Origin: Flavobacterium sp. I3-2
GTDB lineage: Bacteria > Bacteroidota > Bacteroidia > Flavobacteriales > Flavobacteriaceae
DNA: 64,000 bases
Assembly: GCF_013389595.1 (NCBI RefSeq)
Contig: NZ_CP058306.1
Location: 2,046,001-2,110,000 of the forward strand
Reading direction: 5' to 3'
The notes under the pieces are model-generated. The model worked only from the letters and a program-made list of their open reading frames with translations. It was not told the origin of the DNA and ran no database searches. Shown here one piece after another: positions 1 through 64,000 of this stretch. The translations under genes and the position numbers were made by a program. The stretch's first letter is position 1. Every line of letters begins with the position of its first letter.

Positions 1-1
1 C

Positions 2-385
2 ATAAATCACATCCAAAAAATAATTAAAGGTTCTAGGTCTGCAAATGCTGCAATTGCTTTAGTGGTTTCTTTGGTGAATTTGGCTGTTGCAAATAATACC
101 GTTGCTATTATCGTTTCTGGACCGATTGCAAAAAAAATCGCAACAGATTATCAAATCGAAAAAGCGAAGGCAACTTCTGTTTTAGATATTTTTTCGTGCA
201 TCATACAAGGAATAATTCCATACGGAGCACAAGTTTTGATTTTACTTAGTTTGGTCGATAAAAAAATGGGTTATTTTGATTTATTATCAAATAGTTACTA
301 CATCTTATTTTTATTTATTATCACTGTTATTTCTATCGTTTTGAATGTGAAAAATCGTGTAAAACCAAATCTTTCAAAAGCATAA
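2..385 (+). CDS. Na+/H+ antiporter, NhaC family (C-terminal part, cut by window edge)
   Basis: The reading frame is open from base 2 and ends at TAA 385, so only about 127 C-terminal residues are present. Two stretches typical of the NhaC antiporter family are visible: ANNTVAIIVSGPIAKKIA and a later LDIFSCIIQGIIPYGAQ. Hydrophobic segments around these and at the C-terminus (FLFIITVISIVLNV) fit an inner-membrane secondary transporter that exchanges Na+ for H+. The family match is strong; the exact substrate cannot be told from this part. A new promoter follows at once, so fabG downstream is probably a separate unit. Confidence 0.85.
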   Translation: MNHIQKIIKGSRSANAAIALVVSLVNLAVANNTVAIIVSGPIAKKIATDYQIEKAKATSVLDIFSCIIQGIIPYGAQVLILLSLVDKKMGYFDLLSNSYYILFLFIITVISIVLNVKNRVKPNLSKA

Positions 386-388
386 TTC

Positions 389-418
389 TTTGAAATTTCA
401 TCAAAAGAATTATATTTG
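389..418 (+). promoter_or_regulatory. Bacteroidota promoter for fabG
   Basis: An exact TAnnTTTG box (TATATTTG, 411-418) has a TTTG -33 element at 389-392, about 18 bases upstream. It lies 31 bases before the fabG ATG. Confidence 0.7.
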
Positions 419-449
419 CCTATATTTAGAAAAATAAAACATTTCATCA

Positions 450-1196
450 ATGAAATTATTAGAAGGAAAAACAGCGATTGTTACAGGAGCTACACGCGGA
501 ATTGGAAGAGGAATTGCTTTAGTATTTGCTCAACAAGGTGCAAATGTGGCTTTCACCTACAGTTCTTCAGAAGAAGCGGCTAAAACTTTAGAAAACGAAT
601 TAGTAGCTTTAGGAGTTTCTGCAAAAGGATACAAATCTAACGCGGCAGATTTTAACGAAGCGCAAACTTTAGTTGACCAAGTTTTAGAAACTTTCGGAAA
701 TATCGATATTCTAATCAATAACGCTGGAATTACAAAAGATAATTTGTTAATGCGTATGTCTGAAGAAGATTTTGATTCTGTTATTGATGTGAATTTAAAA
801 TCGGTTTTTAATATGACAAAAGCAGTACAAAAAACGATGCTGAAAAACCGTAAAGGTTCTATTATCAATATGAGTTCTGTTGTTGGAGTTAAAGGAAATG
901 CTGGACAAACAAATTACGCAGCTTCTAAAGCAGGTGTAATTGGTTTCTCAAAATCAATTGCTTTAGAATTAGGTTCTCGTAATATTCGTTGTAACGTAAT
1001 TGCTCCAGGTTTTATCGAAACTGAAATGACAGCTAAATTAAATGCCGATGTGGTTAAAGGTTGGGCAGATGCAATTCCTTTAAAACGCGGAGGTTCTGCA
1101 GAAGATGTTGCAAATGCTTGTGTTTTCTTAGCGTCAGATATGTCAGCTTATATTACAGGTCAAGTTTTAAATGTTGATGGTGGTATGTTAACCTAA
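450..1196 (+). CDS. fabG: 3-oxoacyl-[acyl-carrier-protein] reductase FabG
   Basis: NADPH-dependent short-chain dehydrogenase that reduces 3-oxoacyl-ACP in the fatty-acid elongation cycle in the cytoplasm. The 248 residues match the family length. Visible are the cofactor loop TGATRGIG (12-19), NNAG (90-93), the catalytic set Asn115, Ser143, Tyr156 and Lys160 (YAASK), and the end GQVLNVDGGM that closes the active site. The ATG at 450 fits the Rossmann start and lies 31 bases after a clear promoter; a terminator follows, so the gene appears monocistronic. Many short-chain dehydrogenases look alike, but the length, the GFIETEMT segment and overall similarity favour FabG. Confidence 0.93.
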   Translation: MKLLEGKTAIVTGATRGIGRGIALVFAQQGANVAFTYSSSEEAAKTLENELVALGVSAKGYKSNAADFNEAQTLVDQVLETFGNIDILINNAGITKDNLLMRMSEEDFDSVIDVNLKSVFNMTKAVQKTMLKNRKGSIINMSSVVGVKGNAGQTNYAASKAGVIGFSKSIALELGSRNIRCNVIAPGFIETEMTAKLNADVVKGWADAIPLKRGGSAEDVANACVFLASDMSAYITGQVLNVDGGMLT

Positions 1197-1221
1197 TCGC
1201 ATTTAAATAATTATAAAACAG

Positions 1222-1252
1222 AAATGAAGGCAATTTGTCTTCATTTTTTTTT
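1222..1252 (+). terminator. Rho-independent terminator after fabG
   Basis: An 8-base stem (AAATGAAG / CTTCATTT) with a 9-base loop runs into a T tract. Confidence 0.75.
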
Positions 1253-1335
1253 GATTTCGATTCACTTCAACGATTAATCTGATGTTAATTTTATCTTATA
1301 TATTAAATTGTAGCTTAAGATATCTTTTAACTTCG

Positions 1336-1343
1336 TACTTTTG
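1336..1343 (+). promoter_or_regulatory. -7 promoter box for the cvfB-hopJ pair
   Basis: An exact TAnnTTTG match (TACTTTTG) 15 bases before the ATG at 1359, so the mRNA leader would be very short. The -33 element is not obvious. Confidence 0.55.
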
Positions 1344-1358
1344 TGAAAATTTAATTTT

Positions 1359-2189
1359 ATGATTGCATTAGGCGAATACAATACTTTACGAATTGATAGA
1401 AGAACTACAGTTGGTTGTTTTTTAACTGATGGCGAAACCGATGTTTTACTACCAATAAAATATTTACCGGCTCAATATGAATTTAATGAAGAAATTACTG
1501 TTTTCGTTTATCTTGACCACGAAGAAAGACCAGTTGCTACCACATTAGAACCTAAAATTTATTTGAATGAATTTGCTTTATTAAAAGTGAATTACATTAA
1601 TGAATTCGGAGCTTTTATGGATATGGGATTAGAAAAAGATTTGTTTGTTCCGTTTAAAGAACAAGCACGTCCGATGGAAGTGAATAAACGCTATTTAACT
1701 TACATGAGCTTAGACCCAAAAACGAATCGTTTGGTTGGTTCTTCAAAATTAAATCAATATTTAAATAACGATAATATTACGGTTGAAGTAGGAGAAGAGG
1801 TTGATTTAATTGTTTCGCATATTACCGATTTAGGAATAAACGTAATCATCAACGAAAAACATAAAGGGTTGATGTACAAAAATGAGGTTTTCGAAGATTT
1901 AAGAACCGGAGACCGCATTATCGGATATATCAAAACCATTCGTCCTGACGGAAAAATCGATGTTTCTCGTACCAAACTTGGTTATGAAAAAGTAGAAAAA
2001 TATGCTCAAATCATTTTAGATGAACTTGAATATAACGACGGATTTTTAGGTTTAAACGATTCGAGTCATCCAGAAGAAATCAAGCAGATTTTGAATATGA
2101 GTAAAAAAACGTTCAAGAAAACCATCGGAACATTGTACAAAGAAAAGAAAATCGAAATCAAAGAAAACGGAATTTATTTATTAGACTAA
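1359..2189 (+). CDS. CvfB/YitL-family S1 RNA-binding protein
   Basis: A 276-residue protein with the layout of the CvfB family: three S1-like OB folds (about 1-65, 66-140 and 145-215) and a C-terminal winged helix (about 220-276). The second S1 unit has NEFGAFMDMGLEKDLFVPF and the third has DLGINVIINEKHKGLMYKNE, both typical S1 strands. In Staphylococcus CvfB binds RNA and affects virulence gene expression; its role in Bacteroidota is not established. The stop codon overlaps the next ATG by one base (TAATG), so the two genes are translationally coupled. Automated pipelines sometimes call this family GntR-like because of the winged helix; the S1 folds argue against that. Confidence 0.85.
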   Translation: MIALGEYNTLRIDRRTTVGCFLTDGETDVLLPIKYLPAQYEFNEEITVFVYLDHEERPVATTLEPKIYLNEFALLKVNYINEFGAFMDMGLEKDLFVPFKEQARPMEVNKRYLTYMSLDPKTNRLVGSSKLNQYLNNDNITVEVGEEVDLIVSHITDLGINVIINEKHKGLMYKNEVFEDLRTGDRIIGYIKTIRPDGKIDVSRTKLGYEKVEKYAQIILDELEYNDGFLGLNDSSHPEEIKQILNMSKKTFKKTIGTLYKEKKIEIKENGIYLLD

Positions 2190-2521
2190 TGATTCAAGAT
2201 TTATTAAATAAGATAGAAAATAAGCAAATTTCATTTGTAGATGTAATCGCTTTTATTGAAGAAAATTATTCGTATGTTCCAGGTGCATTTACAAACGGAA
2301 GTCAGGTTAATGCAGAAAATGAAAACCAAGGAAGTGCCAAAGTTTTTGCTTTTGCTAAATTAAATAATTTGTCCAAAGAAGATACGTTGCAATTGTTTGT
2401 AGAACATTATCAATCGGTTTTAGAAACACCAACAGAAACCAATCATCAAAACATCCGTCAATTTATGATTCACGGTTGGGACAAACTAGCATTCGAAAAA
2501 CAAGTTTTAGAACTTAAATAA
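2189..2521 (+). CDS. HopJ-family protein of unknown function
   Basis: A 110-residue soluble protein with the conserved core of the HopJ family: YVPGAFTNGSQVNA, GSAKVFAFAKLNNLS, and NIRQFMIHGWDKLAF at the end. The family is named after a Pseudomonas type III effector, but members are widespread in bacteria without type III secretion, as here. Its biochemical role is unknown. It is coupled to the CvfB-like gene by a one-base start/stop overlap, which suggests a shared task or at least coordinated synthesis. No signal peptide or membrane segment is visible. Confidence 0.8.
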   Translation: MIQDLLNKIENKQISFVDVIAFIEENYSYVPGAFTNGSQVNAENENQGSAKVFAFAKLNNLSKEDTLQLFVEHYQSVLETPTETNHQNIRQFMIHGWDKLAFEKQVLELK

Positions 2522-2524
2522 ATG

Positions 2525-2557
2525 AAAAAAATGCGCTTCGATTTGAAGTGCATTTTT
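2525..2557. terminator. Bidirectional terminator between convergent genes
   Basis: A hairpin of the form AAAATGCGCTTC / GAAGTGCATTTT with A and T tracts on both sides. It sits between the plus-strand HopJ gene and the minus-strand gene that ends at 2561. Confidence 0.75.
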
Positions 2558-2560
2558 AGT

Positions 2561-3223
2561 TTATGGTAACATGAAAAGGCTGTAAATAACATATATTAAG
2601 CCAAATATTAAAAGAATAGCTAAGGAAACTAAAATATATAATTTTATTAAACCATTGCTTTTTGAAGCTATATTTTTTGAGTGATTATTAATTGGGGCCG
2701 TATTCTCTTTAATAATTGGCTCTTCAATTTCTGTTGTATTTTTGATTCGATAACGTTTAGCTTTTTCTTCGAGTTCAATTTCCCAAAAACTTTTCCCAAA
2801 AACCATTTCGATTTGTTTCCAAATAACTTCAGAAACATCTTCGTTTTCATCTTCAATTTTTAAGCGTAGACCTTGTTCAAAAATAATTTCGTTTTCGGCG
2901 TACATTATTGAACGAATTAATTTTTCATTTATTGAATAACCAAAATAAAATGCCATTGAAGTTTCCGAAAAGGTAAAAGTTAAGGTTTGAGATTCAGGGT
3001 AAAAATAGCTTTCATCGTAACATAACTCAAAATTTGTAAAAATAAAAGTTCCGTTATCACCAAAATATACATCTATAATCCCATCATCTTTCCAGTTTTC
3101 TGAAGCTGTTTCAAAATCTACTTCGCAATCATATTCTAAATCTAAACGAAGAATGTTTGATAAATCTGACTCACGATTTTTAAGACATTTATTAATAACG
3201 ATACCTGAAATATTATATCCCAT
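2561..3223 (-). CDS. Hypothetical protein with C-terminal membrane anchor
   Basis: I do not recognise this 220-residue protein. The first 165 residues are acidic and rich in aromatic residues (for example YDESYFYPESQTLTFTF), with alternating patterns suggestive of beta strands. A Lys/Asn/Glu-rich linker follows, then one membrane helix near the C-terminus (LYILVSLAILLIFGLIYVIY, about 195-214). It could be a tail-anchored protein with a large cytoplasmic domain. It is flanked by terminators and has its own promoter, so it is probably monocistronic. Confidence 0.65.
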   Translation of the reverse strand: MGYNISGIVINKCLKNRESDLSNILRLDLEYDCEVDFETASENWKDDGIIDVYFGDNGTFIFTNFELCYDESYFYPESQTLTFTFSETSMAFYFGYSINEKLIRSIMYAENEIIFEQGLRLKIEDENEDVSEVIWKQIEMVFGKSFWEIELEEKAKRYRIKNTTEIEEPIIKENTAPINNHSKNIASKSNGLIKLYILVSLAILLIFGLIYVIYSLFMLP

Positions 3224-3244
3224 GTTTAAGTTTTATGTGTTTTA

Positions 3245-3252
3245 CAAACATA
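3245..3252 (-). promoter_or_regulatory. -7 promoter box for the 3223 gene
   Basis: The minus strand reads TATGTTTG, an exact TAnnTTTG, 21 bases upstream of the ATG. Confidence 0.55.
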
Positions 3253-3330
3253 TAAATTTTAAGTTAAATAATAAATTTAGAGAAAAACTTTCTTTTAATG
3301 AACAATAAAAACTTCTTTTTAAAATTAAGT

Positions 3331-3363
3331 AAAAAAAAACTGCCTCGTTTTTGAGACAGTTTA
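3331..3363 (-). terminator. Terminator of the phosphate transport operon
   Basis: A hairpin AAACTGcCTC / GAGaCAGTTT is followed, on the minus strand, by a run of nine T (A tract 3331-3339). Confidence 0.75.
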
Positions 3364-3386
3364 ATTTGATTTTTTACTTAAAAATA

Positions 3387-4493
3387 TTAGAATAATACTA
3401 CGATATGATACACTAACATTGCGATTAAAGCAGAAACTGGTATAGTTAAAATCCAAGCCCATAACAAACTAATGGTTACTCCCCAACGAACTGCTGAAAT
3501 ACGTTTTGTAATTCCAACTCCGATAATAGAACCTGTAATTGTATGTGTTGTAGAAACCGGAATACCAAAATGCTCAGTAACGTATAACGCAGCAGCACCA
3601 GCGGTTTCAGCAGCAACACCTTCTAATGGTGTAACTTTAGTGATTTTTGAACCCATCGTTTTCACGATTTTCCAACCGCCACTTAAAGTACCTAAACCAA
3701 TAAATAAGAAGGATGCTAAAGGAACCCAATACCAATGGTCAACAAATATTTTAAAATTATCTCCACCAACTGTATATAATGGGTCCATATCAACATTTAA
3801 GTGGTAGTAAATAACCGCAGCTCCAATAATTCCCATTACTTTTTGCGCATCATTTCCACCGTGTCCTAAACTGAATAAAGCTGAAGATACTAATTGTAAT
3901 TTTTTAAACCAAACTTCTGCTCTATGAGGATTTGCTTTTCTACAAATCCACATGATTGCAACTGTGATGAAATACGCTAAAATCATACCTAACAAAGGTG
4001 CTCCGAAAATAAAGAAAAATGTAGGAACAACTTTAGAATAGTTAATAACATCTACCTCAACACCATTTATCACACTTGTAAAAGATCCTGCAGCAGCAAC
4101 CGCAGCTCCCATGAAACCACCTAATAAAGTATGTGATGACGAAGATGGAATTCCTAATTTCCAAGTAGCTAAATTCCAAAGAATCGCAGCTACTAATCCT
4201 GCAAAAATAACTTCTAAGTTAATAAAACTTTCGTTTACAGACTTAGCTATCGTGTTACCGATTTTAAACTCACCAATAATATAAAGTGAAATAAAATAGG
4301 CGACAAAGTTAAAAAATGCAGCCCAAACAACAGCCTGAAATGGAGTCAATACTTTTGTAGTTACAATCGTAGCAATTGAATTTGCAGCATCGTGAAAACC
4401 ATTGATGTAATCAAATCCTAAAGCAAGCACAATGATAACTAAAAGCATTATCCCTTCGGGTCTGCCTAAAATATCTAAAAAAGCTTCCATCAT
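3387..4493 (-). CDS. Inorganic phosphate transporter, PiT family
   Basis: A 368-residue inner-membrane permease that co-transports phosphate (possibly as a metal-phosphate complex) with a cation. The duplicated PiT signature is present: GFDYINGFHDAANS at 26-39 and LGHGGNDAQKVMG in the second half, plus GIPVSTTHTITG at about 310-321. About ten hydrophobic segments are visible. It lies three bases after the DUF47 gene, the standard pairing in which the PhoU-like DUF47 protein is thought to modulate the transporter. A terminator follows directly. The genes form a two-gene operon read right to left. Confidence 0.93.
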   Translation of the reverse strand: MMEAFLDILGRPEGIMLLVIIVLALGFDYINGFHDAANSIATIVTTKVLTPFQAVVWAAFFNFVAYFISLYIIGEFKIGNTIAKSVNESFINLEVIFAGLVAAILWNLATWKLGIPSSSSHTLLGGFMGAAVAAAGSFTSVINGVEVDVINYSKVVPTFFFIFGAPLLGMILAYFITVAIMWICRKANPHRAEVWFKKLQLVSSALFSLGHGGNDAQKVMGIIGAAVIYYHLNVDMDPLYTVGGDNFKIFVDHWYWVPLASFLFIGLGTLSGGWKIVKTMGSKITKVTPLEGVAAETAGAAALYVTEHFGIPVSTTHTITGSIIGVGITKRISAVRWGVTISLLWAWILTIPVSALIAMLVYHIVVLF

Positions 4494-4496
4494 TTT

Positions 4497-5141
4497 TTAA
4501 GCGTATTTAACTGTAACTGCTTCTAAAACGTTAGCAACTTTACGACAACTATCTGTTGCGAATTCTAAAGCCATCATAACTTCTTTGTAACGAATGATAT
4601 CCATTACATTTGATTCGTTTTCGAAAATATCAGCAACCGCTTTATCAAAAACTTTATCTGCTTTTCTTTCTAAACGGTAAATATTTTTACAGCTTTCAGC
4701 AATTTTATCTAAATTTTTAAAGTTGTTTAATTTATCAACCGCAGAAGAAATTTCTGAACAAGCTTCTAAATTAACTTCTGTTAGCTTACGTAAAGGTTTA
4801 GTTACTTTATCAATTTGATACAAACGCATACGAGAAGCTGCATCACTCATATTATCTGCAACCTCATCAATCGAAGTCATTAATGCATGAATATCTTCTC
4901 TATCAAATGGAGTGATAAAATTTCTTCCTAATTCAACTCTTGTTTTTTGAGCAATCGTTTCAATTTCAGACTTTAAAACTTCAACCTCTTTTAATAACTC
5001 ATTTCTATCTTTACTCGGTAGAGTTAATGCTTCATGCAGAGTTTCAGATAAAACTTTAAGTTTAAGAGAAATCTCTTGGAACAAAGGATAAAACACTTTA
5101 TCTTTTGGTACTAAAAACTGAAAAATTGAATTTAATGACAT
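4497..5141 (-). CDS. DUF47 (PhoU-like) Pit accessory protein
   Basis: A 214-residue all-helical cytoplasmic protein of the DUF47 family, which resembles PhoU and is regularly encoded beside PiT permeases. Features are the N-terminal FLVPKDKVFYPLF, central helices carrying DIHALMTSIDEVADNMSDAA, and the end RYKEVMMALEFATDSCRKVAN. It is first in the operon, with the permease three bases downstream. The role as a regulator or assembly partner of the transporter is known for the family only in outline and is inferred here from gene order. Confidence 0.9.
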   Translation of the reverse strand: MSLNSIFQFLVPKDKVFYPLFQEISLKLKVLSETLHEALTLPSKDRNELLKEVEVLKSEIETIAQKTRVELGRNFITPFDREDIHALMTSIDEVADNMSDAASRMRLYQIDKVTKPLRKLTEVNLEACSEISSAVDKLNNFKNLDKIAESCKNIYRLERKADKVFDKAVADIFENESNVMDIIRYKEVMMALEFATDSCRKVANVLEAVTVKYA

Positions 5142-5166
5142 AATTATCTATTTATATTTTCGAGTG

Positions 5167-5174
5167 CAAATATA
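5167..5174 (-). promoter_or_regulatory. -7 promoter box for the DUF47-pit operon
   Basis: The minus strand reads TATATTTG (exact TAnnTTTG), 25 bases before the ATG. Confidence 0.6.
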
Positions 5175-5252
5175 ATAAGTCAATGTTAAGTTATCGTTAA
5201 GTTAAAGGTGTTTTTGTATTTTACTTTTAAATATCAATTTCTCAAAAAATCG

Positions 5253-5281
5253 TTGTATATAAAATCAAATTTGTATTTTAG
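5253..5281 (+). promoter_or_regulatory. Promoter for the acyl-CoA carboxyltransferase gene
   Basis: TTG (5253-5255), an 18-base spacer, then TATTTTAG (5274-5281), one mismatch from TAnnTTTG. It lies 37 bases before the ATG. Confidence 0.45.
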
Positions 5282-5318
5282 CAACCATTAAACCGAATTA
5301 CATCAAAAATTATAAAAA

Positions 5319-6962
5319 ATGGATATTAACTTCAATAAAAACGAAGATCATAATAAACTGTTACTTTCAGATTTAAAAAATAAATTAGCTAAAGTTAAAT
5401 TAGGCGGAGGTGAAAAAAGAATTGCTAAACTTCATGAACAAGGAAAGCTAACAGCTAGAGAACGTATTGATTATCTTTTTGATAAAAATTCAAAATCGAT
5501 TGAAATTGGAGCTTTTGTAGGTGATGAAATGTACCAAGAACACGGCGGATGCCCTTCTGGTGGTGTTGTTGTAAAAATTGGTTACATCAAGGGTAAGCAA
5601 TGTATTGTTGTAGCAAACGATGCAACTGTTAAAGCAGGTGCTTGGTTTCCGATTACAGGTAAGAAAAATTTAAGAGCGCAAGAAATTGCCATTGAAAATA
5701 AATTACCAATTATATATTTAGTTGATTCTGCTGGAGTTTATTTACCGTTACAAGACGAAATTTTCCCTGACAAAGAACATTTTGGACGTATTTTTAGAAA
5801 CAATGCTATTATGAGTAGCATGGGAATTACACAAATTGCTGCTGTGATGGGAAGTTGTGTTGCTGGTGGTGCTTACTTACCGATTATGAGTGACGAAGCT
5901 TTAATTGTTGATAAAACAGGAAGTATTTTCTTAGCAGGAAGTTATTTGGTTAAAGCTGCAATTGGCGAATCAATTGATAACGAAACTTTAGGTGGCGCAA
6001 CAACACATTGCGAAATTTCTGGAGTTACCGATTATAAAGCTAAAGATGATAAAGATGCTTTAGATAAAATTAAAAACATCGTTGATAAAATCGGAAATTT
6101 TGATAAAGCTGGTTATAGCCGAATTGAAGCTAAAAATCCGACAGAAAACCCTGAAGATATTTATGGTATCTTACCAAAATCGAGAAGTGAACAATACGAT
6201 ATGAAAGAAATCATTAAACGTTTAGTTGATGGTTCTGAATTTGAAGAATATAAAGAAGGCTACGGACAAACAATCATAACTGGTTACGCACGTATCGACG
6301 GTTGGGCTGTTGGAATTGTAGCCAATCAACGTAAAGTCGTAAAAACAACTGCTGCTAAAACCAAACCGAGTGAAATGCAATTTGGTGGTGTAATCTATTC
6401 AGATTCTGCCGATAAAGCTACTCGTTTTATTGCTAATTGTAATCAGAAAAAAATTCCATTGGTTTTCTTACAAGATGTTACCGGTTTCATGGTTGGAAGT
6501 AAATCTGAACACGGCGGAATTATTAAAGACGGTGCAAAAATGGTAAATGCTGTTTCTAACTCTGTAGTTCCTAAATTCACCGTTGTTGTAGGAAATTCTT
6601 ACGGAGCTGGAAATTATGCAATGTGTGGTAAAGCTTATGATCCAAGATTAATTTTTGCTTGGCCAAGCGCAGAATTAGCTGTAATGGGTGGAGCCCAAGC
6701 TGCTAAAGTTTTATTACAAATCGAAGCATCTTCTTTAAAGGCAAAAGGAGAAGAAATTACACCAGAAAAAGAAGCAGAATTATTTGATAAAATAAAAGCA
6801 AAGTACGACAAGCAAGTTTCTCCATATTATGCAGCAGCACGTTTATGGACAGATGCAATCATCGATCCGTTAGATACAAGAAAATGGATTTCGATGGGAA
6901 TTGAAGCTGCAGATCATGCACCAATCGAAAAACAATTTAATTTAGGAGTTATTCAAGTTTAA
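5319..6962 (+). CDS. Acyl-CoA carboxylase carboxyltransferase (beta) subunit, MCC-like
   Basis: Transfers CO2 from carboxybiotin to an acyl-CoA. The 547 residues are made of the two crotonase-like halves of the family, including the DSAGVYLPLQDEIFPDKEHF segment, MGSCVAGGAYLPIMSDEA and, in the second half, VVGNSYGAGNYAMCGKAYDP. The DxxGxxLPxQxEVFPDxxHFGRIF pattern is closer to methylcrotonyl-CoA carboxylase beta than to propionyl-CoA carboxylase beta, which would place it in leucine breakdown, but this is inference. No biotin carboxylase/BCCP subunit is adjacent, so the partner must lie elsewhere. The gene has its own promoter and terminator. Confidence 0.88.
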   Translation: MDINFNKNEDHNKLLLSDLKNKLAKVKLGGGEKRIAKLHEQGKLTARERIDYLFDKNSKSIEIGAFVGDEMYQEHGGCPSGGVVVKIGYIKGKQCIVVANDATVKAGAWFPITGKKNLRAQEIAIENKLPIIYLVDSAGVYLPLQDEIFPDKEHFGRIFRNNAIMSSMGITQIAAVMGSCVAGGAYLPIMSDEALIVDKTGSIFLAGSYLVKAAIGESIDNETLGGATTHCEISGVTDYKAKDDKDALDKIKNIVDKIGNFDKAGYSRIEAKNPTENPEDIYGILPKSRSEQYDMKEIIKRLVDGSEFEEYKEGYGQTIITGYARIDGWAVGIVANQRKVVKTTAAKTKPSEMQFGGVIYSDSADKATRFIANCNQKKIPLVFLQDVTGFMVGSKSEHGGIIKDGAKMVNAVSNSVVPKFTVVVGNSYGAGNYAMCGKAYDPRLIFAWPSAELAVMGGAQAAKVLLQIEASSLKAKGEEITPEKEAELFDKIKAKYDKQVSPYYAAARLWTDAIIDPLDTRKWISMGIEAADHAPIEKQFNLGVIQV

Positions 6963-6984
6963 TTCCTTAATTTTATACTATATT

Positions 6985-7013
6985 AAAGTCTATCGTTTAT
7001 GATAGACTTTTTT
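6985..7013 (+). terminator. Strong terminator after the carboxyltransferase gene
   Basis: A perfect 10-base stem AAAGTCTATC / GATAGACTTT, loop GTTTAT, then a T tract. Confidence 0.85.
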
Positions 7014-7021
7014 ATTTATAA

Positions 7022-8431
7022 ATGCAACTAGCCCAAATGCAAGAAACTCAAAACATACCTTACAAATATTTACCTTGGTTGGCAGCAATGGCCATTTTTA
7101 TGCAATCTTTAGACGGAACCATTTTAATCACATCGTTACCTTCGATTGCAAAAGACATGAATTATTCGCCATTAGAAATGCAATCAATCATTGTTAGCTA
7201 CACGTTAACTTTAGCTATTTTTATTCCGTTAAGCGGATGGCTTTCTGACAAGTTTGGTACAAAAAAAACGTTTAGTTTCGCAGTTGCAGTTTTTACATTA
7301 GGATCATTATTTTGTGCCATTTCACCTGATTTAACCACTTTAGTAATTTCTAGAATCATTCAAGCAATTGGCGGTTCAATGATGGTTCCGGTTGCGCGTT
7401 TAGCAATTTTATACGCATACCCAAAAAATCAACTTTTAAAGGTGATTAATTTCATGACCATTCCTGGATTGATTGGACCTGTAATTGGACCGAGTTTAGG
7501 TGGTTATCTTTCTGATAATTTTTCGTGGCATTGGATTTTCCTTGTAAACATTCCAATTGGTTTGATAGGTATTCTTTTAACTCAAAAATTCATGCCTAAT
7601 TTTACTAATAAAGTGGGAAAATTCGACCTTGTAGGTTTGTTGTATTTTAGTTTAGCTTTAGTAATTTTCACCTTTTTATTAGAATTATCTAGTGTTGGAA
7701 TTTCGAGTTTAACCTTAGTTACTGTCTTACTTGCTTTGTCAATTTTGTTTTTTATTCTTTATATAAAACATTCCAAAAAAACAAAAGATCCGATCATCGA
7801 TTTAAAATTGTTCCGAATTCGTACGTTGCGAATTGGATTATCTGGAAGTTTATTTACACGCTTAGGAATAAGCGGCATTCCATTTCTTTTGCCATTGATG
7901 CTGCAAGTTGGATTTGGATATTCGGCAACCATTGCTGGCTTGATGTTACTTCCGTCTGCTTTAAGCAATGTTTTGATTAAACCTTTTGTAGTTCCTTTAG
8001 TTCAGAAAATTGGATATCGAAATGTATTAATAAGCAACACTTTAATTCTAGCTGTTATTATTTTAACGATAAGCTTGGCAACGAAAGAAACGCCTTTGTT
8101 TTATTTTGTTATTCTGATGGTAGTTTATGGCGCTGTAAATTCAATTCAAATGGCTTCGATGAACACCATTTCACTTTCAGATTTAGATAACGAAACTGCA
8201 AGTTCTGGAAATAGTTTATTAGCCATTATGCAACAACTTTCGATGAGTTTTGGAATTTCTGCTGCTGCTCTTGCATTATCTTTTTTTAAGAATTACACTG
8301 GATTTATTGAAGGCGATACAATTACTGCTTTTAAATATTCGTTTATCACTTTAGGAATTTTGACGGCACTTTCAACTTTAGTTTTTACGAAACTTAAAAA
8401 GAATGATGGTAATCTATTTTCTGGGAAATAA
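7022..8431 (+). CDS. MFS exporter, DHA2 family, MdtD-like
   Basis: A 469-residue proton-driven exporter of the 14-helix DHA2 branch. Close correspondence to E. coli MdtD (YegB) is visible in FMQSLDGTILITSLPSIA, the motif-A loop GWLSDKFGTKKTF, IQAIGGSMMVPVARL, the LSWHWIFLVNIPIG-like segment, and ETASSGNSLLAIMQQLSMS near the end. The substrate is unknown; MdtD in E. coli lies in a multidrug cluster, but this copy stands alone. The ATG at 7022 is only nine bases after the previous terminator; a second in-frame ATG at 7037 would give 464 residues and is equally plausible. No promoter box is obvious upstream. Confidence 0.87.
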   Translation: MQLAQMQETQNIPYKYLPWLAAMAIFMQSLDGTILITSLPSIAKDMNYSPLEMQSIIVSYTLTLAIFIPLSGWLSDKFGTKKTFSFAVAVFTLGSLFCAISPDLTTLVISRIIQAIGGSMMVPVARLAILYAYPKNQLLKVINFMTIPGLIGPVIGPSLGGYLSDNFSWHWIFLVNIPIGLIGILLTQKFMPNFTNKVGKFDLVGLLYFSLALVIFTFLLELSSVGISSLTLVTVLLALSILFFILYIKHSKKTKDPIIDLKLFRIRTLRIGLSGSLFTRLGISGIPFLLPLMLQVGFGYSATIAGLMLLPSALSNVLIKPFVVPLVQKIGYRNVLISNTLILAVIILTISLATKETPLFYFVILMVVYGAVNSIQMASMNTISLSDLDNETASSGNSLLAIMQQLSMSFGISAAALALSFFKNYTGFIEGDTITAFKYSFITLGILTALSTLVFTKLKKNDGNLFSGK

Positions 8432-8467
8432 AATAATAGATGTTTTTAATTTTTTAAATAAAAACGA

Positions 8468-8475
8468 TAAATTCG
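8468..8475 (+). promoter_or_regulatory. Probable -7 box for the outer-membrane protein gene
   Basis: TAAATTCG differs by one base from TAnnTTTG and lies 33 bases before the ATG. Confidence 0.35.
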
Positions 8476-8508
8476 TAGAATTACATTAATTGAAAAACTT
8501 TAAATTAA

Positions 8509-9120
8509 ATGAAAAAACTTATTCTTTCTGCATTAGTCTTATTTGGATATGTTGCCAATGCACAACAAGAAGTAAAATTTGGACCAAAAGCAGGTGTTAA
8601 TTTTTCTACATTATCAGACGTTTCAAAGGCTAAAATGTTAGCTGGATTTCATGTAGGTGCAGTTGCTGAAATTAAATTTACTGAAAAGTTTTCTGTACAA
8701 CCAGAGTTAATATATTCCACTCAAGGTGCTAAATATGATAATTCAGTTACGTTAGTTGGTATATCAGGTACTCAATTTAATGATAAATTAGAATACATTA
8801 ATATTCCTATTTTTGCTAAATATTATATTTACAAAGGTTTTTCTATCGAAGTTGGACCACAATTTGGTTTTTTAGTGAAAGCAGAAAGTAAAGGTGAAGT
8901 AACAGTTAATGGCGAAACATTTAAAAATAATCGCGATTTAAAAAATGAAGTTAATTCTTTCGATTTTGGAATTGGAGCTGGTCTAGCTTATGATTTATCT
9001 AATGGTTTTTTTATTAATGCTCGATACAATTTTGGTATTACTAAGGTTGGAAAATCAAATGATTATTATCGCGATTCAAGAAACGGAGTGACTCAAATTG
9101 GAGTCGGTTATAAATTTTAA
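8509..9120 (+). CDS. Outer-membrane beta-barrel protein (porin-like family)
   Basis: A 203-residue protein with a clear signal peptide (MKKLILSALVLFGYVANA, cleavage before QQE). The rest is alternating polar/aromatic strands with typical turns (FGPKAGVNFSTLS, FSVQPELIYSTQGAKY, YRDSRNGVTQIGVGYKF) and ends in Phe, as expected for a barrel inserted by the BAM complex. It fits the small PorT/OMP_b-brl_2 type barrels common in Bacteroidota; eight strands are likely. The function (structural, adhesion or pore) cannot be told. The gene is monocistronic, with a terminator just behind it. Confidence 0.85.
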   Translation: MKKLILSALVLFGYVANAQQEVKFGPKAGVNFSTLSDVSKAKMLAGFHVGAVAEIKFTEKFSVQPELIYSTQGAKYDNSVTLVGISGTQFNDKLEYINIPIFAKYYIYKGFSIEVGPQFGFLVKAESKGEVTVNGETFKNNRDLKNEVNSFDFGIGAGLAYDLSNGFFINARYNFGITKVGKSNDYYRDSRNGVTQIGVGYKF

Positions 9121-9142
9121 TAAACTATATTTTTAAATATTT

Positions 9143-9180
9143 GACTCTCAGAAAGGTTCATTCTTTTTGAGAGTTTTTTT
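9143..9180 (+). terminator. Terminator after the barrel gene
   Basis: A 12-base stem with one mismatch (ACTCTCAGAAAG / CTTTTTGAGAGT), then seven T. Confidence 0.8.
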
Positions 9181-9203
9181 AATATTAAAACCATTTGGCT
9201 AAT

Positions 9204-10562
9204 TTAAGAACTTCCACATCCACTACATCCACCACAACTTCCGCAAGAAGTACCGCAACTACTACAAGAATTATTTTGATTTTTTTCAGTTTGTAAATCT
9301 TCTGCGATTGGTTTAAAAGTCCAAATTAATGCAGATGAACCTAATAAAAAGTAATTCCATTCAGAATGGTTTTCAATTTTTTCTTTTGAAATTATTTCAT
9401 TAATATAAAATTTTGGTAATTGATTTACGGCAATTTGTTTGGTTAATCTATCTAAAAAGAAAACCGAAAACATTATTAAAAAAATCGTTGAAACTAAAAT
9501 TACACCAATGTTTTTTGAATGAACTAAACCAGTTATAATTCTAACAAAAGCTAATAAAATTAAAGTAGAAATAATTACAAAATTCGTATAATAAAGCGTA
9601 TGAAATTTCTGCGATTTATTGATAAATTTAGTTGTTGCATCTAATGAATTTGAAATGTTCGAAAAAATAGGTTTATATTTTAATTTAGTTATTAAGTCAA
9701 TATAACTTATCGATTTATTTTCGGGAATTAATGCAACTATTTGATATGATTCTGGTGTATTAACAATTGCTTTTTCATTTAAGAATACCTGTTTGTTATC
9801 TGATATTTTGATAACATTCTCTTTTATCAATTCGTTAATTGAAACGTTTATTACATTAATTATATTTTGTTTTTTTAGATAGATAAGTTCGTCAGGAATT
9901 AAATCAAACAAAAAAGATTTTTTATCTATGTTGATAATTAATTCATGTAATTTTTTTCGATTATAAATTTCTAAAATTGAAAATATTACAATAGATAAAA
10001 TTAAAAGTAAAAATATAAATAAAGAACCATCGATTTTTCTGTAAATTGGATTTAATATAAAATAAAAAGGTAAAATTAAACATACAAAACTGATGATTCC
10101 AAAATTGATAAAAGTTCTTAGTTTATATTTTGCTTTTTTGAGTTTTAAGCTTTCAAACATTGTATTGAAAGACCAAATTTCTTCAGGTTGATTTCCAAAA
10201 TTTTGTTCATATAAAATTTTGGTTTGTTCTTTTGCTTGTTTGAATTTTGCGTAATCTTCTTTATTATGAGTTGAAGGAATATGCTGAATTTGTTTTCCCA
10301 GAATTGTACAAAATTTTTGATATGATTTTGTAAATATCAAATGTTGATGCCAAACTACATCAACGATTTCTGATGGAGAAACCATAACATTTGATGTAGC
10401 TGCCAAATACATAAATTTTTTATATTCTAAAATAGCTTTTTTGGTAAAATTCAGAGTCCAATAATTTTCTTTTGCAAGTCGGGTTGTAAAACCAAATTCA
10501 CTTTGAGGAAAATCAAAATTAAAATTTAAAATTCTATTCCAAAGTTCTTGATTCATTTTCAA
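9204..10562 (-). CDS. Membrane protein with GRDP-like N-terminus and Cys/Gly-rich tail
   Basis: A 452-residue protein in three parts. The N-terminal region (1-130) has DVVWHQHLIFTKSYQKFC at about 68-85, resembling the WHxHL motif of glycine-rich-domain (GRDP-like) proteins. The middle has four membrane helices in two pairs (about 148-200 and 330-380) around a soluble segment. The last 20 residues carry six cysteines in the pattern CxxCxxxCxxCxxCxxC with Gly/Ser between. A hydrophobic domain ahead of a Gly/Cys tail recalls the TIGR04222 group of membrane proteins, but I cannot run that model. The function is unknown; the tail could bind metal or be modified. The 93-residue gene lies 24 bases upstream. 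Confidence 0.7.
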   Translation of the reverse strand: MKMNQELWNRILNFNFDFPQSEFGFTTRLAKENYWTLNFTKKAILEYKKFMYLAATSNVMVSPSEIVDVVWHQHLIFTKSYQKFCTILGKQIQHIPSTHNKEDYAKFKQAKEQTKILYEQNFGNQPEEIWSFNTMFESLKLKKAKYKLRTFINFGIISFVCLILPFYFILNPIYRKIDGSLFIFLLLILSIVIFSILEIYNRKKLHELIINIDKKSFLFDLIPDELIYLKKQNIINVINVSINELIKENVIKISDNKQVFLNEKAIVNTPESYQIVALIPENKSISYIDLITKLKYKPIFSNISNSLDATTKFINKSQKFHTLYYTNFVIISTLILLAFVRIITGLVHSKNIGVILVSTIFLIMFSVFFLDRLTKQIAVNQLPKFYINEIISKEKIENHSEWNYFLLGSSALIWTFKPIAEDLQTEKNQNNSCSSCGTSCGSCGGCSGCGSS

Positions 10563-10586
10563 AATTTAAATAAAATTATAAATCAG

Positions 10587-10868
10587 TTATTTTAATTCTT
10601 TTAATCGTTCAAAAATCCGATTTCCTAAATTTAAATCACCTACCAAATCATCCCAATCGCAAGTAGGAGCAAACCAATTCCATAAATCATTAATAACGGA
10701 ATCGTCGCCAAGTTCAAAATTTGTGATTGCGCGTTTTAAAGTTTTATGAAAATTTTCGGCTGAATCAAATTTACCTGAATAACCTCCCGAAAATTGAGAT
10801 AATTCATGTTCAGCAATTTTTAAATCTAGAAGTAAAAGCCTTTTGATACTAGTTCTATTAGAATTCAT
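10587..10868 (-). CDS. Small hypothetical protein with W-FAPTCDWDD motif
   Basis: A 93-residue soluble protein, predicted mostly helical. It ends with LWNWFAPTCDWDDLVGDLN, a compact conserved-looking motif seen in small uncharacterised bacterial proteins. Some such small acidic proteins act as immunity factors against toxins, but nothing in the neighbourhood is a recognisable toxin, so that is only a possibility. It sits five bases after the lipoprotein gene (10874-11365) and ahead of the Cys-tailed membrane protein in one run of minus-strand genes. I do not recognise a named family. Confidence 0.65.
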   Translation of the reverse strand: MNSNRTSIKRLLLLDLKIAEHELSQFSGGYSGKFDSAENFHKTLKRAITNFELGDDSVINDLWNWFAPTCDWDDLVGDLNLGNRIFERLKELK

Positions 10869-10873
10869 TTAAA

Positions 10874-11365
10874 CTACTTTAATCTTTCAAATACAAAATC
10901 GATTTCCATTTCATCATTACTTATTATAGCTTTTAAGTTTTGATTTTCTATCCAATAATGAATTTTCTTTGGGAAATCGTTTTGTTCATTTTCGCATGTA
11001 AATGAATTTTTTTCGATTTGCGTAACTTTAAAAAACGTAGCATTTTTTTCTGTCGGAAAAGAAACAGCTATATTCCATTGATTATTTGTTTTGGACAATT
11101 CCATTTTTTCTTGACTGATGGTGTCGCCATTTTTTAAGGTAAATCCAATTCCTAAATATTCAGTGTCATTGATTTTTTTCCAATTTTCAAAAGTTTCGTT
11201 TCCTTCATCGTTATTTAAGCGTTTCCAATCGCCAAGTAACCAATCAAAATTTTCTGAAGTTTCAACTTCTGATTTAACTGTTTCGTTGTTTAGTGATTTA
11301 TCTGTTGTTTTATCTGAACAAGATATGATTAAACTTGAGCATAATAAGAATACTATTTTTTTCAT
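10874..11365 (-). CDS. DUF6265-like lipoprotein
   Basis: A 163-residue lipoprotein. The signal peptide MKKIVFLLCSSLIISC ends in lipobox ISC with Cys16 as the lipidated residue. The mature part starts with an acidic linker, then FDWLLGDWKRLN, TFENWKKINDTEYLGIGF and a C-terminal strand set ending DFVFERLK. The WLLGDW...W...LGIGF pattern matches the DUF6265 family of small beta-barrel-like (lipocalin-like) proteins with unknown ligand. It probably faces the periplasm or the cell surface. It lies at the head of a run with the 93-residue gene and the Cys-tailed protein. Confidence 0.72.
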   Translation of the reverse strand: MKKIVFLLCSSLIISCSDKTTDKSLNNETVKSEVETSENFDWLLGDWKRLNNDEGNETFENWKKINDTEYLGIGFTLKNGDTISQEKMELSKTNNQWNIAVSFPTEKNATFFKVTQIEKNSFTCENEQNDFPKKIHYWIENQNLKAIISNDEMEIDFVFERLK

Positions 11366-11385
11366 GATTTTTTATTACAATATAC

Positions 11386-11411
11386 AAAAAAAGCACTTCG
11401 AATCGAAGTGC
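11386..11411 (-). terminator. Terminator after the DUF1266 gene
   Basis: A perfect 8-base stem GCACTTCG / CGAAGTGC with a 3-base loop; on the minus strand it is followed by seven T. Confidence 0.8.
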
Positions 11412-11431
11412 AATTTTGAATTGAATTTATT

Positions 11432-12145
11432 TTAAATATATGTTTTGTTTTTAAGTGGGCTATTTTCGTTAGTTAGTAAACTATTTGCAATCGAAATCAT
11501 GCCATTGTTATTAGAACCGCCCCAAATAGCTCGACCTAAAATGTAACTTGTTGTGTATTCTTTCCAGGTGTTGCAATATTTTTTTAGTTCGGAATAACAT
11601 TTTTCTAAAAAATCTATAAGTTCAACCTTAGTTAAATAACCTAAGTCATAAGAACATCTTGCAATAAAAGCGGCTCTTCCGATATTCCAACCACTATCTT
11701 TTATATGATTTAATTCGGCTGCATTTTCGATAACTTGATTTGCTATTAACTCCGGAACAACTTTTTTTAAAGCTCGATAAATTTCTAAATAATGATTAAA
11801 AATATCTTCGTTGTTCGGAAGTTTAGTTTTTAAAATTTCTACATAATTGCTCGAATTATTATAAGCCAAATAAACAACATTTATATGTTCGTCTTGGTTT
11901 CTGTAAAGTAAAGTTTCTAATGTTTCTAATACATCTTCTTTATTAAAAAGATGCCAAGCATTTTCAATTATATTTTTGATGTCCGATTGATTTAATCCCG
12001 TTTCATACGAATTTAAATAAGCCGATTGTTGTTCAGCATACATTGAACTTGTCAATAAATGATTTAGAGGAGTTCCGCTTATTCCGTTTTCTTTATTGAT
12101 TCGAACACTTTGTAGTGCGTTAAAAAATTTTGAAAAAAATCCCAT
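11432..12145 (-). CDS. DUF1266-domain protein
   Basis: The C-terminal half carries the DUF1266 signature: GWNIGRAAFIARCSYDLGYL, then WKEYTTSYILGRAIWGG. The family, often encoded near polymorphic toxin or YwqJ-like loci in other bacteria, has no assigned activity. The reading frame can be opened from TTG at 12163, but that overlaps the upstream gene. The ATG at 12145 (MGFFSKFFNALQ, 237 residues) is preferred because it starts 10 bases after the upstream stop. No signal peptide is clear. It forms a two-gene unit with the anchored protein 12156-12854 and ends at a strong terminator. Confidence 0.75.
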   Translation of the reverse strand: MGFFSKFFNALQSVRINKENGISGTPLNHLLTSSMYAEQQSAYLNSYETGLNQSDIKNIIENAWHLFNKEDVLETLETLLYRNQDEHINVVYLAYNNSSNYVEILKTKLPNNEDIFNHYLEIYRALKKVVPELIANQVIENAAELNHIKDSGWNIGRAAFIARCSYDLGYLTKVELIDFLEKCYSELKKYCNTWKEYTTSYILGRAIWGGSNNNGMISIANSLLTNENSPLKNKTYI

Positions 12146-12155
12146 AATACAAAGT

Positions 12156-12854
12156 TTAAGCAATTTTTAAATTCGGAAATTTATTTTGAAGAATCTCTAC
12201 AAATTTTTCACCGACAACTTGATATTTTGCTCTGGTTTTAAATTGTTTTTCTAGATTTAATGCATCAAGCGGGTCGACAACATAGTTCAATCTATCGTGA
12301 ATTTCAAGTGTTATTGGATTTCCTTCCAAATCAATAGTTAAGAGATGCGTTTTTGGCAAATATTCCTCTGATGATTTAGAATAAGCTCCTAAAGTTGATT
12401 TTAAAATTCCGCCATAAGCCAATTTAGCTTTTTCGATACTAAAATAATCAAAAACGATATGCTCATCTTTTTCACCCGAAGTATTTGTTGTAAAAAAATG
12501 TAAATCGTTTTCACTTAAAACCCAGAAACATTCAGTATCTACTTTGATAAGTCTAACGCCAACTGCAGAAAGTGCAACTTTTTTTAGACCATCTGTAATA
12601 TGTTCTTCTACTTTGCTAGCAGTTGATTGCGGAACTGAAGCAGAAGTAAAAGCGTCGATAGGTTTTCCATTCATCCATTTTTGAATCTTCGAAAACTCAG
12701 AATTTAAAAGTTCTTGTTTATACGATTCGTATTTTAGACGTTCTTTATTCATATCAATTTCAGACTTAACAGCTTTGTGTTTTTTGTTCATCATAACCAT
12801 AAAAATGATACCGCCAATAATAACAACTACAGGAATTAAAAATAATGGATTCAT
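12156..12854 (-). CDS. Hypothetical membrane-anchored protein
   Basis: A 232-residue protein with one N-terminal membrane helix (NPLFLIPVVVIIGGIIFMVMM, about 2-22; lysine-rich on the inner side), then a charged helical linker and a soluble domain of about 170 residues. The domain has strands such as CFWVLSENDLHFFTTN and HLLTIDLEGNPITLEIH, which recall PH-like or Jelly-roll folds in a loose way; I cannot assign a family. The two-gene arrangement with the DUF1266 gene (10 bases apart) suggests joint function near the inner membrane. Confidence 0.65.
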   Translation of the reverse strand: MNPLFLIPVVVIIGGIIFMVMMNKKHKAVKSEIDMNKERLKYESYKQELLNSEFSKIQKWMNGKPIDAFTSASVPQSTASKVEEHITDGLKKVALSAVGVRLIKVDTECFWVLSENDLHFFTTNTSGEKDEHIVFDYFSIEKAKLAYGGILKSTLGAYSKSSEEYLPKTHLLTIDLEGNPITLEIHDRLNYVVDPLDALNLEKQFKTRAKYQVVGEKFVEILQNKFPNLKIA

Positions 12855-12968
12855 AAATTTTAAAAGAATTGGTTTAAATATGAATCTAAATTACATTAAA
12901 TTATGTTAAAATAAAATGATTTTTTTATTTTTAATGCTAATTTTATTTATTAAGGTAAATGTTATAAC

Positions 12969-12997
12969 AAAAAAAACACTTCCATATGAAGTGCTTT
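12969..12997 (-). terminator. Terminator after the 13000-14221 gene pair
   Basis: A short stem CACTTC / GAAGTG (loop CATAT), followed on the minus strand by a T tract. Confidence 0.65.
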
Positions 12998-12999
12998 TG

Positions 13000-13623
13000 T
13001 TAGTTTTCTTCTGAATCTATTTCAAGTAAACGTTGTAGTCGCATTAAATAATTAGCGGCTTTTTCTTGTTTTTCGGTTTGTAATTGAAAAGTCAATTGGT
13101 CGTGCTCTTTATTTTTCGGGTCCATTTTACCTAACTCGGCATAAACGTAATGATTAAAAAAAGCATTGTTACTTAAATCTGATGCGTTTTCTTGATATTC
13201 ATAAACCGGAATTTTTAAAATATCAAGTAATTGTTCTAAGTCTATTTCTTTGGCATCAAATTGTTTAAAAGCATTTTCTATAAACTGTTCGTTTGCTGTA
13301 AAACTATAATGCGTTTCAAAAGGTTTTACAAAACGTAAAGTTTTGTCTTCAATAAAATCTTCCCAAGCTTCAATGTCAGATAAATCGTAATCGATATATT
13401 CGTCAAATAAATTTTGATGCAATTGTAATTCTTCAACAAATTCTTCATACACAAAAACTTCTTCTTCAGAACATTTTCCATGAACGGCTCTGAACTGAAA
13501 TTCCTTTAATAAATCTAACGCACGATTTACATACGAAATCGGATTTTTGTGTTTGATAACTCCTTGGTAATGTTCTGTAAATTCGTTAAATGAATTATAA
13601 AAGTCGTCGGTTTCTCCCCACAT
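13000..13623 (-). CDS. Hypothetical protein, paralogue B of a tandem pair
   Basis: A 207-residue acidic, helix-rich soluble protein without signal peptide or membrane segment. It is related to its neighbour 13625-14221: PFETHYSFTANEQFIENAF corresponds to PIYTHYSFTEVEEIIEQMF, and NHYVYAELGKMD to NYFIYDELQDID. The start ATG at 13623 follows the upstream stop after one base, so the two are co-translated. I recognise no family. The conserved core THYSFT is the best handle for a search. Both genes share a promoter upstream of 14221 and a terminator at 12969. Confidence 0.65.
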   Translation of the reverse strand: MWGETDDFYNSFNEFTEHYQGVIKHKNPISYVNRALDLLKEFQFRAVHGKCSEEEVFVYEEFVEELQLHQNLFDEYIDYDLSDIEAWEDFIEDKTLRFVKPFETHYSFTANEQFIENAFKQFDAKEIDLEQLLDILKIPVYEYQENASDLSNNAFFNHYVYAELGKMDPKNKEHDQLTFQLQTEKQEKAANYLMRLQRLLEIDSEEN

Positions 13624-13624
13624 A

Positions 13625-14221
13625 TTACTTTTTACTTTTTAATTTTTGTTCAAATTTATCATGTAAAGCTTTTTTCTCTTCACGTAAAACAGCAATTGTT
13701 TCGTTTAATTTTTCTTCGTTATCGATATCTTGCAATTCATCGTAAATAAAATAATTGTATTGCATATTGTCTTCTAGATATTCGATGTGATATAAATAAT
13801 CTTCTAAAATATAAACCAATTCTTCTTTTAGTTCTTTTTGAGATTCTTTGATGTTTTTAATTTCATCAAACATTTGTTCGATAATTTCTTCGACCTCCGT
13901 AAAGCTGTAATGTGTATAAATTGGTTCTAAATGTTCGATTTCAGAGTTTTCAATTAAAGCTTCAAACGTTTTAATTTGACTAAAATCGAATGATTGATTT
14001 TCTTTTAAAACAGAATCATGTTTCAAAATTTCTGACATAAAATCTTCATAAACCTTTTTTAAATCAGATGCATTTTCGTTAGTCGAATTGTTTTTGAATT
14101 CTTTAATTAACAATAAAGTATCGTTTGAAAAATTAACAGGAAAATCTAAAACTGTTTCAGTTTGGTAGTTTTCGTGAAAATTTTCAATAATGTCGATGAT
14201 TTCGCTAATATCTTGATTCAT
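13625..14221 (-). CDS. Hypothetical protein, paralogue A of a tandem pair
   Basis: A 198-residue, strongly charged and mostly helical protein that shares the THYSFT core and the (Y/F)xY(A/D)EL motif with the next gene. Long Glu/Lys/Leu stretches in the second half (about 125-198) suggest coiled coil. It is first in a two-gene unit. No signal peptide is seen and the function is unknown. The pair probably arose by tandem duplication; the two copies have diverged strongly, so the duplication is old. Confidence 0.65.
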   Translation of the reverse strand: MNQDISEIIDIIENFHENYQTETVLDFPVNFSNDTLLLIKEFKNNSTNENASDLKKVYEDFMSEILKHDSVLKENQSFDFSQIKTFEALIENSEIEHLEPIYTHYSFTEVEEIIEQMFDEIKNIKESQKELKEELVYILEDYLYHIEYLEDNMQYNYFIYDELQDIDNEEKLNETIAVLREEKKALHDKFEQKLKSKK

Positions 14222-14249
14222 ACGTTTAAAATTTAATTGTTTTGATTTG

Positions 14250-14257
14250 CAAAGGTA
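14250..14257 (-). promoter_or_regulatory. -7 promoter box for the tandem paralogue pair
   Basis: The minus strand reads TACCTTTG, an exact TAnnTTTG, 28 bases before the ATG at 14221. Confidence 0.6.
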
Positions 14258-14309
14258 TTGTTTTAATATTTAGTTACATGCTATTTTTAAATGATAAAAT
14301 TAAAATCAT

Positions 14310-15101
14310 TTATATTTTCGTTTTTCTCATATCGAGTGGGCGAGAGCCTGTAAATTCTTGAAAAGTGTTACTAAATGAACCTAGTGTTACATATCCAACT
14401 GTGTTGGCTATTTCGCTTACTGAAATATCTGTTTTTAGTAAGAGTTCAATGGCTTTTACCATGCGTAATGTCTTTAAATATTGTAAAAATGAAATTTGTA
14501 ATTCGGTCTGAAAAAAACGGGACATCGAACGTTCACTTAAATTAAAATGTTCACTAATTTGTTTTAAAGTTAACGGTTTACCAAAATTCACATCTAAATA
14601 ATCTGTAATCTTAATCATTCTCGGATGGTCAGAAAACGGTAATTGTAGTGGTAGATTTTTGTTCTGAAAAGTTGGTAAAATATTTTTTAACGCTTTTAAA
14701 AACACAAAATTAGCATCGCTTTCATCGACCATTTTTCCAGTCCAAGCTTCGGTATAATTAATCATTTCTGTCAATAAATCGTTAGAGATATAAATACCTA
14801 ATTCGTCATAAAAAGCATTTGAATCGTCATCGGTTGTATAAAAATATAGAGAATGTGTTACAGTTGCCGAATTGTTCAATCGCAATACATGCGGTAAACC
14901 TTTCGGAATCCAAAAAAAATAACGAGCCGGAACTACATAAGTTTTGTTATCAACCGTTAAATATGCAATTCCACCTTCAACATAACTCAATTGACCCTTG
15001 TTATGTTTATGTAAAGGAAATCTTTTTTCTGATTTTTCGTGCATGACAAAAACACCATTTTCATTCGAATCTATTTTTGATAAAGCTTCTATAATATCCA
15101 T
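14310..15101 (-). CDS. AraC-family transcriptional regulator
   Basis: A 263-residue regulator. The N-terminal cupin domain (about 20-110) has PLHKHNKGQLSYVEGG and the WIPKGLPHVLR strand; the C-terminal AraC DNA-binding domain (about 165-263) has two helix-turn-helix units (LKQISEHFNLSERSMSRFFQ and VSEIANTVGYVTLGSFSNTF). The gene is divergent from the TolC-HlyD-MFS operon, with 114 bases between the starts, the usual layout for a local activator of an efflux operon. The ligand is unknown; the efflux substrate is the natural candidate. A TACCTTTA box on the minus strand at 15117-15124 may be its promoter. Confidence 0.88.
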   Translation of the reverse strand: MDIIEALSKIDSNENGVFVMHEKSEKRFPLHKHNKGQLSYVEGGIAYLTVDNKTYVVPARYFFWIPKGLPHVLRLNNSATVTHSLYFYTTDDDSNAFYDELGIYISNDLLTEMINYTEAWTGKMVDESDANFVFLKALKNILPTFQNKNLPLQLPFSDHPRMIKITDYLDVNFGKPLTLKQISEHFNLSERSMSRFFQTELQISFLQYLKTLRMVKAIELLLKTDISVSEIANTVGYVTLGSFSNTFQEFTGSRPLDMRKTKI

Positions 15102-15190
15102 AATAAAAATAAAAAGTAAAGGTATAAAAAATTGGCTGAAATGAATAAATTATTGACTATTTAAGAAATACAAGGAACACGGTAGCTTAC

Positions 15191-15198
15191 TAATTTTG
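15191..15198 (+). promoter_or_regulatory. -7 promoter box for the TolC-HlyD-MFS operon
   Basis: TAATTTTG is an exact TAnnTTTG, 17 bases before the TolC ATG. No good -33 element is seen, consistent with dependence on an activator. Confidence 0.55.
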
Positions 15199-15215
15199 TC
15201 CAATATTTTAATGAA

Positions 15216-16553
15216 ATGAAATCGGGAATACTCGTTTGTTCTTTAGCCCTGATTCTATCAGGCTTTGATGTTGCTGCACAACATTCGCAACATCCTTCAG
15301 CAACTGCTGATACCTTGTATTTATCTTTGAATGAAGTTTGGGAACTGACCAACGTTCAAAGTAAAGAAGTACAACTGCAAAACACAGAATCGTTGATTCG
15401 GAATCAAAATGTTTTAGATGCAAAGGCAGAACGTTTTCCTACCCTAAGTGTTTTTGCAAGTGTTGATAAAGCTACAAATATGCCTATCTATTCAAACGGA
15501 TTAGGTAATAAGCCAGAACAACACGATGTGATTCATACGTTATACAATTCAGGTGCTTCGATGTATTTTAATTTGTATGATGGAAACAAACAAAATCTTA
15601 AAATTCAAGAAGCTAAAATTTTAGATAAAAGAGCTGCTATCGCAAAACAACAAACAAAATCTGAAATACGATATAAAGCTGCTCAACTTTTTTTAGAGTT
15701 GCAAAAATCAATGATATTTAGAGATGTTATTATTAATGACATCGCTGACCAAGAGAAACAATTACACGAAGTTCAACAATTTTATAAAAACGGAGTGATT
15801 TTAAAAAGTGATGTTTTACGTATTGAGTTAGAACTTTCTAAACGTAAAATGTCGTTGGTTGAAATTGAAAACGATATTTTAATTACCAATCAGCAATTGA
15901 GTTTTTATCTTGGAACTAATGAAAAAAGTATTGTAATCCCAAAGGTTCAAGATTTATCTGAGATTCATTTAGAAACTTACGACGAAGCTTTACAAATTGC
16001 GCTTAAAAATGCTTTTAAACAACAAATTTCTGAACAAAATGTTGAACTAACTGCATTAGGAATCAAGAAAGTTAAAGCTAATGTTCGTCCATCAATCGGT
16101 GTAACTGGGAATTTTACTTTTGCAAATCCACAAATTTTCTTATATCCGTATAACGACAGTTGGTACACTTTAGGTTTGGTGGGTTTGAAAGCATCGTTTC
16201 CAATTTCGTCTTTGTATCATAACACGCATAAACTTAGAAAAGCTAAGCTAGAATATGAAAAGGAAGAAATTGCGCATCATCATATTACAGACCAAATCAA
16301 ACAAGAAGTTAAAGAAGCTTATTTAAGATATGAAGAAGCTTTAATTCAGATTAATGTAAATGAAAAAAATAAACAATTCGCAAAAGAAAATGCTCGAATT
16401 ATAAAAAATACATATTTCAATAAAACAGCTTTAGTTACAGCTTTACTTGACGCCGATATTCAGGTTTTAAGAACTCAGTTTGAATTAGAAGCTTCAAAAA
16501 TTAATGCACAAAATAAATATTATTTACTTCAATTAGCCAAAGGGATTTTATAA
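15216..16553 (+). CDS. TolC-family outer-membrane efflux channel
   Basis: A 445-residue protein with a signal peptide (VCSLALILSGFDVAAQ) and the two-fold repeated helical layout of TolC proteins. Long amphipathic helices rich in Glu/Gln/Lys alternate with short strand segments such as ASMYFNLYDGNK and LGLVGLKASFPISS. It forms the channel across the periplasm and outer membrane for the pump encoded downstream. The start at ATG 15216 places the signal peptide directly at the N-terminus. Its TAA overlaps the next ATG by one base. Confidence 0.88.
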   Translation: MKSGILVCSLALILSGFDVAAQHSQHPSATADTLYLSLNEVWELTNVQSKEVQLQNTESLIRNQNVLDAKAERFPTLSVFASVDKATNMPIYSNGLGNKPEQHDVIHTLYNSGASMYFNLYDGNKQNLKIQEAKILDKRAAIAKQQTKSEIRYKAAQLFLELQKSMIFRDVIINDIADQEKQLHEVQQFYKNGVILKSDVLRIELELSKRKMSLVEIENDILITNQQLSFYLGTNEKSIVIPKVQDLSEIHLETYDEALQIALKNAFKQQISEQNVELTALGIKKVKANVRPSIGVTGNFTFANPQIFLYPYNDSWYTLGLVGLKASFPISSLYHNTHKLRKAKLEYEKEEIAHHHITDQIKQEVKEAYLRYEEALIQINVNEKNKQFAKENARIIKNTYFNKTALVTALLDADIQVLRTQFELEASKINAQNKYYLLQLAKGIL

Positions 16554-17629
16554 TGGAATTTAAACAAAAAATTAAAATTACAGACCGTGCCATCACCAAA
16601 GTTTCAAGTGTAGTTGCCGGAGTTACAATTATCGGAGTTTGTGTTTGGGGAATCTCTACTGTTTGGCGAAATTGGAAATATGAGCATACCAACGATGCAC
16701 AAGTACAAGAATATATAAATCCTGTTATTGCTCGTGTTGGTGGTTATATTACTCAGGTTTCGTTCGAAGAAAATGAAATGGTTAAAAAAGGTGATACTTT
16801 ATTAGTTATCGATAACCGAGAATATATTTATGAAGAAGCACAAACGGAAGCTAATATTCAAAAACAATTAGCAGAAATTGAAGTCATCGAGAAAACGAAA
16901 CATACTTTAGCTGCTGATGCTGAAGCTGCAAAAAGCGTAATTAAAACAAATGAAGCTAAAGTTTGGAAACAAGATTTAGAATACGACAGATATAACAAAT
17001 TATACAAAGTAGAATCTGCAACTGCACAACAATTAGAAGAAGTAAAATCAACTTTAGATGTTTATAAAAGTGAATTGAATGCTTCAGAAAAAACATATCA
17101 AGCAGCAAAATCTAAAATTGTTGATTTAGATGCACAGAAAGCAGTCTTGTTTGCCGAAATTGAACGATTGAAATCATTAAAACAACGTAAAAATTTAGAT
17201 GTTGGTTATACCGTAATCACCGCGCCATATAACGGAAGAATGGGAAAACGAACCATAGAAATGGGACAAATGATTAACCCAGGACAAGTTTTGGCTTATA
17301 TCGTAAATGACGAAACTCCAAAATGGATTGTAGCTAATTTTAAAGAAACACAAATTAGCGAAATGCGTGTAGGAAATACGGTTAAATTAGTAGCCGATGC
17401 TTATCCAGATATTGATTACGAAGGTAAAATTATATCGATTTCTCCTGCAACCGGCTCTAGTTTTTCTTTGCTTCCGCCAGATAATGCAACAGGTAACTAT
17501 GTAAAAATTGTACAACGTGTTCCGGTTCGTATTGAATTGGTTGGTAAAAACGAAGAAGAAGATTTATTAAAATCGGGAATGAACGTAAATGTTTATGTTA
17601 CTAAAAAACAAAACAATGCAACCAAATAA
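16553..17629 (+). CDS. HlyD/EmrA-type membrane fusion protein
   Basis: A 358-residue periplasmic adaptor. It has one N-terminal membrane helix (about 18-40), a split lipoyl/barrel-sandwich domain (IARVGGYITQVSFEENEMVK and, after the coiled-coil hairpin, TVITAPYNGRMGKRTIEMGQ), a hairpin of about 120 residues, and a C-terminal beta-barrel (PKWIVANFKETQISEMRVGN). This is the EmrA type that joins an MFS pump to a TolC channel. It is coupled to the TolC gene by a one-base overlap and to the MFS gene by a longer overlap. Confidence 0.9.
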   Translation: MEFKQKIKITDRAITKVSSVVAGVTIIGVCVWGISTVWRNWKYEHTNDAQVQEYINPVIARVGGYITQVSFEENEMVKKGDTLLVIDNREYIYEEAQTEANIQKQLAEIEVIEKTKHTLAADAEAAKSVIKTNEAKVWKQDLEYDRYNKLYKVESATAQQLEEVKSTLDVYKSELNASEKTYQAAKSKIVDLDAQKAVLFAEIERLKSLKQRKNLDVGYTVITAPYNGRMGKRTIEMGQMINPGQVLAYIVNDETPKWIVANFKETQISEMRVGNTVKLVADAYPDIDYEGKIISISPATGSSFSLLPPDNATGNYVKIVQRVPVRIELVGKNEEEDLLKSGMNVNVYVTKKQNNATK

Positions 17630-19211
17630 TCCAAAAGATTTATTTAAAAAATGGATTCCAGAATGGCTTGTAAAAATCATACTTTTTACAATTTTGATGC
17701 CAACCATGGTACTGTTTTTTTTACCTATTGCAAATTTAAATGCATCGGCAGGTCATTACGGATGTGAACCTAAAGATATGCAATTTGCAGTTACTTTATT
17801 TTATGCTGGTTTTGTCGGATTTTATAGTTTAGAACGCAGATTTTTTTCATTTCTTGCAACAAAAGAATACTTCATCATCTTCAATGTTATGCAAATCATA
17901 ACTTGTTTAATTATGTATTATTCTACCGAATTGTATGTGATTTTTCCGTTACGATTTTTACAAGGAATGTTATTTGCAAGTTCAGTGAATTTATCGCTGT
18001 CAACTATTTTTTCACGTATCGATTCAGAAAAAGCTCGCGAAATAAGTTTCTCTGTTTTTTTTGGAATGCTGATTTGTGCAACACCATTTAATAATATTGT
18101 TACAGCCGATTTAATTGACCAATTCGATTATAATTTTTTATATAAGATTGCCGTATTTTCGTTCATACCAGGATTAATTATGATTTTAATCTCTATGAAT
18201 TATGTACGCTTACAAGTTAAGTTTCCGTTGTATGATTTAGATTGGGAAAGTTTTGTTTTATATAGCGGAATCGGTATTTCTTTTGGATATTTAATGGTTT
18301 ATGGCCAGCAATATTATTGGTTTGAAGATGCTGATATTCGATTGGTTTTTTTAGGTTTGGTTTTGTTTATTTTCTTTTTTGCATATCGACAATTTTACAT
18401 CAAAAGACCTTACATAAACTTAGAGATTTTTAAATTCAGAAATTTTAAAATCGGATGTTTGGTTTTGTTCATTATGTATATTTGCCGATTTGCATCAGGA
18501 ATCACCAATAATTATTTCGGACAAATATTAAAATTTGACCCAAGACATATTTCGTACATCAACATTTTTAATCTTTTCGGATTAGTTTTGGGCGTAGTTA
18601 TATCTTGTGCTTTATTACTACAAAAGAAAAATATTCGATTTATTTGGGGAACAGGTTTTCTTTTTTTATTGATATTTCACGTTGCCATGTACTTTTTGTT
18701 TAATGTTTCTGCAAACGAAAGTTATTATTTTTTACCATTGCTTTGTCAAGGATTAGGCGTAGGTATGATTATGGTTCCGACGATTATCTACATCATTTCG
18801 TCAGTCGATATTAAACTAGGACCATCAGCAGCAGCAACGGCTTTAGCAGTTCGTTATTTAGGATTTACCGTAAGTATTGGTTTGGTAAATTATTTTAGCT
18901 TGTTCAAAAAAAGTCAACATTACAACCGTTTTCAAGATAATATTACTTATGCAAATACAATTTATCAAGATGAGCTTTCTCGTTATATGAATAAATTATC
19001 TTCACGAGGAATGTTACCGGATTTAACCGAAAAAGCGAGTCAAAAATTAGTTATTTCAGACGTAAATCAACAAGCAAGTTTACGATACGCCATGGATTAT
19101 TACGAAATGATGTCGTGGATTATTTTAGCTATGATTATCTTGGTAATTTGCACACCTTACATTAATAAAACCTTGGTTTATTTAAAATCGAAAACGTTGG
19201 TTCCGGCATAG
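17616..19211 (+). CDS. MFS transporter of a tripartite efflux pump
   Basis: An inner-membrane transporter with about 12-14 membrane segments, partner of the preceding HlyD and TolC proteins in an EmrAB-TolC-like pump. The frame opens at 17589, but the ATG at 17616 (MQPNNPKDLFKKW, 531 residues) is preferred: it overlaps the HlyD gene by 14 rather than 41 bases and leaves a hydrophilic N-terminus before the first helix. Motif A is degenerate, as in the Bacteroidota branch of DHA2 transporters (LERRFFSFLATKEY in the loop). A segment GPSAAATALAVRYLGFTVSIG matches late DHA2 helices. The substrate is unknown. Confidence 0.82.
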   Translation: MQPNNPKDLFKKWIPEWLVKIILFTILMPTMVLFFLPIANLNASAGHYGCEPKDMQFAVTLFYAGFVGFYSLERRFFSFLATKEYFIIFNVMQIITCLIMYYSTELYVIFPLRFLQGMLFASSVNLSLSTIFSRIDSEKAREISFSVFFGMLICATPFNNIVTADLIDQFDYNFLYKIAVFSFIPGLIMILISMNYVRLQVKFPLYDLDWESFVLYSGIGISFGYLMVYGQQYYWFEDADIRLVFLGLVLFIFFFAYRQFYIKRPYINLEIFKFRNFKIGCLVLFIMYICRFASGITNNYFGQILKFDPRHISYINIFNLFGLVLGVVISCALLLQKKNIRFIWGTGFLFLLIFHVAMYFLFNVSANESYYFLPLLCQGLGVGMIMVPTIIYIISSVDIKLGPSAAATALAVRYLGFTVSIGLVNYFSLFKKSQHYNRFQDNITYANTIYQDELSRYMNKLSSRGMLPDLTEKASQKLVISDVNQQASLRYAMDYYEMMSWIILAMIILVICTPYINKTLVYLKSKTLVPA

Positions 19212-19256
19212 AACATTCATTATTTTATATAAAAAATGTAAGTTGTGTTACATTTT

Positions 19257-19292
19257 AAAGACTTGCTAGTTTTTACTAACAAGTCTTTTTTT
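19257..19292 (+). terminator. Terminator of the efflux operon
   Basis: An 11-base stem with one mismatch (GACTTGCTAGT / ACTAACAAGTC), then a T tract that runs into the stop of the convergent gene. Confidence 0.75.
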
Positions 19293-19911
19293 ATTTTTTT
19301 AATTTTTGAAGAATCTTATCGGCACGTTTACGTTTTGATTCTACATCAATCTCAACGATTTTTAGTTCAATCGTTTTGATTAAAACTTCTTTATCTTCAG
19401 GTTTGTAGATGGTAAAAGTTTGTTCAACATATTTTGGAAATTGATTATTTGGAGCCTTCAATAATTGTTCGTTTAATAGCGAAAAAGCTTTATGATAATA
19501 GCTGTTTATTTTTGCTAATTCAATTAAAATATTAAAAGCTTGGTCTTTTGTAATCACTGAACCTTCGTCAGAAGCTTGTAAAATTTTAGAAAGATTTTCA
19601 AATGCGAATTCCGGATTAACTTTAGCTATTTCAGCCAAAGCTGTCATTGCGCCCCATTGCATTCGATTGTCTTTATGAGCTAATAAATCTAAAAAAACAG
19701 TTGCGTATTTTTCGATTAATTTCGGTTGTAAGTAACCAATTTCATATAAAACTTTAATACAATCACTTGCAAGTTTTTTATTACCAAGTTCGTTTATCAA
19801 TTCAAGAATACCTGATTCGTTACTCGAATTCACAATTTCTTTTGCTAATGCAATATTTGGGTCTTGAATTTTTAATTTTAAGGAAGTCGATAGAGCTTCA
19901 ATAACACTCAT
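19291..19911 (-). CDS. HEAT-like repeat protein of unknown function
   Basis: A 206-residue, almost entirely helical soluble protein. Repeating helix pairs such as KYATVFLDLLAHKDNRMQWG followed by AMTALAEIAKVNPEFAFENL have the spacing of HEAT/ARM repeats (about four units), which usually make protein-binding surfaces. The basic C-terminus (SKRKRADKILQKLKK) could contact nucleic acid or a partner. No signal peptide is seen. It follows the lipoprotein gene 19924-20514 by 12 bases, so the two are likely co-transcribed. Confidence 0.7.
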   Translation of the reverse strand: MSVIEALSTSLKLKIQDPNIALAKEIVNSSNESGILELINELGNKKLASDCIKVLYEIGYLQPKLIEKYATVFLDLLAHKDNRMQWGAMTALAEIAKVNPEFAFENLSKILQASDEGSVITKDQAFNILIELAKINSYYHKAFSLLNEQLLKAPNNQFPKYVEQTFTIYKPEDKEVLIKTIELKIVEIDVESKRKRADKILQKLKK

Positions 19912-19923
19912 AATTGATAAATT

Positions 19924-20514
19924 TTAATTTTCTTTTAATCCGATACTTTCAATAATTTTCCAATTGGTTTTATCTTGATTAATCGTATTTGAAACAGCAT
20001 CAGTTTTAAAAGACAAATTAACTACCTTGTCGTTTTCTTTTATTAAAACGTACATTGTTTGTTCAGATTTATCATTATTCAATGATGTAAATACTAAATA
20101 ATTCACTTGCTTGTTTCCGATTAAAGAATCTTTTTGTAGCGTAATTTCTTTAACTTCATTTGGAAATTTATCTTTATAATTTTGATATAAACGTTGATTC
20201 AAATCCATCAAACTAAAATCAGAAGAAACAAAATCGGAATTAAAATCAATTGTAATTTTCGAATCCATATTGTCCGAAGCAATTAAGAAATATTGTAAAC
20301 TATCACTTTTGATAAAATCTTTCATCGCATATTTATTAGCGATTTTCATTTCGTTTACTGCAAATCCTTGAGGAACATCGATGAAAAAATTTTTGGTTTC
20401 TAAAGTGTACATTTCAGTTTCAGGAATTTTCGGTTTTGCTGTAACTGTTTTAGCTTCTTCTTTTTTACTACAAGAAATTAAAAACGCTAAACATATAAAA
20501 GGTATAAATTTCAT
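19924..20514 (-). CDS. Lipoprotein of unknown function
   Basis: A 196-residue lipoprotein. The signal MKFIPFICLAFLISC ends in lipobox ISC (Cys15), followed by a Lys/Glu linker. The mature domain alternates strands and helices (FFIDVPQGFAVNEM, VNYLVFTSLNNDKSEQTMYV, VVNLSFKTDAV) in a way that recalls the DcrB/PsbP-like fold, which is only a suggestion. It probably sits in the periplasm or on the surface. It is followed closely by the HEAT-like gene. Confidence 0.7.
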   Translation of the reverse strand: MKFIPFICLAFLISCSKKEEAKTVTAKPKIPETEMYTLETKNFFIDVPQGFAVNEMKIANKYAMKDFIKSDSLQYFLIASDNMDSKITIDFNSDFVSSDFSLMDLNQRLYQNYKDKFPNEVKEITLQKDSLIGNKQVNYLVFTSLNNDKSEQTMYVLIKENDKVVNLSFKTDAVSNTINQDKTNWKIIESIGLKEN

Positions 20515-20597
20515 TTTGATATTTTATTTGCGCTAAGTTACTAACTATTTTAATTCGGTTTCATAAGTAAATCTTAAAACGAATGCATTTGAAATGT

Positions 20598-20605
20598 TAT
20601 CTTTG
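20598..20605 (+). promoter_or_regulatory. -7 promoter box for the trmH-like gene
   Basis: TATCTTTG, an exact TAnnTTTG, 15 bases before the ATG at 20621. Confidence 0.6.
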
Positions 20606-20620
20606 TGAAAAAACAACAAA

Positions 20621-21304
20621 ATGCAACCAAATATCGACTTCCTTTTTCAAGACGAAAATTATTTAGCTTATTTAGAAAACATTGTTACCGACCGAAGAAA
20701 AGAACGTTTTTTAGAAGTTTTAGAAAATCGTACCAAACATTTAACCATTGTTTGCGAAGATTTGTTTCAATTGCATAATACCAGTGCTGTGATGCGAAGT
20801 TGTGAAGTTTTTGGATTGCAAGATTTGCATGTCATCGAACAAAAATTCGGTAAAACCATAGATAAAGAAATAGCGATGGGAGCAGAGAAGTGGGTGGATA
20901 TTCATCGTTACAATAACCATCAAGCTTGTATTGATTCGTTAAAAGCAAAAGGTTATCAAATCGTTGCAACAACGCCACATGTCGATGCTTTTCATTTGGA
21001 AGATTTTGATGTTACTAAACCTTCAGCAATTTTCTTTGGGACCGAGCGTTTGGGTTTATCTGAAGATATTATGAAACAAGCCGATACGTATTTAAAAATT
21101 CCGATGGTCGGATTTACAGAAAGTTTAAACATATCGGTTTCTGCAGCGATAATTATTCAGCAATTAACCAATAAACTAAGAAGGAGCGAAGTGGATTGGA
21201 AACTTAATAACCAAGAAATTTTAGAAAAGAAAATCGATTGGAGTCGAAAATCGATAAAAGATATTGATTTTATTACCGAACGATATTTAGAAAAGAAAAT
21301 GTAA
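20621..21304 (+). CDS. trmH: tRNA (guanosine-2'-O-)-methyltransferase, TrmH/SpoU family
   Basis: A 227-residue SPOUT methyltransferase that uses S-adenosylmethionine to methylate a ribose 2'-OH, probably G18 of tRNA. All three SpoU motifs are present: NTSAVMRSCEVFGL (motif 1), FFGTERLGLSED (motif 2) and ESLNISVSAAI (motif 3), with the deep-knot C-terminus. A C-terminal helix extension (WKLNNQEILEKKIDWSRK) is as in TrmH rather than TrmL, which is much shorter. The gene is monocistronic, with a promoter and a symmetric terminator. The exact target site is inferred from family membership. Confidence 0.88.
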   Translation: MQPNIDFLFQDENYLAYLENIVTDRRKERFLEVLENRTKHLTIVCEDLFQLHNTSAVMRSCEVFGLQDLHVIEQKFGKTIDKEIAMGAEKWVDIHRYNNHQACIDSLKAKGYQIVATTPHVDAFHLEDFDVTKPSAIFFGTERLGLSEDIMKQADTYLKIPMVGFTESLNISVSAAIIIQQLTNKLRRSEVDWKLNNQEILEKKIDWSRKSIKDIDFITERYLEKKM

Positions 21305-21332
21305 AAAAAAGCCTCGAATTTCGAGGCTTTTC
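21303..21332. terminator. Bidirectional terminator (trmH / M42 peptidase)
   Basis: A stem AAAAGCCTCGA / TCGAGGCTTTT with loop ATT; A and T tracts serve both convergent genes. Confidence 0.85.
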
Positions 21333-21334
21333 TA

Positions 21335-22429
21335 TTATTTAAAATAACTAAACGTTTCGTTACTTTCTATTTTTAAAAGTGTGTTGTAAATCAATTTAAT
21401 TACATTTTCAACATCATCTCTATGAACCATTTCTACCGTTGTATGCATGTAACGTAACGGAAGTGAAATTAATGCCGAAGCTACTCCACCATTACTGTAC
21501 GCAAAAGCATCGGTGTCTGTTCCGGTAACACGCGAAGAAGCTAAACGTTGAAACGGAATATTATTTGTTTCTGCTGTATCGATAATCAATTCGCGTAATA
21601 TGTTCTGAACGGCTGGTGCGTAAGTAATAACCGGACCTTTTCCGATTTTTAATTCTCCTTCAATTTTTTTATCAATCATCGGTGTTGTCGAATCGTGACA
21701 AACATCAGTCACAATTGCAACATTTGGTTTTATGGTTTGTGTAATCATTTCTGCACCTCGTAAGCCAACTTCTTCTTGAACGGAATTGGTAATATACAAT
21801 CCAAAAGGTAACGTAATGTTATTTTCTTTTAATAAACGAGCAACTTCCGCAATCATAAATCCACCCACGCGATTATCTAATGCACGACAAACAAATTTAG
21901 TATCATTAAGAATTTCAAAAGTATCAGGATATGTAATCACACAACCTACATGAACTCCTAATTTTTCGACTTCTTCGCGAGATTCACATCCTAAATCAAT
22001 AAAATTAGTTTCAATTTTTGGAGCTTTATCACCTTCACCACCACGATTTCTGGTATGAATTGCAGGCCATCCAAAAACACCTTTAACGATTCCTTTTTTT
22101 GTGTGAATGTTTACGCGTTTACTTGGAGCAATCATTTGGTCGCTTCCTCCATTTCTAATCACGTAAAGCATTCCGTCTTCAGTGATGTAATTAACGTACC
22201 AAGAAATTTCGTCAGCATGACCTTCAATAACTACTTTGTAAGGAGCATCCGGATTAATAACTCCAACACAAGTTCCGTAGGTATCTGTAATAAAAGTATC
22301 TACATAAGGTTTTAAATAATCCATCCAAAGTTTTTGGCCTTCAGATTCAAATCCTGTTGGCGATGCATTATTTAAATATTGCTCTAAAAATGCTATCGAT
22401 TTATCGTTTAGTATCGTTTTTGTTTCCAT
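21335..22429 (-). CDS. M42-family metallo-aminopeptidase
   Basis: A 364-residue cytoplasmic di-metal peptidase (M42: glutamyl aminopeptidase / TET-like, also annotated as endoglucanase by old transfer). Metal-binding motifs are EGHADEISW (His71, Asp73), ALDNRVGGFMIAE (bridging Asp) and NSVQEEVGLRGAEM (catalytic Glu pair), plus the late DTDAFAYSNGG and MHTTVEMVH ligand regions. The family removes N-terminal residues from short peptides and often assembles into dodecamers. The gene has its own promoter and shares a terminator with trmH. Confidence 0.9.
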   Translation of the reverse strand: METKTILNDKSIAFLEQYLNNASPTGFESEGQKLWMDYLKPYVDTFITDTYGTCVGVINPDAPYKVVIEGHADEISWYVNYITEDGMLYVIRNGGSDQMIAPSKRVNIHTKKGIVKGVFGWPAIHTRNRGGEGDKAPKIETNFIDLGCESREEVEKLGVHVGCVITYPDTFEILNDTKFVCRALDNRVGGFMIAEVARLLKENNITLPFGLYITNSVQEEVGLRGAEMITQTIKPNVAIVTDVCHDSTTPMIDKKIEGELKIGKGPVITYAPAVQNILRELIIDTAETNNIPFQRLASSRVTGTDTDAFAYSNGGVASALISLPLRYMHTTVEMVHRDDVENVIKLIYNTLLKIESNETFSYFK

Positions 22430-22445
22430 TATATGAATCTTTTTA

Positions 22446-22453
22446 CAAAAATA
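22446..22453 (-). promoter_or_regulatory. -7 promoter box for the M42 peptidase gene
   Basis: The minus strand reads TATTTTTG (exact TAnnTTTG), 16 bases before the ATG. Confidence 0.55.
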
Positions 22454-22513
22454 CTGAATTAGATGTTTATCCTTTTAAAAATATCTATAAATTTGATTAA
22501 CAAAATAACGATT

Positions 22514-23203
22514 ATGAGACAGCTTTTTTTTATCATATTAATAGTTTTCTTTTCTCAGAAAATTACTGCTCAAGTTAATGATTGGCAGAAATATGCAGAT
22601 ACACTTTCGACGGTTGTAAATGAAGATGGAGAATTAGAAACTGAATTTATGCTTCCTGAATTGAACATCAATTTTACAAAGGAAGAATTAGAACGCATGA
22701 AAGCAAATAATATTTTGCGTAGAAGAATTCTTAGAGTTTATCCATATGTAATTGCTACTTCTGAAGCTTTGACAACAGTTAATGAAAATTTATCTAAGTT
22801 TAAAACGAATCGAGAAAAGCGTAAATATATCAATGCATCTCAAGATTATTTGGAAAGTCAATTTAAAGATAAACTAAAAAAAATGTCTCGTAAAGATGGT
22901 CAAATTTTAGTGAAATTAATTGATAGACAAACAGGGCAAACTACCTTCTCTTTGATAAAAGAATTTAAAAGTGGTTGGAAAGCTTTTTGGTCAAATCAAA
23001 CCGCTAAACTTTTTGACATTAATCTTAAAACTCAATTTAATCCAGAAACAACTTTAGAAGATTTTTATATTGAACGAATTATAGAAGAGTTGCAACAAGA
23101 AGGGAAAATCAATTATTATCCGCCCAAAAAGAAATATGATAATGCTAAATTGAATCAAATTTGGAAGGAAAAATTAGGAGATTCTGGATATTTTCCTGAA
23201 TAA
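22514..23203 (+). CDS. DUF4294 secreted protein
   Basis: A 229-residue exported protein of the Bacteroidota DUF4294 family, function unknown. The frame opens at 22463, but the ATG at 22514 puts a signal peptide at the N-terminus (RQLFFIILIVFFSQKITAQ), so it is preferred. The family core is visible: LRVYPYVIATSEALTTVNEN, DGQILVKLIDRQTGQTT, SLIKEFKSGWKAFWSNQTAK and LEDFYIERIIEELQQEG. It probably acts in the periplasm. It is commonly encoded near the M42 peptidase in this lineage, but divergent transcription here gives no operon link. Confidence 0.8.
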   Translation: MRQLFFIILIVFFSQKITAQVNDWQKYADTLSTVVNEDGELETEFMLPELNINFTKEELERMKANNILRRRILRVYPYVIATSEALTTVNENLSKFKTNREKRKYINASQDYLESQFKDKLKKMSRKDGQILVKLIDRQTGQTTFSLIKEFKSGWKAFWSNQTAKLFDINLKTQFNPETTLEDFYIERIIEELQQEGKINYYPPKKKYDNAKLNQIWKEKLGDSGYFPE

Positions 23204-23220
23204 GTCATGTCGCTTAAAGT

Positions 23221-23249
23221 TTGAAAATTCTTTTAATTACGTATATTTG
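23221..23249 (+). promoter_or_regulatory. Promoter for dnaX
   Basis: TTG (23221-23223), 18 bases, then the exact TAnnTTTG box TATATTTG (23242-23249). It lies 17 bases before the ATG. Confidence 0.7.
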
Positions 23250-23266
23250 TAATCATAATATTTACC

Positions 23267-24352
23267 ATGGAACAATTTATAGTATCTGCGCGAAAATACC
23301 GTCCACAAACATTCAAAGATGTTGTAGGACAACAAACCATTACCAATACATTAATCAATGCTATTGATAATAATCATTTGGCGCAAGCGTTACTATTTAC
23401 TGGACCTAGAGGAGTTGGTAAAACTACTTGTGCCCGTATTTTGGCTCGAAAAATTAATCAAGAAGGCTATGATGACCCAACCGAAGATTTTGCATTTAAT
23501 GTTTTTGAGTTAGATGCTGCTTCTAATAACTCGGTTGACGATATTCGTAATTTAATTGACCAAGTAAGAATACCACCACAAACCGGAAAATATAAAGTTT
23601 ATATTATTGATGAGGTTCACATGCTTTCTTCGGCAGCTTTTAATGCATTCCTAAAAACATTAGAAGAACCACCAAAACATGCTATTTTTATTTTAGCAAC
23701 TACTGAGAAGCATAAAATTATACCTACGATTTTATCGCGTTGTCAGATTTTTGATTTCAAACGTATAACGATTGCTGATGCGAAAGACCATTTAGCAGAA
23801 GTAGCGAAAAGTCAAAATATTACTTATGAAGAAGATGCGCTGCAAATCATCGCTCAAAAAGCCGATGGTGCGATGCGTGATGCACTTTCTATTTTTGATC
23901 GCGTAGTTTCGTATTGTGGTAATAATTTAACACGTCAAGCAGTTGCCGAAAATCTAAATGTTTTAGATTTTGATTATTATTTGCGAGTTACCGATATGAT
24001 TATTGCTAATGATATTCCTAATTTACTTTTAGCTTACAACGATATTTTAGCAAAAGGATTTGATGGTCAGCATTTTGTTGCCGGTTTAGCCTCGCATTTT
24101 AGAAATTTAATGGTTTGTAAAAATCCAGAAACTTTGAATTTATTAGAAGTTAGTGATGAAAACAAACAATTATTTTTAATTCAAGCTCAAAAATTACCGA
24201 TTACTTTATTAATTGCTGGAATTAATTTAGCAAACGATTGTGATTTAAAATTCAAAACAAGTCAAAACCAACGTTTAATGGTTGAGTTATGTTTGATGCA
24301 ATTAGCATCGCTAACTCAAATGGATGAAAAAAAAAATCTAATCGGTTCATAA
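23267..24352 (+). CDS. dnaX: DNA polymerase III gamma (short product of dnaX)
   Basis: The zero-frame product, 361 residues. It is the AAA+ clamp-loader subunit that loads the sliding clamp at the replication fork. Walker A GPRGVGKT is at 46-53, Walker B DEVH at 115-118, the arginine-finger motif SRC at 157-159, followed by the collar domain (about 240-350). The four-Cys zinc module that follows Walker A in E. coli is absent. The frame ends 14 bases after a run of ten A at 24327-24336; reading on in the -1 frame continues the protein without a stop for 224 codons. The short form is thus a gamma-like ATPase plus collar. It could be real or could reflect a sequencing error in the A run. Confidence 0.88.
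   Translation: MEQFIVSARKYRPQTFKDVVGQQTITNTLINAIDNNHLAQALLFTGPRGVGKTTCARILARKINQEGYDDPTEDFAFNVFELDAASNNSVDDIRNLIDQVRIPPQTGKYKVYIIDEVHMLSSAAFNAFLKTLEEPPKHAIFILATTEKHKIIPTILSRCQIFDFKRITIADAKDHLAEVAKSQNITYEEDALQIIAQKADGAMRDALSIFDRVVSYCGNNLTRQAVAENLNVLDFDYYLRVTDMIIANDIPNLLLAYNDILAKGFDGQHFVAGLASHFRNLMVCKNPETLNLLEVSDENKQLFLIQAQKLPITLLIAGINLANDCDLKFKTSQNQRLMVELCLMQLASLTQMDEKKNLIGS
24327..24336 (+). other. A10 slippery run in dnaX (candidate recoding site)
   Basis: Ten A residues after GATG. The zero frame reads GAA AAA AAA AAT and meets TAA at 24350-24352. A -1 slip, or one extra A added by RNA polymerase, continues into a long open frame with the family-conserved FIIPPSFFK stretch. A 5-base stem TCGGT / ACCGA (24342-24346 / 24357-24361) followed by seven T lies just downstream. 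DnaX recoding at A runs is established in E. coli (ribosomal frameshift) and Thermus (transcription slippage). Confidence 0.7.
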
Positions 24353-25008
24353 TTCCACCGAGTTTTTTTAAACTTCAAACTGTAATTACAGAAGAAATTA
24401 AGAACGATAAAGTTTCAGAATCACCTTCTGAATCGTATTCTAATATTGCGCAAACTCAAGAAAACAAAGTTGAATCTGCAACTGAAAATCAAACTGATGA
24501 AATTCAGACTCAGAAAATCGTATTGAATACTCAAAATAATGAATATGCTGTTTCGGCCTTATCATTAAAAAGCATCAAACGAAAAAAAGAGTTAGAAGCT
24601 TCGTTAAGTAAAGCTGCAATTAATCCTGAAGATTTACCTAAAGAAGCATTTTCTTTTGAAGAAATGATTGAACATTGGAATTTTATTGCCGATCGTTTTT
24701 ACAAAACCGGACGTATGTTGATGTATTCGACCATGAAAATGTCTGTTCCTGAATTAAATGGAAATCTAATCCGAATCGAACTTCCGAACGAAGGTTCTAA
24801 GATTAGTTTTGATGAAAACAAATACGATTTGGTGAATTACCTTCGAAAGAAGTTAAACAATTATGCAATCGAAATTCACATTGAAGTTAATGAAGAAATA
24901 AAAATTAAAAAAGCTTTTACGATTGAAGATAAATACAATCAGCTTTTAGAAATTAATCCAGATTTAGAACTACTAGTTAAAACGTTTGATTTAAATTTAA
25001 AACAATAA
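24334..25008 (+). CDS. dnaX: DNA polymerase III tau-specific C-terminus (dnaX, -1 frame)
   Basis: The -1 frame downstream of the A10 run; joined to the first 356 residues it gives a protein of about 580 residues, the usual length for a flavobacterial DnaX. It begins KSNRFIIPPSFFKLQ, then a linker of about 50 residues rich in Glu, Ser, Thr and Gln, and a C-terminal domain from SALSLKSIKRKKELEAS to the end (FEEMIEHWNFIADRFYKTGR, LVNYLRKKLNNYAIEIHIEV). In E. coli the tau C-terminus binds the polymerase alpha subunit and DnaB. The first ATG inside is at 24523, but independent start there is unlikely because conserved residues lie before it. Confidence 0.8.
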   Translation, partial: KSNRFIIPPSFFKLQTVITEEIKNDKVSESPSESYSNIAQTQENKVESATENQTDEIQTQKIVLNTQNNEYAVSALSLKSIKRKKELEASLSKAAINPEDLPKEAFSFEEMIEHWNFIADRFYKTGRMLMYSTMKMSVPELNGNLIRIELPNEGSKISFDENKYDLVNYLRKKLNNYAIEIHIEVNEEIKIKKAFTIEDKYNQLLEINPDLELLVKTFDLNLKQ

Positions 25009-25055
25009 AACAACAGCCTCAAAATTTTAATAATCTTGAGGCTGTTGTTTATTTT
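25008..25055. terminator. Strong bidirectional terminator (dnaX / DUF4252 gene)
   Basis: A perfect 15-base stem AAACAACAGCCTCAA / TTGAGGCTGTTGTTT, 13-base loop. The minus-strand stop codon overlaps its edge. Confidence 0.85.
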
Positions 25056-25570
25056 GAAATTTTATTTAAAGAATTGCCAACGGGTAATTTCATTTTATTT
25101 GTCACCAAACTTAATTCATTTAAACTAAAACTACCTTTCAAAGATAAAATAATTGTTTCGTTACCACTTACAAACATCATGAGTTCTTTAATGTTTTCTT
25201 TTGTTGAAGAAGGGTCAACATAGAAAATCGTTGTTGCTCCATTTTCAGTAAGTGTCATCAATTCGGTCATCGAATTTGTTTTGACATAACTCACAACATA
25301 AGTTTTCATTTTACCAGACGTAGCCGCGTTTTTTGTAGAAATAAGCTTTAAATCATCTAGCTTTTTTATTAAATTTAGATAGGCTTGATTTTCTTTATCA
25401 TTCATATCCATTTTAACGTTTGACATCATTTGAAACATTTTTTTATTAACAACAACCGTTTCTACATTCGGCTGATTTTTAAATGTTTCTATTAAATCTT
25501 GAGCGTTACTAGTAATAGAAAATCCAATACAAGTAACCGTTAAAAGCAAGTATTTTAGTATTGTTTTCAT
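25049..25570 (-). CDS. DUF4252 protein
   Basis: A 173-residue exported protein of the Bacteroidota DUF4252 family, function unknown. It has a signal peptide (LLLTVTCIGFSITSNA, cleavage before QDL), then the family pattern: NVETVVVNKKMFQMM, a central KKLDDLKLIST, MTELMTLTENGATTIFYVD and the end ETIILSLKGSFSLNELSLVT. It lies four bases after the small membrane protein 25575-25835, forming a two-gene unit. In other Bacteroidota DUF4252 genes often follow sigma-70/anti-sigma-like pairs; here no sigma factor is adjacent. Confidence 0.78.
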   Translation of the reverse strand: MKTILKYLLLTVTCIGFSITSNAQDLIETFKNQPNVETVVVNKKMFQMMSNVKMDMNDKENQAYLNLIKKLDDLKLISTKNAATSGKMKTYVVSYVKTNSMTELMTLTENGATTIFYVDPSSTKENIKELMMFVSGNETIILSLKGSFSLNELSLVTNKMKLPVGNSLNKISK

Positions 25571-25574
25571 GATT

Positions 25575-25835
25575 TTAATTTTTTATTTTTTCTGCTGTAT
25601 TTATTTTTTCGATAGAATAAATTCCTTTATTAATTTTTGTGGAAACATTAAATAAGATATCTTTTGTTTTATGATATGCTTGTTCTGGTGTTTCAAAAGT
25701 TTCTGGTTCTGTTTCCTCAAGTTTAGATTCTTTTTTCATTACCGAATTAAAAATCAAAACACTCGAAATCAAAACTAAACCAAGAAAAATAAGCATTAAT
25801 AAAAAGTTTCTTTTGTCTTTGTTCTCTGTATTCAT
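25575..25835 (-). CDS. Small single-helix membrane protein
   Basis: An 86-residue protein. A longer frame opens at 25931, but that overlaps the neighbouring gene and lies across a terminator; the ATG at 25835 (MNTENKDKRNFLLML) is preferred. One membrane helix (FLLMLIFLGLVLISSVLIF, about 11-29) follows a charged N-terminus, then an acidic linker and a helical tail of about 40 residues. I do not recognise a family. The position ahead of the DUF4252 gene suggests co-transcription. A weak box (TATATTTA on the minus strand, 25850-25857) may be its promoter. Confidence 0.6.
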   Translation of the reverse strand: MNTENKDKRNFLLMLIFLGLVLISSVLIFNSVMKKESKLEETEPETFETPEQAYHKTKDILFNVSTKINKGIYSIEKINTAEKIKN

Positions 25836-25861
25836 CGTTATTCTTTTTGTAAATATAAGAT

Positions 25862-25897
25862 AAAAAAAGAAAGCTTCTCGTAATTTGAGAAGCTTTC
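25862..25897 (-). terminator. Terminator of the btuB-btuG operon
   Basis: A perfect 11-base stem GAAAGCTTCTC / GAGAAGCTTTC, followed on the minus strand by seven T. Confidence 0.85.
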
Positions 25898-25902
25898 TAA
25901 AT

Positions 25903-26934
25903 TTAGTTTTTATAAAAACCGTTTGTACCAATTTCAGTTGTGAATGTTTTTAAAACATTTCCACTCAAATCATAAATTGTTATGATACTATTATCTGTAA
26001 ACCCATTTGCGTCGGAACTAAAAACTTTTCCGTCGATGACATTAAATCCGAACAAAGTTGACCAACTATTATCACTAACATTAAATAATGGAGCTGATGG
26101 AATATTGTTTAAATCTTTTGAAAGTGTAAAGATTCCGGTTCCGTTTGTGAAATATAAATTACCATTATCTAAAGTTAAATATCTCGAACTTTTTAAAGTA
26201 TTACTTGTGATTGTTTTTGTAACTGCTTCGTTTTCTATTTTTGATATTTCTGTTTTGTTTACATCAGAACCAATAACAAAAATCATATTTGAATCTATTG
26301 TGATTCCGTTCATTGGCAATGCAAAAGTTAAATCTTTTGTATTTGTATCTGAAGATGAATTTATGATTTCAATTGTATTTCCAGTAGTTGAATAGGAACT
26401 AGATTGTACATAAACATAATTTGATGTTGCTACCAATTTTTCAGGCTGATTATCTAAAGCAATTGTTTTGATAAATGTGTTTGTTGTAGCATTATAAACC
26501 GCGACTGTATTATTGTTTGCATTGGTCACGTAAATTTTACCGTTAGAAAAAGCAATGGCACGTGGTTGATTTAATTCTTGTGAAATTTGATTTACTTTCT
26601 TAAATGTATAACGATTCACAATTTCTATTGTGTTTGAATTGTTCATTACAATGTAAGCCAAATCGTTATTAAATCCAATAAATTGTGCAACATCTCCAAG
26701 TGTTGCATTAGAATTATTTAAAGCAAAAATATTGTTATAAACTGTGCTTAAATCATTTTTTATAAAAGATATTTCGGCATTCGAGCTTTGGAAATTCCCT
26801 TCGTTACAGATTATAATTCCATTTGAATAAGGTTTTTCAGCTTGTGGAATTTCGTCAATAATTGTATCGTCATCTACGTTGCTACACGATGTTGCAAATG
26901 CGATGATAGCTAAAGATAAAACTAATTTTTTCAT
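25903..26934 (-). CDS. BtuG-like beta-propeller lipoprotein (B12 locus)
   Basis: A 343-residue lipoprotein: signal MKKLVLSLAIIAFATSC with Cys17 as the lipid site. The mature part is a beta-propeller of YncE/DUF5074 type, with repeated blade motifs such as LAYIVMNNSNTIEIVNRYTF, GKIYVTNANNNTVAVYNATT and FGFNVIDGKVFSSDANGF. In Bacteroides, BtuG is a surface lipoprotein propeller that binds cobalamin very tightly and hands it to BtuB. Here the gene follows btuB after one base, under a cobalamin riboswitch, so the same role is likely. The family link is by fold and context, not by a diagnostic residue. Confidence 0.78.
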   Translation of the reverse strand: MKKLVLSLAIIAFATSCSNVDDDTIIDEIPQAEKPYSNGIIICNEGNFQSSNAEISFIKNDLSTVYNNIFALNNSNATLGDVAQFIGFNNDLAYIVMNNSNTIEIVNRYTFKKVNQISQELNQPRAIAFSNGKIYVTNANNNTVAVYNATTNTFIKTIALDNQPEKLVATSNYVYVQSSSYSTTGNTIEIINSSSDTNTKDLTFALPMNGITIDSNMIFVIGSDVNKTEISKIENEAVTKTITSNTLKSSRYLTLDNGNLYFTNGTGIFTLSKDLNNIPSAPLFNVSDNSWSTLFGFNVIDGKVFSSDANGFTDNSIITIYDLSGNVLKTFTTEIGTNGFYKN

Positions 26935-26935
26935 A

Positions 26936-28777
26936 TTAAAATTTGGTTATTAATTGTATATTAAAATTTCGACCTGGCATTGGTCGGTTGATTACATTTT
27001 CGTAATTGACGTTCGAAATATTTTTAATTTCGAATAGTAAAGTTTGTTTGATTTTCTTTCCGAAATGATATTGAATATTTCCGTTTATCAAAGCATAAGC
27101 TTCAATTTTTGATTTCGAAACATTACTTGCTGTCGTGAAAACAGAACCATTATAGATGGATTGAATTCCGGCCGAAAAACGTTTGTAATTGTAACTAATT
27201 TGTCCAGTAAATTTATGGAAAGGCGTGTATATCAATTGTTTTTTTAACTGTGTGTCTTCCGAATTCGTATACGCGTAAGTGGCTTGTACATTAAATGTAT
27301 TTTCTTTGATTTTGAAATGATATTGCGCATCAAATTCAGCACCTTTGATTTCGACAGCTTTTAAGTTCTGAGCTTCCCAAGTTCCGGTATTATTTGGAAT
27401 CCATTGCAACATATTATCTATTTTGGTATAATAGGTGTTTAATCCAAAACTTAGATTTCTGAATTTAAATTCGTTGCGTAAATCCAGCTGAAAACTCGTT
27501 TCGGGTTGTAATGATTTATTTCCTCCAGGTTCCCAAAAAATATCATTAAATGTTGGAATTCTAAAATTCTTTGAACCATTCAATTTCAATTGATAAACAG
27601 AGGTTGGTTTGTAATAAATTCCGGCAGAATATAAAAATGGATTTTGATAAGTATTATTGAATTCTTGTTTGAAACCAATTTCGTAGCCTAATTTCTCATT
27701 CAATTCATGATTAGCCAAAATACTTAATCCTAAAATTTCTTGTTTAGCAGATGTAATTCCAGAATTTTTTCCAGTTCCTTTATGGTTTGAATAATCAAGA
27801 ATTCCGTTTAAACTAAAATTTGAAGCGATAAAATATTCAAAATCATATTTTGCTATAAAAGAATTCACATTTCCAGACGAATATTCATTTGTAGGGAGAT
27901 TATTGAAATACTTGTAACCTTCATTAAAATAAGCAATTCTCGCATTAGATTTGTACGAATCACCTTCGTTTTTCCAATGTAATAAGTTTCTAAAATAAGT
28001 ATTTTTATATTTAGTTTTTGTTTGATTTTCTGCAACTAATGCAAAATGACGGTCATCGTTATAATAAGTGGAATATAACGAAAGGCTATTTTTCTCGTTT
28101 ATTTCGTGCCCAACAACTATACTTGCATTATTGTTGTAAAACTCAGCATTTGTGTTTTTCCAATTTCTATTTTTTACTTCAAAATCATTATCCGATTGAT
28201 TTCGGTTAATCGAAATTTGACCAAACCATTTGTCGTTACTAATGGTAAAATTATTATTGATACGGAATGAATTATAGCTTCCGTAACCCAATTGCAAAGT
28301 ATTATCTAAACGTTTTTCAAAACGAATTGGTTGGTTTAAATGAATCGTTCCACCAATCGCACCTGAACCGTACAAAATACTTCCACCACCTGGCTTTATT
28401 GCAATTTCAGAAAATTCTTTATATGAAATTGAATTAAAATCGGTTTGTCCTAAAAATAGTGAATTCACCGGAATTCCGTTCCAAAGCACGCTTGTTTGCT
28501 GTGCAGTAGTTCCTCTAAAACTGGGAGACGAAACCATTCCCGAACCATTTTCTTTAAAATAAATAGATGAGTTCATTAAAAGTAAATCAGTTAACGAACC
28601 GTTTGCTTGTGTGATAATTGAATCGTTTATTTTATGTATGGTTTGGGTTTTGTTGTGCGAATTTAATTTGTAATCTGAGATAATTAATTCATCTAAAACA
28701 AAAGGTGCTTCTTCTTGCGCATAAGCGAAAGTAGAACATGTAAAAATTACAAAATAAGAAATGTTTTTAAAAAGCAT
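26936..28777 (-). CDS. btuB: TonB-dependent cobalamin receptor BtuB
   Basis: A 613-residue outer-membrane receptor. The signal peptide ends at STFAYAQ. A TonB-box-like segment (FVLDELIISDYK) is followed by the plug domain (GTTAQQTSVLWNGIPVNS, IAIKPGGGSILYGSGAIGG) and a 22-strand barrel of about 450 residues ending in GRNFNIQLITKF. The substrate is inferred from the cobalamin riboswitch directly upstream and the BtuG-like gene downstream. Energy would come from TonB-ExbBD (a tonB gene is at 59331-60209). The ATG is about 20 bases from the riboswitch end. Confidence 0.9.
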   Translation of the reverse strand: MLFKNISYFVIFTCSTFAYAQEEAPFVLDELIISDYKLNSHNKTQTIHKINDSIITQANGSLTDLLLMNSSIYFKENGSGMVSSPSFRGTTAQQTSVLWNGIPVNSLFLGQTDFNSISYKEFSEIAIKPGGGSILYGSGAIGGTIHLNQPIRFEKRLDNTLQLGYGSYNSFRINNNFTISNDKWFGQISINRNQSDNDFEVKNRNWKNTNAEFYNNNASIVVGHEINEKNSLSLYSTYYNDDRHFALVAENQTKTKYKNTYFRNLLHWKNEGDSYKSNARIAYFNEGYKYFNNLPTNEYSSGNVNSFIAKYDFEYFIASNFSLNGILDYSNHKGTGKNSGITSAKQEILGLSILANHELNEKLGYEIGFKQEFNNTYQNPFLYSAGIYYKPTSVYQLKLNGSKNFRIPTFNDIFWEPGGNKSLQPETSFQLDLRNEFKFRNLSFGLNTYYTKIDNMLQWIPNNTGTWEAQNLKAVEIKGAEFDAQYHFKIKENTFNVQATYAYTNSEDTQLKKQLIYTPFHKFTGQISYNYKRFSAGIQSIYNGSVFTTASNVSKSKIEAYALINGNIQYHFGKKIKQTLLFEIKNISNVNYENVINRPMPGRNFNIQLITKF

Positions 28778-28814
28778 GGGTTCGACCTTTTTTCCCGAAG
28801 GTTAACTTGTTGTT

Positions 28815-28990
28815 CGTAATCTTTAGGCAGGTCTCCTGGCTTGCTATATTCGGCCTTCCCGATAAAAATCAGTGGCGTGAGTTCGAATGCATCTAAAATC
28901 AGATAAGCTTACAGTTGCGGGTACAGCATAGGAATTGAAAAATTCGCACCTATTTCCCTATTAATGCAATTGTTAAAAATGCAACCTAGT
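28815..28990 (-). promoter_or_regulatory. Cobalamin riboswitch upstream of btuB
   Basis: The minus-strand leader has the conserved elements in order: AATAGGTGCGAA, GTACCCGCAACTGTAAGC, TCACGCCACTG, CGGGAAGGCCGA and the B12 box AGCCAGGAGACCTGCC (28826-28841). After the box lie the expression-platform sequences CCTTCGGG and AAAAAAGG before the btuB ATG, which could mask or expose translation start. With cobalamin bound, btuB-btuG expression should fall. Start and end are approximate. Confidence 0.93.
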
Positions 28991-28996
28991 TTGGTA

Positions 28997-29004
28997 CAAA
29001 TTTA
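28997..29004 (-). promoter_or_regulatory. -7 promoter box for the riboswitch-btuB operon
   Basis: The minus strand reads TAAATTTG (exact TAnnTTTG), placing the RNA start just at the 5' end of the riboswitch. Confidence 0.65.
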
Positions 29005-29048
29005 TAAGTAATTTATTAAAATACAAATCTTTTTTATCAACTTGATAA

Positions 29049-29081
29049 TTTGGTAGTTTAGAAAATTAAAAACTAAATTTG
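29049..29081 (+). promoter_or_regulatory. Promoter for the btuF-btuC-like genes
   Basis: TTTG at 29049-29052, 21 bases, then exact box TAAATTTG at 29074-29081, 19 bases before the ATG. No riboswitch lies between this promoter and the gene. Confidence 0.6.
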
Positions 29082-29100
29082 CTTTTCTAAAAGTACTAAA

Positions 29101-30240
29101 ATGAATTCTAAATTTCTGAAAGCCTTTTTTTTTCTTGGTTGTTTTATTTTAATTTCTTGTAATGATAAAAGAGAAACTAAACAAAACATTGAAAATGTAA
29201 GTAATGAAATTGTTTATGCAACAGGTTTTAATTTGCAACATTATGATAATTTTTCAGTTTTAAAAGTGAATAATCCGTGGCCAAATTCAAATCAAAAATA
29301 TACTTATGTTTTAAGTAAGAATTTAGATAAAATTCCAGATAGTTTATCAAAATATTTACAAATTCAAATCCCGATTCAAAAAGCTGTTGTTACTTCAACT
29401 ACGCATATTCCTTCGTTGGTGGAACTTGGTGTAGAGAATTCGTTAGTAGGATTTCCAGGTTTGAATTATATTTCTAACGAAGTTATTCGAAAAAAAATCG
29501 ATGCTAATCAAATTAAAGAATTAGACGATAACGAAAATGTAAATTTAGAATTAGTGATTGATTTACAGCCCGATTTAATAATTGGACATAGTTACGATGG
29601 CGAAAATAAAAAATTAGAAAATATTAAAAATGCTGGATTAAAAATTGTTTATAACGGCGATTGGGTTGAAAATACTCCATTAGGAAAAGCCGAATGGATT
29701 AAATTTTTCGGCGCTTTATATGATAAAAACTACGAAGCTAAAATGGCATTTGATAAAATTGTAAATTCGTATAACGATGCTAAAAAAATTGTTGAAAATG
29801 CATCAAGTAAACCAACAGTTTTGAGTGGTGCTTTGTATCAAGATGTTTGGTATTTACCAGAAGGTGAAAGCTGGATGGCGCAATTTATTAAAGACGCTGG
29901 CGGAAATTATTTGTGGAGTGAAAGTAAAGGAGTTGGAAGTATTTCTTTAGGATTTGAAACGGTTTTCGATAAAGCTCAAAATGCTCAATTTTGGATTGGA
30001 CCAGGTGAGTTTACATCGTACGAGCAAATGCAAAAAGCAAATCCACATTATGCTGAATTTTCAGCTTTTAAAAATAAAAATGTATATTCTTATAGTGTGA
30101 AAAAAGGTGCAAGTGGTGGAACTTTGTTTTATGAAGAAGCGCCAAATCGTCCAGATTTAATTTTGAAAGATTTGATTCATATTTTTCATCCAAATGTTTT
30201 ACCTAATTATAAACCATATTTTATAGAACCGTTAAAATAA
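29101..30240 (+). CDS. Periplasmic cobalamin/iron-type binding lipoprotein, BtuF-like
   Basis: A 379-residue lipoprotein (lipobox ISC, Cys20) of the class III substrate-binding family (TroA/BtuF fold). Core motifs: TSTTHIPSLVELGVENSLVG, DLQPDLIIGHSYDG, KAEWIKFFGALYDKNYEA, SWMAQFIKDAGGNYLW. It would capture ligand in the periplasm and pass it to the FecCD permease encoded immediately downstream. The place beside btuB and a cobalamin riboswitch makes cobalamin the best guess; iron siderophores use related proteins. It has its own promoter and is divergent from btuB. Confidence 0.8.
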   Translation: MNSKFLKAFFFLGCFILISCNDKRETKQNIENVSNEIVYATGFNLQHYDNFSVLKVNNPWPNSNQKYTYVLSKNLDKIPDSLSKYLQIQIPIQKAVVTSTTHIPSLVELGVENSLVGFPGLNYISNEVIRKKIDANQIKELDDNENVNLELVIDLQPDLIIGHSYDGENKKLENIKNAGLKIVYNGDWVENTPLGKAEWIKFFGALYDKNYEAKMAFDKIVNSYNDAKKIVENASSKPTVLSGALYQDVWYLPEGESWMAQFIKDAGGNYLWSESKGVGSISLGFETVFDKAQNAQFWIGPGEFTSYEQMQKANPHYAEFSAFKNKNVYSYSVKKGASGGTLFYEEAPNRPDLILKDLIHIFHPNVLPNYKPYFIEPLK

Positions 30241-31272
30241 ATGCTTTTTACAACTAAACAAAAAATAGTAGCTTTAGGATTATTTTTGATTTTAATCTTG
30301 TTTTTTATTCTCAATTTAAGCACTGGTTCTGTTCAAATTGCGTTTAAAGAAGTAGTTTCTATATTATTGTTTCAAGAATCTGAAAAAGAAAGTTGGAAAT
30401 ATATCGTTTTAAATTATCGTTTACCTAAAGCAATCGTGGCTATTTTGGTCGGTATGGCTTTGTCTGTAAGTGGAATGTTGATGCAAACTTTATTTAAAAA
30501 TCCAATGGCTGACCCGTATGTTTTAGGTTTAAGTTCTGGTTCTAGTTTAGGGGTTGCATTGGTAATTCTTGGCGGAGGTTTGTTTCCGTTTGCAATCAAG
30601 CAATATTTTACTTCGTCAATAGCTTTAGTTTTAGCATCCGTTTTCGGGAGTTTATTGGTTTTATTTATCATTTTATTAGTTTCAAGAAAAGTTCGTGATA
30701 CGATGACCTTGCTTATTGTCGGATTAATGTTTGCTAGTTTTGCTGGCGCATTAGTTGGCGTACTTTCGTATTTTTCTTCGGCAGAAGAATTAAAAAAATT
30801 TACTTTTTGGTCTTTAGGTAGTTTAGGAAATTTAACTTGGCAAAATATTACGATTATGTTTACAGCGATATTTATCGGATTGTTCATTTCATTTCGATAT
30901 TTAAAAGCTTTAAACGCATTGCTTTTAGGTGAAAATTACGCGAGAAGTTTAGGTGTAAATATAAAAAAATCAAGGTTGTTTATTATTTTAGCAACAGCTA
31001 TTTTATCCGGAACTTGTACTGCTTTTGCTGGTCCAATTGCTTTTGTAGGATTAGCTATTCCGCATATTACTAAAATGATTTTTAAAACAAGTAATCATTT
31101 TATACTGTTTTTTGGTAACTTACTTTTTGGGTCAATTATTCTTTTGCTTTGTGATACCATTTGTCAAGTACCTGGTGATTCGTTTGTCTTGCCAATCAAT
31201 GCGATTACAAGTATTGTTGGAGCTCCAATTGTCATTTATTTATTATTACGAAAACAAGGTTTTAGAGCCTAG
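30241..31272 (+). CDS. FecCD-type ABC permease, BtuC-like
   Basis: A 343-residue inner-membrane permease with about ten helices. The family motifs LPKAIVAILVGMALSVSGML, KNPMADPYVLGLSSGSSLG, and GPIAFVGLAIPHITKM, which contains the ATPase-contact loop, are present. It starts on the base after the BtuF-like stop codon, so the two are one operon. A BtuD-type ATPase gene is expected next, but the following gene is tgt with its own promoter. The pump must borrow an ATPase from elsewhere. A weak hairpin AAAAAC / GTTTTT at about 31283-31300 may end the transcript. Confidence 0.85.
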   Translation: MLFTTKQKIVALGLFLILILFFILNLSTGSVQIAFKEVVSILLFQESEKESWKYIVLNYRLPKAIVAILVGMALSVSGMLMQTLFKNPMADPYVLGLSSGSSLGVALVILGGGLFPFAIKQYFTSSIALVLASVFGSLLVLFIILLVSRKVRDTMTLLIVGLMFASFAGALVGVLSYFSSAEELKKFTFWSLGSLGNLTWQNITIMFTAIFIGLFISFRYLKALNALLLGENYARSLGVNIKKSRLFIILATAILSGTCTAFAGPIAFVGLAIPHITKMIFKTSNHFILFFGNLLFGSIILLLCDTICQVPGDSFVLPINAITSIVGAPIVIYLLLRKQGFRA

Positions 31273-31355
31273 TTTGACTATTAAAAACGTACAAAGTTTT
31301 TTATATTTAAATGTGAATATTTTCAGAAATGAAACATTAAATAAAAGAATCGCTT

Positions 31356-31363
31356 TATATTTG
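31356..31363 (+). promoter_or_regulatory. -7 promoter box for tgt
   Basis: TATATTTG, an exact TAnnTTTG, 19 bases before the ATG at 31383. Confidence 0.6.
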
Positions 31364-31382
31364 CAAATTGTAAAATATAGAT

Positions 31383-32513
31383 ATGAAATTCGATTTAATA
31401 CATAAAGATCCGTTATCTAAAGCTAGAGCCGGAAAAATTACTACAGATCACGGAGTTATCGAAACTCCAATATTTATGCCTGTTGGAACTGTTGCTTCTG
31501 TAAAAGGAGTGCACCAACGTGAGTTAAAAGAAGACATCAATCCAGATATTATTTTAGGAAATACGTACCATTTGTATTTACGTCCAAAAACAGAAATTTT
31601 AGAAAAAGCAGGTGGGTTACATAAATTCATGAATTGGGATAGAAATATCTTAACAGATTCAGGAGGTTTCCAAGTGTATTCACTTTCAGGAAGAAGAAAA
31701 ATTAAAGAAGTAGGTGTGAAGTTTAAATCGCACATCGATGGTTCTTACCACTTTTTTTCTCCAGAAAATGTAATGGAAATTCAACGTACAATCGGAGCTG
31801 ATATTATTATGGCTTTTGACGAATGTACGCCTTATCCTTGTGATTATCGTTACGCAAAACGCTCGATGCACATGACACACCGTTGGTTGGATCGTTGTAT
31901 ATCGCATCTAGAAAAAGTACCTACAAAATACGGTTATGATCAAGCTTTCTTTCCAATTGTTCAAGGATCTACTTTTAAAGATTTGAGAGCGCAATCTGCA
32001 GAATATATTGCAAATGCAGGTGCTGTTGGTAATGCTATCGGTGGATTGTCTGTTGGTGAACCGGCTGAAGAAATGTACGAAATGTGCGAAGTCGTTACAA
32101 ATATTTTACCACAAGACAAACCTCGTTACTTAATGGGAGTTGGTACGCCAATTAACATTTTAGAAAATATTGCTTTGGGTATTGATATGTTTGATTGTGT
32201 GATGCCAACACGTAATGCCAGAAACGGAATGTTATTTACATCTGAAGGTTTCATCAATATCAAAAATAAAAAGTGGGAAGATGATTTTTCTCCAATCGAT
32301 CCGATGGGTCACACTTGGGTAGATTTAGATTATTCAAAAGCTTATTTACGTCACCTTTTTGTTGCTAATGAATATTTAGGAAAACAAATTGCTACCATTC
32401 ATAATTTAGGATTCTATATGTGGTTGGTTCGCGAAGCAAGACAACAAATCTTAGCTGGAACTTTCTACGCTTGGAAAGAAAAAATGGTAAAACAAATGGC
32501 AACTCGTTTATAA
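31383..32513 (+). CDS. tgt: tRNA-guanine transglycosylase (queuosine biosynthesis)
   Basis: A 376-residue TIM-barrel enzyme that exchanges guanine 34 of certain tRNAs for preQ1. Visible are the substrate site TDSGGFQVYSL, MAFDECTPYP, GGLSVGEP and the catalytic stretch GIDMFDCVMPTRNARNG. The family's zinc site (CxCxxC about 20 residues before a conserved His) is not intact: at residues 309-314 the sequence is GHTWVD where E. coli has CDCYTC; the later His (340, in TIHNL) is kept. Length and all other motifs fit an active enzyme, so the zinc loss may be a lineage trait. The LptF/G-type gene follows after 13 bases. Confidence 0.92.
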   Translation: MKFDLIHKDPLSKARAGKITTDHGVIETPIFMPVGTVASVKGVHQRELKEDINPDIILGNTYHLYLRPKTEILEKAGGLHKFMNWDRNILTDSGGFQVYSLSGRRKIKEVGVKFKSHIDGSYHFFSPENVMEIQRTIGADIIMAFDECTPYPCDYRYAKRSMHMTHRWLDRCISHLEKVPTKYGYDQAFFPIVQGSTFKDLRAQSAEYIANAGAVGNAIGGLSVGEPAEEMYEMCEVVTNILPQDKPRYLMGVGTPINILENIALGIDMFDCVMPTRNARNGMLFTSEGFINIKNKKWEDDFSPIDPMGHTWVDLDYSKAYLRHLFVANEYLGKQIATIHNLGFYMWLVREARQQILAGTFYAWKEKMVKQMATRL

Positions 32514-32526
32514 TTAAAAGCTTTAT

Positions 32527-33600
32527 ATGAAAATAATTGATTGGTACATTTTAAAACGTTATTTGGGAACATTCTTTGTAATGTTGTTGCTTTTTATTCC
32601 TATTGGGATAGCCATTGACGTTGCCGATAGAATTAATAAAATTCTTGAAAATAAAGTACCAATCGAAGCAGTTTTGGAATATTATTTAGACTTTACAGTT
32701 TATTTTGCCAATATGCTATTTCCTATATTTTTGTTTATTTCCATTATCTGGTTTACTTCAAAATTAGCTAGTAACACAGAGATTGTTGCTATTTTGAGTT
32801 CAGGGATTTCATATAATCGATTTCTTAGGCCTTATATTGTTGGAGCAGCGATTATATCTCTAATTGCATTAATTTTTGGTTTTTTTATTGTTCCGCCTGC
32901 AAGTCAAGGTTATAACGATTTTCGTTTTAAGTATTTAAAACGAGCCGAAGTTCGTGAAACCATGAATGTGTTCAAACAATTAAGTGAAGATGAATTTATC
33001 TATGTAAGTAATTTTAATCTATCTTCTAAAACTGGTTATAATTTTACATTAGAAAAATTTGATGGTAATAAATTAGAATATAAAATTAAAGCAAACAGAA
33101 TTATTTATAATGACAGTACAAAAGATTATACATTAAAAGGTTATGAAAAACGTATTGTTGGTGAGTTAGACGACAAAGTTGAAAGTGAGCTTCAAAAAAA
33201 CATGAAATTCAATTTCGAAATGGATGATTTAACTCCAGCTGTTTATGCTGCTGAAACCATGACTTTAGGTGAATTAAATCGATTTATCGAAAAAGAAAAA
33301 ATGCGTGGTTCGTCAAATATCAATATGTATTTAGTCGTTAAATATAAAAAATACAGTGTTCCAGTTTCGGCTTTTATTTTAACGATAATTGCCGTTGCTG
33401 TAGCTTCTACAAAACGTCGTGGAGGAATGGGAGTGAACCTAGCTTTAGGAATCGCTTTTGCATTTACTTACATTTTCTTTGACAAGATTTTCGGAACTTT
33501 GGCCGAAGCATCAAGTATAAACCCTTTATTTGCAGTGTGGTTCCCAAATATTGTTTTCGGAATTATAGCTGTTTATTTATTAAAAAATGCTAGACGCTAA
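32527..33600 (+). CDS. LptF/LptG-family permease
   Basis: A 357-residue member of the YjgP/YjgQ family, the inner-membrane half of the Lpt machine that extracts lipopolysaccharide and sends it to the outer membrane. It begins MKIIDWYILKRYLGTFFVML as is typical, with helices at about 10-35, 55-80 and 95-125, a periplasmic jelly-roll domain (about 135-265), and three C-terminal helices (from about 275). LptF and LptG cannot be told apart here. It lies 13 bases after tgt and overlaps the EamA gene by 14 bases, so tgt, this gene and the next are probably one transcript. Confidence 0.85.
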   Translation: MKIIDWYILKRYLGTFFVMLLLFIPIGIAIDVADRINKILENKVPIEAVLEYYLDFTVYFANMLFPIFLFISIIWFTSKLASNTEIVAILSSGISYNRFLRPYIVGAAIISLIALIFGFFIVPPASQGYNDFRFKYLKRAEVRETMNVFKQLSEDEFIYVSNFNLSSKTGYNFTLEKFDGNKLEYKIKANRIIYNDSTKDYTLKGYEKRIVGELDDKVESELQKNMKFNFEMDDLTPAVYAAETMTLGELNRFIEKEKMRGSSNINMYLVVKYKKYSVPVSAFILTIIAVAVASTKRRGGMGVNLALGIAFAFTYIFFDKIFGTLAEASSINPLFAVWFPNIVFGIIAVYLLKNARR

Positions 33601-34474
33601 TTTTAAAAATCACCTTCAACTACATTTTATTGTTTTTATATGGGGATTTACAGCAATCTTAGGTGAATTAATCACTTTAAGCGCATTACCTTTGGTTTGG
33701 ACTCGTATTTTAATCGCGTTGTCACTAATTTTTGTTTACATAAAAGTTCGAAAAATATCATTAAAATTTTCGCTAAAACTAATTGCAACTTTTATAGTTT
33801 GCGGATTTGTAATTGCCTTGCATTGGTTTACGTTTTTTCACGCAATAAAAATATCCAACATCTCAATAACTTTAGCTTGTATTTCTACAGGTGCTTTCTT
33901 CACATCGATTTTAGAGCCTATTTTTTTTAAGCGAAAAATAGTTTGGTACGAAGTGTTTTTAGGTGTAATGGTTGTTGTTGGGTTAGGTATTATTTTTAGC
34001 GTAGAAACACAATATGTTGCAGGTATTTTGGTAGCGCTTTTTTCAGCTTTTTTATCGGCAAGTTTTTCAATAATCAATGGTAAGTTTGCCGGAAAATATG
34101 ATTCAAATGGAATCAGTTTTTACGAACTTTTAGGAGGTTTGTTGTTCTTAACTTTCTGTATGTTTTTTGTTGGTGGTTTTACAGCCGAAGTTTTTCATTT
34201 TGAAAAATTAGATTGGTTGTGGTTGCTGATTTTAGGTTCAGTTTGTACTGCTTATCCTTTTATTGCTTCAATCAATATTATGAAATATTTATCGCCATAT
34301 ACTTGTATGTTAACGATAAATTTAGAACCGATTTATGGAATTTTATTAGCAGTAATTATCTTTAAAGATAGTGAAAAAATGACACCTGCGTTTTATCTCG
34401 GAGCCCTAATTATTTTATTAACAGTGGTTTTAAATGTTTATTTTAAAAACAGGAAAAAAAGAAAAGTTATTTAA
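33587..34474 (+). CDS. EamA/DMT-family transporter
   Basis: A 295-residue inner-membrane protein with ten predicted helices in two EamA repeats (first begins FIVFIWGFTAILGEL; second begins GILVALFSAFLSASFSIING). The family moves small metabolites such as amino acids or nucleosides; the substrate here is unknown. The start ATG at 33587 lies inside the end of the LptF/G gene (14-base overlap). Its position ahead of accA is typical of Flavobacterium, but the accA gene has its own promoter. Confidence 0.82.
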   Translation: MLDANFKNHLQLHFIVFIWGFTAILGELITLSALPLVWTRILIALSLIFVYIKVRKISLKFSLKLIATFIVCGFVIALHWFTFFHAIKISNISITLACISTGAFFTSILEPIFFKRKIVWYEVFLGVMVVVGLGIIFSVETQYVAGILVALFSAFLSASFSIINGKFAGKYDSNGISFYELLGGLLFLTFCMFFVGGFTAEVFHFEKLDWLWLLILGSVCTAYPFIASINIMKYLSPYTCMLTINLEPIYGILLAVIIFKDSEKMTPAFYLGALIILLTVVLNVYFKNRKKRKVI

Positions 34475-34482
34475 TAAAAGTT

Positions 34483-34490
34483 TATCTTTG
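34483..34490 (+). promoter_or_regulatory. -7 promoter box for accA
   Basis: TATCTTTG, an exact TAnnTTTG, 35 bases before the ATG. Confidence 0.6.
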
Positions 34491-34525
34491 TCAACTGTAA
34501 TAAAAAAATCAAACGATAGATAACT

Positions 34526-35479
34526 ATGGAATATTTAGATTTTGAACTTCCAATAAAAGAGTTAGCAGATCAGTTAGAAAAATGTTCGATTATCGGGCAA
34601 GAATCTGATGTTGATGTTTCTGAAACTTGTAAAAATATCGAGAAGAAATTAGAAGATACTAAAAAAGAAATATACAAAAATTTAACGGCTTGGCAACGCG
34701 TTCAGCTTTCTCGTCATCCAAATCGTCCGTACACTTTAGATTATATCAAAGCTTTATGTGGAGATACGTTTCAAGAATTGTTCGGAGACCGTGGTGTAAA
34801 AGACGATAAAGCCATGATTGGTGGAATGGGAAAAATTGGTGACCAAACTTTTATGTTTATTGGTCAACAAAAAGGAACAAATACTAAAACACGTCAATAC
34901 CGTAATTTTGGTATGGCAAATCCAGAAGGATACCGCAAAGCTTTACGTTTAATGAAAATGGCAGAAAAGTTTGGTATTCCTGTGGTAACTTTAGTTGATA
35001 CTCCGGGCGCATATCCAGGTTTAGAAGCTGAAGAACGCGGACAAGGTGAAGCGATTGCAAGAAATATTCTTGAAATGTTCCGTCTAAAAACTCAAATTAT
35101 CACTGTTATTATTGGTGAAGGAGCTTCTGGTGGAGCTTTAGGAATTGGTGTTGGTGACCGTGTTTACATGTTAGAAAATACTTGGTATTCGGTTATTTCT
35201 CCAGAATCTTGTTCTTCTATTTTATGGAGAAGTTGGGAGTTTAAAGAAAGAGCTGCTGATGCACTAAAATTGACTTCAATCGATATGAAAAAGAATAATT
35301 TAATTGATGGAATTATTCCTGAACCACTTGGTGGAGCTCATTATGATAGAGAAGCAACTTTTGAAACCGTGAAAAAATATATTGTTTCTACTTTCGAAGA
35401 ATTAAATAAAAAATCTATCGAAAAATTAATTGACGAACGTATGGATAAATACAGCCATATGGGAGAATATAAAGATTAA
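34526..35479 (+). CDS. accA: Acetyl-CoA carboxylase carboxyltransferase subunit alpha
   Basis: A 317-residue subunit that, with AccD, moves CO2 from carboxybiotin to acetyl-CoA to make malonyl-CoA for fatty-acid synthesis. Hallmarks are the N-terminal helix [61 protein letters not shown] and [20 protein letters not shown]. Length and start agree with the family. It has its own promoter and terminator. Confidence 0.95.
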
Positions 35480-35497
35480 TTTTTTTAACATATCAAT

Positions 35498-35527
35498 TAA
35501 AGTCAGAGTTAACGCTCTGACTTTTTA
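35498..35527 (+). terminator. Terminator after accA
   Basis: A perfect 10-base stem AAAGTCAGAG / CTCTGACTTT, loop TTAACG, then T tract. Confidence 0.85.
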
Positions 35528-35614
35528 GTTGTTAACAATTTAAATTGACTTGTGAACAACGATAGTGAATAAATTATCATTGATAAGCACAGAATTTTGA
35601 CTTAAATTAGCTTC

Positions 35615-37156
35615 ATGGAACAGCAAAAAGAAATAGTACCTTTTCGAAAAGAAAATAAAAATGTCATAAGCCTTGAAAAAGGTAAACTTCCTCCACAGGC
35701 CGTTGATTTAGAAGAAGCGGTTTTGGGAGCCATGATGATTGATAAAAAAGGAGTCGAAGAAGTCATTGATATTTTAACGGCCGACGCTTTTTATAAAGAT
35801 GCGCATCGTATTATTTTCGAAGCTATTGATCAACTTTTTGTTGGGAATCAACCTATCGATTTATTGACCGTTTCAACTCAATTGCGAAAAAACGGAAAAT
35901 TAGAACAAGCTGGTGGCGATTTCTATCTGATTAACTTGACGCAGAAAATCAGTTCGTCTGCACATATCGAATTCCATTCGCGCATCATACTTCAAAAGTT
36001 CATTCAGCGTAGTTTGATTAAAATTTCAAGCGAAATCATTGAAGATTCTTACGATGAAACAACCGATGTTTTTGATTTATTAGATAAAGCCGAAGCAAAA
36101 CTTTACGAAGTGACGCAAGGTAATATTAAAAAGAGTTCTGAAACTGCTCAATCATTAGTAGCTCAAGCAAAAAAGCGAATTCAAGAAATTGGAGGTCGAG
36201 AAGGTCTTTCTGGTTTACCAACGGGTTTCCACAAATTAGATGCTTTGACTTCGGGTTGGCAACCGTCCGATTTAATTATTATTGCTGCTCGTCCCGGGAT
36301 GGGGAAAACAGCTTTCGTACTATCGATGGCGCGTAACATTGCTATTGATGCCAATTTTGGAGTTGCCTTGTTCTCGCTTGAGATGTCATCGGTTCAGTTA
36401 ATTACACGTTTGATTTCTTCTGAAACGGGACTTTCATCAGAGAAACTGCGTACCGGAAAATTAGAACAACACGAATGGGAACAACTTAACGTAAAAGTTA
36501 AAGATTTAGAAAAAGCACCTTTATATATTGATGATACACCGTCGCTTTCGATTTTCGATTTGCGTGCAAAAGCGCGTCGTTTATCTTCGCAACACGGAAT
36601 CAAATTAATTATTATTGACTACTTGCAGTTGATGACAGCTGGTGGAAACGGAAAAGGAGGTGGAAACCGTGAGCAAGAAATCTCGACAATTTCTCGTAAC
36701 TTAAAAGCTTTAGCAAAAGAACTTGAAGTTCCGGTAATTGCACTTTCTCAGTTATCTCGTGCCGTTGAAACGCGTGGAACATCGAAACGTCCGTTACTTT
36801 CCGATTTACGTGAATCTGGAGCGATTGAGCAAGATGCTGATATTGTATCGTTTATTTACCGTCCGGAATATTATAAAATTGAACAATGGGATGATGATGA
36901 AGGAACGCCAACGGAAGGTCAAGCCGAATTTATCGTGGCTAAACACAGAAATGGTGGTTTGGATAATATTCGTTTGAAATTCTTAGGTAAGTTTGGTAAG
37001 TTTGATAACTTAGAAGATGGAAATATTCCGTTTGGAGAATTACCTTCACGTATGAATGATGGCGAAGATTCAAATGATTTAACGAAACATTTGCCAAGCG
37101 GAAATGCTATTTTTGGAAATCCTTTTGGAAGTGCAGCTAACGACGTACCGTTTTAA
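35615..37156 (+). CDS. dnaB: Replicative DNA helicase DnaB
   Basis: A 513-residue hexameric helicase that unwinds DNA at the replication fork. The N-terminal domain starts at LPPQAVDLEEAVLGAMMIDK (about 25-45). The RecA-like domain has Walker A RPGMGKTAF, the SLEMSSVQLITRLIS stretch, Walker B LIIIDYLQLM, and GGLDNIRLKF near the end. No intein interrupts it. The C-terminal 40 residues are variable. Together with dnaX at 23 kb it is one of two replication genes in the window. A terminator follows. Confidence 0.95.
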   Translation: MEQQKEIVPFRKENKNVISLEKGKLPPQAVDLEEAVLGAMMIDKKGVEEVIDILTADAFYKDAHRIIFEAIDQLFVGNQPIDLLTVSTQLRKNGKLEQAGGDFYLINLTQKISSSAHIEFHSRIILQKFIQRSLIKISSEIIEDSYDETTDVFDLLDKAEAKLYEVTQGNIKKSSETAQSLVAQAKKRIQEIGGREGLSGLPTGFHKLDALTSGWQPSDLIIIAARPGMGKTAFVLSMARNIAIDANFGVALFSLEMSSVQLITRLISSETGLSSEKLRTGKLEQHEWEQLNVKVKDLEKAPLYIDDTPSLSIFDLRAKARRLSSQHGIKLIIIDYLQLMTAGGNGKGGGNREQEISTISRNLKALAKELEVPVIALSQLSRAVETRGTSKRPLLSDLRESGAIEQDADIVSFIYRPEYYKIEQWDDDEGTPTEGQAEFIVAKHRNGGLDNIRLKFLGKFGKFDNLEDGNIPFGELPSRMNDGEDSNDLTKHLPSGNAIFGNPFGSAANDVPF

Positions 37157-37160
37157 AATA

Positions 37161-37192
37161 CAAAATCCTGATTTTACATCAGGATTTTTTTG
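37161..37192 (+). terminator. Terminator after dnaB
   Basis: A 10-base stem AAATCCTGAT / ATCAGGATTT, 5-base loop, then T tract. Confidence 0.8.
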
Positions 37193-37202
37193 TTTTATTT
37201 GA

Positions 37203-37667
37203 TTAACAACAACCCGATTTTGGATCGCAACATGAACTTGCTTTTTCACCGATTTTAATTTTCGTTTTTTGCGATGGAATTCCGCAAGCATCTTCTGCCA
37301 AACAAGCCGTTGTTTTGTTTTTTAGAATAAATACTTTTCCATTAAAATCTAAGTCATATTTTCCGATGGTTTCTGCTTGGTATTCAACTTCGATTTCTGC
37401 ATCTTCAATTCCAAGTTTATCTTCCGATAGTTGAATGATATTAAGTAATTTGGTTGGTTTAAGTCGATGTTCATAATCATCTGCGTTCCATAATTGAAAG
37501 TTTACCGTTTTTTCTGAACGTATAACACCTCCACAATCAATAAAGTTTTTGATTATTTGACCTACTTCGGTCACATGAAAATGTTCAGGAACAAAAGTTC
37601 CGTTTTCTAAAACAAATGCTACGTTTTCTAGCGTTGGTAAGATTTGTTTGATTTCGCTTAATTTCAT
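37203..37667 (-). CDS. DUF6428 protein with Cys-rich C-terminus
   Basis: A 154-residue protein of the DUF6428 family, which is found next to ArsR regulators in Bacteroidota. The ATG at 37667 (MKLSEIKQILPTL) is preferred over the frame opening at 37712, since upstream codons lie in the operator region. The body has VPEHFHVTEVG, FQLWNADDYEHRLKP and LEDAEIEVEY-like strands, and the tail reads SSCCDPKSGCC, a likely thiol metal or arsenite site. It lies downstream of the arsR-like gene, with a second operator between the two. Its exact function is not known; binding or sensing of a thiophilic metal is inferred. Confidence 0.78.
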   Translation of the reverse strand: MKLSEIKQILPTLENVAFVLENGTFVPEHFHVTEVGQIIKNFIDCGGVIRSEKTVNFQLWNADDYEHRLKPTKLLNIIQLSEDKLGIEDAEIEVEYQAETIGKYDLDFNGKVFILKNKTTACLAEDACGIPSQKTKIKIGEKASSCCDPKSGCC

Positions 37668-37684
37668 ATTTTGATTAATTTTAT

Positions 37685-37700
37685 ATTGTAATATTGCGAT
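37685..37700. promoter_or_regulatory. Putative ArsR operator 2
   Basis: The 16-mer ATTGTAATATTGCGAT fits the exact palindromic consensus ATYGYAATATTRCRAT shared with the site at 38069-38084. It lies 18 bases upstream of the DUF6428 ATG. Confidence 0.6.
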
Positions 37701-37722
37701 GTTAAAAATCAAATAAAAACCG

Positions 37723-38052
37723 TTAGCAACAAGTTTTTACTTCTGTATTCTGATTAAAGAAAAGATTAAATTCAGCTTGAATGTTTTTCCAAATTTCTTC
37801 GTTAATACAATAACAAATGGATTTTCCTTCGATGGTTCCTTTTAAAATTCCGATGGATTTTAATTCTTTTAAATGTTGCGAAATCGTAGCTTGTGCCAAA
37901 CCTAATTCTTCAACCAAATCGTTACAAATACACGACTGTTGATTGATGATGTGTTGTAAAATAGCAATTCGCGCCGGATGGGCCAAAACTTTAAACAGGC
38001 TGGCTAAACGGTTTTCTTTTTCAGAATGTAAATCAGTTTTTGTAATTCCCAT
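37723..38052 (-). CDS. ArsR/SmtB-family metalloregulator
   Basis: A 109-residue winged-helix repressor. KVLAHPARIAILQHI (21-35) starts the DNA-binding domain, with recognition helix LGLAQATISQHLKELKSIG. A metal-site motif at Cys41-x-Cys43 (SCICNDLVEEL) matches the CxC of arsenite sensors in alpha-3, and the protein ends in a Cys pair (108-109) that may add ligands. Binding of As(III) or a similar metal would release it from DNA. The gene heads an operon with the DUF6428 gene. No arsenite pump or reductase is in the window. Confidence 0.87.
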   Translation of the reverse strand: MGITKTDLHSEKENRLASLFKVLAHPARIAILQHIINQQSCICNDLVEELGLAQATISQHLKELKSIGILKGTIEGKSICYCINEEIWKNIQAEFNLFFNQNTEVKTCC

Positions 38053-38068
38053 AATTAAATATTATAAC

Positions 38069-38084
38069 ATTGCAATATTACGAT
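38069..38084. promoter_or_regulatory. Putative ArsR operator 1
   Basis: The 16-mer ATTGCAATATTACGAT fits the palindrome ATYGYAATATTRCRAT, 16 bases upstream of the arsR ATG. A TACTTTG box on the minus strand (38087-38093) would put the RNA start at the operator edge, as expected for repression. Confidence 0.6.
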
Positions 38085-38147
38085 AACAAAGTAGTTTTGC
38101 AAAAAAAATTCTGATTTTTTGAGCTAATTCGATTCAAATTGATTTAA

Positions 38148-38529
38148 TTATTTTTCTAGTTTGAAAAAAGAGGAACTCAATAATGCTACTAAGGTATAAG
38201 CGAAAGTTATTTCAAAATCTTGAGAACCAAAGAGTGTTATAAAGGTGGTAATTGTACCAAGTGTTAAAAAAACTAATCAAAACAAATTTTATATCTCTAA
38301 TATCTTTATTTCTATGTTTCATTATGTAATCAGTAATAATTAAAATAACGAAGGTAGGTGTTGAGCATATCAAACTTAATAAAAAAGTTAAAGGAAATAT
38401 TTCAACTAAACCACCAATTTTTGACGAATTTTCTCTACTTAATATTAATGTTAAATCAGCTAAAAAAGGAGCAATGAATAGTATACTTAGCCATATTTTT
38501 AAGAGATATTTCCAATGTATTTTTTGCAT
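38148..38529 (-). pseudogene. Frameshifted small membrane protein
   Basis: The frame from ATG 38529 runs 105 residues and stops at 38212 with a polar tail that looks out of frame. Removing one T from the minus-strand T7 run (38266-38272) restores a hydrophobic C-terminus (LTLGTITTFITLFGSQDFEI, then FAYTLVALLSSSFFKLEK) that ends at TAA 38148-38150, about 126 residues with four membrane helices. The protein family is unknown. The break may be a true mutation, RNA polymerase slippage, or a homopolymer sequencing error. Confidence 0.6.
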
Positions 38530-38618
38530 TTATGAAGTTTGATTTTTTTCTAAAAATAATTAAATTATTTGTTAAAATCAAATCCTTGAAAATCATTCCA
38601 AATCCAAATTAATTAAAA

Positions 38619-38626
38619 TACCTTTG
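38619..38626 (+). promoter_or_regulatory. -7 promoter box for the EamA-cysteine desulfurase unit
   Basis: TACCTTTG, an exact TAnnTTTG, 20 bases before the ATG. Confidence 0.55.
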
Positions 38627-38646
38627 CGCAAATTTTCAGCCCAAAA

Positions 38647-39549
38647 ATGAATGCATTAAAATATTATATCGCTGCATTTTCCGCATTTTTTATGTGGGGA
38701 TTTTTCTCTATTGCGTTAAAAGCGATAACCGCCTATTCGAGTTTTGATATCTTATTTTTTAGAATCGTATTCTCAACATTTTTAATTGTGCTATTCAGTG
38801 CTTTTTTCCGTCGTGAAAAATTACAAATCGATTATAAATTATTACAACAATTACCATCCAAAGACAAAAAACGAACCTTATTATTAACATCACTTGGTGG
38901 ATTATTATTGGGTTTAAATTGGTTTTTGTTTATTTATGTGGTTAATCAAGTAAATGTGCAATCGGCATCGTTTGCTTATTTAATATGTCCGATTATCACC
39001 ACGTTTTTTGCTTTTATCATCTTAAAAGAAAAAATAGAAAAACACCAATGGTTGGCTATTTTGGTCAGTTTAATTGGATGCGGAATTTACTATACAACCA
39101 ACCCAAGCAATTTAATTTACGCTTTTGTAATCGCAGCAACTTATGCGATTTATCTGGTTTCACAAAAGAAAAATGTGTATTTCGATAAGTTTAATGTCTT
39201 GTTGGTTCAAATGTTTGTTATCTTTCTTTTGGCGTTGCCATATTGTTTTTTGGGAAGTTTTCAATTGCCAACCGAATTTGATTTTTACTTTTATATTTTA
39301 TTGATTGCGGTACTATTTACAATTGTTCCGTTATATTTAAATTTATTTGCATTAAAAGGAATTTCAGCTTCAACCGTTGGGATTTTAATTTATATAAATC
39401 CGATAATTACATTTATTTTAGCGATATTTTATTTTAAAGAATCAATAAATATGTTACAAATTGGATCCTATTTATTAATTTTGTTATCGATTGTGATTTT
39501 TAATTACAAAATCATAAATATTAAGAAACTAGAACCTAGCAAAAAATAG
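38647..39549 (+). CDS. EamA-family transporter, RarD-like
   Basis: A 300-residue inner-membrane protein with ten helices. The order and motifs (FFMWGFFSIALKAITAYSSF, LGGLLLGLNWFLFIYVVNQV, ICPIITTFFAFIILKEKIEK) resemble RarD of the DMT superfamily. The substrate is unknown (RarD was named after chloramphenicol sensitivity). The gene has its own promoter and is followed after 11 bases by the cysteine desulfurase gene, so the two are probably co-transcribed. Confidence 0.82.
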   Translation: MNALKYYIAAFSAFFMWGFFSIALKAITAYSSFDILFFRIVFSTFLIVLFSAFFRREKLQIDYKLLQQLPSKDKKRTLLLTSLGGLLLGLNWFLFIYVVNQVNVQSASFAYLICPIITTFFAFIILKEKIEKHQWLAILVSLIGCGIYYTTNPSNLIYAFVIAATYAIYLVSQKKNVYFDKFNVLLVQMFVIFLLALPYCFLGSFQLPTEFDFYFYILLIAVLFTIVPLYLNLFALKGISASTVGILIYINPIITFILAIFYFKESINMLQIGSYLLILLSIVIFNYKIINIKKLEPSKK

Positions 39550-39560
39550 CATACAACACC

Positions 39561-40685
39561 ATGAAACAAATTTATTTAGATAATGCTGCAACTACTTCAG
39601 TAAGACCAGAAGTGGTTGAAGAGATGATTAAAGTTTTAAGAGCCGATTTCGGAAATCCTTCTTCAACATATTCAGTTGGTCGTCACAGTAAAGCGTTAAT
39701 CGAAAATGCAAGAAAAACAATTGCTAAACAGTTTAATGTTTCTTCTTCAGAAATTGTTTTTACATCTTGCGGAACCGAAGGTAATAACTGGATTATTCGT
39801 TCGGCTGTTCGTGATTTAGTTGTTAAACGAATCATAACAACAAAAATCGAACATCATTGTACGTTGTATTCTATCCAACAAATGGAAAAAGAATACGGAA
39901 CTGAAATTCAGTATATAAATATTCTTCCAAATTCAGAAATTGATTACAAACAATTAGAAGAATTACTGCAAGATAATATTCCAACTTTAGTGAGTTTAAT
40001 GCACGTGAATAATGAGGTTGGAACTATTCTAGATTTAAAACGCGTGGCAGATTTATGTATTGCAAATAATGCTTTATTTCATACTGATACAGTTCAATCG
40101 GTAGGGAAAGTTGAAATTCCTTTAGATGAAATTCCAGTTGATTTTATTGTTGCAAGTGCACATAAATTCCACGGACCAAAAGGAGCTGGATTTGTTTTTA
40201 TCCGTAAGAAAAATGTTTTAAAACCATTAATCGTTGGTGGAGAACAAGAAAAAGGTTTACGTGCCGGAACCGAAGCGCCACATCAAGTAGTTGGAATGGC
40301 AAAAGCTTTGGAATTATCTTACGAGCATTTGAACGACGAACGCAAAGCAATTACAGAATTACGCGATTATTGTAAAGCGAAATTAGAAGAAAATTTCCCT
40401 GGAATTAAAATCAACGGAAACGGATCGACTTTCTATAATGTGTTAAATATTTTATTACCATTTTCTCCCGAAAAAGCGGCAATGATTCTTTTTAATTTAG
40501 ATATGAAAGGAATTGCAGTTTCAAGAGGAAGTGCTTGTCAATCAGGAAGTCAAAAACCTTCGCACGTTTTAGCTGAATTTTTGAACGAAGAAGATATTAA
40601 AAAACCAAGTTTACGTGTTTCTTTTGGACACGAAAATACCAAAGAAGAAATCGATTTTTTAATTGATGTATTAAAAGATGTTTAA
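39561..40685 (+). CDS. Cysteine desulfurase (IscS/NifS type)
   Basis: A 374-residue PLP enzyme that takes sulfur from cysteine for Fe-S cluster or thio-tRNA synthesis. It starts YLDNAATTSVRPEVVEEM; PLP Lys202 sits in ASAHKFHGPKGAG; the catalytic Cys326 is in the flexible loop SRGSACQSGSQKPSHVL, which marks a group I enzyme. No Fe-S scaffold genes are adjacent, so whether it feeds clusters or tRNA thiolation is open. It is co-directional with the EamA gene 11 bases upstream. Confidence 0.9.
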   Translation: MKQIYLDNAATTSVRPEVVEEMIKVLRADFGNPSSTYSVGRHSKALIENARKTIAKQFNVSSSEIVFTSCGTEGNNWIIRSAVRDLVVKRIITTKIEHHCTLYSIQQMEKEYGTEIQYINILPNSEIDYKQLEELLQDNIPTLVSLMHVNNEVGTILDLKRVADLCIANNALFHTDTVQSVGKVEIPLDEIPVDFIVASAHKFHGPKGAGFVFIRKKNVLKPLIVGGEQEKGLRAGTEAPHQVVGMAKALELSYEHLNDERKAITELRDYCKAKLEENFPGIKINGNGSTFYNVLNILLPFSPEKAAMILFNLDMKGIAVSRGSACQSGSQKPSHVLAEFLNEEDIKKPSLRVSFGHENTKEEIDFLIDVLKDV

Positions 40686-40737
40686 AAAATAATTGAAAAA
40701 ATTATATTTTATATTTTTTAAAACTTGAAATAAATCA

Positions 40738-40783
40738 AATCCTCAAACCTGTTTTTTACTAAAAACAAGCTTGAGGATTTTTA
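40738..40783 (+). terminator. Terminator after the cysteine desulfurase gene
   Basis: A long hairpin: AATCCTCAA pairs with TTGAGGATT, with inner TGTTTTT / AAAAACA, then T tract. It lies before the purM promoter. Confidence 0.75.
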
Positions 40784-40806
40784 GTTATAATATTTTGTTT
40801 AATGAA

Positions 40807-40837
40807 TTGCATTACAATGTTTTTAGCAGTAAATTTG
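40807..40837 (+). promoter_or_regulatory. Promoter for purM
   Basis: TTG (40807-40809), 20 bases, then the exact box TAAATTTG (40830-40837), 20 bases before the preferred ATG at 40858. Confidence 0.65.
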
Positions 40838-40857
40838 CACCCAACAACACAAAAGAT

Positions 40858-42036
40858 ATGAATTCAGAAACAAATAATCGTTATGCACTTCGCGGAGTAT
40901 CAGCTCAAAAGGAAGATGTTCATAACGCTATTAAAAACATTGATAAAGGTTTATTTCCTAAAGCTTTTTGTAAAATTGTACCAGATTATTTAACTAACGA
41001 TGAAGATTATTGTTTGATTATGCACGCTGATGGTGCCGGAACAAAATCGTCTTTAGCTTATTTATATTGGAAAGAAACCGGAGATATTTCTGTTTGGAAA
41101 GGAATTGCACAAGATGCATTAATCATGAATATTGATGATTTATTATGCGTTGGGGCAACTGATAATATTTTACTTTCTTCAACTATCGGAAGAAATAAAA
41201 ATTTGGTTCCGGGAGAAGTGATTTCTGCAATTATCAATGGTACTGAAGAATTAATCGAAGATTTAAAAAAATTCGGAGTTACGATTCATTCTACAGGTGG
41301 TGAAACTGCCGATGTTGGTGATGTAGTTCGTACGATTATTGTTGATTCAACAGTTACAGCTCGTATGAAACGCAGCGATGTAATTGACAATGCAAACATT
41401 CAACCAGGTGATGTTATCGTTGGTTTAGAATCGTTCGGACAAGCAACTTACGAATCAGAATATAACGGAGGAATGGGGTCTAACGGATTAACTTCGGCTC
41501 GTCATGATGTGTTTGCACATTATTTGGCTGAAAATTATCCAGAAAGTTTCGATTCATCTGTACCAAAAGAATTGGTTTATTCTGGTGGAATGAAATTAAC
41601 GGATGAAGTTGAAAATGCACCAATCAATGCAGGTAAATTAGTACTTTCTCCAACAAGAACGTATGCGCCAATTATCAAAGCAATTTTAGATAAATACAAT
41701 TCAGAAAGCATTCACGGAATGGTTCACTGTTCAGGTGGTGCACAAACAAAAATCTTACATTTCGTTGACTATGTTCATGTAATTAAAGATAATTTATTCG
41801 ATGTTCCACCATTGTTTAAATTAATTCAAGAACAATCTAAAACAGATTGGAAAGAAATGTATCAAGTTTTCAACTGCGGGCATCGTATGGAATTATACGT
41901 AAAACCAGAAGTTGCAGAAGAAATAATTGCTATCTCAAAATCGTTTCATGTAAACGCACAAATCGTAGGTAGAGTAGAAGCTTCTGAATCTAAAAAATTA
42001 ACTATTAATTCAGTTTACGGAACTTTTGAATATTAA
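40858..42036 (+). CDS. purM: Phosphoribosylformylglycinamidine cyclo-ligase (AIR synthase)
   Basis: A 392-residue ATP-dependent enzyme that closes the imidazole ring in purine synthesis (FGAM to AIR). The frame opens at 40771, but the first 29 codons overlap a terminator and the promoter; ATG 40858 (MNSETNNRYALRGVSAQKED) is the start. Family features are HADGAGTKSSLAYLYWKETG, QDALIMNIDDLLCVGATDNI, STGGETADVGDVVRTII and MVHCSGGAQTKIL. It is longer than E. coli PurM, as in other Bacteroidota. It overlaps the ruvX-like gene by 11 bases. Confidence 0.9.
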   Translation: MNSETNNRYALRGVSAQKEDVHNAIKNIDKGLFPKAFCKIVPDYLTNDEDYCLIMHADGAGTKSSLAYLYWKETGDISVWKGIAQDALIMNIDDLLCVGATDNILLSSTIGRNKNLVPGEVISAIINGTEELIEDLKKFGVTIHSTGGETADVGDVVRTIIVDSTVTARMKRSDVIDNANIQPGDVIVGLESFGQATYESEYNGGMGSNGLTSARHDVFAHYLAENYPESFDSSVPKELVYSGGMKLTDEVENAPINAGKLVLSPTRTYAPIIKAILDKYNSESIHGMVHCSGGAQTKILHFVDYVHVIKDNLFDVPPLFKLIQEQSKTDWKEMYQVFNCGHRMELYVKPEVAEEIIAISKSFHVNAQIVGRVEASESKKLTINSVYGTFEY

Positions 42037-42454
42037 TCCATCACGATTATTGGCAATTGATTATGGCGGTAAACGTACCGGAATCGCTATAACAGATGAG
42101 ATGCAAATTATTGCTTCGGGTTTAACTACAGTCGAAACCAAACAATTATTTCCTTTTTTACAAGAATATCTTTCTAAAGAAAAAGTGTCAAAAGTTATTG
42201 TTGGTGAGCCTAAACGTTTAAATAACGAACCGTCTGAAATTGCTCCAAAAATTGATGAGTTTGTAGTTAAATTCAAGAAATTATATCCTACAATCGAAGT
42301 GATCCGAATGGATGAAAGATTTACTTCTAAAATGGCTTTTCAAACCATGATAGATAGTGGTCTTAAGAAAAAACAACGTCAGAATAAAGCATTGGTAGAT
42401 GAAATTGCAGCAACTATTTTGCTTCAAGATTATTTGAACAGTAAAATGTTTTAA
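42026..42454 (+). CDS. ruvX: YqgF/RuvX-family putative pre-16S rRNA nuclease
   Basis: A 142-residue RNase H-fold protein of the YqgF family, proposed to process the 5' end of 16S rRNA and earlier described as a Holliday junction resolvase. It has the N-terminal LAIDYGGKRTGIAITDE, VIVGEPKRLNNEPSE, the catalytic MDERFTSKMA and ALVDEIAATILLQDYL at the end. The start is TTG at 42026, inside the last codons of purM (11-base overlap), because no ATG precedes the first strand. Coupling to purM is therefore likely. Confidence 0.85.
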   Translation: MNINPSRLLAIDYGGKRTGIAITDEMQIIASGLTTVETKQLFPFLQEYLSKEKVSKVIVGEPKRLNNEPSEIAPKIDEFVVKFKKLYPTIEVIRMDERFTSKMAFQTMIDSGLKKKQRQNKALVDEIAATILLQDYLNSKMF

Positions 42455-42539
42455 CATAAAATAAAGTAATTGCTCGGGTTAATTTAAGAACTTTGCAGCA
42501 TTATAATTAACGGAAGTTTAAAAGAAATATAATTTTAAA

Positions 42540-44030
42540 ATGTCAACAAACAAAAATACAGAAACCGATGTGGTTTTAATTGGTGCCGGTATTATGAGTG
42601 CAACACTTGGTTTAATGCTTAAAGAATTAGACTCAAGTTTATCAATTGAAATCATAGAGCGTTTAGATAGTGCTGCTAAAGAAAGTTCAGATGCATGGAA
42701 TAACGCAGGAACAGGACATTCGGCTTTTTGTGAATTAAATTATACATCAGAAAAAAATGGTGTTGTTGATACGACTAAAGCGTTAGATATTTGTGAACAA
42801 TTTGAAGTTACAAGACAATTTTTAACGTACTTATTAGATAAAAAAATCATTCAAAATCCAAGTGAGTTTATTAATCATGTGCCACACATGAGTTTTGTTT
42901 GGGGAAATGAGAATGTGAAATTTTTAGAAAACAGATTTCATGCACTTAAGAAAAATCCATTGTTTGCAGAAATGCAATTTTCTAAAGACCCTGCAGAAAT
43001 CGAAAAATGGGTTCCATTAATTATGGAAGGCAGAAAAGCAAATGAAGCTGTGGCTGCTACACATATGGATTTAGGAACCGATGTAAATTTTGGTGCTTTA
43101 ACTCGTAAAATGATTTCGCATCAAGCAAGTCAAAACGGTGTAAATGTTTCTTTTGAAACAGAAGTTTATGACGTTAAAAAACAAGCGGACGGACGTTGGA
43201 GAATCTTTGCAAAAGATTTAAAAACAGGAGTTCAATATACAATTACTACTAAATTTGTATTTATTGGTGCTGGTGGAGCTTCAATCTTATTACTTGAAAA
43301 ATCTGGAATTCCAGAAGGAAAAGCTTACGGTGGATTCCCAGTTTCTGGATTATGGTTGGTTTGTAATAACGAAGAATTAGCAAATAAACATTTAGCTAAA
43401 GTTTACGGAAAAGCTTCGGTTGGTGCACCACCAATGTCGGTTCCGCACTTAGATACACGTTATATAGATGGTAAAAAATCTTTATTATTTGGACCTTATG
43501 CAGGTTTTTCTACTAAATTCTTAAAAACAGGTTCTTACTGCGATTTATTCAAATCTATTTCTACAACAAATATTGGGACAATGGTTGGTGCAGGTTTAGA
43601 CAATCTAGATTTAACTAAGTATTTGGTTACAGAAGTTATGAAATCAATGGATAAACGTGTTGAGTCTTTACAAGAATATTTTCCTAATGCAAAGAAAGAA
43701 GATTGGCGTTTAGAAATTGCAGGTCAACGTGTGCAAACCATGAAACGCGATAAAAATAATAAAGCGGTTTTAGCTTTCGGTACCGAAGTGGTAAACGCTG
43801 CAGATGGTTCTTTAGCTGTTTTATTAGGTGCATCTCCAGGTGCATCAACATCGGTGAGCATCATGCTTAAATTAATAAGTAAATGTTTCCCTGAGAAATA
43901 TAACAGCCCAGAATGGCAAGCGAAGTTTAAAGAAATGATTCCTTCGTTCGGACAAAAATTAAATGATAACCCTGAGTTATTACATCAAATGAGAGAAAAA
44001 ACTGCTAAATCTTTGGGATTAAGTAAGTAA
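42540..44030 (+). CDS. mqo: Malate:quinone oxidoreductase
   Basis: A 496-residue FAD-dependent, membrane-associated enzyme that oxidises malate to oxaloacetate and reduces quinone. The FAD-binding motif GAGIMSATLGLMLKEL follows the N-terminal strand. Other hallmarks are WNNAGTGHSAFCELNY, HVPHMSFVWG, GGFPVSGLWLVC and GASPGASTSVSIMLKL. Length and start agree with the family. It has its own leader after ruvX (85 bases) and a terminator behind it. Confidence 0.95.
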   Translation: MSTNKNTETDVVLIGAGIMSATLGLMLKELDSSLSIEIIERLDSAAKESSDAWNNAGTGHSAFCELNYTSEKNGVVDTTKALDICEQFEVTRQFLTYLLDKKIIQNPSEFINHVPHMSFVWGNENVKFLENRFHALKKNPLFAEMQFSKDPAEIEKWVPLIMEGRKANEAVAATHMDLGTDVNFGALTRKMISHQASQNGVNVSFETEVYDVKKQADGRWRIFAKDLKTGVQYTITTKFVFIGAGGASILLLEKSGIPEGKAYGGFPVSGLWLVCNNEELANKHLAKVYGKASVGAPPMSVPHLDTRYIDGKKSLLFGPYAGFSTKFLKTGSYCDLFKSISTTNIGTMVGAGLDNLDLTKYLVTEVMKSMDKRVESLQEYFPNAKKEDWRLEIAGQRVQTMKRDKNNKAVLAFGTEVVNAADGSLAVLLGASPGASTSVSIMLKLISKCFPEKYNSPEWQAKFKEMIPSFGQKLNDNPELLHQMREKTAKSLGLSK

Positions 44031-44043
44031 AAATAGAGCAAAG

Positions 44044-44070
44044 ACCAGTCGAAATCCGACTGGTTTTTTC
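44044..44070 (+). terminator. Terminator after mqo
   Basis: An 8-base stem ACCAGTCG / CGACTGGT, 5-base loop, then T tract. Confidence 0.85.
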
Positions 44071-44152
44071 TTTTAATAAAAATATTTTAAAGAATAAATT
44101 CATTTTTGATTTTTATTCGGTTTAATATTAAATTTATAACAACACACATAAA

Positions 44153-44554
44153 ATGAATTTAGAACACAAAGACGACATCAGTCCGGTTTTACCCGAAGGC
44201 GTAAAAAACTATTTGATTGATATTGACGGAACCATCACAGATGATGTTCCGAATGAACAACCTGAGCGAATGGAAACATGCGAACCTTTTCCGGATGCTT
44301 TAGAAACGGTTAATAAATGGTATGACGAAGGTCATTATATTTGCTTTTTTACTTCACGTACCGAAGAGCATCGAGAAGTAACTACCAATTGGTTAAACAA
44401 ACACGGTTTTAAGTACCACAGCATTTTAATGAATAAACCGCGTGGTGGAAATTACCATTGGATTGACAACCATATTGTAAAAGCAACCCGTTATGTTGGT
44501 AAATTTACCGACTTAGTAGAAAAATCAGCAAACATTCAAGTATTTGAAGAATAA
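44153..44554 (+). CDS. HAD-like small phosphatase domain protein, first gene of the serC-serA operon
   Basis: A 133-residue protein with HAD-superfamily motifs: LIDIDGTITDD (Asp23 and Asp25, motif I), FFTSRTEEHREVTTNWLN (motif II) and NKPRGGNYHWIDNHIVKAT (motifs III/IV, one of the usual acid pair replaced by Asn). Related entries are often mislabelled phosphoheptose isomerase. The operon position ahead of serC and serA (one-base overlap, then one-base gap) suggests a step in serine synthesis; that would be phosphoserine hydrolysis, the SerB step, but this is inference. It lacks the cap domain of SerB. Confidence 0.75.
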   Translation: MNLEHKDDISPVLPEGVKNYLIDIDGTITDDVPNEQPERMETCEPFPDALETVNKWYDEGHYICFFTSRTEEHREVTTNWLNKHGFKYHSILMNKPRGGNYHWIDNHIVKATRYVGKFTDLVEKSANIQVFEE

Positions 44555-45621
44555 TGAAGAAACATAATTTTAGCGCAGGACCATGTATTTTACCTCAAGA
44601 AGTTTTTGAAAAATCGGCTGAGGCATTATTAAATTTCAATAATTCAGGATTATCCATCATCGAAATATCGCACAGAAGTAAAGATTTTGTTGCGGTGATG
44701 GAAGATACCCGTAAACTAGCATTAGAACTTTTAGGATTAACCGACAAAGGCTATCAAGTTGTTTTTTTACAAGGTGGTGCAAGTATGGAGTTTTTACGTA
44801 TTCCGTATAACTTCTTAAAAAGTAAAGCAGCATATTTAAATACGGGTACTTGGGCAAACAATGCTATGAAAGAAGCCAAAGCTTTTGGTGAAACTATCGA
44901 AGTCGCTTCTTCTAAAAATGAAAATTACAATCACATTCCTAAAGGATTCGAAATTCCTACAGATGCAGATTATTTCCATTGCACAAGTAACAATACCATT
45001 TACGGAACGCAGATGAAATCGTTCCCGGAAACGAATGTTCCTGTGATTTGCGATATGAGTTCTGATATTTTTTCACGCACCTTAGACTTCTCTAAATTTG
45101 ATGTGATTTATGCTGGAGCTCAAAAAAATATGGGAGCAGCCGGAGTTACGATGATTGTAGTTAAAGAAAGTTTATTAAACCAAACGGGTCGTGAAATTCC
45201 AAACATTTTAAACTACGCCAAACACATCGAAAAAGAAAGTATGTACAATACGCCTGCGGTTTTTGCCGTTTATACGTGTTATTTAACTTTAAAATGGTTG
45301 AAAAACATTGGCGGAATTGAAGCTATCGAGAAAGTTAACGAAGCTAAAGCCGAATTGTTATACAACGAAATTGACCGTAACCCTTTATTTGTTGGAACAG
45401 CAGCTACAGCAGACCGTTCAAACATGAATGCAACGTTTTTATTAAAAGACGAAGCACATAAAGAATTGTTCGACCAAATGTGGAAAGACGCTGGAATTAA
45501 CGGATTAAACGGACATCGTTCAGTTGGTGGATACCGCGCGTCTATGTACAATGCACTTCCGTTAGAAAGTGTTGAAGTGTTAGTAAACGTAATGAAAGAA
45601 TTAGAAAAAGCAGTAAATTAA
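44554..45621 (+). CDS. serC: Phosphoserine aminotransferase
   Basis: A 355-residue PLP enzyme that makes phosphoserine from 3-phosphohydroxypyruvate and glutamate. It starts HNFSAGPCILPQEVFEKSAE, with SIIEISHRSKDF, FLQGGASMEF, and PLP Lys191 in YAGAQKNMGAAGVTM; it ends VGGYRASMYNALPLESVEVL. The ATG overlaps the stop of the HAD-like gene by one base, and serA begins one base after its stop, giving a tight serine biosynthesis operon. Confidence 0.95.
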   Translation: MKKHNFSAGPCILPQEVFEKSAEALLNFNNSGLSIIEISHRSKDFVAVMEDTRKLALELLGLTDKGYQVVFLQGGASMEFLRIPYNFLKSKAAYLNTGTWANNAMKEAKAFGETIEVASSKNENYNHIPKGFEIPTDADYFHCTSNNTIYGTQMKSFPETNVPVICDMSSDIFSRTLDFSKFDVIYAGAQKNMGAAGVTMIVVKESLLNQTGREIPNILNYAKHIEKESMYNTPAVFAVYTCYLTLKWLKNIGGIEAIEKVNEAKAELLYNEIDRNPLFVGTAATADRSNMNATFLLKDEAHKELFDQMWKDAGINGLNGHRSVGGYRASMYNALPLESVEVLVNVMKELEKAVN

Positions 45622-45622
45622 A

Positions 45623-46573
45623 ATGAAAATATTAGCAAACGACGGAATTTCTAAAAGCGGAATCAATGCTTTAGAAGCCGCAGGTTTTGAAGTAATCACA
45701 ACAAAAGTAGCACAAGAGCAAGTTGCCAATTATGTAAACGAACATCAAATTGATGTGGTTTTAGTTCGTAGCGCAACTAAGATTCGTAAAGACATCATCG
45801 ATGCTTGCCCATCAATCAAAATAATTGGTAGAGGTGGAGTAGGTATGGATAATATTGATGTAGATTACGCTCGCGAAAAAGGAATCAAAGTAATCAACAC
45901 GCCAGGTGCTTCTTCGGCTTCGGTTGCCGAATTGGTTTTTGCCCATTTATTTAGTGGTGTTCGTTTCTTGCACGATTCGAATAGAAACATGCCTTTAGAA
46001 GGAGATTCAAATTTCAACGGATTAAAGAAAGCGTACGCTGCCGGAACCGAATTAAGAGGTAAAACACTTGGTATTGTTGGTTTCGGACGTATTGGTCAAC
46101 AAGTAGCAAAATTGGCTATCGGACTTGGAATGAAGGTTCTTGCAACCGATGCTTTTATAGAAAAAGCAACCATTACGTTAGACTTCTTCGATGGTAAAAC
46201 CCTAGATTTTGAAGTAACAACTGTTCCTTTTGATGAAGTAATTACGCAATCAGATTTTATTACCTTCCACGTTCCGGCGTTAGGTGGTTATTTAATTAAC
46301 GAAGCCGAATTTGCCAAAATGAAAAAAGGCGTTGGAATCATCAATGCGGCGCGCGGCGGTGTCATTAACGAAGTAGCTTTAACCAAAGCTATCGATGACG
46401 AAATTGTTGCCTTCGCAGGTTTAGATGTTTTTGAAGACGAACCAACACCAGCAGTTCAGGTTTTAATGAATACACAAATTTCATTAACGCCACATATCGG
46501 AGCTGCCACTCTTGAAGCTCAAGACCGTATCGGAACTGAATTAGCAGAGCAAATCATCGCTATTTTAAAATAA
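45623..46573 (+). CDS. serA: D-3-phosphoglycerate dehydrogenase (short form, no ACT domain)
   Basis: A 316-residue NAD-dependent 2-hydroxyacid dehydrogenase, the first step of serine synthesis. The nucleotide-binding motif is GIVGFGRIGQQVAKLA, with catalytic Arg in INAARGGVINE, Glu in DVFEDEPTP and His in LTPHIGAATLEAQ. It lacks the C-terminal ACT domain that gives serine feedback in E. coli SerA, so control must be by other means. Its assignment as SerA rests on the operon with serC. A terminator follows. Confidence 0.88.
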   Translation: MKILANDGISKSGINALEAAGFEVITTKVAQEQVANYVNEHQIDVVLVRSATKIRKDIIDACPSIKIIGRGGVGMDNIDVDYAREKGIKVINTPGASSASVAELVFAHLFSGVRFLHDSNRNMPLEGDSNFNGLKKAYAAGTELRGKTLGIVGFGRIGQQVAKLAIGLGMKVLATDAFIEKATITLDFFDGKTLDFEVTTVPFDEVITQSDFITFHVPALGGYLINEAEFAKMKKGVGIINAARGGVINEVALTKAIDDEIVAFAGLDVFEDEPTPAVQVLMNTQISLTPHIGAATLEAQDRIGTELAEQIIAILK

Positions 46574-46627
46574 ATGAATACTGTAATTCTAAACCTGTTT
46601 TTAGAAATACATCGTAATAAACGAAAA

Positions 46628-46658
46628 GCTTCTTATGTTCGCATGAGAAGTTTTTTTT
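46628..46658 (+). terminator. Terminator of the serC-serA operon
   Basis: A hairpin CTTCTTATG / CATGAGAAG with a TTCG tetraloop, followed by eight T. Confidence 0.8.
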
Positions 46659-47352
46659 GTTTTTTAACTTTCCAACTTTTTACCACAGATACACAGATGA
46701 TGAATTCATATCAAAATGATCAATAACACAGATTTGAAACTTTGTTTCAACTTTCGACTTCTTTGGGCAGCTGCTAAAGCACCGCGCTGTCCGTTTCTAG
46801 TCCTCGTGTATTTTTTGCAAAAAAACACACTGCGGGCTAACCACTTCCATCGCTGCTACAAGCCAGTAGTTCTGTAAACAAAAGCTTTTAATTATTTGAA
46901 CTTTTGTTATCCAAAAGCGCTACATTTTTAATAAAACATACAATAGATTTAGATCATTTTGATTCAGTACTTACGACTAAAAAACATCGTTTTTACCCTT
47001 TGTTAAGCCTTATAAATAATAGGCTTAAAGAAGTCGAGACGTTTTATTAAAGATAATTATCATTTCATTTAAAAGTTATTCTTTCTATCTAAACTTGTTT
47101 ATAAGACAAAACCAAAACTTCTAATCATCGTTCGTTTTTTAGATGATTTATTTATATATTAATAAAATTATCAATATTTTATTAGTAAATAACCAGCTAT
47201 CTGTGTTGATATTTTTTTATATTAGCACAGATAGTGTTATTTTATTAGAATAATCATCTTTAAAAAAATAGATATTTAATTAAAGAAAAGTCCATTCAAA
47301 GGTTATCAACATAAACTTGGTTAAATTTTAAAAATTACAACAAGTCTAATTT
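46659..47352. other. Long noncoding stretch with repeats and hairpins
   Basis: No convincing gene in this part of the 816-base gap. It holds four ACACAGAT-type words, two direct (about 46683-46698 and 46726-46733) and two that build a hairpin CTATCTGTG / CACAGATAG (47197-47205, 47226-47234). Other hairpins are TTGAAAC / GTTTCAA (46734-46750) and TTAAGCCT / AGGCTTAA (47003-47028). Between 46760 and 46880 the GC content is clearly higher than around it, with a GTGTaTTTTTT / AAAAAAaCACAC hairpin. It resembles dispersed intergenic repeats seen in flavobacterial genomes; I cannot check the copy number. Confidence 0.45.
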
Positions 47353-47381
47353 CTCAATACTAAGAACTCAATACTAAAAAA
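47353..47381. repeat. Two direct copies of CTCAATACTAA upstream of the T9SS gene
   Basis: Copies at 47353-47363 and 47367-47377, separated by GAA. The inverse of this word occurs just behind the gene. Confidence 0.7.
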
Positions 47382-47389
47382 CATACATC

Positions 47390-49333
47390 ATGACAACAAA
47401 AAAATTATTTATATATATCATTTTCTCCCTTTGGGGGCTAGGGGGCTTCGCCCAACCTTATCAATGGCAATGGGCAAAAGCCGGTGGAGGTGAAAATAAA
47501 CTTTTTGCAGATTATACTTCTGGAGGTATTTATGATGACTCGATTTATCATGAAGAAGTCGTTGCTTTAAAAAACACCTCGGATAATAATACCTATCTTT
47601 TAAGTCATGTGGGCTACGGAAATACCAATTATGCAGGTACTCCTTTTACTACTTATCATAAACCTTTAGCAATTGATAATTACAGTAACATTTTTTTAAG
47701 CAAAGTCGATTGCGAGGGAAATTATCTTTGGCATAAGGTTTTTGGTGGAGGTGCTGGTGAAAATAATTCACGTTCCATGGGAATCGATAGCTCAGATAAT
47801 GTATATGTAGCAATGCGTGTATGGAACAGAGGTTATCACGACAGTTTAGCCAATATAGCAGGAACCGCTTTTGCACTACCTGTTCATTTCGATTCCAACA
47901 GCATCATGGATCCCATTCCACGTAATTGGGGCGGTGTAACATTACCAAATGTAAAATCTCCAGCACATAAAAAATTAGCCTTAATCAAATACGACAACGC
48001 TGGTGAATTTCAATGGTTACGCATGCCGCAGAGTGATTCGTTAACGCTTAATACAAGTAATGCTTTTGATTATGGCGTAACTGTTGAACCTAACGGTACT
48101 ACGCATTGGTTAGTAAGTATGGGAAACGGTACTCACTTAGATGGTACCATTAACATTTCAGGCTTAGCTCAAAACGAACAGCAATTTTATATTTTAAAAT
48201 ACGACAGTAACGGTAATTCGTTAGGATACCTACCCGTTCCTTTTCGCCCTAATACAGAGAGGTACCACTCAAAAAGAATAAATTTCACTTACGATCCTTT
48301 AACCCAACAGTATTATTTTACGTCTTGGCGCGATACAAATGATAGTGATGAATTTGTCACCATCATTAACAACCAAGAATATAGAACTTCTATACTCATT
48401 TGTTTCAATGCCACTGGGCAAGTGCTGTGGACCAAAACAGCAAATAATACATGGTCGGCTCTAGTCCAAGGTTTGCTAATTGATGAGCAATCCAATGTCT
48501 ATGTTTCAGGAATTGGCACAAAAAAAACTATTTTACCAAATGGGTCTAATGGTCCAGAAGACGGAAACTTTGGTGGTTATCAATTTAATAATCAATCAGG
48601 ACGTCAGTCCTTTGTAATCAAATTTAATGCACAAGGGAATCTACTATGGGGCTCTAACGCAGACGGAATATTTATTCCAGGTTCAGGTGGCTCTAGTTCT
48701 GAAAGTACCCGAAGTATGACTATTAATGGAGATGAACTGGGGGTTGGTACCGGTTTTTATAACAATACTTGGGGTGCTTTTGGTATCACAGGTCAAACAG
48801 TAGGTGCATTTAGTGATCCTATATTAATACGTTTAAATAAAAACACAGGGGTTCCTGTTGGTGGGCATCGCATACAAGGCCCTAATGGCTTCCGTGAAGG
48901 TTTAACTGCCGTTGAAACCGACAAAGACGGGAATTATATAGTTGGTGGATATATGCGTACGCTGATTTTTGGTGATGGTATGGGTAATAATCATCCGATC
49001 ATTGGTCAATTAAATAAAGCTAACCCAGGTAGTAATACCGATTTCTTTATTGCCAAACTAGCTAAAAACACTTGTAATTATCTCGATACCGATACGTTTA
49101 CAAATTTAAATTTAAAAGTTTACCCTAACCCAACAACAAACAACGTATTTATAGATACCCCAGAAAACTTAACGACTTACGAGGTTTATAACATTTTAGG
49201 GCAACGTTTGGTTAGCAACTCGTTTAATGGAGACAACTCCATTTCGTTAGAAACCTTTGCACCAGGTACGTACTTCATCAAAGTAACTACCGACCAAAAC
49301 ACCCAAGCAACCGTTAAAGTGATTAAGAAGTAG
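47390..49333 (+). CDS. T9SS-secreted repeat (propeller-like) protein with type A sorting tail
   Basis: A 647-residue secreted protein. The signal peptide core reads FIYIIFSLWGLGGFAQ. The body has about seven repeats of the form IKFNAQGNLLWG / LIKYDNAGEFQWLR followed by (S/D)xxNVYV(A/S) strands, as in SBBP beta-propeller proteins. The C-terminal 75 residues form a type A sorting domain: LKVYPNPTTNNVFIDTP, YEVYNILGQRLVSNSF, FAPGTYFIKVTTDQN and ATVKVIKK. It should be exported by Sec and then by the type IX system and anchored or released at the surface. The ligand is unknown. The gene stands alone between repeats and noncoding DNA. Confidence 0.85.
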   Translation: MTTKKLFIYIIFSLWGLGGFAQPYQWQWAKAGGGENKLFADYTSGGIYDDSIYHEEVVALKNTSDNNTYLLSHVGYGNTNYAGTPFTTYHKPLAIDNYSNIFLSKVDCEGNYLWHKVFGGGAGENNSRSMGIDSSDNVYVAMRVWNRGYHDSLANIAGTAFALPVHFDSNSIMDPIPRNWGGVTLPNVKSPAHKKLALIKYDNAGEFQWLRMPQSDSLTLNTSNAFDYGVTVEPNGTTHWLVSMGNGTHLDGTINISGLAQNEQQFYILKYDSNGNSLGYLPVPFRPNTERYHSKRINFTYDPLTQQYYFTSWRDTNDSDEFVTIINNQEYRTSILICFNATGQVLWTKTANNTWSALVQGLLIDEQSNVYVSGIGTKKTILPNGSNGPEDGNFGGYQFNNQSGRQSFVIKFNAQGNLLWGSNADGIFIPGSGGSSSESTRSMTINGDELGVGTGFYNNTWGAFGITGQTVGAFSDPILIRLNKNTGVPVGGHRIQGPNGFREGLTAVETDKDGNYIVGGYMRTLIFGDGMGNNHPIIGQLNKANPGSNTDFFIAKLAKNTCNYLDTDTFTNLNLKVYPNPTTNNVFIDTPENLTTYEVYNILGQRLVSNSFNGDNSISLETFAPGTYFIKVTTDQNTQATVKVIKK

Positions 49334-49340
49334 TTTTTAG

Positions 49341-49384
49341 TTTTTAGTATTGAGAACTGAGTATTGAGATTTTAGTATTAAGAA
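49341..49384. repeat. Inverse copies of the CTCAATACTAA word downstream of the T9SS gene
   Basis: TTTTTAGTATTGAG (49341-49354), AGTATTGAG (49360-49368) and a weaker TTTAGTATTAAG (49371-49382). With the upstream copies they make an inverted repeat around the gene. Confidence 0.65.
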
Positions 49385-49410
49385 TTAGGTAATTTGGAAA
49401 TGTTCATAAC

Positions 49411-49440
49411 GCTTGTCACTCTGAACTTGATTCAGAGTCT
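49411..49440. repeat. REP-like palindrome
   Basis: GTCACTCTGAACTTGATTCA and onward: a 7-base stem CTCTGAA / TTCAGAG with a CTTGA loop, followed by GTCTC. Sequences of this form are common dispersed repeats in Bacteroidota. Confidence 0.5.
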
Positions 49441-49531
49441 CAAAAACAAACCAATAGATGATTAATTAATTTGAAAATTTGGAAATAAACAGTTACAAAT
49501 AAAAATAATTTTATTTATAAAATGCTAATGT

Positions 49532-49570
49532 AAAAAAAGAAGCTTCTGGTTTACTAACAAGAAGCTTCTT
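49532..49570 (-). terminator. Terminator of the receptor-peroxidase operon
   Basis: An 11-base stem AAGAAGCTTCT / AGAAGCTTCTT, 12-base loop, and on the minus strand a T tract. Confidence 0.8.
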
Positions 49571-49582
49571 CAATTTTATTTT

Positions 49583-50728
49583 TTATTTTGGTAGCTTAGG
49601 TTCAGACTCTCTTAAAACCGTTGTGCTTAACGATTTCAAGAATGCTTCTAAAGCATCTAATTCGTGTTCGTTTAATTCTAACGGTTTCAAATGTTCAGAA
49701 GTAACCGGGAACATCGGATCATCTTCTTGACCTGGTTTCGGTTTTAAATTCGGCATTCCTGCGTTATATAAATTCAATAAACCTCTAATGTGCGGGAAAA
49801 AACCGTTGTGCATATATGGTGCTGTAGATTCTAAATCACGTAAACTTGGTGTTTTAAACTTTCCAATATCAGTTAAATCTTTGGTGATGTGATATCTTCC
49901 TAAATCTTCGTGTTTACGTTGAAAATACGTTAAACCTGCATTATGAAATTGATTGTCTGAGAATGTAGGGCCATTGTGGCAATTGATACAACGTGCTTTG
50001 GTTCTGAATAAATGTAAACCTTCAACTTCTAAATCACTTAATTTGGTAGAATCACCTTCGATGAATTTATCGAATTTAGATTTTCTACTAACAATGGTTC
50101 TTTCGTAAGTGGCAATGGCTTTTGCAATACGATCTAAGGTAATTTCGTCGTCACCAAATGCTTTAGCAAACGCTTCTTTGTAACCTTTTATTTTTTTGAT
50201 ATTTTTTGTAGCAACATCCGGATGTGTGTTCATTTCTTTTACGTCTTCCATCGGAAAACGTACTTGATCTTCTAATGAAATTGCGCGTCCATCCCACATA
50301 AAAACTTCTCCGTAACCTACGTTTAAAATAGTTTTAGAGTTTCGAGTTCCTGGAGTTCTACCAAATCCGTGCGAAACACGTTTTCCATCGCTCCAACCCA
50401 ATTGCGAATCGTGACAAGAAGCGCAAGCAATTTGACCTGATTCTGATAATCTTGGATCAAAAAACAATTGTTTTCCTAAATCTCTTTTTTCGTCTGAATA
50501 CAAATTGTCTTCAGGAAAAGTCATTTCGGGTAAAACACCAATTTCTCTAAAATTCACAACAGTAGAATCTAACGTTGGTTTTGGCCAAGTTGATGGATCT
50601 CCGCTGCTATAAAGTTTTTTTAGATCACTTATTGAGTAATAAGGTTCATTATTAAAATCAAATTTTCCGGCTGCTAATAACGCAAATGTAACCGCTCCGA
50701 AACTTAATATTTTAAAACTATTTTTCAT
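49583..50728 (-). CDS. Di-haem cytochrome-c peroxidase / MauG-family protein
   Basis: A 381-residue exported protein with two c-type haem sites: CASCH (102-106) and CINCH (247-251). N-terminal segment FKILSFGAVTFALLAAGKF acts as signal or anchor. Family features include LGKQLFFDPRLSESGQIAC, DLTDIGKFKTPSLRDLESTA and APYMHNGFF (a likely distal haem ligand region). Members reduce H2O2 in the periplasm or, as in MauG, oxidise other substrates. It is the last gene of a four-gene operon with a TonB-dependent receptor, which suggests work on an imported ligand rather than simple peroxide removal. That is inference. Confidence 0.88.
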   Translation of the reverse strand: MKNSFKILSFGAVTFALLAAGKFDFNNEPYYSISDLKKLYSSGDPSTWPKPTLDSTVVNFREIGVLPEMTFPEDNLYSDEKRDLGKQLFFDPRLSESGQIACASCHDSQLGWSDGKRVSHGFGRTPGTRNSKTILNVGYGEVFMWDGRAISLEDQVRFPMEDVKEMNTHPDVATKNIKKIKGYKEAFAKAFGDDEITLDRIAKAIATYERTIVSRKSKFDKFIEGDSTKLSDLEVEGLHLFRTKARCINCHNGPTFSDNQFHNAGLTYFQRKHEDLGRYHITKDLTDIGKFKTPSLRDLESTAPYMHNGFFPHIRGLLNLYNAGMPNLKPKPGQEDDPMFPVTSEHLKPLELNEHELDALEAFLKSLSTTVLRESEPKLPK

Positions 50729-50729
50729 T

Positions 50730-52289
50730 CTAATAGAATATCGAAACTCCTGTGTTTATGTAATGGTTGGTACCATTAATTTGTTGCTCTTGTTTGTTGT
50801 TTTTCAAAGCACTCAGATTCTGATAATCGATATTTACACGCAATGTTTTTCCTTTTTTTAATTGTACATCATAATACAATTTTACTTTAGATAACAGTTT
50901 ACTTGTTCCGTCGTAAATATGATCGTGAATGATGACCTTATTTGCAAAATCTTGATCTTGCGTGATGGCTTTATAATCAAGTTGGTTCTTTAAAAGTTGG
51001 TACGTTCCTGCTTCTAAATGCGCAAATAACTTATTATTCTTATTTAATCTAAATTCTTTGTTTGCAAAAATACTAAATTGTAATGAATTAATTTGCTTAT
51101 TTGTGCTTCCTAATAAGTCAATGGCTGTTAAATTATCTATAAAAATTTGACCTCCAAAAGCTGTTTTTAAATCAGATTGTGAATCTTTTAAATAGTTAAC
51201 ATTTATGTTTAAATTCTGATTTTTTAATTGATAATTTTGAATAAATGTTCGTGTGTTAAAATTTTGCTGTTTGCTAAAATTAAAACTTGCACTAGCAATT
51301 AATTGATCTTTATCGAATTGTTTGATGTAAATTCCGTTGATATGATGCGCAATATTTCGCAGTTTATATCTTACGTTTTCTTCGTTTTGAATGGGTGTGT
51401 TTGATACTGATGAGAATTCGTTTTTCTGATAAAAATTATTCATCGATTTGGCATATTGATAAAACAAACTCAAGCTTTGTGAGTTGGTTTTAAAAGTATA
51501 TCCCAAATTAAAACCTTTGGTTGTATTTACATTATTGAACTTTTGATACGTATTATCGTAAATATTAAATCCGTAACCTGTAGCTAGTTTGATGTAATAT
51601 AATGAATCTGAACTTGGATTCAGATATGTGTTTTCATAATAAATAGTTGTAAGTTCATCTTTTTGATTGTACAAACCTCCAACCTGAAGGGTGCTTTTTC
51701 CTAAGGTATAAGCTGCATATCCGTCAAAACCCATTTCGTTTGAAGTGATTTTAGGACGCGGATCTGATTTTCTGGCAAATGCTTCGTTTCTATATTTTAC
51801 TTTTGCTCCAATTGCAAATGCGTTTGTAATGTCGTAAATAATACCACCTGTAAAGGCATAAAACTGATTGGTCCAATCTGCTTTTTTAGGTGAATAATAA
51901 TAATTGGTTGGTAAGATCATTTGATCTTCTGTTCGGTTACTTGACAAGTTGTAACCAAAGTTTTTTTCGTTTTGTTTGGTGAATTTAAAATCTCCAAAGA
52001 CAGAAATTTTTTCACTAAAATGATACAACCCTTCCGATGAGAAATTATAATTTAAAACTTCCTCTGGTGTTTGTTGACGTTTGATGTTTAAATCTTTAAA
52101 GTCAATATTAACTGAAGTTTTAGTATAATTTTTAAGTTTAAATTGATTGATGATCATTGGATTTTCCCACACATACGATTTCACTTCAGCAAAGTGTTCG
52201 TTTTTGGATAGGTTAATACTATCATTGAGCTGTGCATTTGCAGCACAACTCAACAATAATATAAATAAATATTTGTTTACTTTAAACAT
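50730..52289 (-). CDS. DUF6850-like outer-membrane beta-barrel protein
   Basis: A 519-residue exported protein. The signal peptide ends LLLSCAANAQ; the mature part is almost wholly beta strand with aromatic belts, for example SVFGDFKFTKQNEKNFGYNL, YAAYTLGKSTLQVGGLYNQK and LFAHLEAGTYQLLK, and ends GTNHYINTGVSIFY with a terminal aromatic as in barrels. It fits the DUF6850 group found with DUF4876 proteins. The protein may form a surface pore or scaffold. It lies 10 bases after the DUF4876 gene and one base before the peroxidase gene in the operon (read right to left). Confidence 0.75.
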   Translation of the reverse strand: MFKVNKYLFILLLSCAANAQLNDSINLSKNEHFAEVKSYVWENPMIINQFKLKNYTKTSVNIDFKDLNIKRQQTPEEVLNYNFSSEGLYHFSEKISVFGDFKFTKQNEKNFGYNLSSNRTEDQMILPTNYYYSPKKADWTNQFYAFTGGIIYDITNAFAIGAKVKYRNEAFARKSDPRPKITSNEMGFDGYAAYTLGKSTLQVGGLYNQKDELTTIYYENTYLNPSSDSLYYIKLATGYGFNIYDNTYQKFNNVNTTKGFNLGYTFKTNSQSLSLFYQYAKSMNNFYQKNEFSSVSNTPIQNEENVRYKLRNIAHHINGIYIKQFDKDQLIASASFNFSKQQNFNTRTFIQNYQLKNQNLNINVNYLKDSQSDLKTAFGGQIFIDNLTAIDLLGSTNKQINSLQFSIFANKEFRLNKNNKLFAHLEAGTYQLLKNQLDYKAITQDQDFANKVIIHDHIYDGTSKLLSKVKLYYDVQLKKGKTLRVNIDYQNLSALKNNKQEQQINGTNHYINTGVSIFY

Positions 52290-52299
52290 TATTTAATTT

Positions 52300-53649
52300 T
52301 TAGTTTGCGAAACCTTTTGGATTTGCTGTAACTTCTACAAAATCTTCTGCAGAATTGTTTGTGTCTTGTAAAATCTTACGTCCGTTTGCTGTAGTTTTTG
52401 TTTTTCTCATTACCGATTTACTAGAGAAAGCAGCCGTGATTTTTGTTGATGAATTATCAATTGAACTTGGTAATCTTTGAGGTAAAGCACTTGAAGTATT
52501 TGCGTGTTGTGTTTCAACTCCGTCGATAATAATATTTACTGGAATTTGTAAATTAAACTTCGTTTGTGAAGTTCCTGTGTTAACAATCTCAGTTACATCA
52601 GGAGTAGGAAAATCTTTATAATCTAAAGTTTCCGTTCTAAAAATCACATAAGAATCTCTTCCTTGATTATCCATTAAGAAATCTTTATTACCATTCCAAA
52701 AACCTTCGCGCCCCCAGTATCCAATTAATAAATCCGGAACTGCTGGGTTTGCTAAATCGTATTTATAAGGTTCTTCTCCAATTTGAATTCTAAAGTTTCC
52801 TAAATAAGCTTCAAAATCTGCGTTGCTTAAATCAATCGTTAAATCTGGATTTACAATAGGTATTTCTTCACCAGTTAAATCAACTAAAGGTGCTTTATGG
52901 TTTTGTGCACTTTGAGCAATCACAATACTTTCTCCTGGTTGAATTGGATATTGAGTTCCATTACCTGGAATTTGGAAAACATAATCAGCATAAACATAAT
53001 TTGTGTTTGCATTGTTTCCAATCGTCATTCCAAGTGATTGTGACCAATCCCATTGTCCGTTTGTTTGCGTTTTAGGGTGCGCTGTATTATTCATTTTACC
53101 CATTACTTGCGCAATATAAAGACCATCGGCATAAATCACTTCGTTAGAGTTATTGAAAATCTCAATAAATTGATCTCTAAATGAAGCACCTTGTTGTGCG
53201 TGCGATCCACCGTAATAAATTTGTTTGATTACTAAATCACCTAAACGAGCTGTTTTTAAAGTTAAACTACTCATCGTATTATTAGTATTAATCACAATTT
53301 GATTTAGGTTTGCATTAAAAACAACTTCTTCAGTTTCTAGAGCATATCCAAAAGTAGCTGTAAATTCTGCAGCACTTAAAGTAACCGTTGCATTGATGTC
53401 GTAAGTTCCTGGTAAAACCGAACCAAAATTTGCATTACCTTGCGCATCAGTTGCCATTACATATTCGTCAGATGTATTGGTATTTTTTAATTTAACCGAA
53501 ACGTTTTTTGAAGCTAAATTATCAAACGTTTCATCATAAGTTACAGAAACTTTGTAGTCAATTGGTTGCGCACCTGCTTGTGAGAAATCATCGTCTGAAC
53601 AAGAAAATAATGCGAATGCTGATAAAGCAATTAAAAATTTATTTTTCAT
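52300..53649 (-). CDS. DUF4876 surface lipoprotein
   Basis: A 449-residue lipoprotein: signal KNKFLIALSAFALFSC, lipid Cys17, then an acidic SDDDF export motif typical of surface lipoproteins in Bacteroidota. An N-terminal Ig/CnaB-like domain (about 30-135, GNANFGSVLPGTYDINATV) precedes the DUF4876 part (LGDLVIKQIYYGGSHAQQGA, DQFIEIFNNSNEVIYADGLY, IQPGESIVIAQSAQNHKAP). The second domain is of lamin-tail type, often used in binding at the surface. It is the second gene of the receptor operon and probably a receptor partner. Confidence 0.82.
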   Translation of the reverse strand: MKNKFLIALSAFALFSCSDDDFSQAGAQPIDYKVSVTYDETFDNLASKNVSVKLKNTNTSDEYVMATDAQGNANFGSVLPGTYDINATVTLSAAEFTATFGYALETEEVVFNANLNQIVINTNNTMSSLTLKTARLGDLVIKQIYYGGSHAQQGASFRDQFIEIFNNSNEVIYADGLYIAQVMGKMNNTAHPKTQTNGQWDWSQSLGMTIGNNANTNYVYADYVFQIPGNGTQYPIQPGESIVIAQSAQNHKAPLVDLTGEEIPIVNPDLTIDLSNADFEAYLGNFRIQIGEEPYKYDLANPAVPDLLIGYWGREGFWNGNKDFLMDNQGRDSYVIFRTETLDYKDFPTPDVTEIVNTGTSQTKFNLQIPVNIIIDGVETQHANTSSALPQRLPSSIDNSSTKITAAFSSKSVMRKTKTTANGRKILQDTNNSAEDFVEVTANPKGFAN

Positions 53650-53669
53650 ATTTTTAGTAATGTTTTATA

Positions 53670-56384
53670 TTAAAAGGTAAATTCTATTTTAGTTCCGAAT
53701 GATAAATTAACCATATCATTTCTTACACGTTGTACTGGGACTCCGTTTTCGTTCACGTTTTCTAAAGGTTTTAAGTTTAAGAAATTGTTTACGTAGAATG
53801 AAAAACGAAAACCGTTTAAGAAATCTTTAGAAACGCGTAAGTGAAAATTGTGATAAATCCCATCTAGCTTTCTATTATCTGTTGAACGTGATCTGAAAAT
53901 ATGGCCGTATTTTTCTGTATCATTTTGATCGACTTCTGGAATTAAATGCTTATCTAAATTTGCATCTAAGTACGCATAAGGTTGCGTGTTTCGGTCATAA
54001 AATTCATCTCTGATTAAGAAATGCTCTGAGCGAACAGAAACGATTAATCCTAATGTTGGATTATGATACGTTAAGTTTGCACCAACTTGAAAGTTTTTAT
54101 ACTTGATATCATAAGGTTTAAAAACTCCGTAAACTTCAGGTTTGCTAACTTGCGTTGAACGCAAATACGTATCGATGTTATTTCTGTTAGTTGTTTCAAC
54201 GTAACTTCCGTTAATATCCAACGTTACATTTTTAATCAAGTTTGGTTTTAACGACAAGAAAAACTCAATTCCTCTATCGGTAGAATTGTATTTATTCACA
54301 ATACGATTCTGGAAATAATAATAATCTTTATATCCAACAATTTCATAATCTGGTGTAGTTGTTCCGTTGTTTTCAACCTCAATTTCGGCTAAAGGTCTGA
54401 TGATTGGATAAGCTTCATCTGTAATTCCTTTTTTTAATTTGTTTTCGTAAGCCGTTATGTTTAAAGTTCCAAAAGGCAACATCACATCATAACCAATTTC
54501 TGCACGATACGATTTTGAAGGTCCTAAATTTGGATTGTTAATATCGTCAATAAACGTTTGAACAAAAGCTACATTGTAAACACCAGGTAAACGATAATCG
54601 CCTAAAACTACATCGTAATATCTTGGTCCGGTATAAATTTGATTTAAAGATGGAGCTTTTCCTGTGATTCCGTAACCTGCTCTGAATTTCATTTTTGGAA
54701 TTTCGTAATAGGCATTTACACGTGGTGCCAACATATTAATTCCGTAAAAATTATCGTAACGTAAACCACCTGAAACATTTAACTTACTATTTTCAAAAAA
54801 GTGAACCATTTCGTCTTCAATGTAAGCAGAAAAAATAGTTTCAGCTTTTACAAATTGCCCATAATTAAACGGACGAAATCCAACACCACCATCGCCAGAA
54901 CCAAGCGCATAGAAATTAACTTGAGAATCAGGAGAACCTAATCGTCCTTTTCCTTTGTTGTCACTCATACGATATTCAACTCCGTAATTAAATAAGTGAT
55001 CGGTGTTTGTAAAACTCAAACTTTTACTAAAATTTGCCGAGACGAATGCGCTCAAAGGTTTTCCGTCAACAGCTTTTTCATATCTGTAAGATGGTGCTGT
55101 GTACGAACCTAAATAAACACCTTCTTCTAAACTTGTTCCGATAACTTCACCGCCCACATTTACAGTTTTTGCATCGTACGAATATTGTTTGGTGTATTTG
55201 AAATTGGCATTTACATTTAAATTATCAAACAATTTTTTATCGGCATTCCATTTAAAACGATTAGAAAATCCAAAATCAGTTCTGTCGTTTTTTGTAATCT
55301 GATTGTCTTTATTTTCTGCTTCGTAATTGGCGTTATCTTTATTAAAGCCATAATCGAATGAAAACGAGTTTCTGATTTTTTTAGATTTATCATTCCAAGT
55401 CCACATCAATTGGGTATTGATGCGCTCGTAAGATGTGTAACTTGACCTTGGATCTGAATTGGAATCTAAGTAATCGATGGTTGCGTTTAAAGCTCCTGCG
55501 CGTTCGCCTAATCTAAAACCTTTGGTAAACGTATGTTGCATGGTTCCTTCTCGTAACGAACTAGAAATTTTGAAAGGTGAAACCCCTGCACGTTGTTCGA
55601 TTTTGATTAATCCAGATGTTAAATCTCCGTATCGAACAGAAGGGATTCCTTGAACAACTTCGATACTTTCGATATTGTCAGTTGCAATTCCTCTTAAATC
55701 AGAGCCAAAGTTTGCATTGGTAAAACTTCCGTTGAATGATGAGGCACCATCTCCAAAACCAATGTAATTAGGAGAAAATGTAGATCCTTCATTAGATGCA
55801 TACGATTGCATATTTTCATTGTTCGACATCGGAATTCCATCTAAATAAATGGCAGTTCCAAAAGATTTATTTCCGAAAGCATTATTTCCAATTGTTCGTG
55901 GTCTAGCAGTTCTGAAAGCAATGGTTTTAAATTCGTTTAAAGTAAAATTTGTTATGGATTGTCCTGGTAATAATTCTAAAACATCGTTTAACGACATTGC
56001 TTGTACTTGATCAATTTGTTCTCTTCCAAGTTTGATTTCAGAAAATTTATCTGCTTTTTTTACATTGATAACCAATTCGTCTAAACGTAAATCTTGATCA
56101 TCTAAATAAATGGTTTGAACTTTACTAAACGTTTCTGGAGTAAAAGTGATTATTTTTTCTTGTTTACCTAAAATTTTAAAAGCTAATTTTAAATTTTTAG
56201 CAGCAGTAAAATCCATTACAAAACTTCCGTCTGTATCGGTTAAAACCCATTTTTGAGATTGTACATTTTCAACAATAACAGATGAGATAGGTTCACCTGT
56301 TTCTGTACTCAAAACAATTCCTTTAAAATGATTTTGCGCAAAAATGGAAGTACTAAAGCACAAAAGAAATAATAAGTATTTCAC
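53670..56384 (-). CDS. TonB-dependent outer-membrane receptor with N-terminal carboxypeptidase-like domain
   Basis: A 904-residue receptor. Signal peptide (LLFLLCFSTSIFAQ), a CarboxypepD_reg-like domain (20-110; GIVLSTETGEPISSVIVENV), a plug (about 115-240; MSLNDVLELLPGQSITNFTL, IEVVQGIPSVRYGDLTSG) and a barrel of about 650 residues ending in VNLSFGTKIEFTF. It is the first gene of a four-gene operon. The substrate is unknown; di-haem peroxidase and DUF4876 partners suggest an iron, haem or organic ligand, but nothing in the sequence fixes this. The terminal Phe is standard for barrels. Confidence 0.88.
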   Translation of the reverse strand: MKYLLFLLCFSTSIFAQNHFKGIVLSTETGEPISSVIVENVQSQKWVLTDTDGSFVMDFTAAKNLKLAFKILGKQEKIITFTPETFSKVQTIYLDDQDLRLDELVINVKKADKFSEIKLGREQIDQVQAMSLNDVLELLPGQSITNFTLNEFKTIAFRTARPRTIGNNAFGNKSFGTAIYLDGIPMSNNENMQSYASNEGSTFSPNYIGFGDGASSFNGSFTNANFGSDLRGIATDNIESIEVVQGIPSVRYGDLTSGLIKIEQRAGVSPFKISSSLREGTMQHTFTKGFRLGERAGALNATIDYLDSNSDPRSSYTSYERINTQLMWTWNDKSKKIRNSFSFDYGFNKDNANYEAENKDNQITKNDRTDFGFSNRFKWNADKKLFDNLNVNANFKYTKQYSYDAKTVNVGGEVIGTSLEEGVYLGSYTAPSYRYEKAVDGKPLSAFVSANFSKSLSFTNTDHLFNYGVEYRMSDNKGKGRLGSPDSQVNFYALGSGDGGVGFRPFNYGQFVKAETIFSAYIEDEMVHFFENSKLNVSGGLRYDNFYGINMLAPRVNAYYEIPKMKFRAGYGITGKAPSLNQIYTGPRYYDVVLGDYRLPGVYNVAFVQTFIDDINNPNLGPSKSYRAEIGYDVMLPFGTLNITAYENKLKKGITDEAYPIIRPLAEIEVENNGTTTPDYEIVGYKDYYYFQNRIVNKYNSTDRGIEFFLSLKPNLIKNVTLDINGSYVETTNRNNIDTYLRSTQVSKPEVYGVFKPYDIKYKNFQVGANLTYHNPTLGLIVSVRSEHFLIRDEFYDRNTQPYAYLDANLDKHLIPEVDQNDTEKYGHIFRSRSTDNRKLDGIYHNFHLRVSKDFLNGFRFSFYVNNFLNLKPLENVNENGVPVQRVRNDMVNLSFGTKIEFTF

Positions 56385-56401
56385 TTTATTAATTTTTTTT
56401 G

Positions 56402-56409
56402 CAAAGATA
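56402..56409 (-). promoter_or_regulatory. -7 promoter box for the receptor operon
   Basis: The minus strand reads TATCTTTG (exact TAnnTTTG), 17 bases before the receptor ATG. Confidence 0.6.
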
Positions 56410-56523
56410 CTAATAAAACTTTATTTAGACTTAAAACAAATAAGATTTTTGTTTAGAATGACTATGTTAAAGTTTTAAGCTCATTTATTAACTTAGATTA
56501 AGTACTTAAAAAATTAGATTTGG

Positions 56524-56531
56524 TAAATTTG
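56524..56531 (+). promoter_or_regulatory. -7 promoter box for the ygiD-like gene
   Basis: TAAATTTG, an exact TAnnTTTG, 18 bases before ATG 56550. It excludes the TTG frame opening at 56520. Confidence 0.6.
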
Positions 56532-56549
56532 TTATATAATATTGAAACT

Positions 56550-57374
56550 ATGAATAGTCTATATAATTTTACGCAATCATTTAAAGTTAGAGAAAAATTA
56601 CAACCGGTTTTTTTTATTGGTCACGGTTCGCCAATGAATGGTATCGAAAATAATGTTTTCTCTAATCAATGGAAAAAAATTGGTGAAAAGATGGATCTGC
56701 CGAGTGCTGTTTTAGTTATTTCTGCCCATTGGTTGACAAAAGGCACGCATGTTACAGCGATGAAAGAACCGAAAACCATTCACGATTTTGGTGGTTTTCC
56801 TCAAGCGTTGTTTGATGTACAATATCCAGCTCCTGGAAGTCCGTTTTTAGCTGGCGAAACAGCGAAGTTAATCACATCAACAAACGTTGGTTTAGATCAC
56901 GATTGGGGATTAGATCACGGAACTTGGACAGTTGTTCGTCATATGTTTCCCGAGGCAAATGTTCCAGTTCTTCAGTTGAGTATCGATTACAATCAACCTG
57001 CCGCTTATCATTATAATTTAGCTAAGCAATTGTATGATTTGAGAAAACGCGGCGTTTTAATTATCGGTTCTGGAAATATGATTCATAATCTTAGAATGAT
57101 TGATTGGCGTTCGATGGATGCACCAGGTTTTGGATTTGATTGGGCTATTGAATTGAATGATATTTTTAAAAAGAAAATTCTATCCAAAGACTACAATGCT
57201 TTGGTAGATTACGAAAGCTTAAGTAAAAATGCCAAATTAGCAATTCCGACACCCGATCATTATTATCCAATGATTTATAACTTAGCTTTACAATCAGATA
57301 AAGATGCCATCGAATTCTTTAACGACGATTATGTTGGAGGATCTTTGAGTATGACCTCATTCCGATTTGGATAA
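56550..57374 (+). CDS. ygiD: 4,5-DOPA dioxygenase extradiol-like protein (YgiD family)
   Basis: A 274-residue class III extradiol dioxygenase relative, close to E. coli YgiD: FFIGHGSPMNGIENN, LVISAHWLTKGTHVTAM, IHDFGGFPQALFDVQYPAPG, WGLDHGTWTVVRHMFPEANV and GSGNMIHNLRMIDW. The three metal-binding His lie in GHGS, SAHW and LDHG. In E. coli the enzyme can cleave DOPA with Zn or Fe; the physiological substrate is unknown. Start ATG 56550 is chosen because the promoter lies upstream of it and downstream of the TTG at 56520. Confidence 0.87.
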   Translation: MNSLYNFTQSFKVREKLQPVFFIGHGSPMNGIENNVFSNQWKKIGEKMDLPSAVLVISAHWLTKGTHVTAMKEPKTIHDFGGFPQALFDVQYPAPGSPFLAGETAKLITSTNVGLDHDWGLDHGTWTVVRHMFPEANVPVLQLSIDYNQPAAYHYNLAKQLYDLRKRGVLIIGSGNMIHNLRMIDWRSMDAPGFGFDWAIELNDIFKKKILSKDYNALVDYESLSKNAKLAIPTPDHYYPMIYNLALQSDKDAIEFFNDDYVGGSLSMTSFRFG

Positions 57375-57390
57375 TATTTATAATAAACAC

Positions 57391-57398
57391 TATCTTTA
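57391..57398 (+). promoter_or_regulatory. Probable -7 box for the esterase gene
   Basis: TATCTTTA, one mismatch from TAnnTTTG, with TTG 21 bases upstream (57367-57369). Confidence 0.4.
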
Positions 57399-57421
57399 CT
57401 TTTCAATAAACAAAATTGAAA

Positions 57422-58123
57422 ATGAAAAAGATAGTGTTTTTTTTATCACTTTTAATAAGTAATGTTTTACAAGCACAACCGCAGGCAATTACAGGAAAAA
57501 CAGATTATAATTTTTGGATTAATCTTCCAAAACAAGAAATATTAGAAAATAAACCTCCAATTATTATTTTTCTTCACGGTAGAAGTTTATCTGGAACCGA
57601 TATCAATCGTGTAAAACGTTACGGAGTTTTACGTGCTATTGAAAAAGGCAGAGATATTCCTGCAATTGTTGTAGCACCGCAATTACCTTCTGGACCTTGG
57701 AATCCTGATAAAGTAAATGAAGTTTTGGAATACGTTCAGAAAAATTATGATATTGATCCAACTCGAATTTATGTAACCGGAATGAGTTTAGGTTCTTATG
57801 GTACGATGAAATTTGTGGGTAAATATCACGATAAAATTGCCGCAGCGGTTTCTATTTGTGGCGGAGGTGAAGTTGCAGATGCTTGTAATTTAGCTGAAGT
57901 TCCGATAAAAGTTATTCACGGAGATAAAGATTTTATCGTTCGCTTATCAGAATCTCAGAAAATTGTCAATGCCATTAAAAAATGTAATGCAAATGCACCA
58001 CTCGAATTTCAAATTATAAAAGGTGGAAATCACGGATCGGTAGAAAATTTATATAGAGAAGATGCTCTTTATGAATGGTTGTTTAAACATTCAAAAGCAA
58101 ATATGTCTGAACTTAATTTATAA
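57422..58123 (+). CDS. Secreted alpha/beta hydrolase (esterase / peptidase-like)
   Basis: A 233-residue exported hydrolase. ATG 57422 starts a signal peptide (KIVFFLSLLISNVLQAQ); the TTG six bases upstream would add only two residues. The alpha/beta hydrolase set is visible: oxyanion strand IIIFLHGRSLSG, nucleophile elbow GMSLGSYG, acid in VIHGDKDFIV and catalytic His in KGGNHGSVENL. It resembles the polyhydroxybutyrate-depolymerase / prolyl-oligopeptidase-like family of small Bacteroidota esterases. The substrate is unknown. It probably acts in the periplasm. Confidence 0.82.
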   Translation: MKKIVFFLSLLISNVLQAQPQAITGKTDYNFWINLPKQEILENKPPIIIFLHGRSLSGTDINRVKRYGVLRAIEKGRDIPAIVVAPQLPSGPWNPDKVNEVLEYVQKNYDIDPTRIYVTGMSLGSYGTMKFVGKYHDKIAAAVSICGGGEVADACNLAEVPIKVIHGDKDFIVRLSESQKIVNAIKKCNANAPLEFQIIKGGNHGSVENLYREDALYEWLFKHSKANMSELNL

Positions 58124-58139
58124 ATTACGTAATAATCAA

Positions 58140-58147
58140 TATATTTG
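58140..58147 (+). promoter_or_regulatory. -7 promoter box for ychF
   Basis: TATATTTG, an exact TAnnTTTG, 37 bases before the ATG. Confidence 0.6.
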
Positions 58148-58184
58148 CAAACTTAAAAATCAAAGATAAAATACATTCACATAT

Positions 58185-59279
58185 ATGAAAGCAGGAATTG
58201 TAGGCTTACCTAACGTTGGAAAATCAACTTTATTCAACTGTTTATCGAACGCAAAAGCACAAAGTGCAAACTTTCCATTCTGTACTATCGAACCAAATAT
58301 TGGGGTAGTAAACGTTCCAGATCCTAGAATCAATAGATTAGAAGAATTGGTAAAACCAGAGCGTGTACAAATGGCAACTGTAGATATTGTTGATATCGCT
58401 GGTTTGGTAAAAGGTGCAAGTAAAGGTGAAGGTTTAGGAAATCAATTCTTAGGAAACATTAGAGAATGTAACGCAATCATTCACGTTTTACGTTGTTTTG
58501 ATAATGACAATATTGTTCACGTTGATGGAAATGTAAATCCCATTCGCGATAAAGAAACAATTGATATCGAATTACAGCTTAAAGATTTAGAAACGGTTGA
58601 AAAACGTTTAGAGAAAGTTAAAAAAGCAGCAAAAACTGGAAATAAAGAAGCACAAGTTGAAGCTGCTTTGTTAGAAAGAATTCGTACAACTTTATTAGAA
58701 GGGAAATCGGCTCGTACGGTTGTTCCTCAAAATAACGATGAAGAAGAATTGTTAGAAGCTTTTCAATTGATTACTGCTAAACCAGTTTTATATGTTTGTA
58801 ACGTAAACGAGGAAGCTGCTGTAAACGGAAACGCATATGTAGATCAGGTTAAAGAACTTGTTAAAGATGAAAATGCTGAAGTAATTATCTTATCTGTTGG
58901 TGCTGAGGCTGATATTACAGAATTAGAAAGCTACGAAGAACGTCAAGTTTTCTTAGAAGATATGGGATTAACGGAGCCAGGTTCTGCAGTTTTAATTCGT
59001 GCAGCTTATAAATTATTAAATTTACAAACGTATTTCACAGCTGGTGTAAAAGAAGTTCGTGCATGGACGATTAAAGTTGGTGATACGGCTCCTAAAGCCG
59101 CTGGTGTTATTCATACCGATTTCGAGAAAGGATTTATTCGTGCAGAAGTTATTGCTTTTGAAGATTTCTCAAATTACGGATCAGAGGCTAAAGTTAAAGA
59201 AGCCGGAAAATTAAGAGTTGAAGGAAAAGAATATATCGTTAAAGATGGTGATGTAATGCATTTCCGTTTCAACGTATAA
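58185..59279 (+). CDS. ychF: YchF/OLA1-family ATPase
   Basis: A 364-residue universally conserved P-loop protein of the Obg family that prefers ATP to GTP and associates with ribosomes. GLPNVGKST (7-15) is the P-loop, FPFCTIEPNIGVV the switch I, DIAGLVKGASKGEGLGNQFL the G3 region, and VCNVNEEA replaces the canonical NKxD, which explains the ATP preference. The C-terminal TGS domain is at about 280-364 (QTYFTAGVKEVRAWTIKVG). Length and start are standard. Confidence 0.95.
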   Translation: MKAGIVGLPNVGKSTLFNCLSNAKAQSANFPFCTIEPNIGVVNVPDPRINRLEELVKPERVQMATVDIVDIAGLVKGASKGEGLGNQFLGNIRECNAIIHVLRCFDNDNIVHVDGNVNPIRDKETIDIELQLKDLETVEKRLEKVKKAAKTGNKEAQVEAALLERIRTTLLEGKSARTVVPQNNDEEELLEAFQLITAKPVLYVCNVNEEAAVNGNAYVDQVKELVKDENAEVIILSVGAEADITELESYEERQVFLEDMGLTEPGSAVLIRAAYKLLNLQTYFTAGVKEVRAWTIKVGDTAPKAAGVIHTDFEKGFIRAEVIAFEDFSNYGSEAKVKEAGKLRVEGKEYIVKDGDVMHFRFNV

Positions 59280-59294
59280 TTTTTGACTAATAAC

Positions 59295-59325
59295 AAAAAA
59301 TCCAAACTCGCGTTTGGATTTTTTT
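59295..59325. terminator. Bidirectional terminator (ychF / tonB)
   Basis: A stem AAATCCAAAC / GTTTGGATTT with a TCGC loop and A/T tracts. Confidence 0.85.
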
Positions 59326-59330
59326 GCTTA

Positions 59331-60209
59331 TTACTTTATTTTAATTTTAATAGGAAGTGTAAACATCGAACGTACTTTTTGACCGTTATGTTCTGCAGCT
59401 TTCCATTTTGGCATGTTTCTTAAAATGCGTTCTGCTTCTTTACCAACTCCGTATTTATCATCAACAATTTGAATGTCGGTAAACGAGCCGTCTTTTTCAA
59501 CTACGAATTTTACTTTTACAACAATTTCGTTTGCGCTTGTGTTTAATTCTTGAGCTGTGAATTTTTTTGCAAAATTGTTGTAAAATTTGTCAAAGCCTTC
59601 TTTTGGTTCTGCAGTATTTTGTCTTAGGACGTAAACTTTATTATCTACTTTATCAACTGTTGTAGTAGTTTCTTTCGTGTCTGTGTTTTGACCTTCATCT
59701 CCATCTTTAGCCAAGCCAGTTTTTTCGCCATTAACTTTTAATTTACCATTTTCAGTGTCTGCGTCTGAATCTGTTAGCCCTGAATTTGTTTTATCATTAA
59801 AATCTTCTTGAGCTGTTATTTTGCCTTCGTTATTTTTTGTGATAATTGTTTCTGTAAATACTTTGTTTTCTTGTACATCTGTTCTCGCAGAGCTAGCTTC
59901 GTTTGGTTTGTTTTTAGCTTCTACAATTGGATCATCTTTTGGTTCAATTTTTGGCTCAACAACTTTAGGTTCGATTTCAGCTGGATTTAATGGGGTATTA
60001 TCTACTACGATAACTCGGTCATTATCTTTGGTAGAAGCATATAAATACGAACCTCCAAAAATCAAACTCAATCCTCCGATTCCAAAAACTAAAGCTAAGG
60101 CTGTATTTTTTACATTTTCTTGTCTTAGTTTATATGCGCCATATAATTTATTGCGTCCTTCAAAAACGATATTAGACCAATCTTTTCCTAAATAATTGAA
60201 ATTTCCCAT
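59331..60209 (-). CDS. tonB: Energy transducer TonB
   Basis: A 292-residue inner-membrane protein that links the proton motive force (through ExbB-ExbD) to TonB-dependent receptors. An N-terminal segment (VFEGRNKLYGAYKLRQ) precedes one membrane helix (about 35-58), a Pro/Glu/Lys-rich spacer (PAEIEPKVVEPKIEPKDDP), a Thr/Asp-rich linker and the C-terminal TonB fold (about 225-292, VVKVKFVVEKDGSFTDIQIV, WKAAEHNGQKVRSMFTLPIK). The start MGNFNYLGKDW is the usual Bacteroidota form. No exbB or exbD is adjacent. It could serve the BtuB and the 904-residue receptor in this window. Confidence 0.88.
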   Translation of the reverse strand: MGNFNYLGKDWSNIVFEGRNKLYGAYKLRQENVKNTALALVFGIGGLSLIFGGSYLYASTKDNDRVIVVDNTPLNPAEIEPKVVEPKIEPKDDPIVEAKNKPNEASSARTDVQENKVFTETIITKNNEGKITAQEDFNDKTNSGLTDSDADTENGKLKVNGEKTGLAKDGDEGQNTDTKETTTTVDKVDNKVYVLRQNTAEPKEGFDKFYNNFAKKFTAQELNTSANEIVVKVKFVVEKDGSFTDIQIVDDKYGVGKEAERILRNMPKWKAAEHNGQKVRSMFTLPIKIKIK

Positions 60210-60486
60210 GACTTTAAATTTTTAAAATTAGATTAATTGATTCTTTTGTTTTAACAATATTCTTACTAAATATTTTGTTTATATATCTATAACGTGAGTT
60301 ATGTTTTGAATATTGTTGTTTTGTTTGATTTAAATTTAGTTAAAGTTTTTGGTTAAATTTTGATTTTAACATAAGTCGAATGTTAAAGTTTTAAATCAGA
60401 TGATTTGTAGAATTTAAGTTTTATTAGTATTTCAGATTGAATTTTTAAATGTTTGCTTTCTTTTGAATTTGTTTTTGGATAATTCG
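60210..60486. other. AT-rich intergenic region between divergent tonB and pepD
   Basis: The 319-base gap between divergent tonB and pepD holds no open frame worth calling. It is very rich in TTT and AAA words. The only clear signal is the pepD promoter box at 60487-60494; I found no exact TAnnTTTG on the tonB side. Confidence 0.4.
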
Positions 60487-60494
60487 TAAATTTG
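60487..60494 (+). promoter_or_regulatory. -7 promoter box for pepD
   Basis: TAAATTTG, an exact TAnnTTTG, 34 bases before the ATG, with TTG at 60463-60465, 21 bases upstream. Confidence 0.6.
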
Positions 60495-60528
60495 GATTTT
60501 AAATCAGTAAAATTTTACACATTATATA

Positions 60529-61992
60529 ATGAGTCAAGAAGTAAGAAATTTAGAGCCAAAAGTACTTTGGAATAAATTCGCCGACTTAAATGCTGTGCCT
60601 CGTCCTTCAAAAAAAGAAGAAAGAGTAATTGCTTTTATGATGGAATTCGGTGAAAAATTAGGTTTACCAGTTGTCAAAGACCATGTAGGAAACGTAATTA
60701 TTAAAAAACCTGCAACTGTTGGAATGGAGAATCGTAAAACGGTGGTTTTACAATCGCATTTAGATATGGTTCACCAAAAAAACAACGATACCGTTTTTGA
60801 TTTTGACACACAAGGAATCGAAATGTATGTTGATGGAGATTGGGTTCGTGCAAACGGTACAACTCTTGGTGCTGATAACGGTTTAGGAGTTGCAACTATT
60901 ATGGCAATTTTAGAATCAACAAATATTCCTCATCCAGCAATCGAAGCTTTGTTTACAATTGACGAAGAAACTGGAATGACTGGTGCGATGGGATTACAAG
61001 GCGGCATGCTTGAAGGTCAGATTCTTTTAAATTTAGACACAGAAGAAGATGATGAAATCGACATCGGTTGTGCAGGTGGTGTTGATGTAACTGCAGTTGC
61101 TGAATACGATGAAGAAGATACTCCTGAAGGTTCTGTAGCTTATCAAATTACAGTTAAAGGTTTAGTTGGTGGACATTCAGGAATGGATATTCATAAAGGT
61201 TTAGGTAACGCAAACAAAATCATGAACCGTTTATTATTTGACGGTTTTGATAATTTCGGATTACAGATTGCTGAAATCAAAGGAGGAAGTTTACGTAATG
61301 CTATTCCACGTGAAAGTGTTGCGAAAGTGATTATCGCACAAACTTTCGATGAAGCTTTTGTTTTTGATATGCAACAAATCGTAAATGATATCAAAAAAGA
61401 ATTTGCATCTACAGAGCCTAATTTAGAAGTTGTTTTCGAAAAATTAGAAACACTACCTTCTAAAGTTATGCCTCCGGTTGCTCAGTTTTATTTTGTTCGC
61501 GCCATGTACACGGCTCATAACGGAGTTTACAGAATGAGTGCAGATTTTGAAGGTTTGGTTGAAACTTCAAACAACATTGCAAAAGTGAATGTTGGTGAAG
61601 GGAAATTATCTGTAAAATGTTTAACTCGTTCTTCAGTTGAGACGTCAAAATTTGATTTAGCAAATGCTTTGCGTTCTGCTTTTGAATTGATGGGTTGCGA
61701 AGTTGAATTTTCAGGTTCTTATCCAGGTTGGACACCAAATGCAAAATCGGAAATTTTAGATGTACTTACAGATATTTACGAAAAACAAAACGGAAGTAAA
61801 GCAAATGTAGTTGCTTGTCACGCAGGTTTAGAATGTGGGATTTTAGGAACAAATTATCCAGATATGGATATGATTTCTTTTGGACCAACTATTAAAGGAG
61901 CACATTCACCAGTTGAAAGAGCTTCGATTTCTTCTGCTCAAAAATATTGGAAATTTGTTTTAGAAATTCTAAAAAATATTCCTTTAAAATAA
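60529..61992 (+). CDS. pepD: Aminoacyl-histidine dipeptidase (carnosinase-like PepD, M20C)
   Basis: A 487-residue zinc peptidase that cleaves Xaa-His dipeptides. Metal and catalytic motifs: LQSHLDMVHQ (His, Asp), TTLGADNGLGVATIMA (bridging Asp), TIDEETGMTGA (catalytic Glu and ligand), NLDTEEDDEIDIGCAGG, and HSPVERASISSAQKYW near the end (His ligand). The lid/dimer domain carries GLVGGHSGMDIHKGLGNANK. It is a cytoplasmic enzyme of peptide use. It stands alone with its own promoter and a strong terminator. Confidence 0.93.
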   Translation: MSQEVRNLEPKVLWNKFADLNAVPRPSKKEERVIAFMMEFGEKLGLPVVKDHVGNVIIKKPATVGMENRKTVVLQSHLDMVHQKNNDTVFDFDTQGIEMYVDGDWVRANGTTLGADNGLGVATIMAILESTNIPHPAIEALFTIDEETGMTGAMGLQGGMLEGQILLNLDTEEDDEIDIGCAGGVDVTAVAEYDEEDTPEGSVAYQITVKGLVGGHSGMDIHKGLGNANKIMNRLLFDGFDNFGLQIAEIKGGSLRNAIPRESVAKVIIAQTFDEAFVFDMQQIVNDIKKEFASTEPNLEVVFEKLETLPSKVMPPVAQFYFVRAMYTAHNGVYRMSADFEGLVETSNNIAKVNVGEGKLSVKCLTRSSVETSKFDLANALRSAFELMGCEVEFSGSYPGWTPNAKSEILDVLTDIYEKQNGSKANVVACHAGLECGILGTNYPDMDMISFGPTIKGAHSPVERASISSAQKYWKFVLEILKNIPLK

Positions 61993-62008
61993 ATAGTATT
62001 CCAAGCAC

Positions 62009-62046
62009 AAAAAAAAAACGTCTAACTAAAATTAGACGTTTTTTTG
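62009..62046. terminator. Bidirectional terminator (pepD / NlpE-like gene)
   Basis: A stem ACGTCTAA / TTAGACGT with a 6-base loop, a long A tract before it and a T tract behind it. Confidence 0.85.
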
Positions 62047-62820
62047 TTATCGTTTTAAATAGGTTCCTTGGTAATTTATATTTAATGAATCCGAACATTT
62101 TGTCGCAATAGAATCTTTTGGTACATTTTCAAAGTAAATATGTGCTTCTCTAACTGTAAACAAAATTTTCATCAATTTTTGAATCGAATCTTTTTTCTCA
62201 TTCAATGGAACTTCAATAATATTTTCTTTGTTTAATTTACCATTAAATTTCAACTTACATTTAGCAATTGAATCGTTTGTTAAGTAAGACGAAAGTTCGA
62301 TTGAAACTTGATTTTTCTTATTTGATAAAAGTTCAAGCTTATTGTAATTTTCAGATTGATTCCCCATAAAATAAGAACCTAAATGCTGTTCTAAATCAAA
62401 TGGATTAGACCTTTTAAAAGAATAGTTTTTGGCTAAATCTCCTTCAACTTCTTTTAAGTCCGAGCCAACTCTTAATATCGAATTTCCGGATTTAATTTTA
62501 TAGAACAATTTCTCTCTATCAAATTTAGCTTCAAAAATAGAATCTTTTAATTTCCATGTTCCCATTTTTGTTTGTGGAAGTTCATTTCTTCCTTGGTAAT
62601 AAATGGTTCTTGAGATGGTACTATCTTTAAAAATTCGAATGGTGGTTTCAATTCCAGCACAATCTGGACATGGAATAATTGCTTCAAATGAATTTGAAAA
62701 AATAGAGTCAAGTAATTCAGGCTGAATAACAACAGGAGGTTTGTCCTTGTCCTTAAAATTGCATGAAGCTAAAGTTATCGAAGCTAAAATCAGCATTAGC
62801 AAGTGTTTTCTTGAAATCAT
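62047..62820 (-). CDS. NlpE-like envelope lipoprotein
   Basis: A 257-residue lipoprotein (LILASITLASC, lipid Cys20). The first domain matches the NlpE N-terminal barrel: FEAIIPCPDCAGIETTIRIF with the paired CPDC cysteines, then TISRTIYYQGRNELPQTKMG and WKLKDSIFEAKF. E. coli NlpE senses surface contact and copper stress through the Cpx system; Bacteroidota members are uncharacterised. A second domain of about 110 residues is lineage specific (YFMGNQSENYNKLELLSNKK). It has its own exact promoter box. Confidence 0.8.
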   Translation of the reverse strand: MISRKHLLMLILASITLASCNFKDKDKPPVVIQPELLDSIFSNSFEAIIPCPDCAGIETTIRIFKDSTISRTIYYQGRNELPQTKMGTWKLKDSIFEAKFDREKLFYKIKSGNSILRVGSDLKEVEGDLAKNYSFKRSNPFDLEQHLGSYFMGNQSENYNKLELLSNKKNQVSIELSSYLTNDSIAKCKLKFNGKLNKENIIEVPLNEKKDSIQKLMKILFTVREAHIYFENVPKDSIATKCSDSLNINYQGTYLKR

Positions 62821-62859
62821 TATCTAAAGAAAATGTTAATTTATTTATACCATTACTAA

Positions 62860-62867
62860 CAAAAATA
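62860..62867 (-). promoter_or_regulatory. -7 promoter box for the NlpE-like gene
   Basis: The minus strand reads TATTTTTG (exact TAnnTTTG), 39 bases before the ATG. Confidence 0.6.
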
Positions 62868-62937
62868 GTTCCAAAAATCGATATTTCAAAGATAAATTTT
62901 TTAAAAATTATTTTACATAAAAATAAAATTCGTTTTA

Positions 62938-62945
62938 TATTTTTG
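62938..62945 (+). promoter_or_regulatory. -7 promoter box for guaA
   Basis: TATTTTTG, an exact TAnnTTTG, 28 bases before the ATG. A second identical box lies at 62963-62970, only three bases before the ATG. Confidence 0.55.
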
Positions 62946-62973
62946 AATGTTCAATAAATGCTTATTTTTGCAT

Positions 62974-64000
62974 ATGCAACACAACGTACTTATTTTAGAT
63001 TTCGGATCGCAATATACACAACTTATTGCGCGTAGAGTTCGCGAGTTAAATATCTTCTGCGAGATTCTACCTTTTAATCAAATTCCAGAAGATTTATCTT
63101 CTTTCAAAGCTGTAATTTTATCGGGAAGTCCATATTCTGTTCGTTCAGAAGATGCTTTACATCCAGATTTATCAAACATTAAAGGTAAATTACCTTTGTT
63201 AGCTGTTTGTTATGGTGCTCAGTATTTAGCGCATTTTAATGGTGGTGAAGTAGCTCCTTCAAATACAAGAGAATACGGAAGAGCAAACTTAGCTTTTATT
63301 AAAGAAGATGAAGCTTTCTTCGCTGATATTCCTGCCAATTCTCAAGTTTGGATGAGTCACTCAGATACCATCAAAACATTGCCAACAAATGGTGTGCGTT
63401 TAGCAAGTACGCATGATGTTGAAAATGCAGCTTATCGAATTGATGGAGAGCAAACGTATGCAATCCAATTTCATCCAGAGGTTTTTCACTCTACAGATGG
63501 AACACAATTAATCAAAAATTTCTTAGTAAATATCGCTAACGTAGCTCAAGATTTTACTCCAAACGCTTTTGTTGAAGAAACGATTGCAGACTTAAAACAA
63601 AAAATCGGAAATGACCGTGTGATTTTAGGTTTATCAGGAGGTGTTGATTCTACTGTAGCTGCAGTTTTATTAAATAAAGCTATCGGTGATAATTTATATT
63701 GTATATTTGTAAATAACGGTTTGTTACGTAAAGATGAGTTCCAAAGTGTATTAGATCAATACAAAGGAATGGGTTTGAACGTAAAAGGTGTTGATGCTTC
63801 TGCTCGTTTTTTAGGCGAATTAGCAGGTATCGAAGAACCAGAGGCAAAACGTAAAGTTATTGGTAAGGTTTTCGTTGATGTTTTTGACGATGAATCAAAA
63901 TTAGTTACAGACGCAAAATGGTTAGGTCAAGGAACAATTTATCCAGACGTAATTGAATCAGTTTCTGTAAAAGGACCTTCTGCAACAATCAAATCACATC
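62974..64000 (+). CDS. guaA: GMP synthase (glutamine-hydrolysing), 5' two thirds, cut by window edge
   Basis: The open frame from ATG 62974 runs to the window end, 342 residues of about 510. GuaA makes GMP from XMP, glutamine and ATP. The glutaminase domain (1-190) has [20 protein letters not shown], the nucleophile Cys in [11 protein letters not shown] and the His-Glu pair in AIQFHPEVF. The ATP pyrophosphatase domain starts at about 205 with the P-loop [16 protein letters not shown] and continues to the [10 protein letters not shown] stretch at the window edge. It has its own promoter. Confidence 0.95.

Follow-up and report, generated by a model that had tools for sequence, protein, structure and literature searches.

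A ten-A run divides dnaX in Flavobacterium sp. I3-2: a candidate site of programmed transcriptional slippage retained in most Bacteroidia examined

We analyzed a window of 64,000 nucleotides from Flavobacterium sp. I3-2 (contig NZ_CP058306.1, positions 2,046,001 to 2,110,000), in which the dnaX gene is divided between two reading frames of the forward strand. The zero frame (23267..24352, +) encodes a gamma-like product of 361 aa plus a TAA stop and is recognized by DnaX profile models. Close to its end lies a run of ten A (24327..24336, +), flanked by G before and T after, which is the candidate slippage site. The zero-frame TAA (24350..24352, +; tau+1 frame) starts on the 14th base past the run and overlaps the FIIP motif at its ATA-ATT codons. 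The third frame (tau-1 frame) is closed even earlier, by a TAA at 24339..24341 (+) that begins 2 nt past the run. From 24337 onwards, the -1 frame reads SNRFIIPPSFFK... and remains open until the TAA at 25006-25008, encoding a C-terminal extension of 223 aa plus the stop (24337..25008, +). One extra A in the message would join 357 and 223 residues into a protein of 580. The sequence-only reading had described this same split at A10, with tau in the -1 frame, and the sequence confirmed it.

At the protein level, the N-terminal piece passed the cut-off of TIGR02397 in the profile search (E 1.6e-113) and matched positions 1-369 of the 614 in NF011531. The -1-frame piece matched positions 419-613 of the same 614-position model (E 8.5e-17); therefore, it is very probably the tau C-terminus, presumably joined to gamma via slippage. 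Neither piece alone reached the full-length NF011531 cut-off, and both together provide what characterizes DnaX, an AAA+ clamp-loader N-terminus and a tau C-terminus. The sole Pfam match of the tau piece, NAGLU_C, was under the cut-off and was discarded. When compared to 14 relatives from the genus, the tau extension presented identities from 38 to 52%, with differences that were commonest at codon position 3 and rarest at position 2. The genome consists of one contig of 3.55 Mb with 99.94% completeness and contains one full dnaX; three further matches were short and 29-43% identical. The window holds only one other A10 run (62009-62018), located between two larger ORFs, 17 nt past the stop of a 487-aa ORF.

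We compared dnaX within the genus, the rest of the family outside the genus (hereafter, family), and the rest of the class outside the family (hereafter, class). The genus search matched 193 of 199 genomes; among the matches listed, open frames had around 360-415 codons, except for nine genomes with 590-614. We sampled 92 of the 193 matching genomes and deliberately included all nine open-tau genomes among the matches listed, so their share (9/92) is not a fair sample of the genus. The family sample comprised 129 of the 152 matches outside the genus (the remainder were chiefly the most divergent or at contig ends), and the class sample, 106 of the 142 matches outside the family. Apart from the tree counts, all the counts are uncorrected for shared ancestry.

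The longest A run at the dnaX site had at least 9 A in 92/92 genus, 129/129 family, and 93/106 class loci, with exactly 10 A in 87, 110, and 72 of them, respectively. Run length ranged from 9 to 12 A in genus and family and from 9 to 11 A in those 93 class loci, and it was exactly 10 in 269 of the 314 loci with at least 9 A. A run of at least 9 A was missing in 13/106 class loci. Of 80 named relatives, 10 had no run of at least 6 A at the dnaX site, so parts of the class seem to lack the slippage cassette. These ten are loci L368, L371, L378, L382, L386, L394, L397, L398, L403, and L408; several of them are Bacteroidales, and one is a Bacteroides MAG. Outside the class, we read 26 of 30 genomes from the phylum (the anchor motif failed in the other 4) and found runs of 9-10 A in 10, A6 in 3, and no run of at least 6 A in 13. 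Loci L418, L433, L436, L437, and L439, from other classes, presented a split dnaX with A9-A10, nearby stops, and a weak or absent abutting hairpin.

The frame of tau relative to the DNA frame differed among groups. It was -1 in 81, 0 in 9, and +1 in 2 of the genus loci; -1 in 13, 0 in 113, and +1 in 3 of the family loci; and -1 in 22, 0 in 73, and +1 in 2 of the class loci, where 2 were undecided (contig ends) and 7 had no run of at least 6 A. The split state prevails in the genus (81/92 at -1), and elsewhere the run lies mostly within an open tau frame. Split dnaX genes were seen in Flavobacterium denitrificans, F. quisquiliarum, F. psychrotolerans, Aquimarina sp. RZ0, Halpernia humi, and Chryseobacterium lathyri, and tau was in the DNA frame in Aquimarina mytili, Aequorivita viscosa, and species of Pedobacter, Mucilaginibacter, Hymenobacter, and Rufibacter. 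Aligning relatives, as the sequence-only reading had proposed, returned a long run in every genus and family locus and a -1 split common to most genus loci. The same reading had named relatives with an open frame and no A run as the evidence against it. These were absent from genus and family, where all the open-tau-frame loci (9/92 and 113/129) retain 9-11 A, and were found among some wider-class relatives. In L335 (Flavobacterium sp. YO12), L017, and L007, A9 or A12 places tau in the +1 frame and therefore beyond the reach of a -1 ribosomal shift; these are single assemblies, and a miscount is possible.

On a quick FastTree of the partial protein (311 sequences), whole and split genes interchanged at least 37 times, and 20 label shuffles on the same tree gave 88-103 changes. 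At least 25 whole/split changes were found among the 267 sequences with exactly A10; therefore, the switches are not run miscounts. Shifted genes were 115 at -1 vs. 7 at +1, and the tree changes by direction were 34 for -1 vs. 7. Thus, as judged from these sequences, the product spelled directly by DNA appears to have switched many times. The distance from the run end to the ATA codon of FIIP is 12 bases in a split gene (L018) and 13 in a whole one (L038), and this difference could suggest how frame switches arise.

We consider it likely that dnaX yields here two clamp-loader subunits by programmed transcriptional slippage at A10. RNA polymerase copying the run would realign the all-A/T RNA-DNA hybrid and release mRNAs with a varying number of A. 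The unslipped mRNA would meet the stop beginning 13 nt past the run, and the third-frame mRNA the one 2 nt past it, either of them giving gamma; an mRNA with one extra A (or the equivalent modulo 3) would be read to 25008 and give tau. In most genus and family relatives, a nascent-RNA hairpin abutting the run probably stimulates slippage. Since such an mRNA pool would feed all three frames, the frame spelled by DNA would hardly matter, and lineages could thus have switched repeatedly between two states: tau in DNA with gamma slipped, or gamma in DNA with tau slipped, as in the window. The sequences themselves show the run, its frames and stops and how far these are conserved, the hairpin of the relatives, and the switching; the occurrence, rate, and direction of slippage and the effect of the hairpin are inferred. 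The excess of -1 genes suggests that slippage mostly adds one A, and a ribosomal -1 shift predicts the same bias. The proposal of the sequence-only reading that gamma and tau are both produced, in a programmed way, at the A run is well supported at the sequence level by the comparison of 327 genus, family, and class dnaX loci.

Slippage would deliver mRNA to all three frames, so that an early stop is expected in each of the two non-tau frames. Both of these had a stop within 30 nt in 92/92 genus, 127/129 family, and 89/91 class loci (308/312), compared to 19-35% at control positions farther along the same ORFs. This count included the 312 loci with at least 9 A and a decided tau frame, leaving out 13 without such a run and two class loci on contigs that stop close to it. 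The window has two elements of the Thermus type, a run of at least 9 A (A10) and stops near the run in both non-tau frames. In the -1-split genus loci, the tau-1 stop was located within 9 nt in 81/81, even though the amino acids encoded in that stretch vary. Its position was looser among the 22 split loci of the class (within 9 nt in 50%, vs. 28% of the controls).

Codon choice at the motif also bears on these stops. In genes with tau in the DNA frame (tau-0) and an otherwise unguarded tau+1 frame, the first codon of [IV]I[PA] was ATA in 82/82 cases of Ile and GTA in 8/8 cases of Val, and the background of Ile codons before A had ATA in 198/601. The motif codon is free when an earlier stop guards the frame: tau-0 genes with such a stop had one each of GTA, ATT, and GTC, and split genes had ATC in 7/9 and ATA in 2/9. 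The comparison was confined to the genus and family genes with the motif, which 29 tau-0 and 8 split genes lack. Thus, to judge by codon usage, the third-frame stop is kept by synonymous codon choice. This bias counts against the ribosome because, in tau-0 genes, the tau+1 frame is never read after a -1 ribosomal shift. Third-frame stops kept by synonymous choice could thus help, from sequence alone, to tell polymerase slippage from a shift of the ribosome.

Upstream of the run, we defined an abutting hairpin as one that ends no more than 2 nt from the run and is at least as stable as -5 kcal/mol. It was present in 84/92 genus, 105/129 family, and 34/93 class loci, compared to 2.3, 2.9, and 6.2% of the control windows, respectively. 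The 26 nt adjoining the run upstream had a mean fold of -7.9, -7.1, and -5.7 kcal/mol in genus, family, and class; elsewhere, 26-nt folds were about -0.2 to -3.8 kcal/mol, and the energy dip was position-specific. Against synonymous recodings, the mean z of the abutting hairpin was -2.2 in the genus, -1.8 in the family, and -0.9 in the class, and 78, 54, and 18% of the loci were in the best 5% of recodings; the support for a hairpin is weak in the class outside the family. The commonest form, CTCTATCA-CTTT-TGATGGAG, would have eight pairs and a four-base loop directly 5' of A10. Double-sided pair changes numbered 66 vs. at most 46 in 500 shuffles. When the register was fixed, 70.5% of the cells paired vs. 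37-59% in slid registers, with 66 double changes vs. 15-43; neither the pairs with a double change (7 vs. at most 8 when slid) nor the extra pair types (25 vs. at most 29) were in excess in this count. Because the pairing register is shifted in some species, the fixed-register count is blurred, and we relied chiefly on folding each sequence separately against synonymous and positional controls.

The 26 nt upstream of the run in the window form no stable abutting hairpin (-2.4 kcal/mol, z -0.6), and a stem directly 5' of the run is lacking there. Six further genus loci had a weak abutting fold and still kept the run; therefore, the hairpin is not essential everywhere. Loci L007, L008, L011, L020, and L331 presented CCTG before the run, T rather than G after it, and no stable abutting hairpin; in all five, the run (A10; A12 in L007) was still kept, with stops close by in the other frames. 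The species of the window has another possible upstream hairpin (24282..24319, +), with TTGAGTTA (24282-24289) facing TAACTCAA (24312-24319). Its stem ends 7 nt before the run, unlike the abutting 8-bp hairpin of the relatives. The 46-nt fold of this region reached -14.5 kcal/mol (z -3.5), and 0.2% of 500 synonymous recodings were as stable. Since two folding-window sizes were tried and the stem was not found in L005, the best-scoring relative, we regard it as a possible substitute for the abutting hairpin.

Downstream of the run, the sequence-only reading had pointed to a 5-base stem and seven T. The TCGGT/ACCGA stem (24342..24361, +) does exist, with arms at 24342-24346 and 24357-24361 and about -4 kcal/mol in a 30-nt fold. 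It is not conserved in relatives: across nt 3-33 past the run, no fold in the 92 genus loci was as stable as -5 kcal/mol, and windows downstream of the run were no more folded than background. Thus, the stem is not a conserved element and is probably not functional, and we rejected stem and T7 as stimulators; the conserved downstream stem loop of the E. coli type was not found. In many relatives, though not in the window, GGAG immediately precedes the run, at about 4 nt from the heptamer. Ribosomes of Bacteroidia reportedly do not recognize Shine-Dalgarno sequences, according to the portion of PMC9976891 available; therefore, stimulation of this kind by GGAG is unlikely.

The strongest rival explanation is programmed -1 ribosomal frameshifting on A_AAA_AAA or A_AAA_AAN. 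Ribosomes in the gamma frame would then make tau in the window, and those in the tau frame would make gamma in relatives. We judge it unlikely, though it deserves to be weighed. An A10 run holds A_AAA_AAA in any phase, and G follows in 83/87 genus A10 runs, which places A_AAA_AAG in frame. The window has A_AAA_AAA in frame and lacks A_AAA_AAG (AAT instead), and the family A10 runs of phase 1 are mostly followed by T (69 of 105; G in 20 and C in 16), neither of which favors the ribosome. The bias of 115 to 7 for -1 suits a ribosomal shift, and a single shift direction is given as a general sign of the ribosome in the text seen of PMC3711429. However, the seven +1-type genes cannot give tau by a -1 shift, with the caveat that assembly errors are possible there. 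On the side of the ribosome, the reversed dnaX genes have been described as ribosomal frameshifting, with E. coli-like stimulators in Chlorobium phaeobacteroides, in the part of PMC5009743 consulted. The tRNA-Lys repertoire would also be compatible with it: around the best 30 of 114 tRNA matches, there was only tRNA-Lys(UUU), in six tandem copies, and no CUU; we set this repertoire aside as uninformative for telling the mechanisms apart.

The 114 tRNA matches of this 3.5 Mb genome include many tandem copies of one isoacceptor: six tRNA-Lys UUU at 1966872-1967641, six tRNA-Gly at 853502-854125, five tRNA-Phe at 1893044-1893524, and Pro-Ser-Arg units at 3549171-3549931. The assembled contig terminates just past a tRNA array of this kind.

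Several features of the locus have no place in a ribosomal shift, which requires neither a third-frame stop nor a run of ten. An upstream hairpin that ends at the run, and that a ribosome decoding the run would probably have melted, has no function in such a shift, and these genes show no conserved downstream structure or likely Shine-Dalgarno stimulator. Run length points in the same direction. The class A10 loci were in codon phases 0, 1, and 2 in 10, 52, and 10 cases, and a run of ten in every phase would be expected if its length were determined by the RNA-DNA hybrid, described as 9-10 bp in the text available of PMC5009743. Background codon use predicts that only 55, 43, and 37% of genes in genus, family, and class would encode Glu-Lys-Lys with no G at any of the three wobble positions. 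Of the two mechanisms named in the sequence-only reading, RNA polymerase slippage (Thermus type) is therefore the one favored, and the ribosomal -1 shift (E. coli type) less so; a mixture of both may operate.

Long A runs are mutable, and phase variation at the DNA level would have the run differ between cells, with some making gamma only and others tau. We find this very improbable. The run is occasionally 9, 11, or 12 A, but its prevailing length of 10, the extra stops kept in both frames, and the codon-position pattern of constrained coding sequence in the tau C-terminus of split genes all argue against it. Besides, cells without tau are expected to replicate poorly. Finally, despite homopolymers being error-prone, a sequencing error (really 11 A) or a pseudogene has a negligible probability, and the miscount considered in the sequence-only reading is ruled out in practice, given that the -1 split is found in 81/92 genus loci (80 with A10), that whole and split genes interchange among exact-A10 sequences, and that this one-contig genome has one full dnaX whose C-terminus still matches the family model.

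Returning to slippage, we lean slightly towards a broader history, in which a hairpin-plus-A10 cassette would be old and common to most Bacteroidia, with slippage so efficient that the DNA frame is nearly free to change; the roles would then have been swapped dozens of times, with Flavobacterium as one large reversed clade. A frameshift in an essential gene usually kills the cell. A site of polymerase stuttering appears to be kept across most of this class and to allow such mutations to be tolerated, a latitude that lineages would have exploited repeatedly. The conservation also suggests that gamma is wanted rather than accidental in a phylum far from E. coli and Thermus. The relatives offer a natural stem-loop series for testing how nascent RNA structure controls slippage. 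At the annotation level, one-frame gene finders would probably miss the tau C-terminus in split genes. Slippage that gives a truncated product is regarded as hard to judge by comparison in the available text of PMC1088944.

The upstream hairpin, the class-wide A10 with both frames guarded, and the repeated switching were not found in the literature searched, for which subscription papers and supplements were mostly out of reach. The split A10 arrangement itself is already known, since Antonov et al. 2013 reported two-ORF dnaX genes, 9 of 17 (12 genera) with exactly 10 A, and proposed transcriptional realignment (PMC3711429, as far as its text was available). Those genes resemble ours in the poly-A split, the DNA-level -1 frameshift, and the gamma stop soon after the run, and this arrangement is present in the window and common to 81/92 genus loci. 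The dnaX section of that paper describes no upstream hairpin, third-frame stop, or whole-frame relatives, and the word Flavobacter is absent from its main text.

The dnaX homopolymer frameshift of Blochmannia, in the portion of PMC3017870 seen, is a different case: it belongs to endosymbionts with decaying genomes and lies past the gamma/tau site, in the part of the gene specific to tau. E. coli dnaX is the same gene with the same two products and an A-rich site (PMC5009743, in the text available); unlike it, the genes studied here have no conserved downstream stem, a longer run, and a guarded third frame, in a class for which Shine-Dalgarno pairing is reported to be blocked.

For the hairpin, a close parallel is Roseiflexus IS630, in which RNA polymerase is made to slip by a stem loop that the nascent RNA forms immediately 5' of the motif, as reported in the accessible part of PMC5009743. 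Most Flavobacteriaceae dnaX examined share with it a perfect stem and a 4-nt loop directly 5' of the slippage motif; the dnaX copy of the window has no abutting stem, unlike IS630. The Roseiflexus case is a transposase gene with U5C5 that loses one C, whereas dnaX here has A10 and probably gains A.

For the gene as a whole, a close parallel is Thermus thermophilus dnaX, with a sense-strand A run (A9 there), stops in both other frames, and gamma and tau from one gene (PMC5009743 and PMC1088944, in the text available, which mentions no 5' hairpin). Its mRNAs carry one or more extra A, in falling proportion, according to the part of PMC5009743 consulted. In Thermus, the DNA spells tau and slippage gives gamma, as the same text has it; in the window, the arrangement is reversed.
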